Shown here piece after piece: positions 1 through 56,624 of a stretch of 56,624 nucleotides of DNA. The translations under genes and the position numbers were made by a program. Position 1 is the first letter of the stretch. Every line of letters begins with the position of its first letter. The notes under the pieces are model-generated. The model saw nothing but the letters and a program-made list of their open reading frames with translations. It ran no database searches and was not told the DNA's origin. The stretch comes from Sphingomonas sp. (GTDB taxonomy: Bacteria > Pseudomonadota > Alphaproteobacteria > Sphingomonadales > Sphingomonadaceae): assembly GCA_013816595.1 (NCBI GenBank), contig JACDEB010000005.1, positions 1-56,624 of the forward strand, given 5' to 3'.

Positions 1-2
1 GC

Positions 3-164
3 GTGGGGGAGCACGACGTGCTTGAACGATTACGCGGGCTCGCTCCACGACCCATCATTGTCATTATCGCACATCGAGCCGAAAACCTCTCATCGTGCGA
101 CCACATCCATACAATAATCGATGGCCGTCTGGTTGCAGACGATTGCCCCCGTCTACACGCGTGA
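3..164 (+). CDS. ABC transporter ATP-binding protein, C-terminal end (partial)
   Basis: The window opens inside a reading frame that runs from base 3 to a TGA at 162-164 (53 codons visible). The peptide contains an H-loop (IIVIIAHRAENL) followed by a D-H-I-x-x-I-x-D-G-R-L-V stretch, which is the classic end of the nucleotide-binding domain in export-type ABC proteins (MsbA/peptide/lipid exporters). The Walker motifs and any membrane domain lie outside the window, so the cargo cannot be told. The stop overlaps the GTG start of the next gene (GTGA at 161-164), which suggests translational coupling and a shared operon with the nucleotidyltransferase-like gene. Confidence 0.8.
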   Translation: MGEHDVLERLRGLAPRPIIVIIAHRAENLSSCDHIHTIIDGRLVADDCPRLHA

Positions 165-1342
165 ACAATCTCTCGGCCGAATTACGTCTTCTCGCTGGCT
201 GTTGCCGATGGCCGCCGTCACCATCGCGAGATGCCGCCATAACTGCTGCGGCATCAGCGCAAATCGATTGGTTGCACTTCGAAGCATTGCTCAAACGGCA
301 TCGGGTCACGGCTTTGGCATATGCTGGCTTGTGCACCGCCGGAATTACTTTGCCGTCGGACGTAGCGGCGAGCCTTGCCCGATCCGCGCTAGTTGCAACC
401 CGCAATGCGCTGGTCAAGGCGCGGGAGACGCTTCGCTTGCAACGCGTCTTCGACGAAGCGGCTGTTCCGGCTTTGTTTGTAAAAGGGTCGACGCTAGCCA
501 TTCTTGTGTATGGCTCGCTCGGGGTGAAGGAATCGTGGGACATTGATCTGCTGACCACACCCCAAAAAGCCCTCGCCGCGCGAGACATACTCTTCCAGCT
601 TGGATATGATCTTGTTAGCCCGGCGGGTCTCGAGGACCGGAAGTTCCGGGATTTTACGAAGCTATCTAAAGAAGCCATATTTCTCAATCGGAGACTATCC
701 GTCGCGGTCGAATTGCATTGGCTGCTGGTTGATAATGAATACCTTCTGCCGGGCATTACTGCACACTCTCAAGCGCAGCCGGTACCGGTGGGCGGCGGCT
801 TTGTGCGCACGTTACAGGATGAAATCCTTTTCGCTTATTTGTGCGTTCACGGCACCGTGCATGCTTGGGGAAGGCTTAAGTGGTTGGCGGACGTTGGCGC
901 CTTTCTGGGGAAGCGTAGCGAGGCTGAAATTGACCGTTTTTACCGGGCCGCAATCGCGCTCGGCGCGGGTCGGTGCCCTGCTGTCGCGCTGCTGCTCTGT
1001 TACCGGCTCTTCGGCCTCCAGTTGCCTAGCCTACTGCTCCGCGAGATAGAAGCCAGCCGCATTACGAACGCATTGGTAGCGAATTCGTTCTCTGCTTTGA
1101 TGCACCCGGCCGCCACGCCTAGTGTCTATTCGATCGCGAACCTTCGACGATTAGTGGCCAGATTCTTTTTACAACCCCGTGCTCGCTACATCCGAGCTGA
1201 GATACGTCTAGTTTGGACGTCCCGAGCTGATCGGATGTTGCTAAACCTACCTCGACGACTGACCTTTCTTTACCACTTGCTACGCGTGCCGCTCTGGCTG
1301 TGGCGCGCCGGCAGTCGTATTGTTCACCCCCGGATCCAGTAA
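161..1342 (+). CDS. nucleotidyltransferase family protein (NTP_transf_5-like)
   Basis: A 393-residue protein. I start it at GTG 161, which overlaps the upstream TGA; the in-frame ATG at 95 would run 70 bases into the ABC gene. The N-terminus (AELRLLAGCCRWP) matches the usual opening of the family of uncharacterised nucleotidyltransferases. Near residues 108-130 there is a K-G-S ... Y-G-S ... W-D-I-D-L-L pattern, the G-S/D-x-D signature of the nucleotidyltransferase fold. Members are often found beside ABC exporters and polysaccharide genes, but their substrate is not known. The TAATG junction at 1340-1344 couples it to the next small ORF. Family assignment is fairly secure; function is open. 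Confidence 0.75.
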   Translation: MNNLSAELRLLAGCCRWPPSPSRDAAITAAASAQIDWLHFEALLKRHRVTALAYAGLCTAGITLPSDVAASLARSALVATRNALVKARETLRLQRVFDEAAVPALFVKGSTLAILVYGSLGVKESWDIDLLTTPQKALAARDILFQLGYDLVSPAGLEDRKFRDFTKLSKEAIFLNRRLSVAVELHWLLVDNEYLLPGITAHSQAQPVPVGGGFVRTLQDEILFAYLCVHGTVHAWGRLKWLADVGAFLGKRSEAEIDRFYRAAIALGAGRCPAVALLLCYRLFGLQLPSLLLREIEASRITNALVANSFSALMHPAATPSVYSIANLRRLVARFFLQPRARYIRAEIRLVWTSRADRMLLNLPRRLTFLYHLLRVPLWLWRAGSRIVHPRIQ

Positions 1343-1584
1343 TGCGCTGGCTTCATAGGATCTTCGTGAAAATACGTTCTGCATTTTTATTGGGCGTGAG
1401 AACCGCAGCTCGGGTTGACGGGATCCCTCAGCATTTCCTGGCGGAGGCGAAAAGGCTGGCTTGTAAGGTTGGTAGTACCTACAACGATGATAGCGATATG
1501 ACCGGCGAGCAATGGAGCAAACTGGACATGCCGCCTCAGCGCCTGGAAAGGCTCCGAATATTCATTTCTATATTATGTTGCTGA
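1342..1584 (+). CDS. small hypothetical protein coupled to upstream gene
   Basis: An 80-codon ORF whose ATG (1342) overlaps the preceding stop (TAATG). It begins with a basic, hydrophobic stretch (MRWLHRIFVKIRSAFLLGV) and has no domain I recognise. The junction argues for real translation. The very short length and the abrupt end just before a glycosyltransferase leave open that it is the 5' stub of a longer gene cut by rearrangement. No function is assigned. Confidence 0.4.
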   Translation: MRWLHRIFVKIRSAFLLGVRTAARVDGIPQHFLAEAKRLACKVGSTYNDDSDMTGEQWSKLDMPPQRLERLRIFISILCC

Positions 1585-1636
1585 ATGGATGCCTGCCGAC
1601 CTTGGCGACCCAGGCACCCACAGAGCGTTTTTCGTT

Positions 1637-2824
1637 ATGACCAGCTGTCTGATTTTTCTGGCGCATTATCTCCCGTCATTCAAATCGGGAGGGCCTGTAC
1701 GCAGCATTGCCAACCTGATTGATGGACTGGGCCACGAGTTTCGCTTCTCGGTGATTGCCAGCGATCGCGACGCTTTGGACGAAACTTCTTTCTCAGATGT
1801 GGCCATCAATCAGTGGAACAGCGTGGGAAAAGCAAACGTTTTTTATGCCTCACCTATTTGGTGGACCTGGGGCAATATTGCATCGTTAATTAAGCTTAAA
1901 AAGCCGGACGTCGTTTATCTTAACAGCTTTTTCGCCTTCAAATCTTCAATTCTGCCGGTACTCACTTTCCGCCGAATGGGACAAATTCGACCGCCCGTTC
2001 TCCTCGCTCCGCGAGGTGAGTTTTCTCCCGGAGCTTTGGAAATCAAGCCAAGTAAAAAGTGGGCCTTCATTGCTTTGTCAAAGTTGCTAGGTCTACACTC
2101 TGATATTATCTTTCAAGCTTCCAATTTTCGTGAAAAGGACGACATCGCGCGTATTTTTCCGAGTGCGCGAATACTTGTGGCGTCGGATGTCGGCCCGTCA
2201 TTCCCACGTTCTCAGATCCTCATCGATCCCATAAGATGTGTTTCGAAGGCAACGCGGCCACTCGAGGTCGTGTTCGTGTCCCGCATCACGCCAAAGAAAA
2301 ATCTTCATTTCGCCATAGCAGCACTGGCTCTCTGCAGTGAACCAGTGAGGCTCACGATCTTCGGACCCATTCGCGACAGAAAATACTGGCGACGATGTGA
2401 GGCATTGATTCGGCGCCTTCCGCGGCCGGCAGCGGTGGTTTATGGGGGGATCATTCCTCATGGCGAAGTAGTTAAAAATATTAGAAATTTCGATCTCTTC
2501 TTTTTGCCTACGCGAGGAGAAAACTTCGGTCACATCATACCCGAGGCGTTCATTGCCGGAATACCCGTGCTGATTTCTGATCGGACCCCTTGGCAGGGCC
2601 TCGAGAAGGTCGGTGTTGGGTGGGACTTGCCGCTCGAAGAGGGGCCCGCCAAGTTTGCTCAGAAGATCGACGCTCTCGCAAACCTCCTTCCTAAGGAACG
2701 GCTGGCATGGCGCAAACTCATACGGGCCGCGGCGTCTAAATTGGTTGGGGTGGATGCCGCCATTGCGGCTAATCGAGAGATGTTGCTGCTTGCTTCTGAA
2801 CGCGATTCCCGAGGACCTAAGTGA
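1637..2824 (+). CDS. glycosyltransferase family 4 protein
   Basis: A 395-residue GT-B fold glycosyltransferase. The N-terminal domain contains FLAHYLPSFKSGGPVRS, the acceptor-side glycine-rich loop typical of GT4 enzymes. The C-terminal domain has VSRITPKKN and the donor-binding motif RGENFGHIIPEAFIAGIPV with the E-x7-E pair. It would act at the cytoplasmic membrane face, transferring a sugar from a nucleotide donor to a growing lipid-linked repeat unit; donor and acceptor are not predictable. I chose ATG 1637 because homologues begin just before this motif. An in-frame ATG at 1589 adds 16 unremarkable residues. Confidence 0.85.
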   Translation: MTSCLIFLAHYLPSFKSGGPVRSIANLIDGLGHEFRFSVIASDRDALDETSFSDVAINQWNSVGKANVFYASPIWWTWGNIASLIKLKKPDVVYLNSFFAFKSSILPVLTFRRMGQIRPPVLLAPRGEFSPGALEIKPSKKWAFIALSKLLGLHSDIIFQASNFREKDDIARIFPSARILVASDVGPSFPRSQILIDPIRCVSKATRPLEVVFVSRITPKKNLHFAIAALALCSEPVRLTIFGPIRDRKYWRRCEALIRRLPRPAAVVYGGIIPHGEVVKNIRNFDLFFLPTRGENFGHIIPEAFIAGIPVLISDRTPWQGLEKVGVGWDLPLEEGPAKFAQKIDALANLLPKERLAWRKLIRAAASKLVGVDAAIAANREMLLLASERDSRGPK

Positions 2825-3136
2825 TGATGCGCGCTCCGCGTCGGAACAATGCCACGGAATGAGAATTTAAATCCGGGGACCTTGAAAGCTCATTAACTGG
2901 CTGTATAGGACTTCCCAAAGAATAAGGCGTATTTCCTCCAGATGCGTAATTGGGCAGGGCCAATACCAGCGTTATCAGGCCAAAACAGAGAGGAGATCGC
3001 TGTCATGACGCGATTTGCGCCGGGGACAGGGTATACCAGTGAAGGCGAGGATGGGATGTCGACCAAGGCCTCGTCGACCAGAGTATCCGACTCGTGTTCG
3101 ACGGACGGTTATGTTGGAACTCAGGGAGGTTAGAAG
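2825..3136. other. intergenic stretch, no gene recognised
   Basis: About 310 bases between the glycosyltransferase and the short ORF at 3137. A 63-codon frame at 2942-3133 has no recognisable features and no good ribosome site. I see no RNA gene and no clear promoter. Confidence 0.4.
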
Positions 3137-3259
3137 TTGGGATTTAAGAACGGCTTGTTCAGCCAGGGTCAGATAGCATTGAAGATAGCTCGGCGCCGGG
3201 CCAAGCGAGCTAAATCGCTTGACACGTTGATCAAGCACGACTTTGTAGCGATTTCGTGA
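3137..3259 (+). CDS. short basic ORF overlapping the methyltransferase start
   Basis: A 40-codon frame starting at TTG 3137, preceded by GGGAGG at 3125-3130 (7-base spacing). Its product is basic, with the central run KIARRRAKRAK. Its TGA (3257-3259) overlaps the GTG (3256) of the methyltransferase as GTGA. This could be a leader peptide that couples translation, or the original N-terminus of the methyltransferase lost to a frameshift. No family is recognised. Confidence 0.35.
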   Translation: MGFKNGLFSQGQIALKIARRRAKRAKSLDTLIKHDFVAIS

Positions 3260-3957
3260 GGGTCGGCGTTCCCGTTCTTCGTTCGTTTAAGCATGGGCTG
3301 ACGCTCAGTGGAGCGCGCATGCCAGTTCGCGTTTTGCACCAGTTGCAGATGGTGGTGAACTATCTAAAACTTGGGCGTTGGATGAAGCAACACTCGTTCG
3401 CGATTCCCAAACGGGTCCGGACACGAGATGAGGTCTTCAATGCGGTAGCCGCTACCGTCCGGGACAAGCGAGTTCTCTATCTGGAATTTGGCGTGTTCCG
3501 GGGCGCCAGCATGCGCTACTGGTCGAATGCACTGAAACATCCAGACACAATTCTACACGGCTTCGACAGCTTCGAAGGGCTTCCAGAAGACTTCGATGTG
3601 AACGGGCCCTATACTAAGGGAACGTTCAACGTCGGCGGCCAGTTGCCTCAAATCGCCGATCCCCGGCTTCGATTTTACAAGGGTTGGTTTGAAGACACGC
3701 TTTCGACATACGAAGTGCCAACACACGACGTGTTGGTGTTGAATCTTGACGCGGATCTCTACAGCTCTACGAAGACTGTTTTCGACCGTCTCGAACGTTA
3801 CATCTTGCCGAACACCTACATTTATTTTGATGATATGTCCCGGCCAGACCATGAACCGCGCGCGTTTAGCGAGTTCATGGCGGAAACCGGAAAGACCTTT
3901 GAGCTTGTCGTGGCCGATTCGTCTTTGAATTCGGCTTTCTTTCGCTGTACCGGCTGA
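3256..3957 (+). CDS. TylF/MycF-like class I SAM-dependent methyltransferase
   Basis: A 233-residue methyltransferase of the macrocin-O-methyltransferase (TylF) type. SAM-binding motif I is LEFGVFRGASMR near residue 77, followed by the acidic loop GFDSFEGLPEDF near 101. The N-L-D-A-D-L-Y-S-S segment near 163 and Y-F-D-D near 193 carry the metal/catalytic aspartates seen in this family. In a polysaccharide locus it most likely O-methylates a sugar of the repeat unit. GTG 3256 is used because it overlaps the preceding ORF; ATG 3319 (MPVRVLHQLQ) is the alternative start. It converges on the glycosyltransferase at 4148. Confidence 0.8.
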   Translation: MRVGVPVLRSFKHGLTLSGARMPVRVLHQLQMVVNYLKLGRWMKQHSFAIPKRVRTRDEVFNAVAATVRDKRVLYLEFGVFRGASMRYWSNALKHPDTILHGFDSFEGLPEDFDVNGPYTKGTFNVGGQLPQIADPRLRFYKGWFEDTLSTYEVPTHDVLVLNLDADLYSSTKTVFDRLERYILPNTYIYFDDMSRPDHEPRAFSEFMAETGKTFELVVADSSLNSAFFRCTG

Positions 3958-4147
3958 TTCGGCGTCGAATTGCTCTTCAAGTGTGCGATAGATCGCTGGG
4001 ATGGTTTGCGCGGCTAAGATGATATCGATTGGCTGATTCATCCGTCGTTTCTGCGACCATTCATAAAATGGTGGCCAAAACGGCGCGATGCTGCGCCGAG
4101 CGGAGCGCGCCGGCCGCTGAACCGCGCCCACACCACAGTGGGTCGAC

Positions 4148-5311
4148 TCAGTTATGAGTGATAGAATCTCGTGCCTTGCGTGCTTTCGGCTGGAACCGGA
4201 CTTGGTCGACCGCATCAAGCAAACGCGTGACCGCAGTTTCCACTACGAATTCCTTGCTCGCCAGTTCATGACCCCGGTCGGCAAGAGACTGGCGCAGGGT
4301 AGGGTCGCTGCAGAGGCGATAGAGTGCCGAGACGAGCGCATCAACATTCCTGGGCGGGACGAGTAGCGCTTCCCGGCCGTCATTCACCACATCCGGGATG
4401 TTTCCTACCGCAGATACGACGACCGCAAGCCGTGCCGCCATGGCTTCGATCATCGCATTGGGAAGTCCTTCCGCCCAAGATGGAAGCGCGAGGACGTCGG
4501 CTTTTGCATACGCTTCGGCAATGCTATTATTATCGAGCCATCCCGTGAACATGATGCGGTCTTCCAGGCCGTGCTCAAACGCGAAGTCGCGAATCTCCTC
4601 CATCGCGTGCCCGTCGCCCACGATGGTGAGCCGCGCATTGGTCACTTCCGAAATGACACGAAATGCCTCAACGAGCTCGAGCACCCCCTTGTTGCGCTCT
4701 ACCCATCCCACGAACAATAGCTCAACGGGCGCCGTATCCGAACGACTAGGGCGATCGCGTCCTATCTGTATCAAACGAGGAGTTGCCGTCCAGTTCGGAA
4801 TTACCGGTGCCATTGCGCTTTCGAAACCAAGTTCTTCGGTCGCGAATCGCTGCCAGGCATCGCCTTGGCAGAGCACCATAGCCGCGCCGCGAAAAGCACT
4901 ACGAACCAAGAACTTTGTCGCACGCGATCCAGCAACCGCGTCGATCAGCCGCCCGCCCCTAGGGAACAACATCGCCCGGCTGCCTCGCGTCCTGACATAC
5001 CAGGCAAGCAGTCCTTTTTCGAGCGCCGAAGCACCGGAGGACGTGAACAGAAGGACTGCATCGGGCCTGTTGGCCTCGAAGGCCCGCACAAATTTGGCGA
5101 AGCGCGTGATCGCCAGGTACGCGCGCACGCTAAACGACGGCGGCGGATTGGTGATCTGCGTACTGTCTATTAGCTGCAGGCTGACCCGGCTTGGTAGCGA
5201 CGACTCGAGCAGAAGCCGGCAGCCGGTGACCACGCCGCCAAAGATCGCCGACCCCTGTGGCGGGAAGGCACCCACGATCATCAATTTTGGAAACGAAGGC
5301 TTCACAGTCAT
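4148..5311 (-). CDS. glycosyltransferase family 4 protein
   Basis: A 387-residue GT4 enzyme. The N-terminal domain shows IVGAFPPQGSAIFGGVVTG, the usual glycine-rich acceptor loop. The C-terminal domain has LFVGWVERNKGVLELVEAF, then LPSWAEGLPNAMIEAMA with the E-x7-E donor motif, then GNIPDVV. ATG 5311 (MTVKPSFPKLMIVG) is preferred over an upstream ATG at 5359, since the extra 16 residues are not typical of the family. It lies downstream of a methyltransferase on the same strand and is probably co-transcribed with it. Sugar specificity cannot be read from the sequence. Confidence 0.85.
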   Translation of the reverse strand: MTVKPSFPKLMIVGAFPPQGSAIFGGVVTGCRLLLESSLPSRVSLQLIDSTQITNPPPSFSVRAYLAITRFAKFVRAFEANRPDAVLLFTSSGASALEKGLLAWYVRTRGSRAMLFPRGGRLIDAVAGSRATKFLVRSAFRGAAMVLCQGDAWQRFATEELGFESAMAPVIPNWTATPRLIQIGRDRPSRSDTAPVELLFVGWVERNKGVLELVEAFRVISEVTNARLTIVGDGHAMEEIRDFAFEHGLEDRIMFTGWLDNNSIAEAYAKADVLALPSWAEGLPNAMIEAMAARLAVVVSAVGNIPDVVNDGREALLVPPRNVDALVSALYRLCSDPTLRQSLADRGHELASKEFVVETAVTRLLDAVDQVRFQPKARKARDSITHN

Positions 5312-5399
5312 TTCGTCTAGAGCCTCACGCATTCCCGGAAGCCAAGCGCAGAGCGGCAAAAGGCCGGCAAGAATTCCTCGAAGCCAGTTTTCTTCCTAA

Positions 5400-6242
5400 T
5401 CAACCGCCATCGCCAAGGACAGACATTGCTAACGCCTCGATATCAGTACCTCCATTGATCCGTTCCTCAACCACCAAGACGCCTGCCACCAAACGGAAGA
5501 TGGTCGATCTTTCTTCGGGCCTATTATCGATCACCGCAAGCCGGCCTCCAGATTTCATGGCTCTGCGGAGGTTCTGAAGCGCAAGGGAAATGGATTCATC
5601 TGAAAAATAGGCACGGTTCAGTACGTTTGCGGCGATGACAATGTCCGCCTTTTCCAAGCACCACTCAGTCATCACATCATACTTTTGGACGCGCACATCT
5701 CCTTGGCACGAACGCAACTCGTGGTTGATCAAGGGAATTTGCGCCATGTTGCCCGCAAACGGCGGCGCCCTCGCCATCAGCCGCCTAGCCACCCAATTAA
5801 ACGGAAAAATACCCCCCTCCTGATCACAGTAAACAATCCAGTTGTCGGTCGCCCTCAGGATACAATTGCCCTCGCAGTCAAAAAACCATGTTGCACCGGA
5901 GGCGACGGCTACGTAAACCTCGACATTCAAGTCGGTAACATAATACGTCCTGAAATCGAAGGCACGCATGACATCGATGGATGTCGTGCCGTCCGACGCA
6001 CCGACGTCCAATACGACCGGCGCGGACCCTTGCTCGCGCTTTGCAATCGCAGCAATCGACAGCGGGAAGCGGGCCTTTCGGGTGGTTTTGAATGTGCTCC
6101 CGAACTTTAGTATGGAGACAGCCTTCGTGAACGCCTCGCCATTCGAATCCCGGCAAATGGCCCTGGGGTCGGCCGTGGACGGAACACCAAGGGCGCTGAC
6201 GCTCGGCCAATGTTCACGATTCAGCTTGAGGGGAAACTTCAT
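5400..6242 (-). CDS. class I SAM-dependent methyltransferase
   Basis: A 280-residue protein. Motif I is VVLDVGASDGTTSIDV, followed by a conserved acidic position (YVTDLNVEVYV). A post-II segment, ADIVIAANVLNRAYF, precedes LQNLRRAMKSGGRLAVIDNR, the usual motif III. The acceptor is unknown; a sugar or a lipid-linked glycan is reasonable given the neighbours. An in-frame ATG at 6299 adds 19 residues with no family-like features and a Shine-Dalgarno that sits too close, so I prefer ATG 6242. It is read away from wecB, across a half-kilobase gap that must hold divergent promoters. Confidence 0.7.
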   Translation of the reverse strand: MKFPLKLNREHWPSVSALGVPSTADPRAICRDSNGEAFTKAVSILKFGSTFKTTRKARFPLSIAAIAKREQGSAPVVLDVGASDGTTSIDVMRAFDFRTYYVTDLNVEVYVAVASGATWFFDCEGNCILRATDNWIVYCDQEGGIFPFNWVARRLMARAPPFAGNMAQIPLINHELRSCQGDVRVQKYDVMTEWCLEKADIVIAANVLNRAYFSDESISLALQNLRRAMKSGGRLAVIDNRPEERSTIFRLVAGVLVVEERINGGTDIEALAMSVLGDGG

Positions 6243-6758
6243 TTGACAGTACCAAACCCTATTCTCGGAGGTCTTCGGGCGTAAGGATGCGCGATCCATA
6301 TCTCCAGTGGGCTCTGCGTTGTTTCTCTAATCCACTAATCCTGTCGAGCGTCGGCAGCGGGCATCTAGCGCGCCTTGCCAACTTCGATATGTCTCAACAT
6401 GGAATTTCGAATCGCTTCGATTATAAGGTTGCGAATGCACCAACGTGATCGTTTCTCTGCACGCATCTGTCTTGCCCGCTCTGGAATTTCTGGCAGTCGA
6501 TCCGCGTACATAACATCCCTTAGGTCGTAAGGGGATTAATTCTTCGCCGTGATTCATGCCCGTGTGGAGATATAGCGAAGTACTGGTAACTGACGTCGAA
6601 ATTTGCAAATCCACTATATTGTGAATGCGAGTGAGCCCATTGTTAATTTCTCGAAAGTTTCTCCGAGCCGTGCAGCGCCTTGCTCGCCAGTTTGATTGTT
6701 CGGTCGCATTCGCCAGAACAGCAGGATCGATCGAAACTGTTTCGAACTGCAGCGCGAG
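6243..6758. other. divergent intergenic region between methyltransferase and wecB
   Basis: About half a kilobase with no convincing gene; the long minus-strand frame across it runs into wecB and is treated as chance. It must carry the promoters for both divergent units. A perfect 10-base palindrome (ATTTGCAAAT, 6601-6610) is the only clear symmetric site. Confidence 0.4.
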
Positions 6759-7850
6759 ATGACACAAACGGTCTGGCTTATCGCAGCAGCGCGACCGAAC
6801 TTCATGAAGGTTGCGCCACTTTATCATGCACTAAAGTCCTCCGTCGATTTCAATCCTGAGATAATCCATACGGGGCAGCACTATGACCCCAACATGTCGG
6901 CCGTCTTTTTCGCCGATCTCGCACTGCCCGAGCCGCATTATCATCTGGGCGTCGGCTCGGGCACCCATGCAGCGCAAACTGCCCAAGTGATGCTTGCCTT
7001 CGAAGTGCTTGCGATGAGGTGGCGTCCGGACTGGATCGTCGTCGTAGGAGACGTCAATTCAACCGCAGCGTGCGCTCTGGTGGGCGCCAAACTCGGGATT
7101 CGGGTGGTGCACCTTGAGGCGGGACTTCGGAGCAATGATCGGTCAATGCCGGAAGAACTCAATCGCTTAGTGACCGATGTTTTAAGCGACGTACTGTGGA
7201 CGCCTTCGCCCGACGCGGATGAAAACCTGCGAGCAGAAGGGATCCCGGAAGAACGGATTACCCGAGTGGGAAACATTATGCTCGACAGTTTCGAATTGCT
7301 TCGCGAACAGATTAGTAGCGCCAGTGAGTCGGTCGCTCTTGGGTTAGAGGCCACCAAATATGGGGTCGTGACGCTGCACCGGCCATCTAATGTGGATACG
7401 GATGCTGCCCTCGAGACCGTCGTTCAGTCTCTGGTAGATGCCCAGCGAGTTCTCCCGCTCATTTTCCCTGTGCATCCCCGCACTGCAAAGCGCCTTAATG
7501 AAAGTGGGCTTGCGGCTCGGCTCCGCGCAGCCGGACTGAAGCTGCTTCATCCATTGCCTTACGTACGTTTCATGAGCCTTGTGATTGACTGCTGCGTAGT
7601 CATCACCGACAGCGGCGGTATCCAGGAAGAGACTACCTACCTTGGTATTCCGTGCCTCACCTTGCGCGAAAACACTGAGCGCCCAATTACCGTTACGAAA
7701 GGTACTAATCGACTAGTCAGAGCGGACGCGCTCGTGATGACGCTCGAACAAACGCTCAGTGGGGAATGGGCGCCTTCTCGTCCGGAGTTTTGGGACGGTC
7801 AAACGGCGCAGCGGTGTGTCCTGGACCTACGGACTAGGAGCGCCGCATGA
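6759..7850 (+). CDS. wecB: UDP-N-acetylglucosamine 2-epimerase (non-hydrolysing)
   Basis: A 363-residue protein that interconverts UDP-GlcNAc and UDP-ManNAc in the cytoplasm. It shows the family's signatures: AAARPNFMKVAPL at the N-terminus, IHTGQHYDPNMS, VHLEAGLRS, VTLHRPSNVD and TDSGGIQEET. The length is normal. ATG 6759 (MTQTVWLI) fits the family start; the upstream extension is not conserved-looking. No UDP-ManNAc dehydrogenase is in the window, so ManNAc itself may be a repeat-unit sugar. The stop overlaps a short ATG frame that leads into the flippase gene, so the two are likely co-expressed. Confidence 0.93.
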   Translation: MTQTVWLIAAARPNFMKVAPLYHALKSSVDFNPEIIHTGQHYDPNMSAVFFADLALPEPHYHLGVGSGTHAAQTAQVMLAFEVLAMRWRPDWIVVVGDVNSTAACALVGAKLGIRVVHLEAGLRSNDRSMPEELNRLVTDVLSDVLWTPSPDADENLRAEGIPEERITRVGNIMLDSFELLREQISSASESVALGLEATKYGVVTLHRPSNVDTDAALETVVQSLVDAQRVLPLIFPVHPRTAKRLNESGLAARLRAAGLKLLHPLPYVRFMSLVIDCCVVITDSGGIQEETTYLGIPCLTLRENTERPITVTKGTNRLVRADALVMTLEQTLSGEWAPSRPEFWDGQTAQRCVLDLRTRSAA

Positions 7851-7890
7851 TTGATGCGCCCGAGCCGGATGGGGACCGACTGTCCTTTTC

Positions 7891-9195
7891 ATGCGCGTGA
7901 CGCGCCGTACGGGCCTCGCAAAGCGTGAGATGACTGATCGTTCGCCGGGATCTAGTGCCCTAGTCTCGACAGCGCTGTTGGGAGCGCTTCGGGTGCTTTC
8001 AATGACTGTCACGTTTGCCGTGCTGACGCTCAGCTACTACGTGCTTACTGCTGACGACTTTGCATTGTTTAACTTGCTCGTTTTTTTCTTTGCGCTGGGG
8101 TCAGCATTGGCGGCTCCATTAAACAGGGCATTTTGGGCTGCAAACTCGCCTGAAAACTTCGGCCCGGCCAGCGGCGCCACTGGAGCAATTGTTTGCGTGG
8201 TTGTGGTCGGCGGGCTGATATTTACGGGTCCTAGCTCGTCGATACGGCTTGTCCTGGCGGCCGCCGGAGCAATCTACGGCGTAGCAAAGGTGCTGGAGCG
8301 TTATGCGTACGGACGCATGCTCGTAGCGGGCGAGTCCGCATGGGCGGTTCTGCCGGCAATTATCTTCGTTTCGGTCGAGGCGGGCGTCGTAGCGGCAATG
8401 TGGATATTTAAGTCCAAGTCATTACTACTGCGAATTATCGTACCAGCCTTACTCTTCCTGACAGTGGCGGCCTTGACTAGACTAAAACCACTCCTACAGG
8501 ATTTCTGGCGCGCATTAAGGGATCCAAGAGCAAGTCTCGAATTCGCCCGCAGTCATTTGATTTCTCACCTGGGCGCGCAGGTTATCGCCATTGGTGGCTT
8601 AGCTACGATCGCTGGAATGGGAGAGCGGCTACTCATCAAATACCTTCCGCTCGCCACTCCGGAAGCGAGCGCTGCATATTTGTTGGTACTTTCCTATGCG
8701 GTTGCATTCCAAACCCTCTCTTCGTTTCTCTTCGATCTTTCGCGGGCTCGCGTTTTCAGAGATGGGTCTTGGCAGCCTCAGGCGCGGCGATTCAGCTTAA
8801 TCTCAGCTGGCCTCTTAGTTGCTGTCATCGGCGCCGCAGGATTCGCCTATCCTTTGTTGAGGTTTTTACACGTAATTCCAGATGGCATAACTCAGCTGCT
8901 CTGGGTAGCGCTGCTCATGCGATCATCGTGTCTGACGTTGATCCTTACCCTCAACGTTGACAAATTTCAGCAAGGCACGCTGCTCTCACTTGCTGTTTCG
9001 AACGTCATAGTCCTAGTTGGCGCAGTCGTGTCATTCGGGCTCTTACACGAAGGATTCTCGCAGCTTTTTGCATCTCTGACGCTGATCGGTGCATGCTGCA
9101 TCACAACGGCCGTCAATGGCGTCCGATTCTTTCAGCGCATCGGCAGTCTTGAAAGTGAGGCGGTCGGCACGCACGAAGGCAACCCTTCCGGCTAA
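7891..9195 (+). CDS. Wzx-like polysaccharide flippase, multi-pass membrane protein
   Basis: A 434-residue, highly hydrophobic protein with about ten to twelve predicted membrane segments, for example LVFFFALGSALAAPL, GAIVCVVVVGGLIF, LLVAVIGAAGFAYPLL and VSNVIVLVGAVVSFGLL. Overall layout and length match MATE-superfamily polysaccharide transporters (Wzx/RfbX). These move undecaprenyl-linked repeat units across the inner membrane. There is no strict sequence signature, so the call rests on topology and on the neighbours (wecB upstream, Wzy-like gene downstream). Start could be ATG 7891 or ATG 7930; the latter drops 13 basic residues. Confidence 0.65.
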   Translation: MRVTRRTGLAKREMTDRSPGSSALVSTALLGALRVLSMTVTFAVLTLSYYVLTADDFALFNLLVFFFALGSALAAPLNRAFWAANSPENFGPASGATGAIVCVVVVGGLIFTGPSSSIRLVLAAAGAIYGVAKVLERYAYGRMLVAGESAWAVLPAIIFVSVEAGVVAAMWIFKSKSLLLRIIVPALLFLTVAALTRLKPLLQDFWRALRDPRASLEFARSHLISHLGAQVIAIGGLATIAGMGERLLIKYLPLATPEASAAYLLVLSYAVAFQTLSSFLFDLSRARVFRDGSWQPQARRFSLISAGLLVAVIGAAGFAYPLLRFLHVIPDGITQLLWVALLMRSSCLTLILTLNVDKFQQGTLLSLAVSNVIVLVGAVVSFGLLHEGFSQLFASLTLIGACCITTAVNGVRFFQRIGSLESEAVGTHEGNPSG

Positions 9196-9567
9196 CCCTT
9201 TTGCCCAAATTCGTTCGTGATAGGTCCCCGCAAGCGTTTAATCGAAGATCCGCGAGATAACCCCGCCTCCGGTCAGCGCTGATCGCAGGCTAGTCTAGCC
9301 AAATTCCCCGGACAAATGAGTGCATGATCCGCACTTGCCCAGGGCCATTCAGCTGCTTGCAGGGCGCCGCTTTGTTTAGTCAAACGACGCTTTGGCCCTC
9401 TTGACTTACTTAAATAAATTCTTGTGATTGACGGGCTGACCGAAACAGATTCTCAATCCACGAGGCGCTGCGGTGTCGTAGCTTGAGATGGCATCCGGTT
9501 ACTGTTACATAAAAACCGTTCCTAGATATGAACATTGCGAAAGTTCAGAAGAGTGAGTGCTTGCGGC
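9196..9567. other. AT-rich intergenic region before the polymerase
   Basis: About 370 bases with no gene seen. Base composition drops here and stays low through the next gene, suggesting that this gap and the polymerase came in together. A TTGACT hexamer lies near 9400, but no convincing -10 follows at proper spacing. Confidence 0.4.
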
Positions 9568-10938
9568 ATGGCGAAGAAAACAACAGGGCACATGAAGAGT
9601 TTCCAAGAGACCAATAGGCCGACGCTTGAGATAGCGGCGTCGTTCTTAGCAATTTTATCTTCGGCAGCCGCTTGGAACCTAAAGTACTTTGGGCTTGGAT
9701 GTTTTTTGTATGTTGGAGCCATGTTCATAGTATTACTTTCTGACAGCTGGAAGCATCGTGAATTGTCATATCGAACAGTGTTGCTTTTCCCGTTCACACT
9801 TTACGCTTTCACGCCCATCGCTCACATCGGCTTGGAGGGCAATATATTCCTTCTCTCGGAAAGCATCGCACTATATTTTCTAGTCGGGTCGTGGATAACC
9901 TTAGTTATCTTATATTGGACCCTGCCAACGCAAGAGTTCCTTATAAATCGGATAAAAAGCACATCTGTTGAATATAGCAATGACAGGTCTCCATTCTCTG
10001 TATTAGCACTAATTTGCTGCATAATGTTTGGCGCGTACCTTTATACTTCGATATTAGGTTCTAGCGGTATGAGCAGAGGAGAGAGGATCTCCGGTCAAGG
10101 TTTTGTGCAAACAGCCAGCGAACTCGGTTTCATTTCGTTGAACTTATTGTTATTTTGCCAGGCTATTGGTAACCGAAGCTCGAGGTGGATTTTTCCATTT
10201 GTGCTAGCTGTGGCCTATTTTTGTGTAGAGATTTTCTATTTTGGAGATCGTCGAACTGCTTTTTCTCTTTTGCTGGCGTTCGTTGTCGCGGCGCAATGCG
10301 CGGGTCGGTTAAATTTGAAGACCTGGCAAGTTCTGACCCCGCTAAGCTTCCTTCCCGTGGTCCTAGTATTTGGAGTGCTTCGCGCATATCCGCTTTCGGA
10401 CTGGGTCTATTTGATCACGTCTGGAAAAGTCTTTGACACTTTATCGCTTATGAACAGCGAGCTCGGAGCAAGTTCGGTCATTGCGAATACGGTTGGACTT
10501 ACGGAAGGTGTCTTTTCTTGGCATCCTAGCTACCACCTCATTCCTTTGCAGTTAGTTCCGACCAGTTTCGTGCCTCGAGATGATTGGCTTTGGTCGCCGA
10601 GTCAGAGATACGCGTATCAGTACGAATACAAGTTGTTTGCAAGTGGGGGCGCAGTCGGCTACAATATTCTTTTGGAGTCAATGCAGAACTTCTCGGTTTT
10701 TGGCCCAGCAATACTTGCGATTACGCTGTCTAGGACTTTTGTATGGATTGCTTCGATGAAATATCAGAACAAGTTGTTCCTTTTGGGAGTATATACATAT
10801 GCTACCGTATTCGTTTACAGATCCGATTTAAATGGTTGGGTCCAGACATTTGTTTATATTGGCGTGATTGGTCTTGTGATCTCGGCTTTTATTGCAATTT
10901 TCTTCAACAATCGTCAGCTGGAACGCGCACTGCTTTGA
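9568..10938 (+). CDS. wzy: Wzy-like O-antigen/repeat-unit polymerase
   Basis: A strongly hydrophobic protein of about 456 residues with roughly a dozen membrane segments and one large polar loop (around ISGQGFVQTASELGF and later HPSYHLIPLQLVPTSFVPR). F-G-D-R-R-T-A-F in mid-protein and R-S-D-L-N-G-W near the end resemble oligosaccharide repeat-unit polymerases. It would join lipid-linked repeats on the periplasmic side. The DNA is visibly AT-richer than its neighbours, as is common for wzy genes. The start is uncertain: TTG 9535, ATG 9568 and ATG 9592 are in frame and none has a strong ribosome site. An IS element follows 8 bases after the stop. Confidence 0.7.
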   Translation: MAKKTTGHMKSFQETNRPTLEIAASFLAILSSAAAWNLKYFGLGCFLYVGAMFIVLLSDSWKHRELSYRTVLLFPFTLYAFTPIAHIGLEGNIFLLSESIALYFLVGSWITLVILYWTLPTQEFLINRIKSTSVEYSNDRSPFSVLALICCIMFGAYLYTSILGSSGMSRGERISGQGFVQTASELGFISLNLLLFCQAIGNRSSRWIFPFVLAVAYFCVEIFYFGDRRTAFSLLLAFVVAAQCAGRLNLKTWQVLTPLSFLPVVLVFGVLRAYPLSDWVYLITSGKVFDTLSLMNSELGASSVIANTVGLTEGVFSWHPSYHLIPLQLVPTSFVPRDDWLWSPSQRYAYQYEYKLFASGGAVGYNILLESMQNFSVFGPAILAITLSRTFVWIASMKYQNKLFLLGVYTYATVFVYRSDLNGWVQTFVYIGVIGLVISAFIAIFFNNRQLERALL

Positions 10939-10943
10939 AGTGC

Positions 10944-11795
10944 CTAGACTCAGGACCCGTTGAATCGCATGCGGAAGTGCTGATCAGTTGATCCAATGGG
11001 CGGCGCCAGGAGGTTCTACCATAGAGTTGATTTGATTGAGTTCTCGGAGACGCAGATGCGCCGGATCAAGCCGTATTTCACCTTGTCGCACGGCGTGCCG
11101 CGGGTCGATGACCGGCGGGTCATAAGTGGGATCATCCTTATGATCCGCAACGGGCTGCGCTGGCACGATGTGCCGAGGGAGTGTGGCCCCGCACGAGACG
11201 ATCTACAACCGCTTCATCCGCCGGAGCCGCACGGGGGTCTTCAACAAGATCTTCGCTGCCCTCGCGGCCAAGGGCGGCAAGCCGGATCGGCTGATGATCG
11301 ACGTCACCCATTCGAAGGGTATCGCACCGCCGCCAGCCTCTTAAAATAGTGGCCATTCTCCGATGGAACGGGCGCACTAAGAGGGCGGCCTGAACTCCAA
11401 GCTCCATGCCGTGTGTGATGGCCCCAGGCGCCCGTTGGTGATAGCTCAGCGAAGGGCCAGATGAGCGATTACAAGTGCGCCGCGCTGATGATCGACGCGC
11501 TGCCACGACCCGACGCCATGCTCGGCGACTGGGACTACGACGCCGACAGGTTCCGAGACGACCTGATCGCGCGTGGCATCACGCAGTGCATCTTCTAAAA
11601 AGCCAACCGCAAGGTAACGATCCCGCACGACCGCGCCCTCTATTGCCAGCGCCACAGGATCGAGAAGATGTTCGGCAAGCTCAAGGACTGGCGCCGCATC
11701 CATACCCGCTACGATCGCTGCGCCCACACCCTCATGTCCGCCATCTCCATCGCCGCCACCGTCATCTTCTGGTAGATCATGGGTCCTGAGCCTAG
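10944..11795 (+). mobile_element. IS5-family insertion sequence (IS427-like), decayed
   Basis: Terminal inverted repeats are visible: left GACTCAGGACCC (10947-10958) and right GGGTCCTGAGC (11781-11791), which match apart from one position. CTAG flanks both ends (10944-10947 and 11792-11795), consistent with a short target duplication of the kind made by IS5-family elements. The 845-base span fits this group. The transposase inside is frameshifted and carries an in-frame stop, so the element cannot move on its own. It lies precisely in the tiny gap between two convergent genes. Confidence 0.85.
10996..11775 (+). pseudogene. IS5-family transposase, frameshifted
   Basis: The first frame gives RRIKPYFTLSHGVPRVDDRR and MIRNGLRWHDVP, typical of the IS5/IS427 transposase N-terminus. 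A frameshift near 11185 moves the continuation (HETIYNRFIRRSRTGVFNK) to another frame. More breaks occur near 11330-11450. A TAA at about 11598 interrupts the last section, which still reads as HDRALYCQRHRIEKMFGKLK and TRYDRCAHTLMSAI up to the TAG at 11773-11775. That is the DDE C-terminal region with its R-x-x-I-E-x-x-F-x-x-L-K motif. Not expected to yield active transposase. Confidence 0.85.
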
Positions 11796-12910
11796 CTGCG
11801 CGCAGACCCGTTGCTGCTTTTCGCAGAGGTACGATGAAGCACGGGGGCTTCAACGTACGACCACGACAGGAATGCCAATGTAAGAGTGACCGCGAACGTC
11901 AATAGAACTCCTTGCCAGCCGAGAATGCCAAGCTCGACAAGTGAGTTCACTACTAGCATATGGAAAAGGTACGTGCTATAAGACAAATCGACGCCATGAA
12001 GCACGCCTGCTAGCGGCTTGGCGACGTAGGCGAGCCCGAGGATGGCAGCCACCACCAGCGGAAAAGTGACGACAATGACTGCTGCCTCCGGCAGCATACC
12101 AGACAGCTGCACTCGGATTAACACGAACAACAAAAGCGGGTAAAGGAATCCCGCTGGGTAGCCTCGTAGAGGAGCTAACCACCGCATCACTCGCTCGAAG
12201 TTCAAGAAAACCATTATGCCGAACGCAAAGTACCAGAAGTTGGCGATCGGCGTCACGAATAAGATTTTTGCCAGAAGACTTTGGTTGCCTTCCAACATTG
12301 CGTAGATAGCGCACGAAAGCACTCCTGCGGATACTATAATCGCGCTAAATCTCTGTTTGCCCTGCCTCAAACCTCCGGCCATCCATGCAAGCACCGGTAG
12401 GGTGACATAAAACCCGATCTCAACCGGAATAGTCCACAGACTCCCATTAACCACCCCGACACCGAAGTGGTGAAAGAAGGACGGGTGATAGACTTGGAGT
12501 ACTGTCAGCTGGGTCGCGACCCATACCCAGAAGTGTGGCTCCATGAGCGTTTGTCGCGTAATCTGGCCAGCGACGAAGAGCAAAGGGACCGTCAAGAAGA
12601 ATGTCAGCCATAGAGCGGGGAAAATCCGTCGAATGCGGGCCTCGGCATACTCACGCAGCGATCTGCGCGCGAAGCTGGCAGTGACTAGCAACCCGCTTAT
12701 AAAGAAAAAGATCGGGAGGGCAGGGGTCAATTCGAGCAGCTGGCGTCCCCAGTGCGGGAAGGGAGCGCGTAAATGAGCCTGCGCGTGCATCGCCATGACT
12801 TGAAGTGACAATATCAAGCGAATAAGGTCGAGATTATTGGCTCGTAGTAAGCTTTTTGCGCGGTCAAATTCTCGTTTGGACGACGGATTATTCTCTGCGG
12901 CTCTCCCCAT
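11792..12910 (-). CDS. acyltransferase family 3 membrane protein (OafA-like)
   Basis: A 372-residue integral membrane acyltransferase with about ten hydrophobic segments. N-L-D-L-I-R near residue 27 and the MHAQAH segment give the R/H pair near the N-terminus. RRIFPALWLTF, NGSLWTIPVEIGFY, LSYSTYLFHM and SWSYVEAPVL are hallmarks of the family. Such enzymes O-acetylate sugars of surface polysaccharides from cytoplasmic acyl donors. The TAG stop lies within the CTAG that flanks the IS element, so insertion left the protein end intact. It is transcribed toward the polymerase gene. Confidence 0.88.
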   Translation of the reverse strand: MGRAAENNPSSKREFDRAKSLLRANNLDLIRLILSLQVMAMHAQAHLRAPFPHWGRQLLELTPALPIFFFISGLLVTASFARRSLREYAEARIRRIFPALWLTFFLTVPLLFVAGQITRQTLMEPHFWVWVATQLTVLQVYHPSFFHHFGVGVVNGSLWTIPVEIGFYVTLPVLAWMAGGLRQGKQRFSAIIVSAGVLSCAIYAMLEGNQSLLAKILFVTPIANFWYFAFGIMVFLNFERVMRWLAPLRGYPAGFLYPLLLFVLIRVQLSGMLPEAAVIVVTFPLVVAAILGLAYVAKPLAGVLHGVDLSYSTYLFHMLVVNSLVELGILGWQGVLLTFAVTLTLAFLSWSYVEAPVLHRTSAKSSNGSARS

Positions 12911-13293
12911 GGTGGGAACTTTTAAGCAAAATTATCCAATTCACAAGCCTATTTAGGCATGACTTCGATTGTGGCCAGGCACTCTCATCTGCTAGGCGCA
13001 GCCACTTCCGCCATTCGAGTGACCCCTGTGCATCTGGCGGCCTGTCCCGATGCCGGTTTCGAAGGCTTGCGGAACGATCGTCGGACCGGCCCTGATGTGT
13101 CCGGCATCAAGCCATTTGGAACAACTGGCTGCCCAGATTGGCGGAGTAGGGCTTCGTTTTGGTTTGATGTTGCGCGGCGATCTTGCGGTGTTGCAAGCGC
13201 CGGAGTTCGACGGTCATTCGCTTGATACAGGCGCGCCGGTCGAGGATGGTTTTGTCCGTGCCGAAGTAGAGGGCGGCGGGCGTAGAGGGCTTG
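12911..13293. other. gene-poor debris region
   Basis: About 380 bases upstream of the acyltransferase. Several short overlapping frames exist on the plus strand (12959-13370) but none looks like a protein family. With the fragments at 13294 and 14078, this looks like scarred DNA at a recombination hotspot. Confidence 0.35.
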
Positions 13294-13428
13294 TTAAAGG
13301 TCTTGATCGAGGTTTAGGATGGCGCCGAGTAACCCCTCGGTGCTGTGTTCGACAGAGCTCCAGGTCATGACGAACTGGCCTACGTTACGGGGAAATTCCA
13401 GATCTTCGTCGCGCTCAAAATCTGTCAT
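13294..13428 (-). pseudogene. fragment of an unrecognised gene
   Basis: A 44-codon frame starting at an ATG (13428) gives MTDFERDEDLEFP, then VMTWSSVEHSTEGLLGAILN, then a stop. The DNA beyond, in another frame, continues plausibly (AALYFGTDKTILDRRACIKR). This suggests a single small gene broken by a frameshift near 13300. The W-S-x-V-E-H/LLGAILNLDQ pattern recalls small uncharacterised proteins of bacteria and phages; I cannot name the family. Confidence 0.3.
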
Positions 13429-13576
13429 AGATATTCGAAGGATTGTGAACACAGATGGCTGACAACGAAGAAACCTACTCCGGAAAGGCAACGATGGCGC
13501 GGCGCGAGGCGGCATTGAGGCGGATGCTTTCAGGCGCCTTACAAGCCGCATAAGGAATCAAAGAAGAAAGCGGTAA

Positions 13577-13801
13577 TCAGCCAGGAGGCGGATATGGATC
13601 GCGCCCGTAGGTCCACTCCGTGCGGAATTGGTTGCCTTCTCCCTCCACCAGCACCTGCGCATCATTCGTAGATTTGTACGCTGCATCCACAGCGGCGCGA
13701 ATCGCAGCCTTCTCTGTAGAGTAGTGGTCGTAATGCTTGCCGTTGTAACGAATCTTCCACTGACCTTGGTGCAGCACGACGAAGTATTGAACGCGGCTCA
13801 T
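13577..13801 (-). CDS. DUF2188 domain-containing protein
   Basis: A 74-residue protein with the DUF2188 pattern. A first half reads VVLHQGQWKIRYNGKHYDHY, then a basic helix STEKAAIRAAVDAAYKS, then a strand (AQVLVEGEGNQFRTE) and the closing W-T-Y-G-R-D-P-Y-P-P motif. A perfect AAGGAGG lies 5 bases before the ATG, so the start is secure. The family is widespread in small accessory proteins with no established function. It stands alone here, between debris and the oxidoreductase operon. Confidence 0.8.
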   Translation of the reverse strand: MSRVQYFVVLHQGQWKIRYNGKHYDHYSTEKAAIRAAVDAAYKSTNDAQVLVEGEGNQFRTEWTYGRDPYPPPG

Positions 13802-14286
13802 ACATCCTCCTTAGTCGCACATCGGGTGGTACGACGGACAAACCAACAATGCCACCGGAAATTCTTCCCGACGCAAAGGGCGAGGTGTTCGTTTGCGCGG
13901 AAGAGAAGCCCAGCAACGGCCCGTCCTGAGACTGTATTTTGATCTACAGAGCTAGCGTGTCCAACGCTTTCGGTGTTCTCCTATGTGTAGAGGGGCGCGG
14001 AAGTAATCCGGCTGCGAGAAGACCAATCCGCCGCTAGGTTAGGCGGCGACCGAGCATACCCATCAGGGTGAGGTTGGCGTATCGCGCCAGCGCAGCCCGT
14101 TGCGGATAACGTTCATCAATCTAGTGTTGGCTGCATGGGGCTCGATTCTCAAGGCGCAGTGGACGTGACTCTAACTCCGGCGCGCAGTACGAAGCCCTGT
14201 AGAGCGCATTTGCCCGGAGCGCCAAACTTCTGAGATTGAGCGCGGGCTGGCTCCGCCATCATTTTACTGCTTTCGCGAGGTTAGAA
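13802..14286. other. intergenic region with IS fragment
   Basis: About 480 bases without an intact gene. It contains a short piece of IS5-family transposase on the minus strand (see 14078-14111). The remainder has no RNA gene or promoter I can support, although the start of the long operon at 14287 must lie close to one. Confidence 0.4.
14078..14111 (-). pseudogene. IS5-family transposase scrap
   Basis: On the minus strand this reads VIRNGLRWRDTP, nearly identical to the MIRNGLRWHDVP segment of the transposase at 10996-11775, and about nine in ten bases agree. It is too short to be functional. It shows that an IS5-type element was once also here and was largely deleted. Confidence 0.6.
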
Positions 14287-16413
14287 TTGAAACAAGTCTT
14301 TCAGGATCTCTCGAGCGGAGCGACGACGCTTTTGGACTGTCCCGCGCCGCAGGCTCGCCCCGGTCACTTGCTAATCGACACAACGGTTTCACTGATCTCT
14401 ACCGGCACCGAGCGAATGCTGGTCGATTTCGGGCGCTCCAGCTTCATTTCCAAAGCTCGGCAACAACCCGAAAAGGTTAGACAAGTGATCGCCAAAGCCC
14501 GTGCTGAAGGGCTTCTCACAACCATCGATGCCGTTCGCTCGAAGCTTAAACAGCCGATCCCTCTCGGGTATTCAAATGTGGGGCAAGTTCGAGAGATCGG
14601 GCGAGGAGTGAGCGGCTTCCAAATTGGCGACCGTGTCATCTCGAATGGGCCGCATGCCGACGTTGTAACGGTGCCGGTAAATCTATGCGCGCGGATCCCG
14701 GACGGGGTAACGGACGAACAGGCGAGTTTCGCCGTGCTGGGCGCAATCGGCTTGCAGGCACTCCGGCTGGCTGAGCCAACACTGGGTGAGGCGTTCGTAG
14801 TCATTGGCGTTGGCACAATCGGGCTTCTTACGGTGCAACTGCTTCGCGCAAATGGCTGTCGAGTGCTGGCCATTGACTTCGACGCTAAGAAGCTAAGCCT
14901 CGCAGCATCGTTCGGCGCCGAAACGTGCAACCCGGCTGCGGGCGAGGATCCTGTCGCCAGTGGGATGGCGTTCAGCTGCGCGCGGGGCGTCGACGGCGTG
15001 ATCATAACCGCATCTACGAAATCCTCGGACCCGGTGAAACACGCAGCGCAAATGTGCCGGAAGCGTGGCCGTATTGTGCTCGTGGGTGTCACTGGCCTCG
15101 AGCTCAACCGTGCGGATTTTTACGAGAAGGAGCTAAGTTTCCAGGTTTCCTGTTCCTATGGGCCGGGGCGACTGGACCGCTCATACGAGCAAGAAGGACA
15201 TGATTATCCGTTCGGATATGTTAGGTGGACAGAGAAGCGCAACATCGAAGCTATTCTCGACTTGATCGCAGCCGGAAGTTTTGACACATCGAACCTGATT
15301 TCGCACCGCTTCCCCTTCGAGTGCGCTCCCGAAGCGTTCGACGTGCTGGCGCGGGATAAGGGCGCCTTCGGCATTCTCCTAACGTACTCGCATGCCGTTG
15401 ATCTTAGACATGTGAAGTCTTTAAAGTTGCAGCCGGCTAAGGTGTCCTCGAGGCGGGTCGAAAAGCCAGTGATCGCCTTCATTGGTGCTGGCAATTACGC
15501 GTCGCGCGTCTTAATACCCGCGTTCGAAACCGCGGGCGCGCGTCTGCACACTATTGCTTCTGCCGGTGGCGCAAGTAGCGCCTTGCAGGGACGGCAAGCA
15601 GGTTTTGAGAATGCCACGTCAGACATAAATTCGATCTTTCAAAATCCTGAAATCGATACGGTCGTCATCGCTACGCGACATGATAGCCATGCCATGCTCG
15701 CCGTGGAGGCTCTCAGCGCGGGCAAGCACGTATTTCTGGAGAAACCGCTTGCGCTCACCTTAGAGGAAATTGCCCGCGTGAAAGAAGTGTATTTGGGGTC
15801 TAACCAGCTTCTAACCGTGGGTTTCAATCGGCGCTTTTCACCTCTCGTTCGCCGCGTAAAGGAGCTACTTGAAACGACGCGCCAACCTAAGGCTTTCGTC
15901 ATGGTGATGAATGCGGGCAGCATACCAGCCGAGCACTGGACGCAGGATCCGGTCGCCGGCGGAGGGCGCATCATCGGTGAGGCCTGTCACATGATAGACC
16001 TGATGCGCTTTTTCGCAGATGCTCCGATAACATCGGTCACCGCAACCGGTATGGGGGCGGGTACCGCGGGTGTAACTGAGGATAAAGCGAATATTGGGCT
16101 GAAGTTTGCTGACGGCTCCTTTGGAACGCTGCACTACTTGGCAAATGGTGCGCCGTCGTTCCCAAAAGAGCGCGTTGAGGTGTTTGTCGAAGGCCGCACC
16201 CTACTGCTCGATAACTTTCGAGTGCTTCACGGCTTCGACTGGCCGGGTTTCCGCAAAGTGAAGTTGCTGCGGCAAAATAAGGGGCAAAAGGATTGCGCTG
16301 CGGCATTTTTGCAAGCTATTAAAACGGGTGGACCGCCGCCGATAGCTCCCGAGGAACTCTTCGAGGTCGCAACTGTGACGATTGAGGCGGCTGAGCAGCT
16401 TCGAACGCGCTGA
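14287..16413 (+). CDS. bi-domain oxidoreductase (MDR dehydrogenase + Gfo/Idh/MocA)
   Basis: A fusion of about 708 residues. The first half is a zinc-type alcohol dehydrogenase fold: LISTGTERMLVDFGR, IPLGYSNVGQVREIG, then a Rossmann nucleotide site V-I-G-V-G-T-I-G-L-L near 190. The second half begins near residue 395 with VIAFIGAGNYASRVLIPAF and continues with VVIATRHDSHAMLA and HVFLEKPLALT, the Gfo/Idh/MocA signature including E-K-P. Such fusions are found in bacterial polysaccharide clusters, presumably remodelling a nucleotide sugar, but the reaction is not established. TTG 14287 (LKQVFQDL) is chosen because GAGG lies 6 bases upstream and homologues start at this motif; the frame extends up to 14236. 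Confidence 0.85.
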   Translation: MKQVFQDLSSGATTLLDCPAPQARPGHLLIDTTVSLISTGTERMLVDFGRSSFISKARQQPEKVRQVIAKARAEGLLTTIDAVRSKLKQPIPLGYSNVGQVREIGRGVSGFQIGDRVISNGPHADVVTVPVNLCARIPDGVTDEQASFAVLGAIGLQALRLAEPTLGEAFVVIGVGTIGLLTVQLLRANGCRVLAIDFDAKKLSLAASFGAETCNPAAGEDPVASGMAFSCARGVDGVIITASTKSSDPVKHAAQMCRKRGRIVLVGVTGLELNRADFYEKELSFQVSCSYGPGRLDRSYEQEGHDYPFGYVRWTEKRNIEAILDLIAAGSFDTSNLISHRFPFECAPEAFDVLARDKGAFGILLTYSHAVDLRHVKSLKLQPAKVSSRRVEKPVIAFIGAGNYASRVLIPAFETAGARLHTIASAGGASSALQGRQAGFENATSDINSIFQNPEIDTVVIATRHDSHAMLAVEALSAGKHVFLEKPLALTLEEIARVKEVYLGSNQLLTVGFNRRFSPLVRRVKELLETTRQPKAFVMVMNAGSIPAEHWTQDPVAGGGRIIGEACHMIDLMRFFADAPITSVTATGMGAGTAGVTEDKANIGLKFADGSFGTLHYLANGAPSFPKERVEVFVEGRTLLLDNFRVLHGFDWPGFRKVKLLRQNKGQKDCAAAFLQAIKTGGPPPIAPEELFEVATVTIEAAEQLRTR

Positions 16414-18236
16414 TGGCATCGCTCGGCCAGCGCGTCCGCGCATATTTTTCCCTGGGTCCTTCAAATCTGGCTCGCGTTGGTGCGTACCGTCTTGGCCTAA
16501 AGACGGGAACCCATCTCGTCACCAAGTTGAAGGCAACTCCACCGCTGGGGCCATTTTTCCGCGAGAGATTGTCGCCCCCTCCTGCCGGCGCCACATCACG
16601 GCAGGATTGGCGTGAAAAAGGCGTCTGGTTCGGCTTTCATGAGTTCCCCTGTCAGGGGCCGCCGGATTGGCACCTGAACCCGTTTACTAAACGCCGGGCG
16701 AATTCTTCGCGGGAGTGGTATGCGATCGTCGATTTCGACCGTGAGGTGGGTGACATCAAGGCAGTCTGGGAAGCGTCGCGCTTCGATTGGCTGCTGGCCA
16801 TGGCTCAGCGCGCTGCTGAAGGTGAGGCAGATGAGTTGCAGCGACTGAACGGCTGGCTGGCAGACTGGAGCGCATCGAACCCACCTTTTAGAGGCGCCAA
16901 CTGGAAGTGCGGTCAGGAAGCTTCGATTCGCGTGATGCATCTAGCTCTTGCGGCACTTATTCTTGATCAGCGTGATGCCCCTGAGCCAGGGTTGATCGAC
17001 CTTCTGAGGGTCCATCTAGTGCGGATAATGCCGACGCTCTCTTATGCGGAAGCACAACAGAATAATCATGCGGTGTCGGAAGCCGCAGCCCTTTTCATAG
17101 GCGGAACGTGGTTGAACCGGGCCGGAAATTTGGAGGGTGTCGAATTCGCGCGTCTGGGGCGACGCAGCCTCAACAAGCAAGCGAGGCGGCTGATTGGTTT
17201 GGACGGCAGTTTCAGTCAATACTCGCTCGTGTACCATCGTCTAATGGTCGACACCTACTGCCTTGCGGAGACGTGGCGCCGCCAATTAGGCTTGGAGCCG
17301 TTCGAACCTGTGGTGAAGGAGAGGCTACGTTCTGCGACCCTCTGGCTTCAGCAGCTTACCAGCCCAAAAACCGGCGACGGCCCGAACCTCGGCGCAAACG
17401 ACGGGTCCCGCCTCATGGGGTTGGTTGAGCCGGGCTACCGCGATTTCCGGCCGACGTTGCAGTGGGCTTCAGCGCTCTTCCTTGGCCGACGCGCTCTATG
17501 GCAGGCGGGAAACTGGGATCAACCACTGCTTTGGCTCGGCGTACCCCAACCTGATGAAGTAATGGAGGTGCCTCGCAGTGCCACTCTCGACAATGGCGGT
17601 TTGCATGTTCTCCGGCAGAGTAGGGCGGTGGCATACCTGCGTTACCCACGCTTCCGGTTCCGGCCATCACAAGCCGATCTCCTCCACGTCGACCTTTGGA
17701 TCGACGGGCAATACGTCCTTCGCGACGCCGGAACTTTCAGCTACAGCCCTACCGAATGGGAGAGGGATTACTACAGCGGAACCGAATCCCACAATACGGT
17801 GCATTTCGACGGACGTGATCAAATGCCGCGCATCAGCCGGTTCCTGTTCGGGGCCTGGCCCAAATCGATTGGCGTGAAGGCAGTTCACACTAGCGACCTG
17901 GGAGTTGAGGCAGCCGCCGGATATCGGGACTGGAAGGGCGCGAAACACTACCGCCACATACTGCTTGAGCGAGCCCGTTTGACCTGCACCGATACTCTTT
18001 CTGGAGCGGCGAAGCGGGCGGTCCTGCGATGGCGACTGCGTCCGGGAAACTGGCGAATAAATGGCATGGAGGCAACCGATGGTAAGGTGCGACTCATAAT
18101 CGAGACAAACAGTGCCGCCCGCCTTCGCTTGACGGAAGGACGAGAATCTCGTTTCTACTTACACGAAAGCCCAATTCCGGTACTTGAGATAATGCTTTCT
18201 GTCCCGACCCGAATCCAGACAACAGTAGCCTTCTAG
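16413..18236 (+). CDS. heparinase II/III family protein
   Basis: A 607-residue protein. The first half is an alpha-helical toroid (for example FDWLLAMAQRAA and QNNHAVSEAAALFIGG, where the N-N-H triad is the family's substrate-cleft signature). The second half is beta-rich, with ADLLHVDLWIDGQYVLRDAG, a conserved Y-S-G-T-E-S-H-N-T segment and VHFDGRDQ. Heparinase II/III-like lyases cleave uronic-acid glycans. In biosynthetic clusters they may trim or release polymer, or act on intermediates. I see no signal peptide, which is odd for a lyase of a secreted polymer. The ATG overlaps the preceding stop (TGATG), so it is translationally coupled. Confidence 0.85.
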   Translation: MASLGQRVRAYFSLGPSNLARVGAYRLGLKTGTHLVTKLKATPPLGPFFRERLSPPPAGATSRQDWREKGVWFGFHEFPCQGPPDWHLNPFTKRRANSSREWYAIVDFDREVGDIKAVWEASRFDWLLAMAQRAAEGEADELQRLNGWLADWSASNPPFRGANWKCGQEASIRVMHLALAALILDQRDAPEPGLIDLLRVHLVRIMPTLSYAEAQQNNHAVSEAAALFIGGTWLNRAGNLEGVEFARLGRRSLNKQARRLIGLDGSFSQYSLVYHRLMVDTYCLAETWRRQLGLEPFEPVVKERLRSATLWLQQLTSPKTGDGPNLGANDGSRLMGLVEPGYRDFRPTLQWASALFLGRRALWQAGNWDQPLLWLGVPQPDEVMEVPRSATLDNGGLHVLRQSRAVAYLRYPRFRFRPSQADLLHVDLWIDGQYVLRDAGTFSYSPTEWERDYYSGTESHNTVHFDGRDQMPRISRFLFGAWPKSIGVKAVHTSDLGVEAAAGYRDWKGAKHYRHILLERARLTCTDTLSGAAKRAVLRWRLRPGNWRINGMEATDGKVRLIIETNSAARLRLTEGRESRFYLHESPIPVLEIMLSVPTRIQTTVAF

Positions 18237-18241
18237 TTGCG

Positions 18242-19459
18242 ATGCGGGTTCTGTATTTCCACCAACATTTTTCAACGCCCGCTGGTGCAGCCGGCACCCG
18301 TTCGTATGAAATGGCGCGTCGCCTTATCGCTCATGGCCACTCAGTAACCCTTGTGTGCGGGAGGTATACTTTGGGGCAAACTGGTGTGCTGGAGCAATTC
18401 GTGCGTGGCCGGCGGCGAGGAATGGTGGACGGGATAGATGTCATTGAATTCGATCTGAGCTACTCAAATGACGATAAGTTTCTCAAGCGCATGGCAATTT
18501 TCGTGAAGTATGCTTTGGGAAGCATCAAAATCGCCCTTCGGGAACGGTACGATCTGGCATTTGCGACAACGACGCCCCTTACGGCGGGCATTCCCGGGAT
18601 TTTCGCACACTGGTTTCGTGGCAAGCCGTTCGTGTTCGAGGTCCGTGACCTCTGGCCAGAACTTCCGCGAGCGATGGGTGTTATCACTAACCCGATTGTC
18701 CTAGCTGCAATGTCGGCGCTCGAGTGGATAAGCTATCGTAGTGCCATTCGGTGCGTCGCGCTTTCACCGGGAATTGCGCGCGGAATTGCGCGTCGGGGGG
18801 TCGACACTGATCGTATCGCGACAGTCCCGAACGGCTGCGACATGGCGCTTTTTCGTCAGTATGGCGAGCGATGGCGCCCATCAAATGTAAGGAATTCTGA
18901 TTTTCTCGCCGTGTTCACCGGGAGCCACGGGATAGCGAATGGGCTAGACGCCGTACTAAACGCGGCTGACGTACTCAGAAGCCGGCGCCGCGACGATATC
19001 AAGCTACTGCTAATCGGGGACGGGAAGCTGAAGCGCGGACTAGTGGCAGACGCGAATCGGCGAGGGCTCACAAACGTAATTTTTCACGAGCCAGTAAGCA
19101 AGCATCGGCTAGCTGGCCTTCTTGCCTCGGCAGATATCGGCATGCAGATCCTGGCTAATGTGCCAGCATTCTACTACGGGACTTCCCCCAACAAGTTTTT
19201 TGACTACATCGCCGCCGGTCTCCCGGTGTTAAATAACTATCCTGGATGGCTAGCTGAAATGATCACGGATTTCGACGCGGGCATCGTGGTCCCGCCCGAT
19301 AATGCTGAGGCGTTTGCGGATGCCCTAGAGAGAGCGGCGAATGGCCGTGACGCGCTTGGTCGAATGGGGCGCAATGCGGGCAAGCTTGCGCAAAGCTTTG
19401 ATCGCGCTAAGCTCAGCGACGCTTGGTCGGTCTGGGTTACCGAAGGTCTCCGAATTTGA
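18242..19459 (+). CDS. glycosyltransferase family 4 protein (WcaI/PglA-like group)
   Basis: A 405-residue GT4 enzyme. It starts MRVLYFHQHFSTPAGAAGTR, contains FVFEVRDLWPELP, typical of the subgroup that works next to phosphoglycosyl transferases, and VPNGCD at the domain boundary. The C-terminal domain has FTGSHGIANGLDAVLNAAD and Y-G-T-S-P-N-K-F-F-D-Y-I-A-A-G-L-P-V, the donor site. It probably adds the second sugar of the repeat unit after the initiating enzyme encoded immediately downstream. Its TGA overlaps the TTG of that gene. The link to PglA is by context only. Confidence 0.85.
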   Translation: MRVLYFHQHFSTPAGAAGTRSYEMARRLIAHGHSVTLVCGRYTLGQTGVLEQFVRGRRRGMVDGIDVIEFDLSYSNDDKFLKRMAIFVKYALGSIKIALRERYDLAFATTTPLTAGIPGIFAHWFRGKPFVFEVRDLWPELPRAMGVITNPIVLAAMSALEWISYRSAIRCVALSPGIARGIARRGVDTDRIATVPNGCDMALFRQYGERWRPSNVRNSDFLAVFTGSHGIANGLDAVLNAADVLRSRRRDDIKLLLIGDGKLKRGLVADANRRGLTNVIFHEPVSKHRLAGLLASADIGMQILANVPAFYYGTSPNKFFDYIAAGLPVLNNYPGWLAEMITDFDAGIVVPPDNAEAFADALERAANGRDALGRMGRNAGKLAQSFDRAKLSDAWSVWVTEGLRI

Positions 19460-20055
19460 AGCGGCCGTTCGACATCGCCGTGTCTTTGATTGCTCTCTTA
19501 GCGTTGTCGCCGCTTCTGCTTCTGATTGCGCTGTCGGTACGTGTGAAACTGGGCTCCCCGGTGTTGTTTCGCCAAGTACGTCCTGGATTACACTGTCGAC
19601 CGTTCAAGCTGCTTAAGTTTCGGACGATGACGAATCTTTCCGATACTGGGTGCGGTTTACCGCCTGATGCACAGCGGTTGACACCCTTCGGTAAATTCCT
19701 TCGCTCGAGTAGCCTAGACGAGTTGCCCGAATTTTGGAACGTGTTGTGGGGCGAAATGAGTCTCGTGGGTCCCCGCCCCTTGTTGCTGGAGTATGTTCCG
19801 CTCTATTCCCGCCATCAGGCAAGGCGGCATGAGGTGCGGCCCGGCCTGACGGGGTGGGCGCAGGTGAATGGTCGGAATGCAATCACTTGGGGCGAAAAAC
19901 TGGCGCTCGACACGTGGTATGTAGATCATCGTGGGTTCACTCTAGACATAAAAATACTCTTGATGACCATAGCCAAGGTACTACGGCGCGATGGCATCAA
20001 TGCTGAAGGCGAGGCCACAGCCAGCCGGTTCGAAGGGTCGCAGACTTATGATTGA
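19456..20055 (+). CDS. pglC: monotopic phosphoglycosyl transferase (PglC-like sugar transferase)
   Basis: A 199-residue initiating transferase that moves a phospho-sugar from a UDP donor onto undecaprenyl phosphate. It has one N-terminal hydrophobic hairpin (LKRPFDIAVS then LIALLALSPLLLLIAL). It carries the family core: GSPVLFRQVRPG, FKLLKFRTM, then SSLDELPEFWNVLWGEMSLV, GPRPLLLEY and RPGLTGWAQVNGR. The small size and the D-E pair in SSLDELPE match the PglC class rather than the large WbaP class. TTG 19456 overlaps the previous TGA as TTGA, with GAAGGT upstream. The longer frame from TTG 19423 is less family-like. Confidence 0.9.
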   Translation: MKRPFDIAVSLIALLALSPLLLLIALSVRVKLGSPVLFRQVRPGLHCRPFKLLKFRTMTNLSDTGCGLPPDAQRLTPFGKFLRSSSLDELPEFWNVLWGEMSLVGPRPLLLEYVPLYSRHQARRHEVRPGLTGWAQVNGRNAITWGEKLALDTWYVDHRGFTLDIKILLMTIAKVLRRDGINAEGEATASRFEGSQTYD

Positions 20056-20689
20056 TCTGATCGGAGTATACGGCGCCAGTGGTTTTGGCCGGGAGGTTGT
20101 CCCTTTTGTCGCTGAGAACCATCCGAATGCGGATATCGTTTTCATCGAAGATAATCTTGTTGCGGATCATATCAACGATCGGGAAGTGTGGACGTTCGAG
20201 CAGTTCACCTCGCGTCCCGCGGAGCACCGCGGCGCGATCGTGGCGATTGCGGATCCTCGCGTTCGAGAGCTACTGGACGGCCGGTGCCGCCAGGCGAAAG
20301 TAGAGTTGCTGACTGTAGCGCATCCAAACTCGGTCAAGCTCGACGACGTAACGTTAGGCGATGGGGCTATCCTTTGCGCTTTCGTAACTATCACATCAAA
20401 CGTTCGAATTGGTCGGTCCTTCCACGCAAACATTTACTCGTATGTCGCTCACGATTGTGTAATCGGTGACTTCGTGACCTTTGCTCCAGGCGTGATGTGC
20501 AATGGCAACGTTCGAGTTGAGGACCATGCGTACATCGGAACGGGTGCGGTGCTTCGGCAGGGCACCCGCGAAAAGCCGCTCGTTATTGGGCAGGGCGCAG
20601 TGATCGGAATGGGCGCCGTGGTAACGAAAGATGTGCCTGCGGGAGTTACCGTGGTTGGCAACCCGGCAAGAGAGCTCGTGAAGAACTGA
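20048..20689 (+). CDS. pglD: PglD/NeuD-family sugar acetyltransferase
   Basis: A 213-residue left-handed beta-helix acyltransferase. The N-terminal Rossmann-like domain is LIGVYGASGFGREVVPFVAE. From about residue 100 hexapeptide repeats follow (VTLGDGAILCAFVTI; VIGDFVTFAPGVMCNGNV; AYIGTGAVLRQG; VIGMGAVVTKDVPAGVTVVG). His135 in VAHDCVIGD corresponds to the catalytic base of PglD. It would N-acetylate the 4-amino group made by the next enzyme, using acetyl-CoA. ATG 20048 overlaps the preceding gene by 8 bases and the stop overlaps the next ATG, so expression is coupled both sides. Confidence 0.88.
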   Translation: MIDLIGVYGASGFGREVVPFVAENHPNADIVFIEDNLVADHINDREVWTFEQFTSRPAEHRGAIVAIADPRVRELLDGRCRQAKVELLTVAHPNSVKLDDVTLGDGAILCAFVTITSNVRIGRSFHANIYSYVAHDCVIGDFVTFAPGVMCNGNVRVEDHAYIGTGAVLRQGTREKPLVIGQGAVIGMGAVVTKDVPAGVTVVGNPARELVKN

Positions 20690-21900
20690 TGATCAACAGA
20701 TCCTTTGAGCTGTGGCCGTGTTTCACGGCGGAGGAGATCGAAGCAGTGGCGGGGGTTTTGCGTTCGAATCGCGTCAATTACTGGACCGGCAATAAGTGCC
20801 GGCAGTTTGAGCAGATGTTCGCGGAGTGGGTCGGCACATCGCAAGCTATTGCGCTCGCGAACGGTACGGTCGCTCTCGACTTGGCACTTCGCGCTTTTGA
20901 TATCGGCCCAGGTGACGAGGTAGTAGTCACCCCGCGTACCTTTATCGCCTCGGCCTCGTGCGTAGTGAATACAGGGGCAATCCCGATTTTTGCCGATGTG
21001 GACAGTGACAGCGGCAATTTGTCCGCAGAAACAATTGCACCAGTGATAACGGATAAAACACGAGCCATAATTGTTGTTCACCTGGCGGGCTGGCCCGCGG
21101 ACATGGATCCAATTTTGGCTATGGCTGCTCAGCGCGGGATCCGCGTCATCGAGGACTGCGCTCAGGCGCACGGCGCCCGCTACAAGGATCGTAGTGTCGG
21201 GTCAATTGGCGACATCGGTGCCTGGTCTTTCTGCCAAGACAAGATCATGACGACGGGCGGCGAGGGTGGTATGGTCACTCTCAATGATCCGAGCCTTTGG
21301 CACAAAATGTGGTCCTACAAAGATCACGGAAAATGCTATGACGCCGTGTACAACCGGGAGCATCCGCCAGGCTTCCGTTGGGTTCATGAAAGTTTCGGAA
21401 CCAATTGGCGGATGCTGGAGATTCAGGCAGCGATTGGCCTGATCCAGCTTATTCGGATGAAGCAGTGGACCGCCTGTCGCAACGCCCACGCAGAAGTGCT
21501 TCGCCGTACCCTTAAGCCTCTTGCCGGGGAGAGGGGCCCGTTGCGGCTTCCAACCTTTCCCTCAGCTGAGGCAGGTTCAGGCACAGGCAAGACGGTTCAC
21601 GCTTATTATAAGTTCTATTGCTACGTCCGGCCAGATAATCTCGCACCGGACTGGAACCGCGATCGCATAGTATCTGAGATTTGTGCTGCGGGAGTGCCTT
21701 GCTACCAAGGCACGTGTTCAGAAATTTATCTTGAGAAAGCATTCGAGGATACAGGATTTCGACCGCAAGAGAGACTTCCGATAGCCATGGAACTTGGCCA
21801 GACAAGTTTAATGTTCTTGGTCCACCCCACCTTGACCGAGGAACAGCTTGAACTAGCTGCGGCCACTGCGGCAAGGGTATTAGAGCAGGCGAGCACCTAG
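20689..21900 (+). CDS. pglE: PglE-like DegT/DnrJ/EryC1 sugar aminotransferase
   Basis: A 403-residue PLP-dependent aminotransferase that converts UDP-4-keto-6-deoxy-GlcNAc to the 4-amino sugar in the bacillosamine route, or an equivalent ketosugar. Visible motifs: ALANGTVALDLALRAF, GDEVVVTPRTFIAS, VIEDCAQAHGARY (PLP-binding Asp), and W-S-F-C-Q-D-K-I-M-T-T-G-G-E-G-G with Lys185 as the Schiff-base lysine. Length is slightly above the family norm. Its stop overlaps the stop of the convergent dehydratase gene through the palindrome CTAG, so the genes abut tail to tail. Confidence 0.9.
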   Translation: MINRSFELWPCFTAEEIEAVAGVLRSNRVNYWTGNKCRQFEQMFAEWVGTSQAIALANGTVALDLALRAFDIGPGDEVVVTPRTFIASASCVVNTGAIPIFADVDSDSGNLSAETIAPVITDKTRAIIVVHLAGWPADMDPILAMAAQRGIRVIEDCAQAHGARYKDRSVGSIGDIGAWSFCQDKIMTTGGEGGMVTLNDPSLWHKMWSYKDHGKCYDAVYNREHPPGFRWVHESFGTNWRMLEIQAAIGLIQLIRMKQWTACRNAHAEVLRRTLKPLAGERGPLRLPTFPSAEAGSGTGKTVHAYYKFYCYVRPDNLAPDWNRDRIVSEICAAGVPCYQGTCSEIYLEKAFEDTGFRPQERLPIAMELGQTSLMFLVHPTLTEEQLELAAATAARVLEQAST

Positions 21901-23864
21901 GCTGGTGGTGTGCTGACGAGCCGAAGTGGCATCTTCACCTCGCTGGGACTGTCTATTCGTGATTCTGCCTGTTCTGGCCGGTAGTGGGGCACTAGCCGCT
22001 TCACTAATTCCAACGTCCGCTGCGTGTCGCACGCCGCTAGGGCACTCTTTAGCTTCGTCAACTCCGGGTGAAGCTTGCTCCAAGGTAGCATGCTTTCCCG
22101 GCCCTTGATAATGCGAGGGTGGATCGTACCTTCGGAAGCTGCGTCAATAAGAAGTTCCTCGATCATCTTTTCCCCGGGTCGAAGTCCGATTTGCGTTATT
22201 GCTATGTCACCGTCAGGATTTTCTTCATCTGCAACGCTGAGCCCGGAGAGCTCAATCATCGCCCGCGCCAGGTCGGCGATGCGCACTGGCTTGCCCATGT
22301 CGAGGAGCAGCACTTCACCGTCCTCAGCCAGTGCTCCGGCTTGAACCACAAGCTGCGCCGCCTCGGAAATAGTCATGAAATAACGCGTTGCGTCCGGATG
22401 AGTGACGGTAACGGGCCCGCCCGCGGCAATCTGCTCTTTAAACCGTGGGACTACAGATCCGCTGGAACCAAGCACGTTTCCAAACCGAACGGCAATGTAA
22501 CTCGTGCCGGTCTGCGCTGCGGCTCGGGCCTGGATAATCATTTCACAGATCCGCTTAGATGCGCCCATGACATTCGTTGGCCGGACTGCCTTGTCTGTAC
22601 TGACGAGGATGAAGTTTCGTGTGCCGCTGCGCTCGGCCGCTACACACGCGTTTAGGGTTCCAATCGCGTTGTTCCGGATCCCAGCTATCGGGTTCGCTTC
22701 AACCAGCGGAACATGCTTGTAAGCGGCAGCATGAAAGACTGTTTCGGGTCGAAAACGAGCAAAAAGTCGCTCGCATTCGTTCTCGGCCGCGACGTTGATT
22801 AGCGCGGTCTGGATTTTTCCGTCTAGGATCTCCCGGCCTTGCAGGTCCCTGAGCTCTAATTCTATTCGATAGAGGGCATGTTCCGACTGCTCAACGAGAA
22901 TCAGAGCGCTTGGCCGCTGCCTAACAATCTGGCGGCACAATTCGCTCCCAATGGACCCACCGGCTCCTGTTACCAGAACCCGTCGGCCGAGAACGTTTTT
23001 TGACATCAGTTCATCGTCAGGAGGGACCTCGTCGCGTCCAAGCAGTTCTTCGATCTGTACTTCTCGAAGATCGTTAATGGTGACCCGGTCGGACGCCAAC
23101 TGTGAAACAGTGGGGAGAACGCGCACGCGGATTGACCCGTTCGCTTTTCGAATTCGTTCAATTATCGTCCGTCGGACAGATCGCCTCGCCGACGGAATAG
23201 CGAGGAAAACTTCATCAATTTCCTCGCTCACAAGTATTATCTCAAGCTTGCTAACATGCCAAATTGGCTTCCCCGCCAGCATTCGGCCACCTAGGGTCGG
23301 TTCATCATCCAGGAACCCGACTATCTTCATACAGGGCTCATTGCCGACAGCAAGTGCTAGCTGATTGCCTGCCCTGCCTGCACCATAAACGAGGATACGC
23401 TTGCAAGCTCTGATACCAGGAAACGAGTGAAACGCTCGGGTGATTAGGCGCGCAAGGAGAACGCGCACAACTGATAGAATAAGGAAAAAAACGATTGGAT
23501 GGATTACCGATAAGGTTCGCGGAATATCGGGGATTCGCGCTGCGAATAAGAATGCCGCGAGAAGAGCGCACATGATGGCGCAGGAGCGCATCAGGGCGAT
23601 TATGGTATCGCTACCGGAAAAGCGAACTAAGGAGCGGTAAGTTCTGGTGAGGATTGCTACTGCGATCCAGCTTGCAAACGCTATTGCGGCGAAAATTAAG
23701 ACAGGGGTAGATAGGAACTGCCACTCGCCCATGCGCAGCCAATAAGCGAGCCACACCGAAACTAGACAGGTGCTTAGATCAACACCCGCAATTATCGCGT
23801 GGCGAAGGGATTGCGGCAACGCAACAAGGGTCAAGATCAGGCCGTTTACGCGGCTTTTCACCAT
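21897..23864 (-). CDS. pglF: PglF/CapD-like membrane nucleotide-sugar 4,6-dehydratase
   Basis: A 655-residue protein with four N-terminal membrane helices (roughly residues 20-140), a CoA-binding-like Rossmann segment (ILVYGAGRAGNQLA) and a C-terminal SDR domain starting at RVLVTGAGGSIGSELCRQ near 298. The catalytic region reads F-I-L-V-S-T-D-K-A-V-R-P-T-N-V-M-G-A-S-K-R, with the S-T-D-K arrangement that replaces the usual tyrosine in PglF/FlaA1-type UDP-GlcNAc 4,6-dehydratases. It makes the 4-keto-6-deoxy sugar that PglE-like enzymes aminate. AAGGA lies 6 bases upstream of the ATG. Fits as the first step of a UDP-diNAc-bacillosamine pathway. Confidence 0.9.
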   Translation of the reverse strand: MVKSRVNGLILTLVALPQSLRHAIIAGVDLSTCLVSVWLAYWLRMGEWQFLSTPVLIFAAIAFASWIAVAILTRTYRSLVRFSGSDTIIALMRSCAIMCALLAAFLFAARIPDIPRTLSVIHPIVFFLILSVVRVLLARLITRAFHSFPGIRACKRILVYGAGRAGNQLALAVGNEPCMKIVGFLDDEPTLGGRMLAGKPIWHVSKLEIILVSEEIDEVFLAIPSARRSVRRTIIERIRKANGSIRVRVLPTVSQLASDRVTINDLREVQIEELLGRDEVPPDDELMSKNVLGRRVLVTGAGGSIGSELCRQIVRQRPSALILVEQSEHALYRIELELRDLQGREILDGKIQTALINVAAENECERLFARFRPETVFHAAAYKHVPLVEANPIAGIRNNAIGTLNACVAAERSGTRNFILVSTDKAVRPTNVMGASKRICEMIIQARAAAQTGTSYIAVRFGNVLGSSGSVVPRFKEQIAAGGPVTVTHPDATRYFMTISEAAQLVVQAGALAEDGEVLLLDMGKPVRIADLARAMIELSGLSVADEENPDGDIAITQIGLRPGEKMIEELLIDAASEGTIHPRIIKGRESMLPWSKLHPELTKLKSALAACDTQRTLELVKRLVPHYRPEQAESRIDSPSEVKMPLRLVSTPPA

Positions 23865-23998
23865 ATCTGTCCTTCAATCCTCCGGGCAGCAGAAATCTAA
23901 CCTGCAGTTTCGGGCGTCCGCTCAGAACGGGTTTAGAGTATGGGCCAACCGGTACGTCGAACAATAGCAGGCTGCCCCCAAGTCTAGGAGATCCCCGA

Positions 23999-26260
23999 TC
24001 AGGCTTTACCATACTTATATACGTAGCCGTAACCGTAACCGTAACCGTAGCCGGCCGCACGATTGTCCAGCTTGGTAAGAACTGCGCCAACGATATTGGC
24101 CCGCACCGCCCAAAGGCGATCCAGCGCATGGCGCGCCTGGCTTGACCGAGTGCGCCCCGCTTCCACCACAAATATCACGCCCTCAACTGCGCGTGAGATC
24201 AGAGGCCCATCCGCGAGGCCGAGCACTGGCGGGCAGTCGATCACTACGTGATCGAACTGCTTCGTGGCGTCTTGTATAAGCTGAACCAATACAGGCGCAG
24301 CAAGAAGCTCGGCAGGAGCGGGGGGAGTTTTCCCCCCGAGCAGAACACTTACGCCAGGTAAATCCGTCTGTTCAACCAAGTCCGCAATCGTTCCGTGGCC
24401 CGTCAGCACATCACTCAAACCACGCTTGTTTTCTCGCTGAAATGTCCGATGCAGCGAGGGTCTCCTCATGTCGCCGTCAATCAAAAGTACGCTGAGACCG
24501 GAGGATCCTAGCGCCCGAGCGATCGAAACCGCAGTTGTACTCTTGCCCTCATTTTCCTGAGTGCTGGTAACAGACATGCTTCGCGGTGCACCGTTGGATG
24601 TGGAAAATTGTACTGCAGCTGCGATAGATGAGTATGCTTCTGCTAGCGAAGAGTTCTCAGCTAACGCGCTAGCGTCCTGAGGTCGGTGGTTGCCGCTTTT
24701 CGCTTCGATCAATTTCGGCAGAAACGGAGCGGTTCGCTGCACATTGCCGACCGCGGGGGTCGCTCCAAGTAGAGCTACGCCCAGTTTCTTTTGGAACTCC
24801 GCGGGCAATATTATACTCTCGGCCAACTGCTCTAAAATCAGCGCGGCTGCCGCGCCGATTAAAATCCCGAAGATTAATCCTAGAGCTAAATTTAGCAGAA
24901 GATTCGGCGAAGAGGGCCATTCAGGCGGAATAGCCGGATCGACAATTGCGACGTTGTTAGCACCCACCCCGCCAGCAATTCCAACCTCTTTGAATCGCTG
25001 CAGAAGCGCATCGTACAGGGCCCTGTTGGTGTCGACATCCCTTTGAAGGATGTTGTACTCAATCGAACGACCCTCTTCGCCGATCAGCTGTGACTTTAGC
25101 TGATCGACTTTCCGCTGCAGCGCTCTTTCGGCTGCTACAGCCTGTTGGTACCGTCCCCCGTAGTCTTGTGCGACTGATGAGTTTACGCGGGTTTCTTCGC
25201 GGCCGATCTGTCGATCGAGTTCGACGATTTGAGCGCGCAGAGCTATGATGGGCGGGTACTCCGGCCCGAAGTCGCTTTGAAACTTTGCTAGTTGGGCGAC
25301 TAGTTCGGACTTTTGCTGCCTAAGCGTGCTCACTGTCACGCTGGTCAGGGATTGCGCGGCGGCGCTTCCCCGAGAGCCCTCGCGATATTGAGCTTCGGCC
25401 TGCGCCCGTTGCGCGTGAGCTGCAGTCAGCTGGGTGCTCAACTCTCCGAGCTGGCTGGCAAGTAGCGATTGCTCCCCGGACCCCTCGGCTGTCCCAGTGC
25501 GAACCTTAATCAAACCCTGTTGCTGCGCGTACCGAACTGCGTTTCTTTCAGAAACTTCAAGCTTTGCGCGTGTTCGCGTGAGCTGCTTCTGAAGAAACGT
25601 TCGAGCATATGCTGCGGCTTCGAACCGTCGCGTCAAGTTGGACTGGATGAAATTTTGGGCGACGGAGTTAGCTATTTTCGCAGACAGGTCCGCGTTGGGG
25701 GATGTGAATCCTACACTAATTATGCTGGATCCGCGAACAGGCGAAACGATTGTCTTGCCTTTTACCATTTCAACTGCGAGATCCATGCGCTCCTTCGGAG
25801 GCTTTTGGCGAATGTCCTCAAGGCGGTTTTGCTTGTAGTGTGCCAAGTACAGGAAGTTGTTCGCTAGATTAAGGTCGTGAACAACCGCTTCGGAAAGCGA
25901 GCGACTTTTCAACAAAGTATATTGTGTGAGATAAAATTCCATGTTCGGATAGCCGCCCGTCGCCTCTTGATCGACTTGTTGAATGTCAACGACTTTTGGC
26001 GCTTGGCGATTCACCTGAATTGTTCCAGCCGAGCTGTATTGGCGCTGAGTCAGAAGGCTAACAATCAAGGCGAACGACAAACACAGCGCCACGGCACCCA
26101 ACACAGCCCGCCTGTGCCTGTAGAAGATGCGCCAGTAGCGGCGGACAGCAGCCTCTTCTTCACCGGCCTCGGGGATCAGCACTGTAGATGTGGGTTCATA
26201 ATCTCTGGGACTACGCGAGACTTCGAATGATCCGGGACGAACGGCTGGAACCTCTGTCAC
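23999..26260 (-). CDS. wzc: polysaccharide co-polymerase / BY-type tyrosine autokinase (Wzc-like)
   Basis: A protein of 753 residues. N-terminal Wzz domain: first membrane helix VLGAVALCLSFALIVSLL, a long periplasmic coiled-coil region, a P-rich segment (VDPAIPPEWPSSPN) and second helix LALGLIFGILIGAAAALIL. The cytoplasmic BY-kinase domain has Walker A E-N-E-G-K-S-T (Lys573), Walker A' VLLIDGDMRRPSLH and Walker B VVIDCPPVLGLADG. It ends in a tyrosine-rich tail GYGYGYGYVYKYGKA, the autophosphorylation cluster. I start at GTG 26260 because GAGG sits 5 bases upstream, overlapping the wza stop; the frame itself extends to 26314 inside wza. Controls chain length and export with Wza. Confidence 0.9.
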   Translation of the reverse strand: MTEVPAVRPGSFEVSRSPRDYEPTSTVLIPEAGEEEAAVRRYWRIFYRHRRAVLGAVALCLSFALIVSLLTQRQYSSAGTIQVNRQAPKVVDIQQVDQEATGGYPNMEFYLTQYTLLKSRSLSEAVVHDLNLANNFLYLAHYKQNRLEDIRQKPPKERMDLAVEMVKGKTIVSPVRGSSIISVGFTSPNADLSAKIANSVAQNFIQSNLTRRFEAAAYARTFLQKQLTRTRAKLEVSERNAVRYAQQQGLIKVRTGTAEGSGEQSLLASQLGELSTQLTAAHAQRAQAEAQYREGSRGSAAAQSLTSVTVSTLRQQKSELVAQLAKFQSDFGPEYPPIIALRAQIVELDRQIGREETRVNSSVAQDYGGRYQQAVAAERALQRKVDQLKSQLIGEEGRSIEYNILQRDVDTNRALYDALLQRFKEVGIAGGVGANNVAIVDPAIPPEWPSSPNLLLNLALGLIFGILIGAAAALILEQLAESIILPAEFQKKLGVALLGATPAVGNVQRTAPFLPKLIEAKSGNHRPQDASALAENSSLAEAYSSIAAAVQFSTSNGAPRSMSVTSTQENEGKSTTAVSIARALGSSGLSVLLIDGDMRRPSLHRTFQRENKRGLSDVLTGHGTIADLVEQTDLPGVSVLLGGKTPPAPAELLAAPVLVQLIQDATKQFDHVVIDCPPVLGLADGPLISRAVEGVIFVVEAGRTRSSQARHALDRLWAVRANIVGAVLTKLDNRAAGYGYGYGYGYVYKYGKA
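24023..24052 (-). repeat. hexanucleotide tandem repeat coding the Wzc tyrosine tail
   Basis: On the coding strand this is TACGGT repeated three times followed by TACGGC, with a TAC-GTA-TAT-AAG-TAT continuation and a GGCTAC-like lead-in. Each 6-base unit adds one Tyr-Gly pair. Gain or loss of units keeps the frame and would change the number of phosphorylatable tyrosines. Confidence 0.8.
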
Positions 26261-26268
26261 AAACGCCT

Positions 26269-26970
26269 CTAAGGTACGGGGATGAAGCGGCCTAGCGACG
26301 AAAGCGCAAGCCACGGTGCATTTTTGAGGAATTTTTGAATTGTGTTCTCGCCAACTACAACGATATCGTTGCCGTAAATTTGGGGATCGGGCGTTCGTCC
26401 TGACCTGATTGCCTTCAAATCGAACATGGCCGCCATTTTTTTGCCGTCAGCAGTGCGAAACACAATTACATTCCGGATGTTAGCGGTGTCTGTTGATCCT
26501 TTGGCGGTGGCGACCGCTTGCTGAAGCGTCATCTTGCCCGCCACAGGGTACAATCCAGGCTGAGTTACTTCGCCGTCAACGGTCACCATCTGTTGGTTCG
26601 TTGCCTGTTTGATGTTAACCGCCACGCGCGGATTTTTGAGATATCCGCCGCGCAGCTTTTCCTCGATCTCACGTGCAAAGGCGTCAGGCGTTTTTCCCGC
26701 CGCGTTCAGGGGTCCCGCCAAGGGCATCGAGAAACTTCCTGCGGCATCAACTATCGCTGTCCGATCTATCTCAGGGACGCCGAAGACAGACACCTGAAGC
26801 TCGTCGCCAGGCCCTATCAGGTATGTAATCACCGGGGTCGTTGTGAAGGGAGTATCAGGTGGCGGAAGTACGCCGGCAACCGCGACCGCCCTAGATCTGG
26901 GGTCTAAGCGCGTCTCGCTCGCGCAACCCCCTAGGATCACCACGATTAGCCAAAAGCAATATTTAGGCAA
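26269..26970 (-). CDS. wza: outer-membrane polysaccharide export lipoprotein (Wza-like)
   Basis: A 233-residue exporter. The N-terminus MPKYCFWLIVVILGGC is a lipoprotein signal with lipobox L-G-G-C, Cys16 being the lipidated residue. The Poly_export domain starts at YLIGPGDELQVSVFG, followed by a SLBB-type domain (VTVDGEVTQPGLYPVAGKMT ... LQQAVATAKGS). The protein is shorter than E. coli Wza and belongs to the compact class common in alphaproteobacteria. The start is TTG with AGGA nine bases upstream. It is the first gene of a two-gene unit with wzc, 8 bases apart. Confidence 0.9.
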   Translation of the reverse strand: MPKYCFWLIVVILGGCASETRLDPRSRAVAVAGVLPPPDTPFTTTPVITYLIGPGDELQVSVFGVPEIDRTAIVDAAGSFSMPLAGPLNAAGKTPDAFAREIEEKLRGGYLKNPRVAVNIKQATNQQMVTVDGEVTQPGLYPVAGKMTLQQAVATAKGSTDTANIRNVIVFRTADGKKMAAMFDLKAIRSGRTPDPQIYGNDIVVVGENTIQKFLKNAPWLALSSLGRFIPVP

Positions 26971-27476
26971 TTTACTTGTTCCTGAACTTAGATGGCCAAC
27001 TCGATCATCGTCAAACTGAAAAAATGTGATGCTCGCATCTCTCCTTTATGTTGGAAGGCCCTTAAGCGCCCCATAGCAACGCATGTCCTTTATCATTCGT
27101 GCAGACGAAATCAATCAAACTGTAGAATGCCGCCAAATTAGAATGCTGCGGCCAAATTTGTGGTTTTCGCCTGACGGTTAGCTAGATTCGCGCAGACGTT
27201 TCATATACGCCTGTCAACCTGAATGAGCGGCGGAAGCTGGGGCGATCAGATCAAATTGGCCAAGGCCACGCACTGATCGGCTTTTCATCATCATTCCAGA
27301 GCCACCTCGTGTCGCGGTACCGTGGGCAGGTGGCTCCACTCGTGCTGTGCTTGCCTCGCCACATCGCTGAAGACAAAGTAAGTTCGTCCGTATAGGTTCC
27401 GATTTATAAAGCACCATGAAATACATCTTGCGGGGTGCTAATCTCCAGGGCCGCCCATGGGAGGGGACAACTCAAA
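26971..27476. other. divergent intergenic region with a perfect inverted repeat
   Basis: About half a kilobase between wza (leftward) and the ligase-associated gene (rightward); it should hold both promoters. No gene is apparent. It contains a 9-base perfect inverted repeat described separately. Confidence 0.5.
27299..27336. repeat. 9-bp perfect inverted repeat (GAGCCACCT / AGGTGGCTC)
   Basis: Left arm 27299-27307 and right arm 27328-27336 are exact complements separated by 20 bases. There is no T-run after either side, so it is not a standard terminator. Its place between two divergent export/assembly units suggests an operator or a leader structure for the rightward gene. Confidence 0.55.
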
Positions 27477-28655
27477 GTGATAGTTTCACGACTGCTCATA
27501 GTGGTCAGCGCTGTGCTGATTGCGGCACAAGTCATTAGAAATTCAGCGGTCGCGGGATATGCCGACTTACATCCGGAATGGGCTGCACGAGTTTGGGCAG
27601 GGCACCCCCAGGTGGACATCTCCGAAGGGATGGTGGGCATCGCGCGTTCGGCCGGGCATCGACAGCCGGTCGCAGCGGCTACACTTGCGTTGATGGATGA
27701 CGCCGCCATAAAGTCGCCCCTGTCATCCGAGCCCTTCCTCGTGCGCGGGGTTGAAGCATCTCTATCAGGCGATCAACTGACTGGAGCTCGTGCCTTCATC
27801 CAAGCGCAACGGCGCGAGCCGCGATCGACGCCCGCTGCCTATTTTCTCGCTGATTATTACCTTCGCGCGGGTAAGCCGCATCAAGGGCTACGTCAGGCAA
27901 CGCTGCTCGCCCGGCTCTCCCCTGGCGGCGTAGCGACTGCTGCCCCGTATGTTGCGGCTTACGCCCAAAACCCTTCTAACTGGCGGGAAATCCGTGCCCT
28001 CTTTCGGAGCGACAAAAGTATTCAAGACAATGTTCTAATGGCACTTGCGCGCGACGGGAAGAATGCCGGAGTGATATTGGCTATCGCCGATCGAAGCCAT
28101 CGTAGCGCCACGAGCCCATGGCTCCCAACATTGCTTCAAAGCCTGGTGCGAAACGGGGACTTCGGGCGCGCGAGAGTAATTTGGGCGTCCGTCGCTCGTG
28201 TGAACACAAGTCCTGGCACTTGGCTATATGATGCCACCTTTTCCGACCCGGCGGCGCCTCCGCCCTTCAATTGGCAGCTCACTTCGTCCCACCTAGGTAT
28301 CGCTGAAAGGCAGCCGAACCACAGGTTGCGCGTTCTGTATTACGGGGCCGACGATGGCGTACTCGCAAGCCAGTTGCTGCTCCTCAGGCCAGGAACCTAC
28401 CGGCTTCGTGCGGCTGTCGCGTCGGGGGGTATTCACCCGGAAAAACTCAGCTGGTTGCTGCGATGTAACAAATCGTCGAACCCCCTTTCGAGCATTCCGC
28501 TTGATGCAGCTGCTCAGCGTGGCTGGACATTCAAAGTACCGGCAAACTGCCACGCGCAGTGGCTGGAGCTCTGGGGTAGATCCGAGGACGTCCCGCAGCA
28601 GGCAGAGGCCACCCTAGGCGGTTTGCAGCTCAAGCAGGTGGCTGAAGGTGATTAA
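27477..28655 (+). CDS. membrane-anchored hypothetical protein coupled to O-antigen ligase
   Basis: A 392-residue protein with one N-terminal membrane segment (SRLLIVVSAVLIAAQVI) and then a long helical-repeat-like region with short alanine-rich helices (for example AAYFLADYYLRAGKPHQGLR), reminiscent of TPR proteins. A C-terminal beta-rich part follows (YRLRAAVASGGIHPEKLSWL ... HAQWLELWGRS) like a carbohydrate-binding sandwich. GTG 27477 has GGGAGGGG upstream and is preferred over GTG 27435. Its end overlaps the ligase start by 8 bases, so the two products probably work together in the periplasm. No named family is claimed. Confidence 0.65.
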   Translation: MIVSRLLIVVSAVLIAAQVIRNSAVAGYADLHPEWAARVWAGHPQVDISEGMVGIARSAGHRQPVAAATLALMDDAAIKSPLSSEPFLVRGVEASLSGDQLTGARAFIQAQRREPRSTPAAYFLADYYLRAGKPHQGLRQATLLARLSPGGVATAAPYVAAYAQNPSNWREIRALFRSDKSIQDNVLMALARDGKNAGVILAIADRSHRSATSPWLPTLLQSLVRNGDFGRARVIWASVARVNTSPGTWLYDATFSDPAAPPPFNWQLTSSHLGIAERQPNHRLRVLYYGADDGVLASQLLLLRPGTYRLRAAVASGGIHPEKLSWLLRCNKSSNPLSSIPLDAAAQRGWTFKVPANCHAQWLELWGRSEDVPQQAEATLGGLQLKQVAEGD

Positions 28656-30009
28656 ATACGTTCGCGATGGCGCCGCGCCAGCTTACCTATTTGCCTGCCT
28701 TGTGCTTGGCGGGAGTGCGCAGGGCATTTGGCAAAACATGATCCTTCAGCTTGCGGGGCTTGCCCTCCTCGCATGGGCTGCTGCATACAAAAACCCTGAC
28801 CCCTTGTCGCCGTTCGAGCGGCAGATCTTAATCCTCGCCATCGCTGCGGTAGCCATTGTAGCCCTTCAGCTGGTGCCCCTTCCATGGGCTTTCTGGTCAG
28901 AGATGGGCCCGCGTCGCGAAATCGCTGCCGGGTACCAGCTTCTCGGTCTACTTCCCAACGCTGCGCCGCTATCGCTTAAGCCCTATGACGCGCTGGCCTC
29001 GCTTTTCGGGATTATCCCGGGCCTAGCAGTTTTTTGCTCAATGCTCAGACTAAAGGCTTATCGCCCTGAGTGGATGGCGTTGGCGCTGCTCGCCGCCACG
29101 CTCGCCGGAATAGTAGTCGGTGTCATGCAAGTTGGCAGCGCAATCCGACCCTCGCCTTGGTACTTCTATCCGGAAACCAACGTTGGAAGTGCTGTCGGAT
29201 TTTTCGCAAATGCTAATCACATGGGGATCCTTTTGGTTAGTTGCTTCCCCTTGCTAGCTGCTGTCGCTGCCTTGCCGAAAGCGGGAAGTGAGCAACGAGA
29301 CCCTGCCAGATTGGCTTTCACGTTCGGCGGAGGTCTCCTCGTCCTTGTAGGCGTCGCCCTGAATGGCTCGTTCGCGGCGTACGCACTGGCACTACCCGTG
29401 CTCGCTGCGAGCGCCCTCATTGTCTCCAAAGGAAGCAGGCGCGTCCGGCTGTGGGGCTCAATTGGAGCGGTTTTGCTGTTATTGGGCTCGGTAGCGGTGC
29501 TCGTAGTTGAGCCCGTAGGCACTGAAGTTTTATCGGAGCAAGCGACGGTGTCCGTCCAGTCAAGGCAGGAAATCTATTCCGCAACCTCGAGAGCAGTTGG
29601 TGACTTCTTCCCGTGGGGGTCAGGATTGGGATCCTTTCCTAGCGTGTATCACCTGTATGAAGATCCAAATCATGTGACCACGACATACGTTGTGCACGCT
29701 CACAATGATTATCTTGAGCTCGCCCTGGAAACCGGAATCGCTGGCATTATCCTGCTAACACTATTCTTAGGGTGCTGGTGCGTGGCAGTCTGGCGTGTCT
29801 GGCGCACTGCGGAAGCGGGGCCTTTTCCTCGGGCAGCGTCGATCGCCACTGCGGCAATTCTGGCTCACAGTGTTGTTGATTTTCCACTGCGCACGGCCGC
29901 GATAACAGCCTCTTTCGGTATGTTCCTTGCCATGCTTGCGATGCCTCCCGTAGTCGCGCGAAAGCTCCCAGGTGATTTAAGAGCTGTTCGTCACAAGGTC
30001 CTTCGGTGA
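28648..30009 (+). CDS. O-antigen ligase / Wzy_C family membrane protein
   Basis: A 453-residue integral membrane protein with about eleven to twelve hydrophobic segments. The Wzy_C region shows GFFANANHMGILLVSCFPLL and, in the large periplasmic loop, H-A-H-N-D-Y-L-E-L-A-L-E-T-G-I-A-G, the family's H/E signature. A later segment reads AHSVVDFPLRTAAI. These proteins either ligate undecaprenyl-linked glycan to lipid A or protein, or polymerise it. Because a separate Wzy-like gene is present at 9.6 kb, ligase is the simpler reading, but polymerase is possible. The GTG start overlaps the upstream gene's end. Confidence 0.82.
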   Translation: MIKYVRDGAAPAYLFACLVLGGSAQGIWQNMILQLAGLALLAWAAAYKNPDPLSPFERQILILAIAAVAIVALQLVPLPWAFWSEMGPRREIAAGYQLLGLLPNAAPLSLKPYDALASLFGIIPGLAVFCSMLRLKAYRPEWMALALLAATLAGIVVGVMQVGSAIRPSPWYFYPETNVGSAVGFFANANHMGILLVSCFPLLAAVAALPKAGSEQRDPARLAFTFGGGLLVLVGVALNGSFAAYALALPVLAASALIVSKGSRRVRLWGSIGAVLLLLGSVAVLVVEPVGTEVLSEQATVSVQSRQEIYSATSRAVGDFFPWGSGLGSFPSVYHLYEDPNHVTTTYVVHAHNDYLELALETGIAGIILLTLFLGCWCVAVWRVWRTAEAGPFPRAASIATAAILAHSVVDFPLRTAAITASFGMFLAMLAMPPVVARKLPGDLRAVRHKVLR

Positions 30010-30443
30010 CTGCCCTAAGGATGTATCCGGCTGAATAGCTCGGATGCGAAAGCCTTGGCACGTGTTCAGCTCGCGCGCCACGGATCCTGGCGCGGCGGCT
30101 CTCCTTACATAATGGTTTAGTTTTCGTAACTAGCGCGGGTATGGGTCGCACGTGGGAGTGGCGGGAGCGGGCAACCCATCCATTTGTACCCTGATGTGCG
30201 AGGCTCTCAGCCAAGCGCTTGCGGCAAAAGGCCGCTAACTAATAAACGCAGTCTTCCAGCGGTCGAACAATGTGAGCGGCGAGTACTGAAACGGCCTTCC
30301 CAAACGAGTCAGCGACAGGTGCAGGAGAAGGCCGTTTACGGGGCTAGCGGTCGCGACTTCCTTCAAGCCGTTACTTGCGGATGTCGAGCTTCGTTGTCAA
30401 AGCGCTCCTGCGACGGACAGTCCGTCGAAGAACGGGAGGATCG
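30010..30443. other. intergenic region with stem-forming repeats
   Basis: About 430 bases at the seam between the AT-richer polysaccharide locus and the GC-rich genes to the right. It has a 10-base perfect inverted repeat and a GCGGC/GCCGC hairpin near 30221-30235. No T-run follows either, and no gene is supported. Confidence 0.5.
30289..30337. repeat. 10-bp perfect inverted repeat (AAACGGCCTT / AAGGCCGTTT)
   Basis: Left arm 30289-30298 and right arm 30328-30337 pair perfectly across a 29-base loop, about 105 bases upstream of the UDP-xylose synthase-like start. It may act in the 5' leader of that operon or be a binding site. Confidence 0.5.
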
Positions 30444-31403
30444 GTGTCGCGAAGCTACAGCCCTCGCAAGCGCTCATTGGTCACGGGGGGGGCAGGGTTC
30501 CTCGGCTCGCACCTCATCGACCGCCTTCTCGGCGATGGCCATGAAGTGCTGTGCGTCGACAACCTGTTCACCGGGACCCGGGACAATGTCGCCCATCTGC
30601 GCCGTCATGAGCGATTCGAGTTTTTGCGCCACGACGTGACCTTCCCGCTTTACGTGGAGGTCGACCAGATTTATAATTTCGCCTGTCCCGCTTCGCCCAT
30701 CCATTACCAACACGACCCGGTGCAGACGACCAAGACCTCGGTCCACGGCTCGATCAATATGCTCGGTCTCGCGAAAAGGCTGGGCGCGCGGATCCTCCAG
30801 GCCTCGACCAGCGAGGTTTATGGCGATCCCTCGATCCATCCGCAGACCGAAGATTATTGGGGAAATGTCAACCCGATTGGGCCGCGCAGTTGCTATGACG
30901 AGGGCAAGCGCTGCGCGGAAACCATGTTTTTCGATTACCATCGCCAACATGGACTCGACATCAAGGTTGCGCGAATCTTCAACACGTACGGCCCGCGGAT
31001 GCACCCCGCTGATGGTCGGGTGGTAAGCAATTTCGTCGTCCAGGCACTGACCGGCGAACCGCTGACCATTTACGGCGACGGCCTACAGAGCCGGTCCCTC
31101 TGCTTTGTCGACGATTTGATCGACGGCATTGTCGCTCTAATGGACAGCGAGCCCGGTTTCACCGGCCCGATTAATCTTGGCAATCCGGTTGAATGCACCA
31201 TGCGCGAATTGGCGGAGATGGTGATTGAGCTCACCGCATCGAAATCTGAGCTCGTCGAGGCGCCGCTCCCGGCCGACGATCCGCGCCAGCGCCAGCCCGA
31301 CATCAGCCTTGCCCGCAGCCGCCTCGGCTGGGAACCGAAAGTCGAGCTTCGCGACGGACTCGAGCTGACTATTCTGGATCTGCGCGAGCGTATCCTTGGT
31401 TGA
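30444..31403 (+). CDS. UDP-glucuronic acid decarboxylase (UDP-xylose synthase-like)
   Basis: A 319-residue SDR enzyme converting UDP-glucuronate to UDP-xylose with bound NAD. Visible: [19 protein letters not shown] (dinucleotide site), [20 protein letters not shown], which is specific to this subfamily, Y-x-x-x-K in [11 protein letters not shown] (Tyr151/Lys155), and [13 protein letters not shown] 30444 is preferred because GGGAGG lies just upstream and the resulting length is the bacterial norm; an ATG at 30381 would add 21 arginine-rich residues. Its TGA overlaps the galE start. Together they supply sugar nucleotides for surface glycans. Confidence 0.88.
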
Positions 31404-32409
31404 GTCCCGCGACATCCTTGTCACCGGCGGGGCTGGTTATATTGGCGCACACGCCTGCAAGGCTCTGGCAGCGGCGGGCTTCCGCCCCGTCGCATATGAC
31501 AATCTCGTGTACGGACACGTAAAAGCCGTGAAATGGGGCCCGCTCGAGCGCGGCGATGTCCTCGACCGCGCTCGCCTTAACGCCGTCCTCGAAGCCTATG
31601 ACTTCGCCGCGGTAATGCATTTCGCCGCATTCGCTTATGTTGGCGAATCGGTCGCTGACCCGGGCAAATATTACCGCAATAACGTCGCCGGTACCTTGAC
31701 CCTGATCGAAGCCCTGCGCGACCACGGGATCGGAAAAATTGTTTTTTCCAGCACTTGCGCAACATATGGCGTCCCCGACCACGTGCCGATCGCCGAGGAC
31801 TGGCCGCAGCGCCCGATCAACCCTTACGGCGCTACCAAGCTCATCGCCGAGCAGATGATTTCCGACTTCGGCCGGGCCCACGGGCTACGCTCGGCCGTGC
31901 TGCGCTATTTCAATGCCGCCGGAGCGGACTCCCAAGGCGATATCGGTGAATGTCACGAACCCGAAACGCACCTCATCCCCCTGGCACTCGAAGCGGCCAC
32001 CGGCGGCCCGGCGCTGACGGTATTTGGAAACGATTACCCGACCTCTGACGGAACTTGCGTACGCGACTATATCCACGTCACCGACCTGGCCGAGGCTCAC
32101 GTCGCGGCGCTAGAGAAACTTCTTGCTGGAGGGGAATCTGGCGCTCTCAACCTCGGAACCGGCAACGGGGTCAGCGTGCTCGAAGTGCTCGGCTCGGTCG
32201 AGCGCACTTCCGGCCGAAAGGTACCTTTCGAATTCGGACCGAGGCGGGACGGCGATCCGCCGGTGCTCGTGGCCGATTCCGCGCGCTCCCAGCGCGAACT
32301 GGGCTGGTCGCCGCGATTGAGCGAGATCGACCAAATCGTCAGAAGCGCCTGGCGCTGGCATGTTTCAGAGGGAGCAAAGAAGCCCGCGAAAAATTGCGAC
32401 GCGCCCTAG
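31396..32409 (+). CDS. galE: UDP-glucose 4-epimerase
   Basis: A 337-residue SDR epimerase interconverting UDP-glucose and UDP-galactose. [18 protein letters not shown] is the NAD site. [21 protein letters not shown], the S-S-T-C-A-T-Y-G segment and the catalytic Tyr144-x3-Lys148 in [12 protein letters not shown] follow. RYFNAAGAD and [14 protein letters not shown] are family signatures. The start TTG 31396 overlaps the upstream stop by 8 bases. The C-terminal tail after the last helix is lysine- and alanine-rich and probably disordered. Confidence 0.93.
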
Positions 32410-32855
32410 CAAATGGGCGATGTCGGAATCATCTGTCCGATGTCTGCGGGTGTGATGCACGCCGACCCGATCATGTTCGTCGACATGCCGTGGAGGCTCT
32501 AACGCGCACCAATGGCTGTAAGCCCCTAGACCAGAAACCCTCCCTCGGTTCGCGAGTCGCCGACGCTACACCTAAAATGCGCCGAGCAATCAAGTTCGGT
32601 GGTCGGCCGGTAATGGTTTCTTATCGAAAGCGGATCCGGAGGAGGTGGGGAATTGTAATCTTCGGAAGCGCAATTCAACCGAAGCCATATCATCGATTCC
32701 GATGCTTTAGGCGCAGGCGACTGCAGTCTCGCATAAGCGCATTTCAAGAATTTTTTCGCAAAATGCTAAAATTGGTTGATGTGTGATATGTTTTGGGTCT
32801 ATCGGATCGTTTCTGAGGTTTATGTGTTCCTACCTTGTTGAACTTGGGGAGTGCC
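32410..32855. other. intergenic region upstream of the small exported proteins
   Basis: About 445 bases without a convincing gene; a 29-codon ATG frame at 32413-32502 has no ribosome site. The part after 32700 becomes AT-rich (TTTTTTCG, TAAAATTGG), as expected for the promoter of the gene pair that follows, but I could not fix a -35/-10 pair. Confidence 0.4.
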
Positions 32856-33227
32856 ATGCGAAAGTCTGTACTAGGTATTGTCGGAATGATCGCCGCGGTG
32901 TCGCTGATGGGTAGTTCGACCGCTGCTGTCGCCGCGACTAGTCGCGCACCAGCGCAGGTCAATTCATGGCAGGCGCTCGCCGTGCTCAATGGCGGTGCGT
33001 CGGCCATAGCTTATTGCGGCGCGGCAGTCGCCGCTCAGGCGGGCACAGGGTGCGTATTTCCCCAGGTTGACGCGCCCCAGCCGCTACCGGCTCCACTTCC
33101 GGGTGCGGTCGCTGGGGGTCGCATAAACCCGTTGTTTATTGTTCTGGGCCTGCTTGGTGCTGGTTTGCTGGCTTATTTGCTGCTGCATAACGGTCACCAC
33201 CGTAACAATGGTAACAGCCCCACCTAA
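32856..33227 (+). CDS. small exported/membrane-anchored hypothetical protein
   Basis: A 123-residue protein with a clear signal peptide (MRKSVLGIVGMIAAVSLMG, then a SSTAAVAAT cleavage region). A short mature part with two cysteines (YCGAAVAAQAGTGC) and a proline-rich stretch (PQPLPAPLPG) precedes a C-terminal hydrophobic helix (LFIVLGLLGAGLLAYLLL). It ends in the polar tail HNGHHRNNGNSPT. GGGGAG lies 5 bases before the ATG. The two cysteines could form a disulfide in the periplasm. It forms a tandem pair with the next gene, 22 bases away. No family name is certain. Confidence 0.7.
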   Translation: MRKSVLGIVGMIAAVSLMGSSTAAVAATSRAPAQVNSWQALAVLNGGASAIAYCGAAVAAQAGTGCVFPQVDAPQPLPAPLPGAVAGGRINPLFIVLGLLGAGLLAYLLLHNGHHRNNGNSPT

Positions 33228-33249
33228 ATCTGCGTAGCGGAGAGTGACA

Positions 33250-33663
33250 ATGACCACCAAATCGTTCGTTCGTTGCGCGACTGCAGTTTGCGCCCTTGTC
33301 CTATCCAGCGGTGCCATGGCTCAGGCAATGGCCCCGATGGATGAAGTCCTTGGCCAGCCAATTCAGGTCGTCACGAATGGCATCACAAACACGGTGTATT
33401 TCGATCAAGGCGGATCGCTGCGGATCTTGACACCAGGCGGCAACACCGTGCCCGGAACTTGGACGGTCGGGAGTGGACAGCTGTGTCTCAGCGCTGCCGG
33501 TGCGCAGGAATGTGTCCCCTATAATGCTGCGTTCCAGACTGGGCAGCCACTAACGCTCACAAGTTCGTGCAATGCGAGCGAGATGTGGCTCGCGCAGGCG
33601 ACCAATGCACCCCCGCCACCGCCACCGCCACCGCCAACACCGGGGCCGGAACGAGGCAAATAA
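33250..33663 (+). CDS. small secreted hypothetical protein with polyproline tail
   Basis: A 137-residue protein with a signal peptide (VRCATAVCALVLSSGAMAQ). A compact beta-type domain (TVYFDQGGSLRILTPGGNTV then GTWTVGSGQLCLSAAGAQEC) resembles small periplasmic proteins that report on 'value/default' strands. It has three or four cysteines in the mature region. A nine-proline run then leads into TPGPERGK. GGAG at 7 bases before ATG 33250 sets the start; the frame also has GTG 33244. It converges on surE, whose coding end is 21 bases away. Confidence 0.7.
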   Translation: MTTKSFVRCATAVCALVLSSGAMAQAMAPMDEVLGQPIQVVTNGITNTVYFDQGGSLRILTPGGNTVPGTWTVGSGQLCLSAAGAQECVPYNAAFQTGQPLTLTSSCNASEMWLAQATNAPPPPPPPPPTPGPERGK

Positions 33664-33684
33664 GCGTCCTTTTCGATTATCGAA

Positions 33685-34476
33685 TCACTGCGCGGTCGGG
33701 GGCCTTCCCCCGGCCGCGAAACATTTGTGCAGTGCGTCGATTGATGGGTCGTGGGTTAAGTCCATGTGCAGTGGGGTCACTGAGACATAGCCGTCCGCGA
33801 TCGCTTCGAGGTCGGTCGAGTGGCTCGGCGTACTAATGATCGGCCCTAGCCCGAACCAGTAATAATCATATCCGCGCGGGTCCTTGCGCTGGATAATGCG
33901 AAGCCGCCCGTAATCGCGCAGGCCCTGACGGCACACCCTGATGCCTTTGACCTCCTCGGGCGCGAGCGCCGGGAAATTGACATTGAGCAGGATTGACGGG
34001 TCGCATTGCTGCTCGACCAAAGGCCTAAGCACCCGCTCGGCCCAAGCCTCTGCTGCGGCGAAGGGCACCGTGTCGCCCATTCCCTCGCGCGAATAAGCCT
34101 GGCTAAGCGCGATCGAGCGAACGCCCGCGAGCGCGCCTTCCATCGCTGCGGACACCGTGCCCGAATAGGTCACGTCTTCGGCCAAGTTGGCGCCGCGGTT
34201 GATGCCCGACAGGATGATGTCGGGCGGGTTGTCCCTCATCACATGGGCAAGCGCGAGCATCACCGCGTCGGTCGGGGTGCCGGTTACAGAAAAGCGGCGC
34301 TCCCCATGTTCGCGCAGCCGCACGGGGCGGGTCAGGGTGAGCGAGTGGCCGGCGCCCGACTGCTCGTCGGCGGGTGCGACGATCCACACATCGTCGGTCA
34401 GCCGGCGGGCGGCCGCTTCGAGGAGTCTGAGCCCGCGCGCGCGGACGCCGTCGTCATTGGTGAGCAGGATACGCAT
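33685..34476 (-). CDS. surE: 5'/3'-nucleotidase SurE
   Basis: A 263-residue metal-dependent nucleotidase acting on nucleoside monophosphates in the cytoplasm. The N-terminus MRILLTNDDG gives the Asp8-Asp9 metal ligands. APADEQSGAGHSLTL supplies the serine. LSGINRGANLAEDVTYSGTV carries the conserved N-x-G-x-N and is diagnostic. The length is typical. A strong stem (33692-33702 with 33707-33717, one G-U pair) overlaps the last codons and may help end transcription from both converging sides. The following gene, dksA, diverges. Confidence 0.95.
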   Translation of the reverse strand: MRILLTNDDGVRARGLRLLEAAARRLTDDVWIVAPADEQSGAGHSLTLTRPVRLREHGERRFSVTGTPTDAVMLALAHVMRDNPPDIILSGINRGANLAEDVTYSGTVSAAMEGALAGVRSIALSQAYSREGMGDTVPFAAAEAWAERVLRPLVEQQCDPSILLNVNFPALAPEEVKGIRVCRQGLRDYGRLRIIQRKDPRGYDYYWFGLGPIISTPSHSTDLEAIADGYVSVTPLHMDLTHDPSIDALHKCFAAGGRPPTAQ

Positions 34477-34578
34477 CGGTTGAGGCTATGGGCGAGGGCG
34501 GCCGATGCCGCAACTGGCGAAAAATTGCGCCATATTCGCAACAGCTTCGCGATTTTTTCATTCTGCGTTTGCCAGTCC

Positions 34579-34607
34579 TTGTTAAGTAAAACCTCGCTAA
34601 GTATAGC
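34579..34607 (+). promoter_or_regulatory. candidate sigma-70-type promoter of dksA
   Basis: TTGTTA (34579-34584), a 17-base spacer, and TATAGC (34602-34607). This leaves a 5' leader of about 145 bases before the dksA ATG. Spacing is ideal and each hexamer has four of six consensus bases. It is a sequence-only prediction. Confidence 0.45.
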
Positions 34608-34759
34608 CTCTTGTGGGGATGGCCGGCAGTTCGCGAGGCTAACTCGCGGAAAATCCTGCCTAATTTGCCTCCGTTGGACCGGTGGCTCGGATCCAGTCGG
34701 CGGCTGCGTAACTGCGCTTCGGTGAGTGATTCCGAAACGCAAGTCCGGGGAGGGCTAAG

Positions 34760-35227
34760 ATGGCAACTGCGCTAGTCGACCTTTACGGCGGCAAACAATT
34801 CGAACCATTCGATCGACTGATCCTCGCGGAGGGCTATCGCCCGACCGAGCGCGAGGAATTCATGTGCCTAGCGCATCGCGCCTATTTCTTGCACAAGCTC
34901 ACGGCGTGGAAGGAATCGATCATCGAGGAATCGCGCGCGACTATGGCGCAGCTCCAGGTGGATTCGCTGCGCGAACCGGACCTTGCCGATCGCGCGGCGA
35001 ACGAGACCGACTGGTCAATCGAGCTGCGCACCCGCGACCGCCAGCGCAAGCTGATCGCCAAGATCGATTGCGCCATTCGTCGCATCTACGATTGCGAATA
35101 TGGCTATTGCGAAGTGACCGGCGACGCGATCACGCTGGCGCGGCTCGAAGCGCGACCGATCGCGACCATGACGCTAGAGGCGCAGGAGCAGCATGAGCGG
35201 GCCGAGCGATTGTCGCGCGACGACTGA
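34760..35227 (+). CDS. dksA: RNA polymerase-binding transcription factor DksA
   Basis: A 155-residue DksA/TraR protein that binds in the RNA polymerase secondary channel and, with ppGpp in better-known systems, mediates the stringent response. The central coiled-coil is around AWKESIIEESRATMAQLQ to RTRDRQRKLIAKIDCAIRR. The C-terminal finger region reads Y-D-C-E-Y-G-Y-C-E-V-T-G-D-A-I and then A-R-P-I-A-T instead of a second C-x-x-C. This reduced-cysteine form is usual in alphaproteobacteria. GGGGAGG precedes the ATG. A candidate promoter lies at 34579-34607. Confidence 0.92.
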   Translation: MATALVDLYGGKQFEPFDRLILAEGYRPTEREEFMCLAHRAYFLHKLTAWKESIIEESRATMAQLQVDSLREPDLADRAANETDWSIELRTRDRQRKLIAKIDCAIRRIYDCEYGYCEVTGDAITLARLEARPIATMTLEAQEQHERAERLSRDD

Positions 35228-35253
35228 GTCGTCACGCTAACGTTCCATTTGCG

Positions 35254-35421
35254 TCAATGTTCGGTGTAATGGCCGGAAAGCTCGTCCTTAAGTCTGAGCT
35301 TTTCCTTTTTGAGGCGGTGGAGCAGGTCTTCGTCGGGGGTCGTTCGATGTTCTTCTTCTTCGATCAGCGCGTGAAGCGCGGCATGCTTTGATTGCAATTC
35401 CTCGACGACTGCCTTTTCCAT
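35254..35421 (-). CDS. YdcH family protein (DUF465)
   Basis: A 55-residue, highly charged helical protein: VEELQSKHAALHALIEEEE, then DEDLLHRLKKEKLRLKDELS. The L-K-K-E-K-L-R-L-K-D core is the DUF465/YdcH signature. Function is not established for the family. ATG 35421 (MEKAVVEEL) is preferred with AAGGA nine bases upstream; the frame extends to 35463. A paralogue lies divergently at 35587. Confidence 0.85.
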   Translation of the reverse strand: MEKAVVEELQSKHAALHALIEEEEHRTTPDEDLLHRLKKEKLRLKDELSGHYTEH

Positions 35422-35586
35422 CGGTGCCAATCCTTTCGCAAATCTAGAGTCACCGCCGTACAATAAATCACGATTTGCGGGCTTTGTCTTCGTTTTCCTC
35501 GCTGCACGGCGACTTCGGCAATCGTCCCGCCGCGAACGCCGGCTCTGGTTTCAGCCTGTGCCGCTTTGGGCTATTGGTGCGGTGCA

Positions 35587-35787
35587 ATGAACGACGACCA
35601 GCCGATCGCGGCGCAGCTTTCTGAACTCAAGGATGAGCATCGAAAGCTTGACCGGCTCATCACCGAGCTGATCGAGGCGGGTTCAGCCGACCAGCTCGAA
35701 CTGGCCCGGCTCAAGAAACAGAAGCTTCGCCTCAAGGACCTGATCCAGCAGGTCAGCGACTTCACGACGCCCGACATCAGCGCCTGA
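35587..35787 (+). CDS. YdcH family protein (DUF465), second copy
   Basis: A 66-residue paralogue of the preceding small protein. The helix reads LSELKDEHRKLDRLITELIE and then the signature LARLKKQKLRLKDLIQQ. It is divergent from the first copy and separated by about 165 bases. The start ATG 35587 drops seven residues (MGYWCGA) of the open frame that do not fit the family. Such pairs are common in sphingomonads. Confidence 0.85.
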   Translation: MNDDQPIAAQLSELKDEHRKLDRLITELIEAGSADQLELARLKKQKLRLKDLIQQVSDFTTPDISA

Positions 35788-35857
35788 GGCCGTCCATCGG
35801 GGAACAAAGGAGTTCGGCTTGTGGATTTGGTCGCTTCAGGCGTTTCATTTCCCCGTC

Positions 35858-36364
35858 ATGCATGGCACTTTCACCACAATGGACGACTCGCAATGTCTGA
35901 CTCCAGAGGCACACATAACAACGCGCCTGATCGACTCGCTTCACACCGAAACGATGATACTGGCCGACGAGGCGCGGAAGTATTTTGACGAGGCCGGCCG
36001 TGACGAGCGCGCCATGCTCGAGCCGTCCGCGCGGGTCGGCTTCGCTTGTGAATCGCTCAAGCTCACGACCCGGATCATGCACATCGTCGCGTGGCTGCTG
36101 ACCCAGCGGGCGATCGAAAGCGGCGAGCTCAACGGCGTCGAGGGGCGGCGGTCAGAACGGCGTCTCGGCCATGTCCTTGGCAGCGATCAGCTGGTTGTCG
36201 ATCAGCTTCCCCGCGCCGCACGTGTCCTCATCAACGCCAGCGCCGAGCTTTACGCCCGGGTTAGACGGGTCGACCAAGGCAGTATCGAAAGCGAAGACGC
36301 CCCGATCAGCCCGGCGCGAGCCCTGATGGGCCGGCTAGAGCGCCGGCTCGCTGGTGGCGATTAG
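35858..36364 (+). CDS. DUF1465 family protein
   Basis: A protein of about 168 residues found in alphaproteobacteria. It is mostly helical: ITTRLIDSLHTETMILADEA, then RKYFD, then ARVGFACESLKLTTRIMHIV, AWLLTQRAIESGEL and a closing region with LVVDQLPRAARVLINASAEL. These are the conserved blocks of DUF1465. There is no known function; co-occurrence with YdcH and DksA genes suggests a conserved housekeeping neighbourhood. Start ATG 35858 or 35879 are both possible; the frame opens at TTG 35819. It converges on the nitronate monooxygenase gene with a 3-base gap. Confidence 0.8.
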   Translation: MHGTFTTMDDSQCLTPEAHITTRLIDSLHTETMILADEARKYFDEAGRDERAMLEPSARVGFACESLKLTTRIMHIVAWLLTQRAIESGELNGVEGRRSERRLGHVLGSDQLVVDQLPRAARVLINASAELYARVRRVDQGSIESEDAPISPARALMGRLERRLAGGD

Positions 36365-36367
36365 TCC

Positions 36368-37330
36368 TCAACTGGCGCAGAGCCGCGCCTTGGCCTCGAC
36401 ATATTCGCGCTCCAGCCGCTCGACCAGCTCGGCCGCCGGGCAGATGCGGTCGATCACGCCAATGCCCTGACCCGACCCCCAAATGTCTTTCCACGCCTTG
36501 TCCTTGCCCGACCCGTCGGAGCCGAACTTCATCGCCTCGGGCTCGCCGCGCTCGAGAGCATCGGGGTCGAGCCCGGCATTTTCAATCGACTTGCGCAGAT
36601 AATTGCCGTGGATCCCGGTGAACAGGCTTGAATAGACGATGTCCGCCGCGCCGCCCTTGACGATGTACTGCTTATAGTCGTCGCTGGCGCGCGCTTCGTC
36701 CGTGGCGATAAAGGCCGAGCCGACATAAGCGAAATCGGCGCCCGCGGCCTTGGCTGCAAGCACCGCTCGGCCGCTGGCGATCGCGCCCGACAGGCACAGC
36801 GGCCCGTCGAACCATTTGCGGATTTCCTGAACGAGGGCGAACGGGGACCAATGCCCGGCGTGGCCGCCAGCGCCGGCGGCGACCGCGATCAGCCCATCGG
36901 CGCCCTTTTCAACCGCCTTGCGGGCGTAAACGTCGTCGATGATGTCGTGGAGCGTGATCCCCCCCCATGAATGTACCGCGTCGTTGAGCTCGACCCGCGC
37001 GCCGAGCGAGGTGATGACGATCGGCACTTTCCATTCGCCGGTCGTTGCCAGATCGGCTTCGAAGCGGTCGTTGCTGCGATGGACGATGTGGTTGACAGCG
37101 AACGGCGCCGACGGGCGCTCGGGGTGGTCGCGATCGTGCTCAGTGAGTGCTTCGGTGATTTCATGGAGCCATTCGTCGAGCTGGCTTTGCGGCCGCGCAT
37201 TGAGCGCCGGAAAGCTGCCGACGATCCCCGCCTTGCACTGGGCGATGACCAGCTGGGGATTGGAAATGATGAACAGGGGCGCACCGATGACGGGTATGCG
37301 GACGCGCTTGAGGATGTCGGGAACGGCCAA
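36368..37330 (-). CDS. nitronate monooxygenase (2-nitropropane dioxygenase-like)
   Basis: A 320-residue FMN-dependent TIM-barrel enzyme that oxidises alkyl nitronates such as propionate 3-nitronate. FMN-site segments are visible: IPVIGAPLFIISNPQLVIAQ, AVAAGAGGHAGHWSPFALV, then LSGAIASGRAVLAAKAAGAD and YVGSAFIATDEA. AGAGGHAGH carries the conserved histidines. The start is TTG 37330, only 3 bases downstream of the epimerase stop, so the two genes are probably one transcript, although no metabolic link is obvious. Confidence 0.88.
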   Translation of the reverse strand: MAVPDILKRVRIPVIGAPLFIISNPQLVIAQCKAGIVGSFPALNARPQSQLDEWLHEITEALTEHDRDHPERPSAPFAVNHIVHRSNDRFEADLATTGEWKVPIVITSLGARVELNDAVHSWGGITLHDIIDDVYARKAVEKGADGLIAVAAGAGGHAGHWSPFALVQEIRKWFDGPLCLSGAIASGRAVLAAKAAGADFAYVGSAFIATDEARASDDYKQYIVKGGAADIVYSSLFTGIHGNYLRKSIENAGLDPDALERGEPEAMKFGSDGSGKDKAWKDIWGSGQGIGVIDRICPAAELVERLEREYVEAKARLCAS

Positions 37331-37333
37331 TCG

Positions 37334-38329
37334 TCAGACGCCATAATGCTCGCGGTACCAGTCCACCAGTCGCGGAATGCCCTTGTCGATTGTCGTCGTC
37401 GGCTTGAAGCCGTGATTGCGCTCGATCGCGCTGATGTCGGCAAAAGTGTTGGCGACATCGCCAATCTGCATCGGCTGCAGATCGAGGATCGCGGTCTTGC
37501 CGGTGGCCTGTTCGAGCAGGTGTACCACCCGGCTCAGCTCCTCGCTGCGACTGTTGCCGATGTTATAGAGGGCGTGGGGAGTGTGGCTTCCGCCGGCCTT
37601 TTCGGCGTCGTCGTCGGCCGGCGGGCCATCCAAGCAAGCGACGATGCCCGTCACGATATCGTCGATATAAGTGAAATCGCGCCGCATATTGCCGTGATTG
37701 TACAGCGGCAGCGGAGTGCCTTCAAACAAAGCCTTGGTAAAGATGAACATGGCCATGTCGGGCCGACCCCACGGACCGTAGACGGTGAAAAAGCGCAGCC
37801 CGGTCAGCGGCAGCCGGTAAAGGCTGGCATAGGATTCGCTGATCAATTCGTCCGACTTCTTCGTCGCGGCGTAGAGCGACAGCGGATGATCGACTCTATC
37901 CTCGACCCGAAAGGGGAGGCTGGTGTTGCCACCATAGACCGAGGAGGACGAGGCATAGACCATTGGCACTTCGAGCCGCCGAGCGACTTCAAGCATGTTG
38001 CAATGGCCGACCAGGTTAGAGCGGACATAGGCCTGCGGATTTTCAAGGCTGTAACGGACCCCGGCCTGGGCGCCCAAGTGGATGAGCCGTTCGATCTTGT
38101 GGCGCGTAATGAGTTCGGCCAGCGCGTCGGCTTCGGCGAAATCCATTTTCTCGAACGCAAAGGACTTGCCGAACTCGGCATCGATCCGGTCGAGCCGCGC
38201 CTGCTTCAGCGCGGGGTCGTAATAATCGTTGAGATTATCGATCCCAACGACCTCGTCGCCACGCGCCAGCAGTGCCCGGCTTGTCTCCGATCCAATGAAA
38301 CCCGCTGCGCCAGTGACCAAAATCGACAT
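37334..38329 (-). CDS. UDP-glucuronate 4-epimerase-like NAD-dependent epimerase
   Basis: A 331-residue SDR protein. MSILVTGAAGFIGSETSRAL is the NAD site and GIDNLNDYYDPALKQARL the subgroup's nucleotide-sugar loop. HLGAQAGVRYSLENPQAYV is diagnostic of UDP-GlcA 4-epimerases (LspL/CapI). SSSSVYGG and Y-A-A-T-K-K supply the Ser and Tyr-Lys pair, followed by RFFTVYGPWGRPDMA. It makes UDP-galacturonate for surface glycans. A decayed paralogue, in the same orientation, lies at 44415-44795. Confidence 0.9.
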   Translation of the reverse strand: MSILVTGAAGFIGSETSRALLARGDEVVGIDNLNDYYDPALKQARLDRIDAEFGKSFAFEKMDFAEADALAELITRHKIERLIHLGAQAGVRYSLENPQAYVRSNLVGHCNMLEVARRLEVPMVYASSSSVYGGNTSLPFRVEDRVDHPLSLYAATKKSDELISESYASLYRLPLTGLRFFTVYGPWGRPDMAMFIFTKALFEGTPLPLYNHGNMRRDFTYIDDIVTGIVACLDGPPADDDAEKAGGSHTPHALYNIGNSRSEELSRVVHLLEQATGKTAILDLQPMQIGDVANTFADISAIERNHGFKPTTTIDKGIPRLVDWYREHYGV

Positions 38330-38517
38330 GGCGTCACCCTTAAGGCGCGTGCCCGCCCGCCGCTAGGGCCTAATCACCGGCGATTGAACGCGGGTGTCGC
38401 GTATGCAGGTTAGCTATCGTCCGGCAATCCGCATTATTTTACTTAGGCGGCGCGGAGGAGACTTTCCGCATAATCGACCGCGCAGGGCGACCTGGTGGGA
38501 GCCAAACAAGCTGAGTT

Positions 38518-38537
38518 GTATACACTGATCAGTATAC
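38518..38537. repeat. symmetric site GTATAC-ACTGATCA-GTATAC
   Basis: Two GTATAC palindromes flank an 8-base core, and ACTGATCAGT (38524-38533) is itself a perfect palindrome. The DNA around it is AT-richer than its neighbours. It lies in the gap between the epimerase and the J-domain gene and looks like a protein-binding site; no regulator is encoded nearby. Confidence 0.45.
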
Positions 38538-38545
38538 CAAAGTCA

Positions 38546-38692
38546 GGGTGCGGTCGTATCATTGACATCGCCTACAATATAATGAGCGCCAGCACCTATT
38601 AAAGCATTCGTGCCTATGGTTGTATCGCTCCCGACAATGCCGCGCACTTTGATTTGCGTTGGGTGTCCAAACGCACTTTCCGAACAGCCCCC
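38546..38692 (-). other. open in-frame extension after the J-domain gene's stop
   Basis: Directly after the TGA (38693-38695) of the J-domain gene, the same frame stays open for 49 codons. It ends VRGIVGSDTTIGTNALIGAG, AHYIVGDVNDTTAP, then TGA. The pattern of G-x-x-x-x-I-G spacing looks like beta-helix (hexapeptide) or trimeric-autotransporter repeat protein rather than random sequence, and codons such as ATA and TTA are more frequent than in neighbours. It has no start codon of its own near the 5' side, so it is either a gene remnant or a readthrough extension. Confidence 0.35.
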
Positions 38693-39613
38693 TCATTGAT
38701 TAGGGCGGCGGCCCTCCATGATTCCGGTAACTTCACGGATTTGGCGCAGAGAGGCGTCTGCCACACAGTCGCCGGATCCGCACGCCTTACGGGATATGAT
38801 CGACCGGTTGAAGGTGCGTAGTAACAAGCGCCGTTTGGATAAGTCCGCGTGCGCCATGGATTGATCGAGAAAACCTTGAGCCATGCGCTCAACCTGCGCC
38901 TGATCAGCGCGGCATTTGACGGTGCCACCGAAAGATGAGGGGCCGTTGCAGGTCGCTACATCTGAGGATCCAGCAGGTCTCGGTGCGCCCCGCTCGGTCT
39001 GCGGAGTAACAACCTGCGCCATCTCTTGCTTGCGTATTTGCAGAGCGGGGATCGGTGAACCCGCAACCGGATCGTGCGTCGGAACTTGAGGCAGAGTAGG
39101 CGTGATGTCGGCTCTCGAGGGACCAGAACGAGTATCGTCGCGAGGTGCGACTAGCCTTTGCCGTTTAGTGATTGTATCTGCTCGCGGCGTGACCTGTACC
39201 GTCCCTGAGATCGGAGCCGCTTCTCGTACTTCTTTAGGTCTCGATGCGAGCCCCGCCCCCCTCTGAACCACGAGCATCAAACTAAGAGCAAGAGCTACTG
39301 CGACGCAGGCGAGCCCGACGTTGCGCACCATTCGCTGCCTAGGCTGCTCCGCAGCGAACTCAGCTTGTTCCCTGCTTTTCGGATAATCGCTTAGCGGTGA
39401 CATCGTGTCGTAGGCGGCGCGCTTTCCCGGATCGCCGAGCACCGCAAAAGCCGCTATAATTTCTCGCGCTCGCGCCTGTGCTTGCGGATCAGAATTCGCG
39501 TCGGGATGGTAAAGGCGGATGAGAGCACGAAACGCAGCCCGGATTACGGCGTCTTCAGCCCCAGGTAACACTCGCAATGTGTCATAATGGTTAGAAGTCA
39601 CCCAACTCACCAT
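38693..39613 (-). CDS. J-domain membrane protein
   Basis: A protein of about 306 residues. The N-terminal J-domain (residues 5-70) includes HYDTLRVLPGAEDAVIRAAF and the H-P-D motif in RLYHPDANSD, so it should stimulate an Hsp70. A single membrane helix (VGLACVAVALALSLMLVV) follows, then a long low-complexity linker. The C-terminal domain has paired cysteines (ATCNGPSSFGGTVKC ... KACGSGDCVAD) ending LRQIREVTGIME. The last part resembles periplasmic domains in other sphingomonad J-proteins. ATG 39613 is preferred to the frame's start at 39661. Confidence 0.8.
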   Translation of the reverse strand: MVSWVTSNHYDTLRVLPGAEDAVIRAAFRALIRLYHPDANSDPQAQARAREIIAAFAVLGDPGKRAAYDTMSPLSDYPKSREQAEFAAEQPRQRMVRNVGLACVAVALALSLMLVVQRGAGLASRPKEVREAAPISGTVQVTPRADTITKRQRLVAPRDDTRSGPSRADITPTLPQVPTHDPVAGSPIPALQIRKQEMAQVVTPQTERGAPRPAGSSDVATCNGPSSFGGTVKCRADQAQVERMAQGFLDQSMAHADLSKRRLLLRTFNRSIISRKACGSGDCVADASLRQIREVTGIMEGRRPNQ

Positions 39614-39761
39614 TCCGCTCTTCAGGGGCACATCTATCTGCCACTTGGCTGTCTGACACAAACGTCGACGTCGTGCTAGCCAGTCGTCGTTGCCCCCGGC
39701 CTCACGAACATCCGGACGAATGTCTGGGATCCACCCAAAGCGGAATTCGTGCCGCGCTGAG

Positions 39762-40382
39762 CTACGTCAGCTTTCGTGCCTCCTGAGCTGAGGACACGCG
39801 CTGGTCCGTCACCACAACGATCGTCGAGGAGAAATTGGTGATGCCGTAGAGTTTCTGCGCGAAGGCCTTGGGCAAGCGGATGCACCCATGAGAGGCTGGA
39901 TAGCCTGGTACTCTGCCGGCGTGCAGTGCCACTCCATCCCATGTGAGCCGCTGCATGAAGGGCATTGGCGCATCGTTGTAGAGAGTGGACCGGTTAAGCA
40001 CTTTCTTTTGCAAGATCGGGAAGGTGCCCTTGGGCGTGTCATAGCCGGGTCTGCCCGTCGACACCTGCGTTGAGTCCCACTCCCTTCCTTTCCAGAAAAC
40101 ATAAGCATGCTGTGAAGCCAGACTGACGACAATCAACACGCCGTCTCGCAGAGCTTCGGTTGGGGTGGGGGGCGACGGCTCCACAGGATCCGGCAGCTTC
40201 AGGCTGCGCGATCCCAAATAGGGTCCGAACAGCGTTGGAACGCGAGCACCAGGATAGAGTGTCAGCGGGCTTTGAGCGAACAACGGGGGCGCTGAGGCCG
40301 AGGACACTTGAGGGGGCAAAGCTGCGCTCCCAAAAAGTAGCGCGCCGATCGCGGATGCACTGGCGATGACGAGTCTGTACAT
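39762..40382 (-). CDS. L,D-transpeptidase (YkuD/ErfK family)
   Basis: A 206-residue cell-wall enzyme with an N-terminal signal (LVIASASAIGALLFGSAALP), then a proline-rich linker and the YkuD domain. The catalytic motif is H-A-G-R-V-P-G-Y-P-A-S-H-G-C-I-R-L-P with Cys167. It would form 3-3 cross-links in peptidoglycan or anchor proteins to it, in the periplasm. The C-terminal arginine-rich end is short and normal. It lies beside a SleB-type hydrolase read the other way, a sensible functional pairing. Confidence 0.9.
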   Translation of the reverse strand: MYRLVIASASAIGALLFGSAALPPQVSSASAPPLFAQSPLTLYPGARVPTLFGPYLGSRSLKLPDPVEPSPPTPTEALRDGVLIVVSLASQHAYVFWKGREWDSTQVSTGRPGYDTPKGTFPILQKKVLNRSTLYNDAPMPFMQRLTWDGVALHAGRVPGYPASHGCIRLPKAFAQKLYGITNFSSTIVVVTDQRVSSAQEARKLT

Positions 40383-40599
40383 GACCGGCCTTCTATACGG
40401 CGTGTTTCAGCCCACCATTTCAGACCTTTAGCGAGTCCTGCCGTGTTATGAAATGGTTAATTGCCACGTCCGGAGATGAGCTCGCCGACGAGAGTTGCTC
40501 TGGCAGGACGCTGGCAACCGAAGAGTGCCTTCGATAGACGGCGAATATGGCACTCATGAAATCGGCAATAGGAACGAGTATGAGACACAGGTGTTGTCA

Positions 40600-42471
40600 A
40601 TGTTGAACTCGCCAGCACCGGCATCAGTAGCACCTAATTTCGAATCGCAGACATTCAAACAAGAGAGCTGCCGCCAAACCAATAAGTTGATTATGGACTT
40701 GCAAAGGCACCCTCGTTTCCATCGCTTGTTGGATCCCGCCTCGCTTTCCTGCGGCATCCTTGGGCTGGCCTTCGTGACAGCTCTTGTCGGTCCGCCGGAT
40801 CCCAGCAGCACGAGTTCTCAAACCATTGTCCCAGGATTGGCCGGGAGGGTCGTAGCACAACCTCCTCTTCCCCCGCCGATGCTCTATCGAAAAATGTCAC
40901 GGGAGAAGGCTGCTGCTTACAATGCCGCTGTGCCTTTTACCGTTGAGTCCAATGTTCCAGCGAAGCCGTTCAGGCTGGATGTGCGGTCTGCCGATTACGC
41001 ACGCTCGCTGGAGTGCCTGACCGCCGCTGCATTTTACGAGGCGTCAGGCGAAGGCCCAGTCGGCGAAGCGGCGGTAGCACAGGTGGTGCTCAACCGGGTG
41101 CGCCATCCGGCCTTCCCGGCAAGTGTGTGTGCAGTCGTTTACCAAGGCTCTACACGACCGACGGGCTGCCAGTTCACTTTCACCTGCGACGGCTCCTTGC
41201 TGCGCCAACGCAACGCGCGGGGCTGGATGGCGGCGGAAACGATCGCGGCGACGGCCTTGACTGGCACGGTGCTTGCCGGGGCTGGCCTCGCAACGCATTA
41301 TCACGCCAACAGCGTGGTTCCCTACTGGGCAGGCTCCCTGGCCAAGAACGCGCAGGTGGGCGCCCACATCTTCTATCGCTGGCCCGGCACATGGGGTCGA
41401 CCTAATGCGTTCCGGCAGCGCTACGCGGGAGAGCCTTGGCAGGAAACGCAGCTGCGGAACGCGTCGCTCGTGGCGCACCGCAATGCCCCGGACGCGGACG
41501 CAGGGCCGCCAATCGCGGTGGTCGTAAACGGGGTCGCGAAACCCGATCCCCTCTCGGTCGTCGACTTGCTTGCCAGCGGGGACCCGGCACATGGGGACGC
41601 GAAGCTCGCTAAGGCAAGCTTCAAAGATGAAGCCGAAGCCGAAGCCGTCCACGCCTACCGGGACTTCGCAACCGCGCATCCCAAGGTCAATTTGGCGACG
41701 GTGTCGACTTTGCTTTCGGGACATTACGGCGAAGCGAAGGCCTTGGGTGTCGATCAACTCTCTGAGGCGATGAAGGACTTTGCGGCTTCGCCAGTCTATG
41801 CTGGCTTCGTTAAGCGCGCGCAGCTGTCATCCGCTGAACGCAAAAGATTCTCGTCCGCTCTGCTTTCCTCTCTGCGTGACGTACAGGCCTATGCCGGAGT
41901 TCAGATGGGGACCGTCTCCGTGACCCTTCAGCCTGCGCTTGGAAGCGCGGTGCCGGCCCTGTCGCAATGTCCTACCGAACGCCGCGCTGGACCGTCGAAG
42001 CGAATTCACAGGACGGGACGCCGCTTCTCCAAACCGCAAGTGCAAGATCCGCTTGGCGCACAGCTTGGGCAAGCTGCGGCCGACTATCTGAGGTGGGCCG
42101 CGCGGGCGCAGGGCAATGGCACAAACCCCGTGTCCGCCTGCTCCTCGGCTGTCGATCAGCAGGTGGTCGCCGCGGTACTCAGCCGAATGATCGCGCTCAG
42201 GAAGGGCGAAGCCGCTGCGCAGCGGCAAATCGCCTGGGAGGTTCGCCACGGCCACGGGCTCGTCCCCTTGCTCGTGCAGCGGCTTCGTGTCTTCGAAAAA
42301 AGTCGGGACAGGTTTGTCACGCTTTCGGGAGCCTATGTCGCCCTCGTAGCACGCTTGCCGGCTCTGTCCGCGCAGCAGCCCAGAATACCGGTAGTACAGG
42401 AGAGCTTGTCATCCGGCGAGCCGACCGACGCTGCCGCTGCAGCAGAAACTCACGTTAAGACCGGACACTAG
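40600..42471 (+). CDS. SleB-type cell wall hydrolase with long C-terminal extension
   Basis: A protein of about 623 residues. After one N-terminal membrane/signal segment (LSCGILGLAFVTALVG) comes the Hydrolase_2 (SleB/CwlJ) domain: LTAAAFYEASGEGPVGEAAV, AQVVLNRVRHPAFP, then TGCQFTFTCDGS, THYHANSVVPYW and IFYRWPG. The conserved catalytic Glu is in Y-E-A-S-G-E-G. About 300 further residues of unknown, helix-rich sequence follow, ending in an alanine-rich tail. Most family members are much shorter. The start is uncertain: ATG 40600 has AGGTG upstream, ATG 40693 is the other choice, and the frame opens at 40495. Confidence 0.8.
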   Translation: MLNSPAPASVAPNFESQTFKQESCRQTNKLIMDLQRHPRFHRLLDPASLSCGILGLAFVTALVGPPDPSSTSSQTIVPGLAGRVVAQPPLPPPMLYRKMSREKAAAYNAAVPFTVESNVPAKPFRLDVRSADYARSLECLTAAAFYEASGEGPVGEAAVAQVVLNRVRHPAFPASVCAVVYQGSTRPTGCQFTFTCDGSLLRQRNARGWMAAETIAATALTGTVLAGAGLATHYHANSVVPYWAGSLAKNAQVGAHIFYRWPGTWGRPNAFRQRYAGEPWQETQLRNASLVAHRNAPDADAGPPIAVVVNGVAKPDPLSVVDLLASGDPAHGDAKLAKASFKDEAEAEAVHAYRDFATAHPKVNLATVSTLLSGHYGEAKALGVDQLSEAMKDFAASPVYAGFVKRAQLSSAERKRFSSALLSSLRDVQAYAGVQMGTVSVTLQPALGSAVPALSQCPTERRAGPSKRIHRTGRRFSKPQVQDPLGAQLGQAAADYLRWAARAQGNGTNPVSACSSAVDQQVVAAVLSRMIALRKGEAAAQRQIAWEVRHGHGLVPLLVQRLRVFEKSRDRFVTLSGAYVALVARLPALSAQQPRIPVVQESLSSGEPTDAAAAAETHVKTGH

Positions 42472-42656
42472 GGGCAATCCTCGGGACCAGGGCGTGGCCA
42501 AGGTCATCCGTCGTCGCCGCTTCGGCGAATTCGTCGATCCTTCATTAAAGACATGAATGTGCGAAATTCGATGTCATCACCGGATGCATGAGTCGCCGCG
42601 GCAATGCCAGTTCTCGACCCATTGCGGACGGTGCCGCCGCACTGGTAAGACGTCGT

Positions 42657-43004
42657 ATGATCAGATTTTATCGAGCGGGCTTCTGGGCAGCACTCGTCTT
42701 CGTTATTGTTATGGCGCTACTCCCGCAGCCGCCCCAGCTGCCAGGAACTTCTGACAAGGTGCAACACGTTGCCGCGTTCGCCACCCTTGCAGCGCTGGGG
42801 GCGGCTGCTTTCCGCTCAACATCATTGATCCGGTTGTTTGCGAGCCTGTTAGCCCTCGGCGCCGTCATCGAATTCCTTCAGGCGATTCCCGCGTTGAACC
42901 GGGACAGCGATCCTGTCGACTGGATAGCGGACATAATTGCGGCAGCGGTGGTCCTGATCGCCGTGTGGTGGTTGCGGAGCAAGAAAGAAGGCCTTAGCCG
43001 CTAG
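42657..43004 (+). CDS. VanZ family membrane protein
   Basis: A 115-residue protein with three to four membrane helices (FWAALVFVIVMALLP; HVAAFATLAALGAAAF; LFASLLALGAVIEFL; IAAAVVLIAVWWL). The VanZ features are D-K-V-Q-H-V-A-A-F and E-F-L-Q-x7-R-D-x-D-x-x-D-W-I-A-D. The family's role is unclear outside teicoplanin resistance. ATG 42657 begins right at the first helix; an upstream ATG at 42588 adds 23 polar residues. Confidence 0.85.
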   Translation: MIRFYRAGFWAALVFVIVMALLPQPPQLPGTSDKVQHVAAFATLAALGAAAFRSTSLIRLFASLLALGAVIEFLQAIPALNRDSDPVDWIADIIAAAVVLIAVWWLRSKKEGLSR

Positions 43005-43118
43005 TGTCCGCTTGCAACCCATTCATGACATAAACCCAGTTTCCGCGTCCGGCCCACGGCCAAATTAGTGGCTCAGTCACGCTCTCGCTGAGGCTAGATA
43101 CGAGTGTAGGCTCATGCC

Positions 43119-43676
43119 CTAACGGCCGCGCTCCGAGCCAATCGGAGGCGCGGGCGGCGCAGGGACCGGGCGTCCGTCAATATTACCAGCAGGCGCATAA
43201 TGGCAGATCACGACGTCGATCACGCGTCCGCTCGACAGCGCGCAGCCGACCCGCTGAGTGGTCGGCCAGACGAGCTGCGTATAATGGCCGATGTCGTGCC
43301 AGTTCCCTGTCCGGCTGTTGGCGGGAAAGATGCCGGGAATGAAATACTGTTTTTCGGCTACCCACAGTCGAACCATCGTACCGACGTCGTACACGCCGCT
43401 AGGCCCCATCGACATATTCTCACCGATCCCGCGCCGAGCCTTGCGATCCGAATGAACGAACTGTCCTGTCGAGGCGAGATATTGCGCCCATGGAGCGGCG
43501 CCGGCAGCAAGCGCCGGGTCCCATGTGAGCAGCGACGATCCGACCCGGGCGCACTCCGCATTGTGGATTGCGAGGATGGTTGCCTCAAACCTATCCGCGG
43601 ACTGCGCCCACGCCGAACAAGGAGCCGCTAACAACGCGGCGATTGCCAGGTGGACCAAGCGGGCACTCAAAAGCAT
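43119..43676 (-). CDS. CAP domain (SCP/PR-1-like) secreted protein
   Basis: A 185-residue protein with a signal peptide (LLSARLVHLAIAALLAAPCS, AWAQ cleavage). The CAP fold is visible as ATILAIHNAECARVGSSLLT, WDPALAAGAAPWAQYLASTG and IGENMSMG, ending in the CAP signature G-H-Y-T-Q-L-V-W-P-T-T-Q-R-V-G-C-A and VICHYAPAGN. The acidic/His residues of the CAP cavity are present. Function in bacteria is not settled. It ends in a proline-rich tail. ATG 43676 (MLLSARL) gives a clean signal; the longer frame to 43760 does not. Confidence 0.88.
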   Translation of the reverse strand: MLLSARLVHLAIAALLAAPCSAWAQSADRFEATILAIHNAECARVGSSLLTWDPALAAGAAPWAQYLASTGQFVHSDRKARRGIGENMSMGPSGVYDVGTMVRLWVAEKQYFIPGIFPANSRTGNWHDIGHYTQLVWPTTQRVGCALSSGRVIDVVICHYAPAGNIDGRPVPAPPAPPIGSERGR

Positions 43677-43935
43677 GTGATCGAAGGTATCGCCGAACCA
43701 TTGCGCGGTCCACCCCACTTCGGCGAGCGGTCTGAGAAGCGAACGAGGGCAGTAGAGCAAAACGGTCGCTTTCGAGTATTCCGAAGATTCGTGGCATTTT
43801 TACCTTACGTCCGAAATTGCCTCGCCCTCTGTCAGCCGGTCGCGAGCCGAAAATGGTGCCTGGACCACAGTCGGCCGCATAGGTGGTTTGCCCGCGGGCC
43901 CATTTTCATGCGAGATAATCGTTAGCTCGCTTGGA

Positions 43936-44316
43936 ATGGTGCTGGCGATCGTGCTGATATCAATGCTCAAAGTGCGCGACTTGTCAGAGGCGATCTCTTT
44001 TCACACCTGCGTACTAGACTTCCACCTCATCCTCGCTGCGCCCGAATTCGCTACCTTTTGCGCCGTCCTGTCGTGAGGATCTGATGAAATGCATCTGTCC
44101 TTGAACTCGGGGTGCGGCGCTAACGAACATTGCTTTGTGATCCTCGTAAGCGACGATGTGGACGCGCTGTTCAACTCATTTAGGGATCGGGGACTTTCGG
44201 CCCCGATCCGACCGAACTCGCCGGCGCAAGTCGGGCCATTTGACCAAAGCTGGGGCACGAGGGAGTTTTACGTCAACGACCCCAATGGAAATACCCTAAT
44301 TTTTCAGCAACGCTGA
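43936..44316 (+). pseudogene. VOC/glyoxalase-family gene with an in-frame stop
   Basis: The frame reads MVLAIVLISMLKVRDLSEAI, then FCAVLS, TGA (44074-44076), then GSDEMHLSLNSGCG. It goes on to VILVSDDVDALFNSFRDRGL, then WGTREFYVNDPNGNTLIF. Both halves lie in the same frame and match one VOC protein from strand 1 to the final P-N-G-N-x-L motif. The stop most simply arose by CGA to TGA at an arginine position. Residual downstream translation from ATG 44089 is possible but would lack the first beta-alpha unit. It marks the left edge of a decayed zone. Confidence 0.75.
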
Positions 44317-44345
44317 CCTCGGTCCGCAATGCAACTATCTGGAGG

Positions 44346-44396
44346 TTTAAATACACGCCGTTAAAGGCTGCGGGCTTGATCGATCCCAAGTCGGTG
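44346..44396 (+). pseudogene. fossil fragment of a second DUF979 gene
   Basis: Seventeen codons read FKYTPLKAAGLIDPKSV. The intact DUF979 gene at 49028-49981 reads FNYTPLKGLGLIDPKSV at its own middle (about 49359-49412). Fourteen of the seventeen residues agree, and about three quarters of the bases agree as well, with many differences at third positions, so this was once coding DNA. Frame and homology are lost outside the fragment. Confidence 0.6.
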
Positions 44397-44414
44397 AAAC
44401 CCCAAGTATCGGGA

Positions 44415-44795
44415 CGCATCGGCATTTTCGAGCTGCAGAACGACCTCGAGCACGTTGCAATGGCGGACGAGGTTGGATCGGGCATAGGCCTGCGGATTTT
44501 CAAGGCAGTAACGGACCCGGCCTGAGCGCCCAACTGGATGATCCGTTCGATCTTGTGGCGCACTGCAGGTTCGCCGAGCGCGCCGGGTTCGGCGAAGTCG
44601 AGCCTTTCGAATTGGAACGCCTTGCTGAATTCGCTGTCAATCCGCTCAAGCCGGTCGCGCTTGAGCTCGGGGTCCTAATAATCGTTGAGATTGTCGATGC
44701 CGATCCCTTCATCGCTGCGCTTTAGCAAGGCGCGGCTGTCTCCGATCCGGGGAATCCCGCCGCTCCAGTGAGCGTGATTGCCGTGGTCAGACGCT
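44415..44795 (-). pseudogene. decayed paralogue of the UDP-glucuronate 4-epimerase
   Basis: Read on the minus strand, the DNA gives AITLTGAAGFPGSETA, then after a frameshift GIGIDNLNDY, a TAG, DPELKRDRLERIDSEFSKAF, HKIERIIQLGAQAG and, after another shift, RYCLENPQAYARSNLVRHCN. Every block lines up with the intact epimerase at 37334-38329. Homology stops near 44430, so only the N-terminal 40 percent survives. At least two frameshifts and a stop make it non-functional. Confidence 0.85.
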
Positions 44796-44871
44796 TAGGG
44801 CGGAAGCCTGCGCGCCGAAATACCTACTGTTTGCCGATTGAGCGCGACCGCCGCTTCTGCTTGATGGTCGC

Positions 44872-47800
44872 GTGGAGCGACGCTGGAACTTTGCGATCGA
44901 TCGCGGCGGCACGTTTACCGACGTGATCGCAAGCGCCCCGGACGGCAGTGTTCGGGTCGAAAAGCTGCTTTCGGACAACCCGCGCCACTATGACGATGCG
45001 GCGCTGGAAGCGATTGCGCGCATCATCGGCGCCGAAGGCGGCTCGATCGGCGAGGTTCGAATGGGCACGACGGTCGCCACCAATGCATTGCTCGAACGCA
45101 AGGGCGCGCGCTGCGGACTTGCGATTACCAGTGGACTTGGCGACGCTTTGCGCATCGGGACCCAAGCCAGACCCGATATTTTCGCGCGCCAGATCGTCCT
45201 TCCCGCGATGCTCTACGATGCTGTCGCGGAGATCGACGAGCGGGTTGGCGCCGATGGCGGTATCATTCGCCCGCTCGACGAAGAACAAGCTCATGGCGCG
45301 CTCCTGTCTCTGCGCAATCAAGGCTTAGAAGCACTCGCCATCGTCCTGATGCACGGCTGGAAATATAGCGCGAACGAGCAACGCGTGGCTCAAATCGCCG
45401 CCGAGCTTGGCTTCACCCAAATCTCGGTCAGTCACGAGGTCGCGCCGCTGATCAAGCTCGTCGGGCGCGGCGATACGACAGTGGCCGACAGCTATTTATC
45501 GCCCGTCCTGCGCCGCTATGTTGAGCGCGTCGAAGCGGGATTGCCGGATGGAACGCCGCTCCATTTCATGCAGTCCAACGGCGGTCTTACCAGCGCCCAC
45601 GCCTTTCGCGGCAAGGATTCAATCCTCTCCGGACCCGCGGGGGGAGTGGTCGGAATGGTCGCTGCCGGTGCATCCCATGAAGCGCTCCGGCTGATCGGCT
45701 TCGACATGGGCGGGACATCGACCGATGTGTCGCATTTTGCCGGCCAATTCGAACTCGGCGACGAAAATGTCATCGCCGGAGTGCGGATCCGGGCACCGAT
45801 GATGAACATCCATACCATCGCTGCTGGCGGCGGCTCGGTGTGCCGGTTCGATGGCATGCGCTTTCGGGTCGGGCCGCAATCGGCGGGCGCGAACCCGGGT
45901 CCCGCTTGTTATCGCAATGGCGGGCCGCTGACCGTTACCGACTGCAACCTGTTTCTCGGCCGGATCGATCCCGATCGTTTCCCCGCGGTCTTCGGCCCGC
46001 AAGGCGATCAGCCGCTCGATCATGACGCCGCCGCCGCGCGCCTGGCCGAGGTCGCGGACAGCCTTAGCGGGAAGATGAGCCTGGCTTCGATCGCCGAGGG
46101 ATTTCTGGCCATTGCGGTCGACAATATGGCGGCCGCGATCCGCAAGATCAGCATCGCTCGCGGGCACGATGTTACGCTTTATACTCTCGCATGTTTTGGC
46201 GGGGCCGGGGGCCAGCATGCCTGCAACGTCGCCGACGCCTTGGGCATGGAGAATATCCTCATCCACTCGCTCGCGGGCCTGCTGTCGGCTTATGGTATCG
46301 GCATCGCCGACGTGAAGGCGATCCGCGATCGCAGCTGGCTCAAACCGCTCGATGAGGATTTCAGCGAGGCCCTGGCGGCGTTGGAGGCTCAAGCGCGGCT
46401 GGCGTTGCTCGACCAGGGGTTGGCAACCGAGCAGATCACGATCGAGCGCCGCGCCCGACTGCGCACCTCGGGATCGGATACGACCCTGGAGCTGGACGTG
46501 GGCGATACTGAGACGATGGGCGCCGCTTTCCTGGCGCTTCACCGCCAGCGTTTCGGCTATATCGAGGCCGACAGCGCGATCATCGTTGACGCTTTGGTGG
46601 TCGAAGCGATCGGCCGCACCGGCTCGCGCCTCGCCGCGACCACCGCTGGGCCGCCGGGAAAGCGCTGGACCGGTCCGGCGCTGATCAACGAGACCGGATC
46701 GACCGTAGTCGTCGAACCCGGCTGGACCGCGGTTCGCGCTGGTGACGGGTCGCTGATCCTGACCCGATCCGGGCCGGTCCAGCGAGCGGCGGCGATCGGG
46801 ACCGAGGCCGATCCCGTCCGGCTCGAGATTTTCAACAATCTGTTCATGGCCATCGCCGACGAAATGGGGGTCGCGCTGCAAGCGACGGCGACCTCGGTCA
46901 ATATCAAGGAGCGGCTCGATTTCTCCTGCGCGATGTTCGATTCCGCCGGCGCTCTGATCGCCAACGCGCCGCACATTCCGGTCCATTTGGGGTCGATGGG
47001 CGAAAGCATCCGAACCATCATCGAGGCCCGCGGCGGAATGGCCGACGGGCGCGGGATTCGCCGCGGCGATGCCTATGTCTTGAACGATCCCTATCGCGGC
47101 GGCACGCATTTGCCCGACATCACCGTCATCATGCCGGTGTTTTACGGCGCTGACAGCGACCAGCCCGACGCCTTTGTCGCGGCGCGCGGGCACCATTCGG
47201 ATGTCGGCGGGATCGCGCCCGGATCGATGCCGCCCGACAGCAAGACCATCGCCGATGAAGGCGTTCTGATCGACAATGTGCTGCTGGTCGACGAGGGGCG
47301 ATTCCGCGAAGCCGAAATGCGCGCGCTGCTCGGATCTGGCATGTGGCCGGCGCGCAGCCCCGACCGCAATATTTCCGATTTGAAGGCGCAGCTTGCAGCC
47401 TGCACGCGCGGCGCCGAAGCGCTTGCGGGGACTGCTCGCGATGTCGGGCCGGCTGTCGTCGCCGCTTATATGGATCACGTTCTTGCCAATGCCGAGGAAT
47501 CGGTCCGGCGGCTTCTCGGGCGCCTGGAGGATGGCGAATTCGCTTATGCGATGGACAATGGAGCGACGGTCAAGGTCGCGATCCGGGTCGACCGCAAGGC
47601 CCGCTCCGCGACGTTCGATTTCACCGGCACCAGCCCGCAGCTGAGCGACAATTTCAACGCCCCTTATTCGATCGCGCGCGCAGCGTCGCTGTACGTTGTT
47701 CGGACGCTCATCGACGAGGTCATCCCGATGAACGATGGCTGCCTTCGCCCGATCACCTTGGTCGTACCCGACGGATCGATGCTCAAACCGGCGTCTCCCG

Positions 47801-48360
47801 CCGCGGTCGTTGCCGGCAATGTCGAAACCAGCCAGGTCGTCACCGACTGCCTGTTTGCCGCGACCGGCGAGCTTGCCCCCGCGCAGGGGACGATGAACAA
47901 TTTCACCTTCGGCAATGCGCGCCACCAATATTATGAGACGATCTGCGGCGGATCGGGCGCCGGGCCGGACCATGACGGGACCGACGCGGTTCAGACCCAC
48001 ATGACCAACAGCCGGCTGACCGATCCTGAAATCCTCGAAACCCGCTTTCCGGTGCGGCTCAAGCGGTTCTGCATCCGCCGCGGATCAGGCGGGGAGGGCG
48101 CTCATCGCGGCGGCAATGGAGTGGTGCGCGCTTTGACCTTCCTCGAACCGATGCGGGCCAATATCCTGGCCAACCGGCGCGAGGTCGCGCCGCGCGGGAT
48201 CAAGGGTGGCGGCAATGCCTCGCCCGGACGCAATTGGGTCGAGCGCGCCGACGGGCGGATCGATCATTTTGGTGCTACCGCCGCAGTCGAGGTCAATGCC
48301 GGCGATTGTTTCGTGATCGAGACGCCCGGCGGCGGCGGCTTCGGGAGGAGAGGCGGATGA
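44872..48360 (+). CDS. ATP-dependent 5-oxoprolinase (HyuA/HyuB fused)
   Basis: A 1162-residue enzyme that opens 5-oxoproline (pyroglutamate) to L-glutamate at the cost of ATP. The HyuA half (1-640) has the nucleotide motifs [31 protein letters not shown] and [16 protein letters not shown]. The HyuB half (from about 648) has [43 protein letters not shown] and [10 protein letters not shown]. Order, length and the D-R-G-G-T-F-T-D opening match eukaryote-like OPLAH rather than N-methylhydantoinase. The start is GTG 44872 with no clear ribosome site. It is the first of a row of overlapping genes. Confidence 0.9.
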
Positions 48361-49031
48361 TCGATTATTGGCCGCTGGTCGGCATATTGCTGGTGGTCGC
48401 GGGGTTCGCCCTCCGGTTCAACCCGCTGCTGGTGGTCGCGGTCTCGGCGATCGCCACCGGCCTGCTCGGCGGGATGGATCTCGCCAAGGTTATCGCTTTG
48501 CTCGGCAAGGGCTTCAACGACAATCGCTACGTGACAATCATCTACATCGTGCTGCCGGTCATCGGGCTGCTCGAACGTTATGGCTTGCAGCAGCGGGCGC
48601 GGTCGCTGATCGGGCGAATGCGCGGTGCAAGCGCGGGTCGGATCCTCATTTTCTATCTCGGCTTTAGGCAGATTTTCGCGGCGCTTGGACTGACCTCCGT
48701 TGCCGGCCACCCGCAAACGGTTCGACCGCTGGTCGCGCCAATGGCCGAGGCGGCAGCGGAAAAGGTTCATGGAACGCTGAGCGATGCCGAGCGCGAGCGG
48801 GTTAAGGCGATGGCGGCTGCGACCGACAATATCGGTTTGTTCTTCGGCGAAGACATCTTTCTCGCCATCGCCTCGATACTGCTCATCCAGGGGTCGCTTG
48901 CCGGGTTCGGCATTCAGCTCACCCCGTTCCAGCTGTCGGTGTGGGCGATCCCGACTGCGATCGCGGCGTTCATCATCCATTCGGTTCGTCTGGCACTGTT
49001 TGAGCGCTCGCTCGCCAATGCGCGCGCATGA
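48357..49031 (+). CDS. DUF969 membrane protein (putative transporter subunit)
   Basis: A 224-residue membrane protein with about five to six hydrophobic segments (YWPLVGILLVVAGFALRF; LLVVAVSAIATGLLGG; TIIYIVLPVIGLLERYG; FLAIASILLIQGSLAGFG). It has the family's conserved FRQIFAALGLTSVAGHPQTV and D-N-I-G-L-F-F-G-E-D-I-F. DUF969 and DUF979 are always found as neighbours and look like two halves of one permease. In Gram-positives they sit beside pyrrolidone-carboxylate peptidase, which suggests pyroglutamate-type substrates. The ATG overlaps the oxoprolinase stop (ATGA). Confidence 0.88.
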   Translation: MIDYWPLVGILLVVAGFALRFNPLLVVAVSAIATGLLGGMDLAKVIALLGKGFNDNRYVTIIYIVLPVIGLLERYGLQQRARSLIGRMRGASAGRILIFYLGFRQIFAALGLTSVAGHPQTVRPLVAPMAEAAAEKVHGTLSDAERERVKAMAAATDNIGLFFGEDIFLAIASILLIQGSLAGFGIQLTPFQLSVWAIPTAIAAFIIHSVRLALFERSLANARA

Positions 49032-49981
49032 TCGACCTCCACTGGCTCTATGTCCTTGCCGGCGCGGTATTCGCGGCTTTCGCGATCTCCAGCGTCCGCG
49101 ACCGGACCAATCCCAAGCGGCTCGGCAATGCCGCCTTCTGGGGTTTGTTGGCGGCGAGCTTCTGGTTCGGCGATTTCTTCGGTGATCTGGGCAATGGTGT
49201 GCTGGTGCTGGCGCTGGTCGCAATCGCCGGCGCGCATTTGCTCGGCAAGGGGAAGGGGGCTTCAACCTCGCCCGAGGAACGGGAAGAATCGTCCCAGCGA
49301 TATGGCAACCGCCTGTTCCTGCCTGCGTTGATCATCCCGCTGACCGCTTTCGTCGGCACGCTGGCGTTCAATTACACTCCGCTCAAGGGCCTGGGATTGA
49401 TCGACCCCAAATCGGTGACGCTGGTGCTGCTCGGCCTTGGCGTGATCATCGCGCTGGCGGTTTGTTATGTGTGGCTTCGGCCCCCGGCAACGGCGCCGAT
49501 CGAGGAGGGGCGACGCCTTATGGAATCGATCGGATGGGCAGCGGTCCTTCCCCAGATGCTTGCCGCCTTGGGCGCGATCTTCGCCGTGGCCGGGGTCGGA
49601 ACGACCGTCGGGGCCATCGCCGGCGCGATCCTGCCCAGCGGCAACACCTTCCTCGCGGTCTTGCTCTATGCCGGCGGAATGGCGGTGTTCACGATGATCA
49701 TGGGCAATGCCTTTGCTGCGTTCCCGGTGATGATCGCGGCGATCGGAGTGCCAATCCTGATCCACCAGGACGGCGGCAATCCCGCGGTGATCGGCGCGGT
49801 CGGGATGCTGGCGGGTTTCTGCGGGACATTATGCACACCGATGGCGGCCAATTTCAACATCGTCCCGGCGGCTTTGCTCGAGCTCAGGAATCAATATGCG
49901 GTGATCCGGGCACAAGTGCCGACCGCGCTCCCGTTGTTCGCGGTCAACGTCCTGATCATCTATTTCGCGGCCTTCAGATGA
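49028..49981 (+). CDS. DUF979 membrane protein (putative transporter subunit)
   Basis: A 317-residue protein with about nine membrane segments. Conserved blocks include FWGLLAASFWFGDFFGD, FNYTPLKGLGLIDPKSVTLV, QMLAALGAIFAVAGVGTTVG, FTMIMGNAFAAFPVMIAAIG and a C-terminal G-F-C-G-T-L-C-T-P-M-A-A-N-F-N. The partner DUF969 gene overlaps it by 4 bases (ATGA), so the two are made together. Transport of 5-oxoproline or a pyroglutamyl peptide is inferred from context and not proven. A short fossil of another copy lies at 44346-44396. Confidence 0.88.
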   Translation: MIDLHWLYVLAGAVFAAFAISSVRDRTNPKRLGNAAFWGLLAASFWFGDFFGDLGNGVLVLALVAIAGAHLLGKGKGASTSPEEREESSQRYGNRLFLPALIIPLTAFVGTLAFNYTPLKGLGLIDPKSVTLVLLGLGVIIALAVCYVWLRPPATAPIEEGRRLMESIGWAAVLPQMLAALGAIFAVAGVGTTVGAIAGAILPSGNTFLAVLLYAGGMAVFTMIMGNAFAAFPVMIAAIGVPILIHQDGGNPAVIGAVGMLAGFCGTLCTPMAANFNIVPAALLELRNQYAVIRAQVPTALPLFAVNVLIIYFAAFR

Positions 49982-50964
49982 TCGAGCTTACACCCGAACT
50001 CGCCAGCCACATGGCCCGGATCGCGCTTGGCCATGTCTCCCGCGAATATCCGCACAAGCTCGACCATGTGCTCGACAGCGATGATGATGCGCGGGGGCCA
50101 AAGGCACTTCACCCAATTTTCTTTGGCAGCTTCGACTGGCACAGCTGCGTTCACGGCTGGTGGACGCTGTTGACGCTCAGGCGGCTGTTCCCGGACATGG
50201 CCGAGGCCGAAGCGATCGAGCGGCTCGCCGATGCCAGCTTCACGCCGGCCAAGGTCGTCGCCGAGCTCGCTTACCTTCAGCGCCCGTCGAGCCGCGGGTT
50301 CGAGCGGCCTTATGGCTGGGCTTGGCTGCTTTACCTCCACCTTGAGGCGTCGCGGCACGGGGACAGGAGTTGGGGCGATGAACTCGCAGCCCTGGCCGGG
50401 GCCTTCGCCGAGCGCTTCCGCAATTTCCTACCGCTGCTGACCTATCCTGTCCGCGCCGGCACGCATTTCAACAGCGCGTTTGCGCTGGTCCTGGCGCGCG
50501 AATGGGCGGAACGGTTCGATCCGCCATTGGGCGGGTTGATTGCCGAGCGGGTGTGCGACTGGTTTGGCGACGATCGTGATTGCCAAGCATGGGAGCCCAG
50601 CGGTGAGGATTTCCTCTCGCCGGCATTGGTCGAGGCTTTGGTCATCGCCGAATGCCGCGCGGCGCTGTTCGCTGGCTGGTTCAACGGGTTCCTGCCGCGG
50701 GTCGAGCAGCGCCAGCCCGCGACCTTGTTCACGCCAGCCACCGTCAGCGACCGAAGCGATGGCAAGATCGCTCACCTTGACGGGCTTAATCTCAGCCGCG
50801 CCTGGTGCTGGCGCAAGCTGGCGGCGTTGCTGCCCGAAGCGGAAGCGACATTGGCCCGGGACGTCGCCGAAACCCACCTTGCAGCGGCGCTGCCGCACCT
50901 GTCGGGCGATTATATGGGCGAGCATTGGCTGGCGAGTTTTGCGCTGCTGGCGCTGCTTGCCTGA
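49978..50964 (+). CDS. DUF2891 family protein
   Basis: A 328-residue soluble, helical protein. Recognisable blocks: HPIFFGSFDWHSCVHGWWTL, ERPYGWAWLLYLHLE, VRAGTHFNSAFALVLA, AWEPSGEDFLSPALVEA and LNLSRAWCWRKLA. The layout (an alpha/alpha toroid with several Trp and His) looks like glycan-active or epimerase-like folds, but no activity is established. In this operon it may act on the same peptide or amide substrate. The start ATG overlaps DUF979's stop. There is no signal peptide, so it works in the cytoplasm. Confidence 0.85.
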   Translation: MIELTPELASHMARIALGHVSREYPHKLDHVLDSDDDARGPKALHPIFFGSFDWHSCVHGWWTLLTLRRLFPDMAEAEAIERLADASFTPAKVVAELAYLQRPSSRGFERPYGWAWLLYLHLEASRHGDRSWGDELAALAGAFAERFRNFLPLLTYPVRAGTHFNSAFALVLAREWAERFDPPLGGLIAERVCDWFGDDRDCQAWEPSGEDFLSPALVEALVIAECRAALFAGWFNGFLPRVEQRQPATLFTPATVSDRSDGKIAHLDGLNLSRAWCWRKLAALLPEAEATLARDVAETHLAAALPHLSGDYMGEHWLASFALLALLA

Positions 50965-50998
50965 CCGCGACGCAACCGAAACGCCGCCGAAACGCTAT

Positions 50999-51793
50999 AT
51001 GGCGATGAGTATGAGCAAGGAAAAATGGTGGACCGTCCAGCAAGGACCGGGCCCAATCGTCGCAACCGCCATCCACGACGGCCACGATCTTCGATTCGAA
51101 GTCGCCGAGGCGATGAAATTGCCGGACCTCGATCGGCTGCGTGAGGAGGACCCGTTCACCGGCCAGGCGATCGTTGACATCCCCAACCATGTCATCGCCC
51201 ACCGCTCGCGCTTCGAATTCGATCTCAACCGCGGCGGGGACAGCGCGGTCTATTCGACCCCAGAGCAAGCGTGGGGACTGGATATTTGGCACCAGCCTCC
51301 CGAGCGCAATCTCATCGACCGCTCGCTTGAAATCCATTCGGCTTATTACCGGATGCTGGGTGCGATGCTCGACGGAATTGCCGCCGATCACGAACGCTTT
51401 GTGGTCATCGACGTCCACAGCTACAACCATCGGCGCGACGGCGCCGACGGAGCGCCGACCGATCCCGCCAAAGCTCCGGACATCAACATCGGGACCTTTT
51501 CGATGCCGCGCGATGAGTGGGCGTTCCTGATGAACCCGCTGATAGAGGCAATGCGCGGGTTCGACTTCAACGGTCGCCAGCTGGACGTGCGCGAGAATAT
51601 AGCTTTTCAGGGCAAGGGCGAACAAACCCGATTTATCCACGACCGCTACCCCGGCCAAGGCTGCGCCATCGCGCTCGAATTCAAGAAGTTTTTCATGGAC
51701 GAATGGAGCGGCCAGCCCGATCCGCTTGAGCTCGATGCGATGCGCCGGCTCATCACCTTTACCGCCGAAACCTGCGAGCGCTTGCTGAGGTGA
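50999..51793 (+). CDS. N-formylglutamate amidohydrolase family protein
   Basis: A 264-residue member of the N-formylglutamate deformylase (HutG/FGase) family, which cleaves amide bonds at glutamate N-acyl groups using zinc. Visible: IPNHVIAHRSRFEFDLNRGG (substrate/metal region), VIDVHSYNHRRDGADGAP (D-x-H-S-x-x-H) and ALEFKKFFMDEWSG with the catalytic Glu. It is not within a histidine-degradation (hut) cluster, so the natural substrate is probably another N-acyl-glutamate or peptide. In-frame ATGs at 50999, 51005 and 51011 are equally possible starts. It follows DUF2891 after 34 bases and overlaps the next gene (GTGA). Confidence 0.85.
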   Translation: MAMSMSKEKWWTVQQGPGPIVATAIHDGHDLRFEVAEAMKLPDLDRLREEDPFTGQAIVDIPNHVIAHRSRFEFDLNRGGDSAVYSTPEQAWGLDIWHQPPERNLIDRSLEIHSAYYRMLGAMLDGIAADHERFVVIDVHSYNHRRDGADGAPTDPAKAPDINIGTFSMPRDEWAFLMNPLIEAMRGFDFNGRQLDVRENIAFQGKGEQTRFIHDRYPGQGCAIALEFKKFFMDEWSGQPDPLELDAMRRLITFTAETCERLLR

Positions 51794-53649
51794 CCGGCGG
51801 AACGAATCTTCGCGCGGTCCAAAGCGGATTCGCGGCGCATTTCTCCGCGACCGGCGCGCTCCGCGAAGGCGTCGGCAGGAGCGGACGGGTCCACCTCGAC
51901 CGGTGGTTGCCGTTTATCTTTCTCCATCGCGGCGCCGATGACGAGGACAGCCTGGCGCGGCGGATCGCGATCAACAGCCCGTCTTATTGTCTGTGGAACG
52001 AAAGCGACGACGAGGCCTCGCGCGGCGCTCTGGCCGACGTGGTGGCGGCGCTTGCCGACCACGAAGGGCGGGTTCTGGTCGTTACGCTAATCGACGGCCC
52101 GATCCTCCCCCATGTTGCCGGTTCCGACAAATTGCCGCCGTTCGAAGCGGTCATCGGGGCCGGACGCCACGACGATGCCGAGCGTTCCGCAGCCGCGCTT
52201 GAGCATGCCTTGGCGAAGGTCGAAATCGACCTGCGTCATTGCAAGGTCGACCGCCGCGGGTTCGAATCACGTCTTCCCGCCGGTTTCGATGAAGCACTGG
52301 ACGCCGTGCAAGGCGTGGCGCGGCTATCGCTCGAGGTTCCGCCGATCCATCGCAGCGCGGGCGGGGCGGTGTTCCCCGAAATCCGCCACGAACTCGTCAT
52401 GCACATGGGCGATGCGCTGCTTCGCACGGCCTGCGCGTTTATCGATGACGGCAAACGCGAAGCCCCCAAACATTATCGATCGCTCGGCCGAAGCGCCTAT
52501 CTCGCCGCCGCGCTCAAGGCCGACAAACGGCTTGCTGCAATGTCGGCCAGCTTCGATTTCCTGCTGTCGATTTCCCCAATCGACACGGCCCGCGCATGCG
52601 ACGAATTCCTGGCCGGAAAGGCGCAGGAAGCGCCGCGCTTTCATTATCGGCCGCTCAGTGTCGATCCCGATGCCGCCAAAGGCGAGCTCTATGACATCGA
52701 CCTCGCACAGCTCGAAGATCCGCTGCTCGAAACCCTGTTGTCCGAAAAGCGCCGCGAAATCGATGCCCAGCTGACGATGCTAGCGACCCGCAACACCAAT
52801 GCCTTCCAGCCGGCTTCGATGGTGCTTTATGGCACGGTGGATGCGGCGCTGCTGGAAAGTGCCCGATCGATCCTCGCGGTTCCCGGCATCAATCCGCGAC
52901 GCGGAGAGGGGGTCGGGGCCGAACGGATAGCCAGGGCAGCGCGCGCAACGATCGACCAATACCAGGCGCAAGATAAGAGGTTCGCGGCCACGGTCGAGGT
53001 GCGCGACGATGTGTCGGGGCTGATGGTGTCGCGCGACCGGCTGATGATCGGGAGCGATTCGGCAATGCCCGCGAACCGGCTCGACGCGCTTCTTGCCCAC
53101 GAGGTCGGCGTCCATTTGCTGACCTATTTCAACGGCGCTTCACAGGGTCTCGGCATCTTTGCCTCGGGCCTGGCCGGCTATGAAGGGGTCCAGGAAGGTC
53201 TCGGAGTGTTCGCCGAATGGGCCGTCGGCGGGCTTACGCGGGCGCGTATGCGGTTGCTCGCGGCGCGGGTGGTCGCGGTTCATGCGATGCAGCAGGGTGC
53301 CGAATTCATCCAGTGCTACCGGATGCTCCACCACGACCATGGCTTCACCCCGCGCGGCGCCTTCGGGATTGCGGCGCGGGTGTTTCGTTCCGGCGGGCTG
53401 GCCAAGGACGCGATCTACCTCAAGGGCTTCAAGAGCGTCATCGATATGCTGGCCGAGGGACGAAGCCTGGCGCCGTTCTGGCTCGGCAAGATCGCAAAGC
53501 GGCATGTGTCGGCGATCGAGGAGTTGCTTCAGCGCGGCCTGGTCCATGAACCGATCTTCACGCCGCAGTTTCTTTCCGATGACGGGACCAAACAGCGCAT
53601 CGCGCGTTTGCGGACACGAAGCCATCTCAGCGAATTGCTGAACGATTAG
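51790..53649 (+). CDS. DUF1704 metallopeptidase-like protein (QEGLA motif)
   Basis: A 619-residue protein named in databases as flavohemoglobin-expression-modulating QEGLA motif protein. The DUF1704 half holds L-L-A-H-E-V-G-V-H-L-L: His437-Glu438 and His442 form an HExxxH zinc site. Q-E-G-L-G-V-F-A-E follows at 468-476, with Glu469 the likely third ligand. The animal tubulin carboxypeptidase MATCAP shares this domain and HExxxH layout, so a carboxypeptidase acting on a C-terminal residue is the best guess. The first 200 residues (WLPFIFLHRGADDEDSL ...) are a separate domain resembling the N-formylglutamate-type partner. GTG 51790 overlaps the preceding stop. Confidence 0.82.
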   Translation: MTGGTNLRAVQSGFAAHFSATGALREGVGRSGRVHLDRWLPFIFLHRGADDEDSLARRIAINSPSYCLWNESDDEASRGALADVVAALADHEGRVLVVTLIDGPILPHVAGSDKLPPFEAVIGAGRHDDAERSAAALEHALAKVEIDLRHCKVDRRGFESRLPAGFDEALDAVQGVARLSLEVPPIHRSAGGAVFPEIRHELVMHMGDALLRTACAFIDDGKREAPKHYRSLGRSAYLAAALKADKRLAAMSASFDFLLSISPIDTARACDEFLAGKAQEAPRFHYRPLSVDPDAAKGELYDIDLAQLEDPLLETLLSEKRREIDAQLTMLATRNTNAFQPASMVLYGTVDAALLESARSILAVPGINPRRGEGVGAERIARAARATIDQYQAQDKRFAATVEVRDDVSGLMVSRDRLMIGSDSAMPANRLDALLAHEVGVHLLTYFNGASQGLGIFASGLAGYEGVQEGLGVFAEWAVGGLTRARMRLLAARVVAVHAMQQGAEFIQCYRMLHHDHGFTPRGAFGIAARVFRSGGLAKDAIYLKGFKSVIDMLAEGRSLAPFWLGKIAKRHVSAIEELLQRGLVHEPIFTPQFLSDDGTKQRIARLRTRSHLSELLND

Positions 53650-53659
53650 GGGAAGTCAC

Positions 53660-54700
53660 TTGCGCATTGCGTTTTTCGTCAACGATCTCGAGCGGGAATT
53701 TGCCGGCTATGCGACCACCGTACTGGCCCACCAGGCGGCGGAGCGCGGGCACCAGGTCTATTATCTGACGCCCGAGGACTTCATCCTCCGCCCCGACGAC
53801 AGTTTGTGGGCTCACGCCCGAACCATGCCCAAGCGGAAATATAAGGACCGAGCGGACTTCTTCGCCACCCTGCGCTCGCCCAAAACCAAGGTCGAGCCGG
53901 TCGACATGGCCGAAGTCGACGTCCTCATGCTGCGCAACGACCCGTCGATCGATTTCGAACGCGGCTGGGCGATGGAGGCGGGGATCCTGTTCGGACGCGA
54001 GGCCGCCAAGCGCGGGACTATCGTTCTCAACGATCCCGATAGCCTGAGCCGGGCCACCAACAAGCTCTATTTCCAGAGCTTTCCGGTCGAGGCCCGGGCC
54101 AAGACGTTGATCAGCAAGAACGAAAGCGACCTCAAGGAATTCGCCAAGGAACATGGGTCGATCATCCTCAAACCGCTACAGGGTTCGGGCGGCACTGGGG
54201 TGTTCAAGGTCGATTCCAAAAGCGCGTCGAACCTCAACCAGATGATCGAGGCAATTGGCCGCGACGGCTACATCATCGCCCAGGCCTATGTCCCAGCTGC
54301 GAAAAAGGGCGACATCCGCTTTTTCCTCATGAACGGGGTACCGCTCCAGATTGACGGCAAATATTGCGCGCTTCGCCGGGTCGCTTCGGCCGATGATATC
54401 CGCTCCAACATCCACGCTGGAGGCACGGCCGAGGCGGTCGAGATCGGCGAGACGGAATTGCGCGTGGCGGAGATCATCCGACCTAAGTTGGTGGCGGATG
54501 GGATGTTCCTGGTCGGGATCGACATTGTCGGCGACAAGATCCTCGAAGTGAATGTATTCTCGCCCGGCAATCTCAAAAGCTGCTCGGACATGGCGGGTGT
54601 CGATTTTTCGGTGCCGATTATCGAATCGATCGAACGCAAGGTCGCGATCCGCAAGGATTATGGAGCTGTGTTCGATAACCGCCATTTGGCGGTTCTGTAG
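53660..54700 (+). CDS. glutathione synthase-like ATP-grasp ligase
   Basis: A 346-residue ATP-grasp enzyme. The N-terminal domain reads MRIAFFVNDLEREFAGYATT and DVLMLRNDPSIDFERGWAME. The ATP-grasp part has IILKPLQGSGGTGVFKV, QAYVPAAKKGDIRFFLMNG and VGIDIVGDKILEVNVFSPGN, with the metal/ATP-binding E-V-N. It resembles GshB but the specificity loop differs, so it may link an amino acid other than glycine. The TTG start is preceded by GGGGAAG. It is the last gene of the array; a short AACCGCCA/TGGCGGTT hairpin lies inside its final codons. Confidence 0.85.
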   Translation: MRIAFFVNDLEREFAGYATTVLAHQAAERGHQVYYLTPEDFILRPDDSLWAHARTMPKRKYKDRADFFATLRSPKTKVEPVDMAEVDVLMLRNDPSIDFERGWAMEAGILFGREAAKRGTIVLNDPDSLSRATNKLYFQSFPVEARAKTLISKNESDLKEFAKEHGSIILKPLQGSGGTGVFKVDSKSASNLNQMIEAIGRDGYIIAQAYVPAAKKGDIRFFLMNGVPLQIDGKYCALRRVASADDIRSNIHAGGTAEAVEIGETELRVAEIIRPKLVADGMFLVGIDIVGDKILEVNVFSPGNLKSCSDMAGVDFSVPIIESIERKVAIRKDYGAVFDNRHLAVL

Positions 54701-54956
54701 TAGCGATCACCCAAGCACTGGTTAGTGCCGATCCATTCAATCTTCGATCCGGTTCGCTCTGGAGTGTTCGTCTTCAGCTCAAATCGCATACGGCCGAAGG
54801 ATTTGCCATCTTGGTGCGGACTTGGGCTTGCCTCATCTCACCCACTTTTTCCTCGACATCTTGGATTTTTTTTGATATCGCGAAACTCCACTCGCGATCT
54901 CTAAATCAAAAATTCCCCGTATTTTCGGTTGAGCGGCGCTCGGCGAGACGATCCCC
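54701..54956. other. intergenic gap before the integrase
   Basis: About 255 bases between the operon's last gene and the integrase. It becomes AT-rich (a run of eight T at about 54868-54875). No gene, tRNA or clear terminator is seen. A composition break here marks the edge of the mobile remnant. Confidence 0.4.
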
Positions 54957-56105
54957 TTGAATCGTGGCCCTTGTCGAACAAGTGCATTGGTCGTCTCGAA
55001 ATTTGGAAGGAATTGCTTTTTGAATCAGCAATGGCCCGGCAATGATATCGGCTACTTTCCAATTTCGGCCGCTCTGGGCAAAGCGCCGACCGCTGGGGCT
55101 TCATCCCGGACATTTCCTGCTCGGCCAGCAGGCTACTCCGGTTCACTCTTGCCTATCTGGCAGACGCATGCACTCGCTGCACCCGAGATCACGGTTGCTG
55201 CGCTCTATGTTAATTATGCACAGGCCAAATCCGATCATCGATCGATCGGTGAGATCAGGCGAATTTTTGAGCGGCACATCTTGCCCGATCTCGGTTGGCG
55301 CAGTGTGCAGTCTATCGATCGAACCGATGTTACATTGTTGCTCGATAAAGTTGCGCGACTCGAACAGCGACGTACGCCGGTCATGGCGAGAGCGGTCGCA
55401 GCGCAACTTTCCGCATACTTTTCATGGGCAATCGCGCGATTGCCGAACCTCGGCGACAATCCTTGTCGACTTGCCAGCCGGCCTCCAAAGCCGCGATCGC
55501 GATCGAGGGTTTTAAGCGATGGGGAAGTCCAAGCACTTTGGCTTGTGCTCGACCAGGAAGCGCGTCCCTGGAGTGTCGCGATAAAGCTGATCCTGCTTAC
55601 TGGTCAGAGGCGCGGCGAGGTGTTCGACGCTAGTTGGAACGAATTCGACCTTGAACGCTCGATTTGGACGATACCGGCGGAGCGCTCAAAAAACGGTCGC
55701 GAGCACGAAGTGCCGCTTTCCGCAGCTGCAGTCGACTTGATCCGAGGTCTGGGGCCGGCCTCTGCGGGAAAATTATTTCCTTCCCGAACAAACCCTCAGC
55801 GCAGCGCGTCTGGGTTCAGTAAAGCGATGGCGCGGATCACCCGCGCCGTTGCCGCCGTCACCGGGCGCCCGGCTCATTTCACTCTCCAGGACCTGAGACG
55901 AACAGTCGCGACCCGTTTGCAAGCTTTGGGGGTGCGGTTGGAAGTGACCGAGGCGGTGCTCAACCACATCTCCGGCTCGCGCGGCGGAATTGTCGGCGTT
56001 TACCAGCTTTACCAATTCGAGGCTGAAAAGCGCGCCGCGCTCGACCGATGGGCAGCGGAACTCGAGAAAATCGTACAGATCGACGCAATTGATCAGCAAT
56101 CATAG
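54957..56105 (+). CDS. tyrosine-type integrase, N-terminally short
   Basis: A 382-residue frame. A core-binding domain (YVNYAQAKSDHRSIGEIRRI, FERHILPDLG) is followed by a catalytic domain with Arg-I in LLTGQRRGEVFDAS, LEVTEAVLNHISG (third box) and the nucleophile region GVYQLYQFEAEKRAALDRWA. The box-II motif is F-T-L-Q-D-L-R-R-T: the usual His is Gln311. P4-type integrases normally begin with a DNA-binding DUF4102 domain; the first 70 residues here do not match it. The gene may be decayed at its 5' end. It faces tRNA-Lys 400 bases downstream, the typical target. Confidence 0.7.
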   Translation: MNRGPCRTSALVVSKFGRNCFLNQQWPGNDIGYFPISAALGKAPTAGASSRTFPARPAGYSGSLLPIWQTHALAAPEITVAALYVNYAQAKSDHRSIGEIRRIFERHILPDLGWRSVQSIDRTDVTLLLDKVARLEQRRTPVMARAVAAQLSAYFSWAIARLPNLGDNPCRLASRPPKPRSRSRVLSDGEVQALWLVLDQEARPWSVAIKLILLTGQRRGEVFDASWNEFDLERSIWTIPAERSKNGREHEVPLSAAAVDLIRGLGPASAGKLFPSRTNPQRSASGFSKAMARITRAVAAVTGRPAHFTLQDLRRTVATRLQALGVRLEVTEAVLNHISGSRGGIVGVYQLYQFEAEKRAALDRWAAELEKIVQIDAIDQQS

Positions 56106-56119
56106 CGAAGAAGGTTTCG

Positions 56120-56257
56120 ATGCCGGTGATTCCAAAACCGAAAGATGAGGGCCCGCTATTCAATGGTAAAACAATGGTCATATTTGGCAAGGCGCCGGTC
56201 AAGCGGCGGAAGCCTCCAACCGAGACTGTCGAGAAAAAAGAGGCGACCGACGACTAG
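56120..56257 (+). CDS. small basic hypothetical protein
   Basis: A 45-codon ORF: MPVIPKPKDEGPLFNGKTMV, then IFGKAPVKRRKPPTETVEK and an acidic end. AAGG sits five to six bases upstream of the ATG. It has a basic centre and low complexity but codon use like real genes. It lies 15 bases after the integrase and could be part of the same mobile unit. No family is recognised. Confidence 0.4.
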   Translation: MPVIPKPKDEGPLFNGKTMVIFGKAPVKRRKPPTETVEKKEATDD

Positions 56258-56348
56258 CTATTTTCGGGACAAATTTCAGTCACTTTCGCCGTTTTCCGCC
56301 CGTCAGTTTCCCGGCCTATAGAAACTTCATTGATTAAAATATGTTGGA

Positions 56349-56362
56349 TGCACCCGGGTGCA
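56349..56362. repeat. 14-bp perfect palindrome TGCACCCGGGTGCA
   Basis: An exact 14-base palindrome between the small ORF and tRNA-Lys, in an otherwise AT-rich stretch. Such sites are typical of dimeric regulators. It is 150 bases from the tRNA 3' end, where an integrase-related control or attachment element could sit. Confidence 0.45.
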
Positions 56363-56511
56363 AACTAAAACCGTTTCGACTGAATAGGTTGCGTGGTTTT
56401 AGGCGGGTTTGAGCAGCCCCTCGAACTTCAATTTAGGCGATAATTTCGGCCGGAATTAAAGGATTTTATAGGGTTTTTCGGCCCAAAATTGAAGGGAATT
56501 GAAATAAAAAA

Positions 56512-56587
<76 letters not shown>

Positions 56588-56624
56588 CCAAATTTCTTGG
56601 GCTGCCAAGGGCAATGCGCTGGCG

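Follow-up and report, generated by a model that had tools for sequence, protein, structure and literature searches.

Proteins of the DUF969, DUF979 and DUF2891 families have been linked in print to 5-oxoproline, and the same report describes a preliminary experiment in which a Campylobacter mutant in cj0552-4, where the three families are encoded, did not use this compound (PMC12795558). A complex of the DUF979 and DUF969 proteins of Clostridioides has been modelled (PMC11467057). Quite separately, animal relatives of the MATCAP family were shown in 2023, with mammalian enzymes, to be carboxypeptidases acting on tubulin tails (PMC10499314).

Members of these families meet in an array of seven genes in Sphingomonas sp., within a 56,624-nucleotide stretch of DNA that was analysed as a whole and is called the window here. 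The source assembly is a draft of 110 contigs that is 83.1% complete. The array had been predicted to encode a single pathway; the comparisons below point instead to two modules, termed A and B, that meet at a short intergenic gap.

The seven-gene array and its junctions

The predicted layout of seven + strand open reading frames, with four 4-base overlaps and gaps of 34 and 10 bases, was confirmed, and all seven proteins exceed the curated Pfam cut-offs. The features are as follows.

44872..48360, + strand: module A gene 1, fused hydantoinase A/B, an OPLAH-like presumed ATP-dependent 5-oxoprolinase of 1162 aa (PF05378, PF01968, PF02538)
48357..49031, + strand: module A gene 2, DUF969 membrane protein (PF06149, 300 bits against a cut-off of 32)
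49028..49981, + strand: module A gene 3, membrane protein of the DUF979 family, predicted to pair with DUF969 (PF06166, 399 bits)
49978..50964, + strand: module A gene 4, DUF2891 protein (PF11199, 406 bits)
50965..50998, no strand: 34-base gap, the module A/B boundary, where conserved gene order stops in relatives
50999..51793, + strand: module B gene 1, NFGA, an FGase-family M14-like hydrolase, not HutG (PF05013, 75.5 bits against a cut-off of 28.9)
51790..53649, + strand: module B gene 2, metallopeptidase of the MATCAP/DUF1704 (QEGLA) family that carries an additional N-terminal domain with a hydrolase-like fold (PF08014)
53660..54700, + strand: module B gene 3, GshB-type ATP-grasp ligase of the PRK12458 subfamily, 346 aa (NF009110, 431.5 bits against 408)

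Measured from these coordinates, the junctions OPLAH/DUF969, DUF969/DUF979, DUF979/DUF2891 and NFGA/MATCAP are each -4, MATCAP/ATP-grasp is +10, and DUF2891/NFGA, at +34, is the widest gap of the array. GC content stays at 0.62-0.65 throughout the module A/B junction. A scan for promoters and terminators gave fewer matches than shuffled sequence did and found no promoter-like site at this junction, so that co-transcription of the two modules in this genome is possible. An integrase gene and a tRNA-Lys gene lie directly downstream of the array, which might be an integrase-borne island with tRNA-derived ends, but no copies of the tRNA-Lys 3' end (14 bases or more) were found elsewhere in the window.

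Gene order on either side of the boundary

Since many relatives keep it, the gene order of each half goes beyond chance. On the module A side, the order OPLAH-DUF969-DUF979-DUF2891, oxoprolinase first, is found in all eight congeneric loci fetched (L164-L171), each of them without module B, and one Sphingomonadales genome (L183) has DUF969-DUF979-DUF2891 without an oxoprolinase in the 16 kb read. On the module B side, 80 named loci were compared; these favour close kin, since they are the best 80 of at least 491 relatives. The order NFGA-MATCAP-ligase is present in 79 of these best 80, the remaining one ending at a contig edge, and in 19 of the 20 loci of a separate order sample, one of whose 20 NFGA copies was readable only in part. 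In the twentieth locus of that sample (L033), the ligase comes first and is followed by an NFGA-MATCAP fusion. Pairwise distances among the three module B proteins also correlate (r = 0.83-0.93, with species descent uncontrolled).

What the sampled genomes do not conserve is the junction between the halves. Both modules are held by 11 of 71 genomes in a genus sample, and they are adjacent in one of the 11, this genome alone; in the other ten they lie on different contigs or more than 600 kb apart. Among the five genomes common to both order lists, again one has the modules side by side. DUF969, DUF979 and DUF2891 are absent from the flanks read at every one of the 80 module B loci (the best 80 of at least 491). 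The array is probably, then, made up of two separate modules that came to lie end to end in this lineage, the first (A) serving the use of 5-oxoproline and the second (B) forming a self-contained make-and-trim cassette.

Gamma-glutamyl peptides give rise to 5-oxoproline, and this suggests a way in which the two modules might yet be connected: module B could make and break a glutathione-like gamma-glutamyl peptide whose breakdown leads to 5-oxoproline, which module A would return as glutamate, making the joining recent and functionally sensible. In favour of this link, the ligase belongs to the GshB subfamily and keeps its presumed substrate residues. A gshA and a second gshB are also present: the original observation that there is no gshA holds for the window and not for the genome, which carries a GCS2-type gshA on contig C87 and a second GSH-S_N gene (137 bits) on contig C16. 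That said, neither a gamma-glutamylcyclotransferase nor a transpeptidase is among the seven genes, the modules lie on different contigs or far apart in the ten other genomes, and the transporter of module A points to external 5-oxoproline, all of which makes such a link decidedly unlikely.

If the array consists of two modules set end to end, their contact could also be a chimera in which assembly joined two distinct loci, as might be suspected from an adjacency seen in this genome only, and in a draft as fragmented and incomplete as this one. A chimera is very unlikely, however, as the genes on either side of the junction are full length, the break would need to lie within the 34-base intergenic gap, and GC is steady across it.

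Least probable of all is the original prediction of one seven-gene pathway that imports a pyroglutamyl or N-acyl-glutamyl compound, opens or trims it and relinks it, which has the tight one-strand spacing, the junction without a promoter-like site and seven reading frames open across the family models on its side, but is rejected on gene order (1/11, 1/5 and, among the best 80 of at least 491 loci, 0/80), each module being found alone elsewhere. Uptake and ring opening of 5-oxoproline survive from it for genes 1-4; the seven families are not conserved as neighbours across genomes, their adjacency being unique to this genome in the samples examined.

Module A and 5-oxoproline

Module A looks like a known kind of operon for the uptake and use of 5-oxoproline (pyroglutamate). 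It resembles Campylobacter jejuni cj0552-4 in its consecutive DUF969, DUF979 and DUF2891 genes, and differs from it in including a fused OPLAH-type oxoprolinase, in an assembly without a PxpA match. Indeed, a search for PxpA (LamB/YcsF) gave no PF03746 matches in the 83.1%-complete assembly, which sets the locus apart from the PxpABC type of 5-oxoprolinase.

The putative oxoprolinase scores 630 bits for Hydantoinase_B and 335 bits for Hydantoinase_A, with PF05378, PF01968 and PF02538 all strong within the single protein, and has PDB relatives 7hk5 (E 6.8e-122) and 6yra. Its NCBIfam matches, to subunits of caprolactamase and acetophenone carboxylase, all fell far short of the cut-offs, and no 5-oxoprolinase model was among them; the substrate assignment rests on family and context for that reason, and 5-oxoproline is the presumed substrate. 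The DUF969/DUF979 transporter would import 5-oxoproline, the OPLAH-type, ATP-using oxoprolinase would open it to glutamate, and DUF2891 may be an accessory to this use. DUF2891, which has a solved relative in 8ieu (E 8.2e-92), had been counted among the peptide-type enzymes of the array, although the family is not known to comprise peptide enzymes. Module A adds one more transporter-plus-oxoprolinase operon and agrees with the DUF969/DUF979 assignment.

Module B, a ligase with two hydrolases

The more useful finding concerns module B. Its first protein, NFGA, shares the Pfam FGase family with HutG, and its structure model is closest to the NFGA structures 2q7s and 2odf; His140 and Glu227 are kept in 80 of 80 named loci (the best 80 of at least 491 relatives). 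An identity as HutG was rejected: the protein reaches 19.9 bits against TIGR02017, whose cut-off is 278.75, no histidine-utilisation genes occur among the seven of the array, and in the loci read the gene stands beside MATCAP.

The second protein matches PF08014 with 288 bits over residues 272-602 and scores 328.8 bits against TIGR02421, the QEGLA hypothetical equivalog, slightly below the cut-off of 338.65. It belongs to the same family as the MATCAP/TMCP tubulin carboxypeptidase KIAA0895L (7z5g; profile match E 1.1e-15) and shares its HExxxH and (Q/E)EG motifs, with HExxxH and QEG (His437, Glu438, His442 and Glu469) present in 80/80 of the best 80 of at least 491 relatives. Unlike that enzyme, it is bacterial, and most members carry an N-terminal domain of hydrolase-like fold. 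The model of this domain (pLDDT 85.9, pTM 0.82) retrieved a phosphorylase/hydrolase fold, with a uridine phosphorylase at rank 1, an M14 carboxypeptidase at rank 5 and NFGA 2q7s at rank 23, all at TM-scores of about 0.4 or lower, while profile comparison with NFGA gave a probability of 85 and E 6.1e-6 for one comparison. It is plausible from these models that the domain is a dead copy of NFGA.

The ligase shares with E. coli GshB (1gsa; family profile E 7.2e-51) its family, its ATP-grasp domain and its catalytic and presumed substrate-binding residues. Its Pfam matches are GSH-S_ATP (179 bits) and GSH-S_N (54 bits). Among the best 80 of at least 491 relatives, Arg220, Arg240, Arg248 and Asn250 are kept in all 80, and Asp288, Glu296 and Asn298 in 79, with one gap; we take these to be the catalytic and substrate-holding residues of E. 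coli GshB. Where it departs from GshB is in being a PRK12458-subfamily paralogue coupled to two hydrolases and in falling below the equivalog cut-offs (TIGR01380, 209 against 299; PRK05246, 228 against 272). All 23 genus-sample genomes with the module B ligase also hold another GshB-like match, at 31-40% identity, though in one (G693) that match spans residues 118-327 alone. The module B ligase is an extra GshB paralogue, and a role as the ordinary glutathione synthetase is disfavoured because of the second match in 23/23 genomes. An extra "gshB" in these bacteria, in other words, may not be a glutathione gene.

The cassette occurs in many alphaproteobacteria, among them Sinorhizobium (on pSymB), and in some gammaproteobacteria. 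Some public records annotate its members as glutathione synthetase and flavohemoglobin-modulating protein, and the papers listed in a literature search gave no description of NFGA-MATCAP-ligase as a cassette. A ligase beside MATCAP and NFGA is not obligatory, since MATCAP also stands solo and a Vibrio plasmid has a fused NFGA-MATCAP without a ligase in the 10 kb read. The 30 best-scoring MATCAP loci of a phylum sample (L134-L163), each of about 4 kb, include none with an NFGA match and one with a GshB-like match, on the opposite strand.

We infer the chemistry of module B throughout, and our best guess is that one enzyme lengthens a peptide or tail and two trim it. The GshB-type ligase would most likely activate a carboxylate, belonging either to a small peptide that is probably gamma-glutamyl-like or to a peptide tail, and join an amino acid to it. 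MATCAP would strip C-terminal residues and the NFGA-type hydrolase would cut another acyl or peptide bond, and between them the three could make, trim and turn over the product.

In eukaryotes, tubulin tails are edited by the same three superfamilies. A tentative and, on balance, doubtful idea is that module B edits C-terminal tails in bacteria, its ATP-grasp enzyme adding residues and its M14-like and MATCAP enzymes removing them, possibly in response to osmotic change. If true, it would be a one-operon counterpart, acting on a bacterial peptide or protein tail, of the superfamilies that write and erase the eukaryotic tubulin code. In a Photobacterium RNA-seq study, a gene called GshB is 38.4-fold up at low salt and QEGLA, the locus tag that follows it, is 27.5-fold up (PMC10308900).

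The cassette offers a concrete, genetically accessible system, as on Sinorhizobium pSymB, for finding the substrate of the bacterial MATCAP family. The idea that a small neighbouring gene encodes the substrate of module B is not supported: among the best 80 of at least 491 loci, the small ORFs lying up to 1.2 kb away include none common to three or more groups, and crude ORF clustering found no further gene family at a fixed position beside the module. In Sinorhizobium meliloti, a 213-base hypothetical gene lies upstream of the cassette.

An array of two modules

Seven genes, all on the + strand, occupy positions 44872-54700, and the names of all seven are backed by Pfam. Four of their junctions are 4-base overlaps, and the measured gaps are 34 bases between DUF2891 and NFGA and 10 bases between MATCAP and the ligase. 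With reading frames and junctions measured, the original prediction of a tightly spaced, one-strand array is sound. Its further proposal, that the seven genes serve a single pathway, is not supported, since DUF2891 and MATCAP/ligase are joined only in the window's own genome (G000) among sampled genomes with both. The array is therefore treated here as two modules.

44872-50964, + strand: module A, genes for oxoprolinase, DUF969, DUF979 and DUF2891
50999-54700, + strand: module B, a cassette of NFGA (FGase-family, M14-like hydrolase), MATCAP (DUF1704/QEGLA metallopeptidase, PF08014) and a GshB-type ATP-grasp ligase

In NCBIfam, DUF969, DUF979 and DUF2891 have no match, and the NFGA gene falls far under the HutG cut-off. 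The ligase passes the cut-off for the PRK12458 'glutathione synthetase' subfamily but not those for two GshB equivalog models.

The separation of the modules emerges from two sets of genomes. DUF2891 was matched in 113 of 296 order-sample genomes and MATCAP in 20 of 292, with five genomes in both lists. The two are together in G000 only; in G140 they are on opposite strands, separated by about 28 kb, and in G103, G134 and G166 they are on different contigs. Among 71 genomes of the genus, the window's DUF2891 protein was matched in 43 (by as few as 20 residues in G697 and 51 in G712) and the module B ligase in 23 (E < 1e-90). Reading these two match lists side by side, with DUF2891 and the ligase as the only queries, gives 11 genomes with both, a tally that excludes G697 and includes G712 by its DUF2891 fragment. 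The genes are adjacent in G000 only, more than 600 kb apart in five (G675, G684, G688, G689, G693), and on different contigs in five (G103, G166, G691, G696, G712), some of these assemblies being fragmented.

Several other features of the window were recorded.

about 1-32400: region resembling an exopolysaccharide locus (glycosyltransferases, chain-length and export proteins, sugar epimerases), judged from translations only
37970-38362: source region of the repeat below, inside and just beyond a sugar epimerase gene (37334-38329)
44427-44817: decayed direct-repeat copy of that region, 70-93% identical in pieces, immediately upstream of oxoprolinase
54957-56105: tyrosine-type phage integrase gene, just downstream of the array
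56512-56587: adjoining tRNA-Lys (CTT) gene, for which no end repeat was found within the window

Module A

Module A is of a known kind. The order oxoprolinase-DUF969-DUF979-DUF2891 recurs in 8 of 8 other genus loci fetched (L164-L171), with no module B match within the 16 kb read at each; these are all the other genus members with DUF2891 in the order sample, and the later genus sample holds 42 other matches. More broadly, DUF969 and DUF979 adjoin DUF2891 in 19 of 30 order-sample loci (L002-L031, each covering no more than 4 kb), the other 11 being ten divergent loci and L025 (61% identity). The divergent group (L002-L010, L012) is 38-45% identical to the window's DUF2891 and has no DUF969/DUF979 match in the 4 kb read. 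At one locus, L183, DUF969-DUF979-DUF2891 stands without oxoprolinase within 16 kb.

DUF2891 has a solved relative, 8ieu, for which a literature search found no paper. No member of the PxpA family was matched in this assembly (83.1% complete), and 5-oxoproline is therefore probably turned into glutamate by the OPLAH-type enzyme, a fused hydantoinase A/B. In NCBIfam that enzyme's best matches fall far under cut-off and belong to other lactam and carboxylase families, so the substrate assignment rests on family and context. This reading of module A agrees with two reports: a Campylobacter jejuni cj0552-4 (DUF969, DUF979, DUF2891) mutant lost use of 5-oxoproline as nitrogen source in a preliminary growth experiment (PMC12795558), and a DUF979/DUF969 complex has been modelled, with DUF979 assigned to the ion transporter superfamily (PMC11467057).

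Distribution of the module B cassette

Module B is the part of the array that deserves attention, as a conserved cassette of known families that is, as far as could be seen, uncharacterised. A scan of a genome contig collection with the MATCAP core returned at least 491 relatives. Among the best 80, the order NFGA-MATCAP-ligase on one strand is kept at 79 loci; at the odd one, L057, the contig ends directly past MATCAP. These loci come from genera such as Sphingomonas, Sphingomicrobium, Lysobacter, Luteimonas, Brevundimonas, Mesorhizobium, Devosia, Agrobacterium, Ensifer and Sinorhizobium. In the order sample both partners stand beside MATCAP at 20 of 20 loci, the window's own counted (the NFGA copy of L036 is readable only in part, owing to masking).

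No DUF969, DUF979 or DUF2891 match lies beside the cassette at any of the best 80 loci within the available flanks, which reach at least 8 kb on either side in 62 and at least 5 kb upstream in 75, L054 being partly masked. In L102 a gene distantly related to oxoprolinase (30% identity) lies about 3.5 kb downstream. Crude clustering of ORFs of at least 90 codons gave no other family at a fixed place, and no small ORF beside the cassette is common to three or more groups.

The layout does vary. In L033 (Sphingomonadales), NFGA and MATCAP share a single reading frame of 703 residues, and the ligase lies directly upstream; the same arrangement, ligase and then NFGA-MATCAP in one open frame, occurs in L188, a plasmid record of Photobacterium sp. 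DA100. Plasmid records matching the MATCAP family number 117, 79 of them from Sinorhizobium; among the 25 listed, five carry the label 'flavohemoglobin expression-modulating QEGLA motif protein', annotation being absent there for the others. On Sinorhizobium meliloti pSymB the cassette is flanked by a hypothetical gene (213 bases, L185:4829-5041, just upstream) and a galactofuranose transporter. A phylum sample of 398 genomes gave 47 positive for MATCAP; around the 30 best-scoring loci (about 4 kb each) NFGA was matched at none and a GshB-like gene at one, on the opposite strand. A Vibrio plasmid has fused NFGA-MATCAP with no ligase within 10 kb, and a Pseudoalteromonas plasmid has MATCAP with neither partner annotated within 9 kb. 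Since MATCAP occurs elsewhere alone or without the ligase, the cassette is one arrangement of the family and no rule.

A literature search of partial coverage, at the level of titles and abstract openings, found no description of the cassette. A 2009 survey of amidoligases, which reportedly treats such gene neighbourhoods, and the MATCAP discovery paper lay outside that search, and the cassette may therefore have been described before.

Proposed chemistry of module B

Key residues were counted over 80 sequences, 79 loci and the window. The HExxxH and QEG motifs of MATCAP are kept in all 80, as are His140 and Glu227 of NFGA (His26 in 79) and Arg220, Arg240, Arg248 and Asn250 of the ligase. By positions counted from the alignment, these four ligase residues correspond to Arg210, Arg225, Arg233 and Asn235 of E. 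coli GshB, which we take to be substrate-site residues.

Structures of NFGA are the best matches to the predicted NFGA model (pLDDT 89.9, pTM 0.89); a phage poly-gamma-glutamate hydrolase and CCP5, presumably a tubulin deglutamylase, resemble it more weakly. ATP-grasp ligases of the TTL type lengthen tubulin tails. The MATCAP profile matches human KIAA0895L structures (E 1.1e-15), and mammalian MATCAP relatives are described as metallocarboxypeptidases that trim tubulin tails (PMC10499314). Together, the conserved motifs, the carboxypeptidase relatives of MATCAP and the likenesses of the NFGA model suggest for module B a make-and-trim cycle whose substrate would be a peptide or a peptide tail. 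The GshB-like ligase site makes a small substrate of gamma-glutamyl type likelier than a protein, without settling the matter.

The first 250 or so residues of the window's MATCAP fall outside the PF08014 match. This region aligns weakly with NFGA, an isoleucine standing opposite the presumed metal ligand His140, and its model has a phosphorylase/hydrolase fold; a reasonable guess is that it is a decayed NFGA copy. The MATCAP frame spans at least 600 codons in 78 of 80 loci (the start call of L090 is doubtful), and some sphingomonad members, about 400 residues long, lack the domain.

A lead on regulation comes from RNA-seq of Photobacterium damselae in 1% NaCl. There RS17020, annotated as GshB and treated by the authors as glutathione synthetase, is up 38.4-fold, and the next locus tag, RS17025 (QEGLA), is up 27.5-fold (PMC10308900). 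The pair would correspond to the ligase/NFGA-MATCAP layout of the Photobacterium plasmid locus L188.
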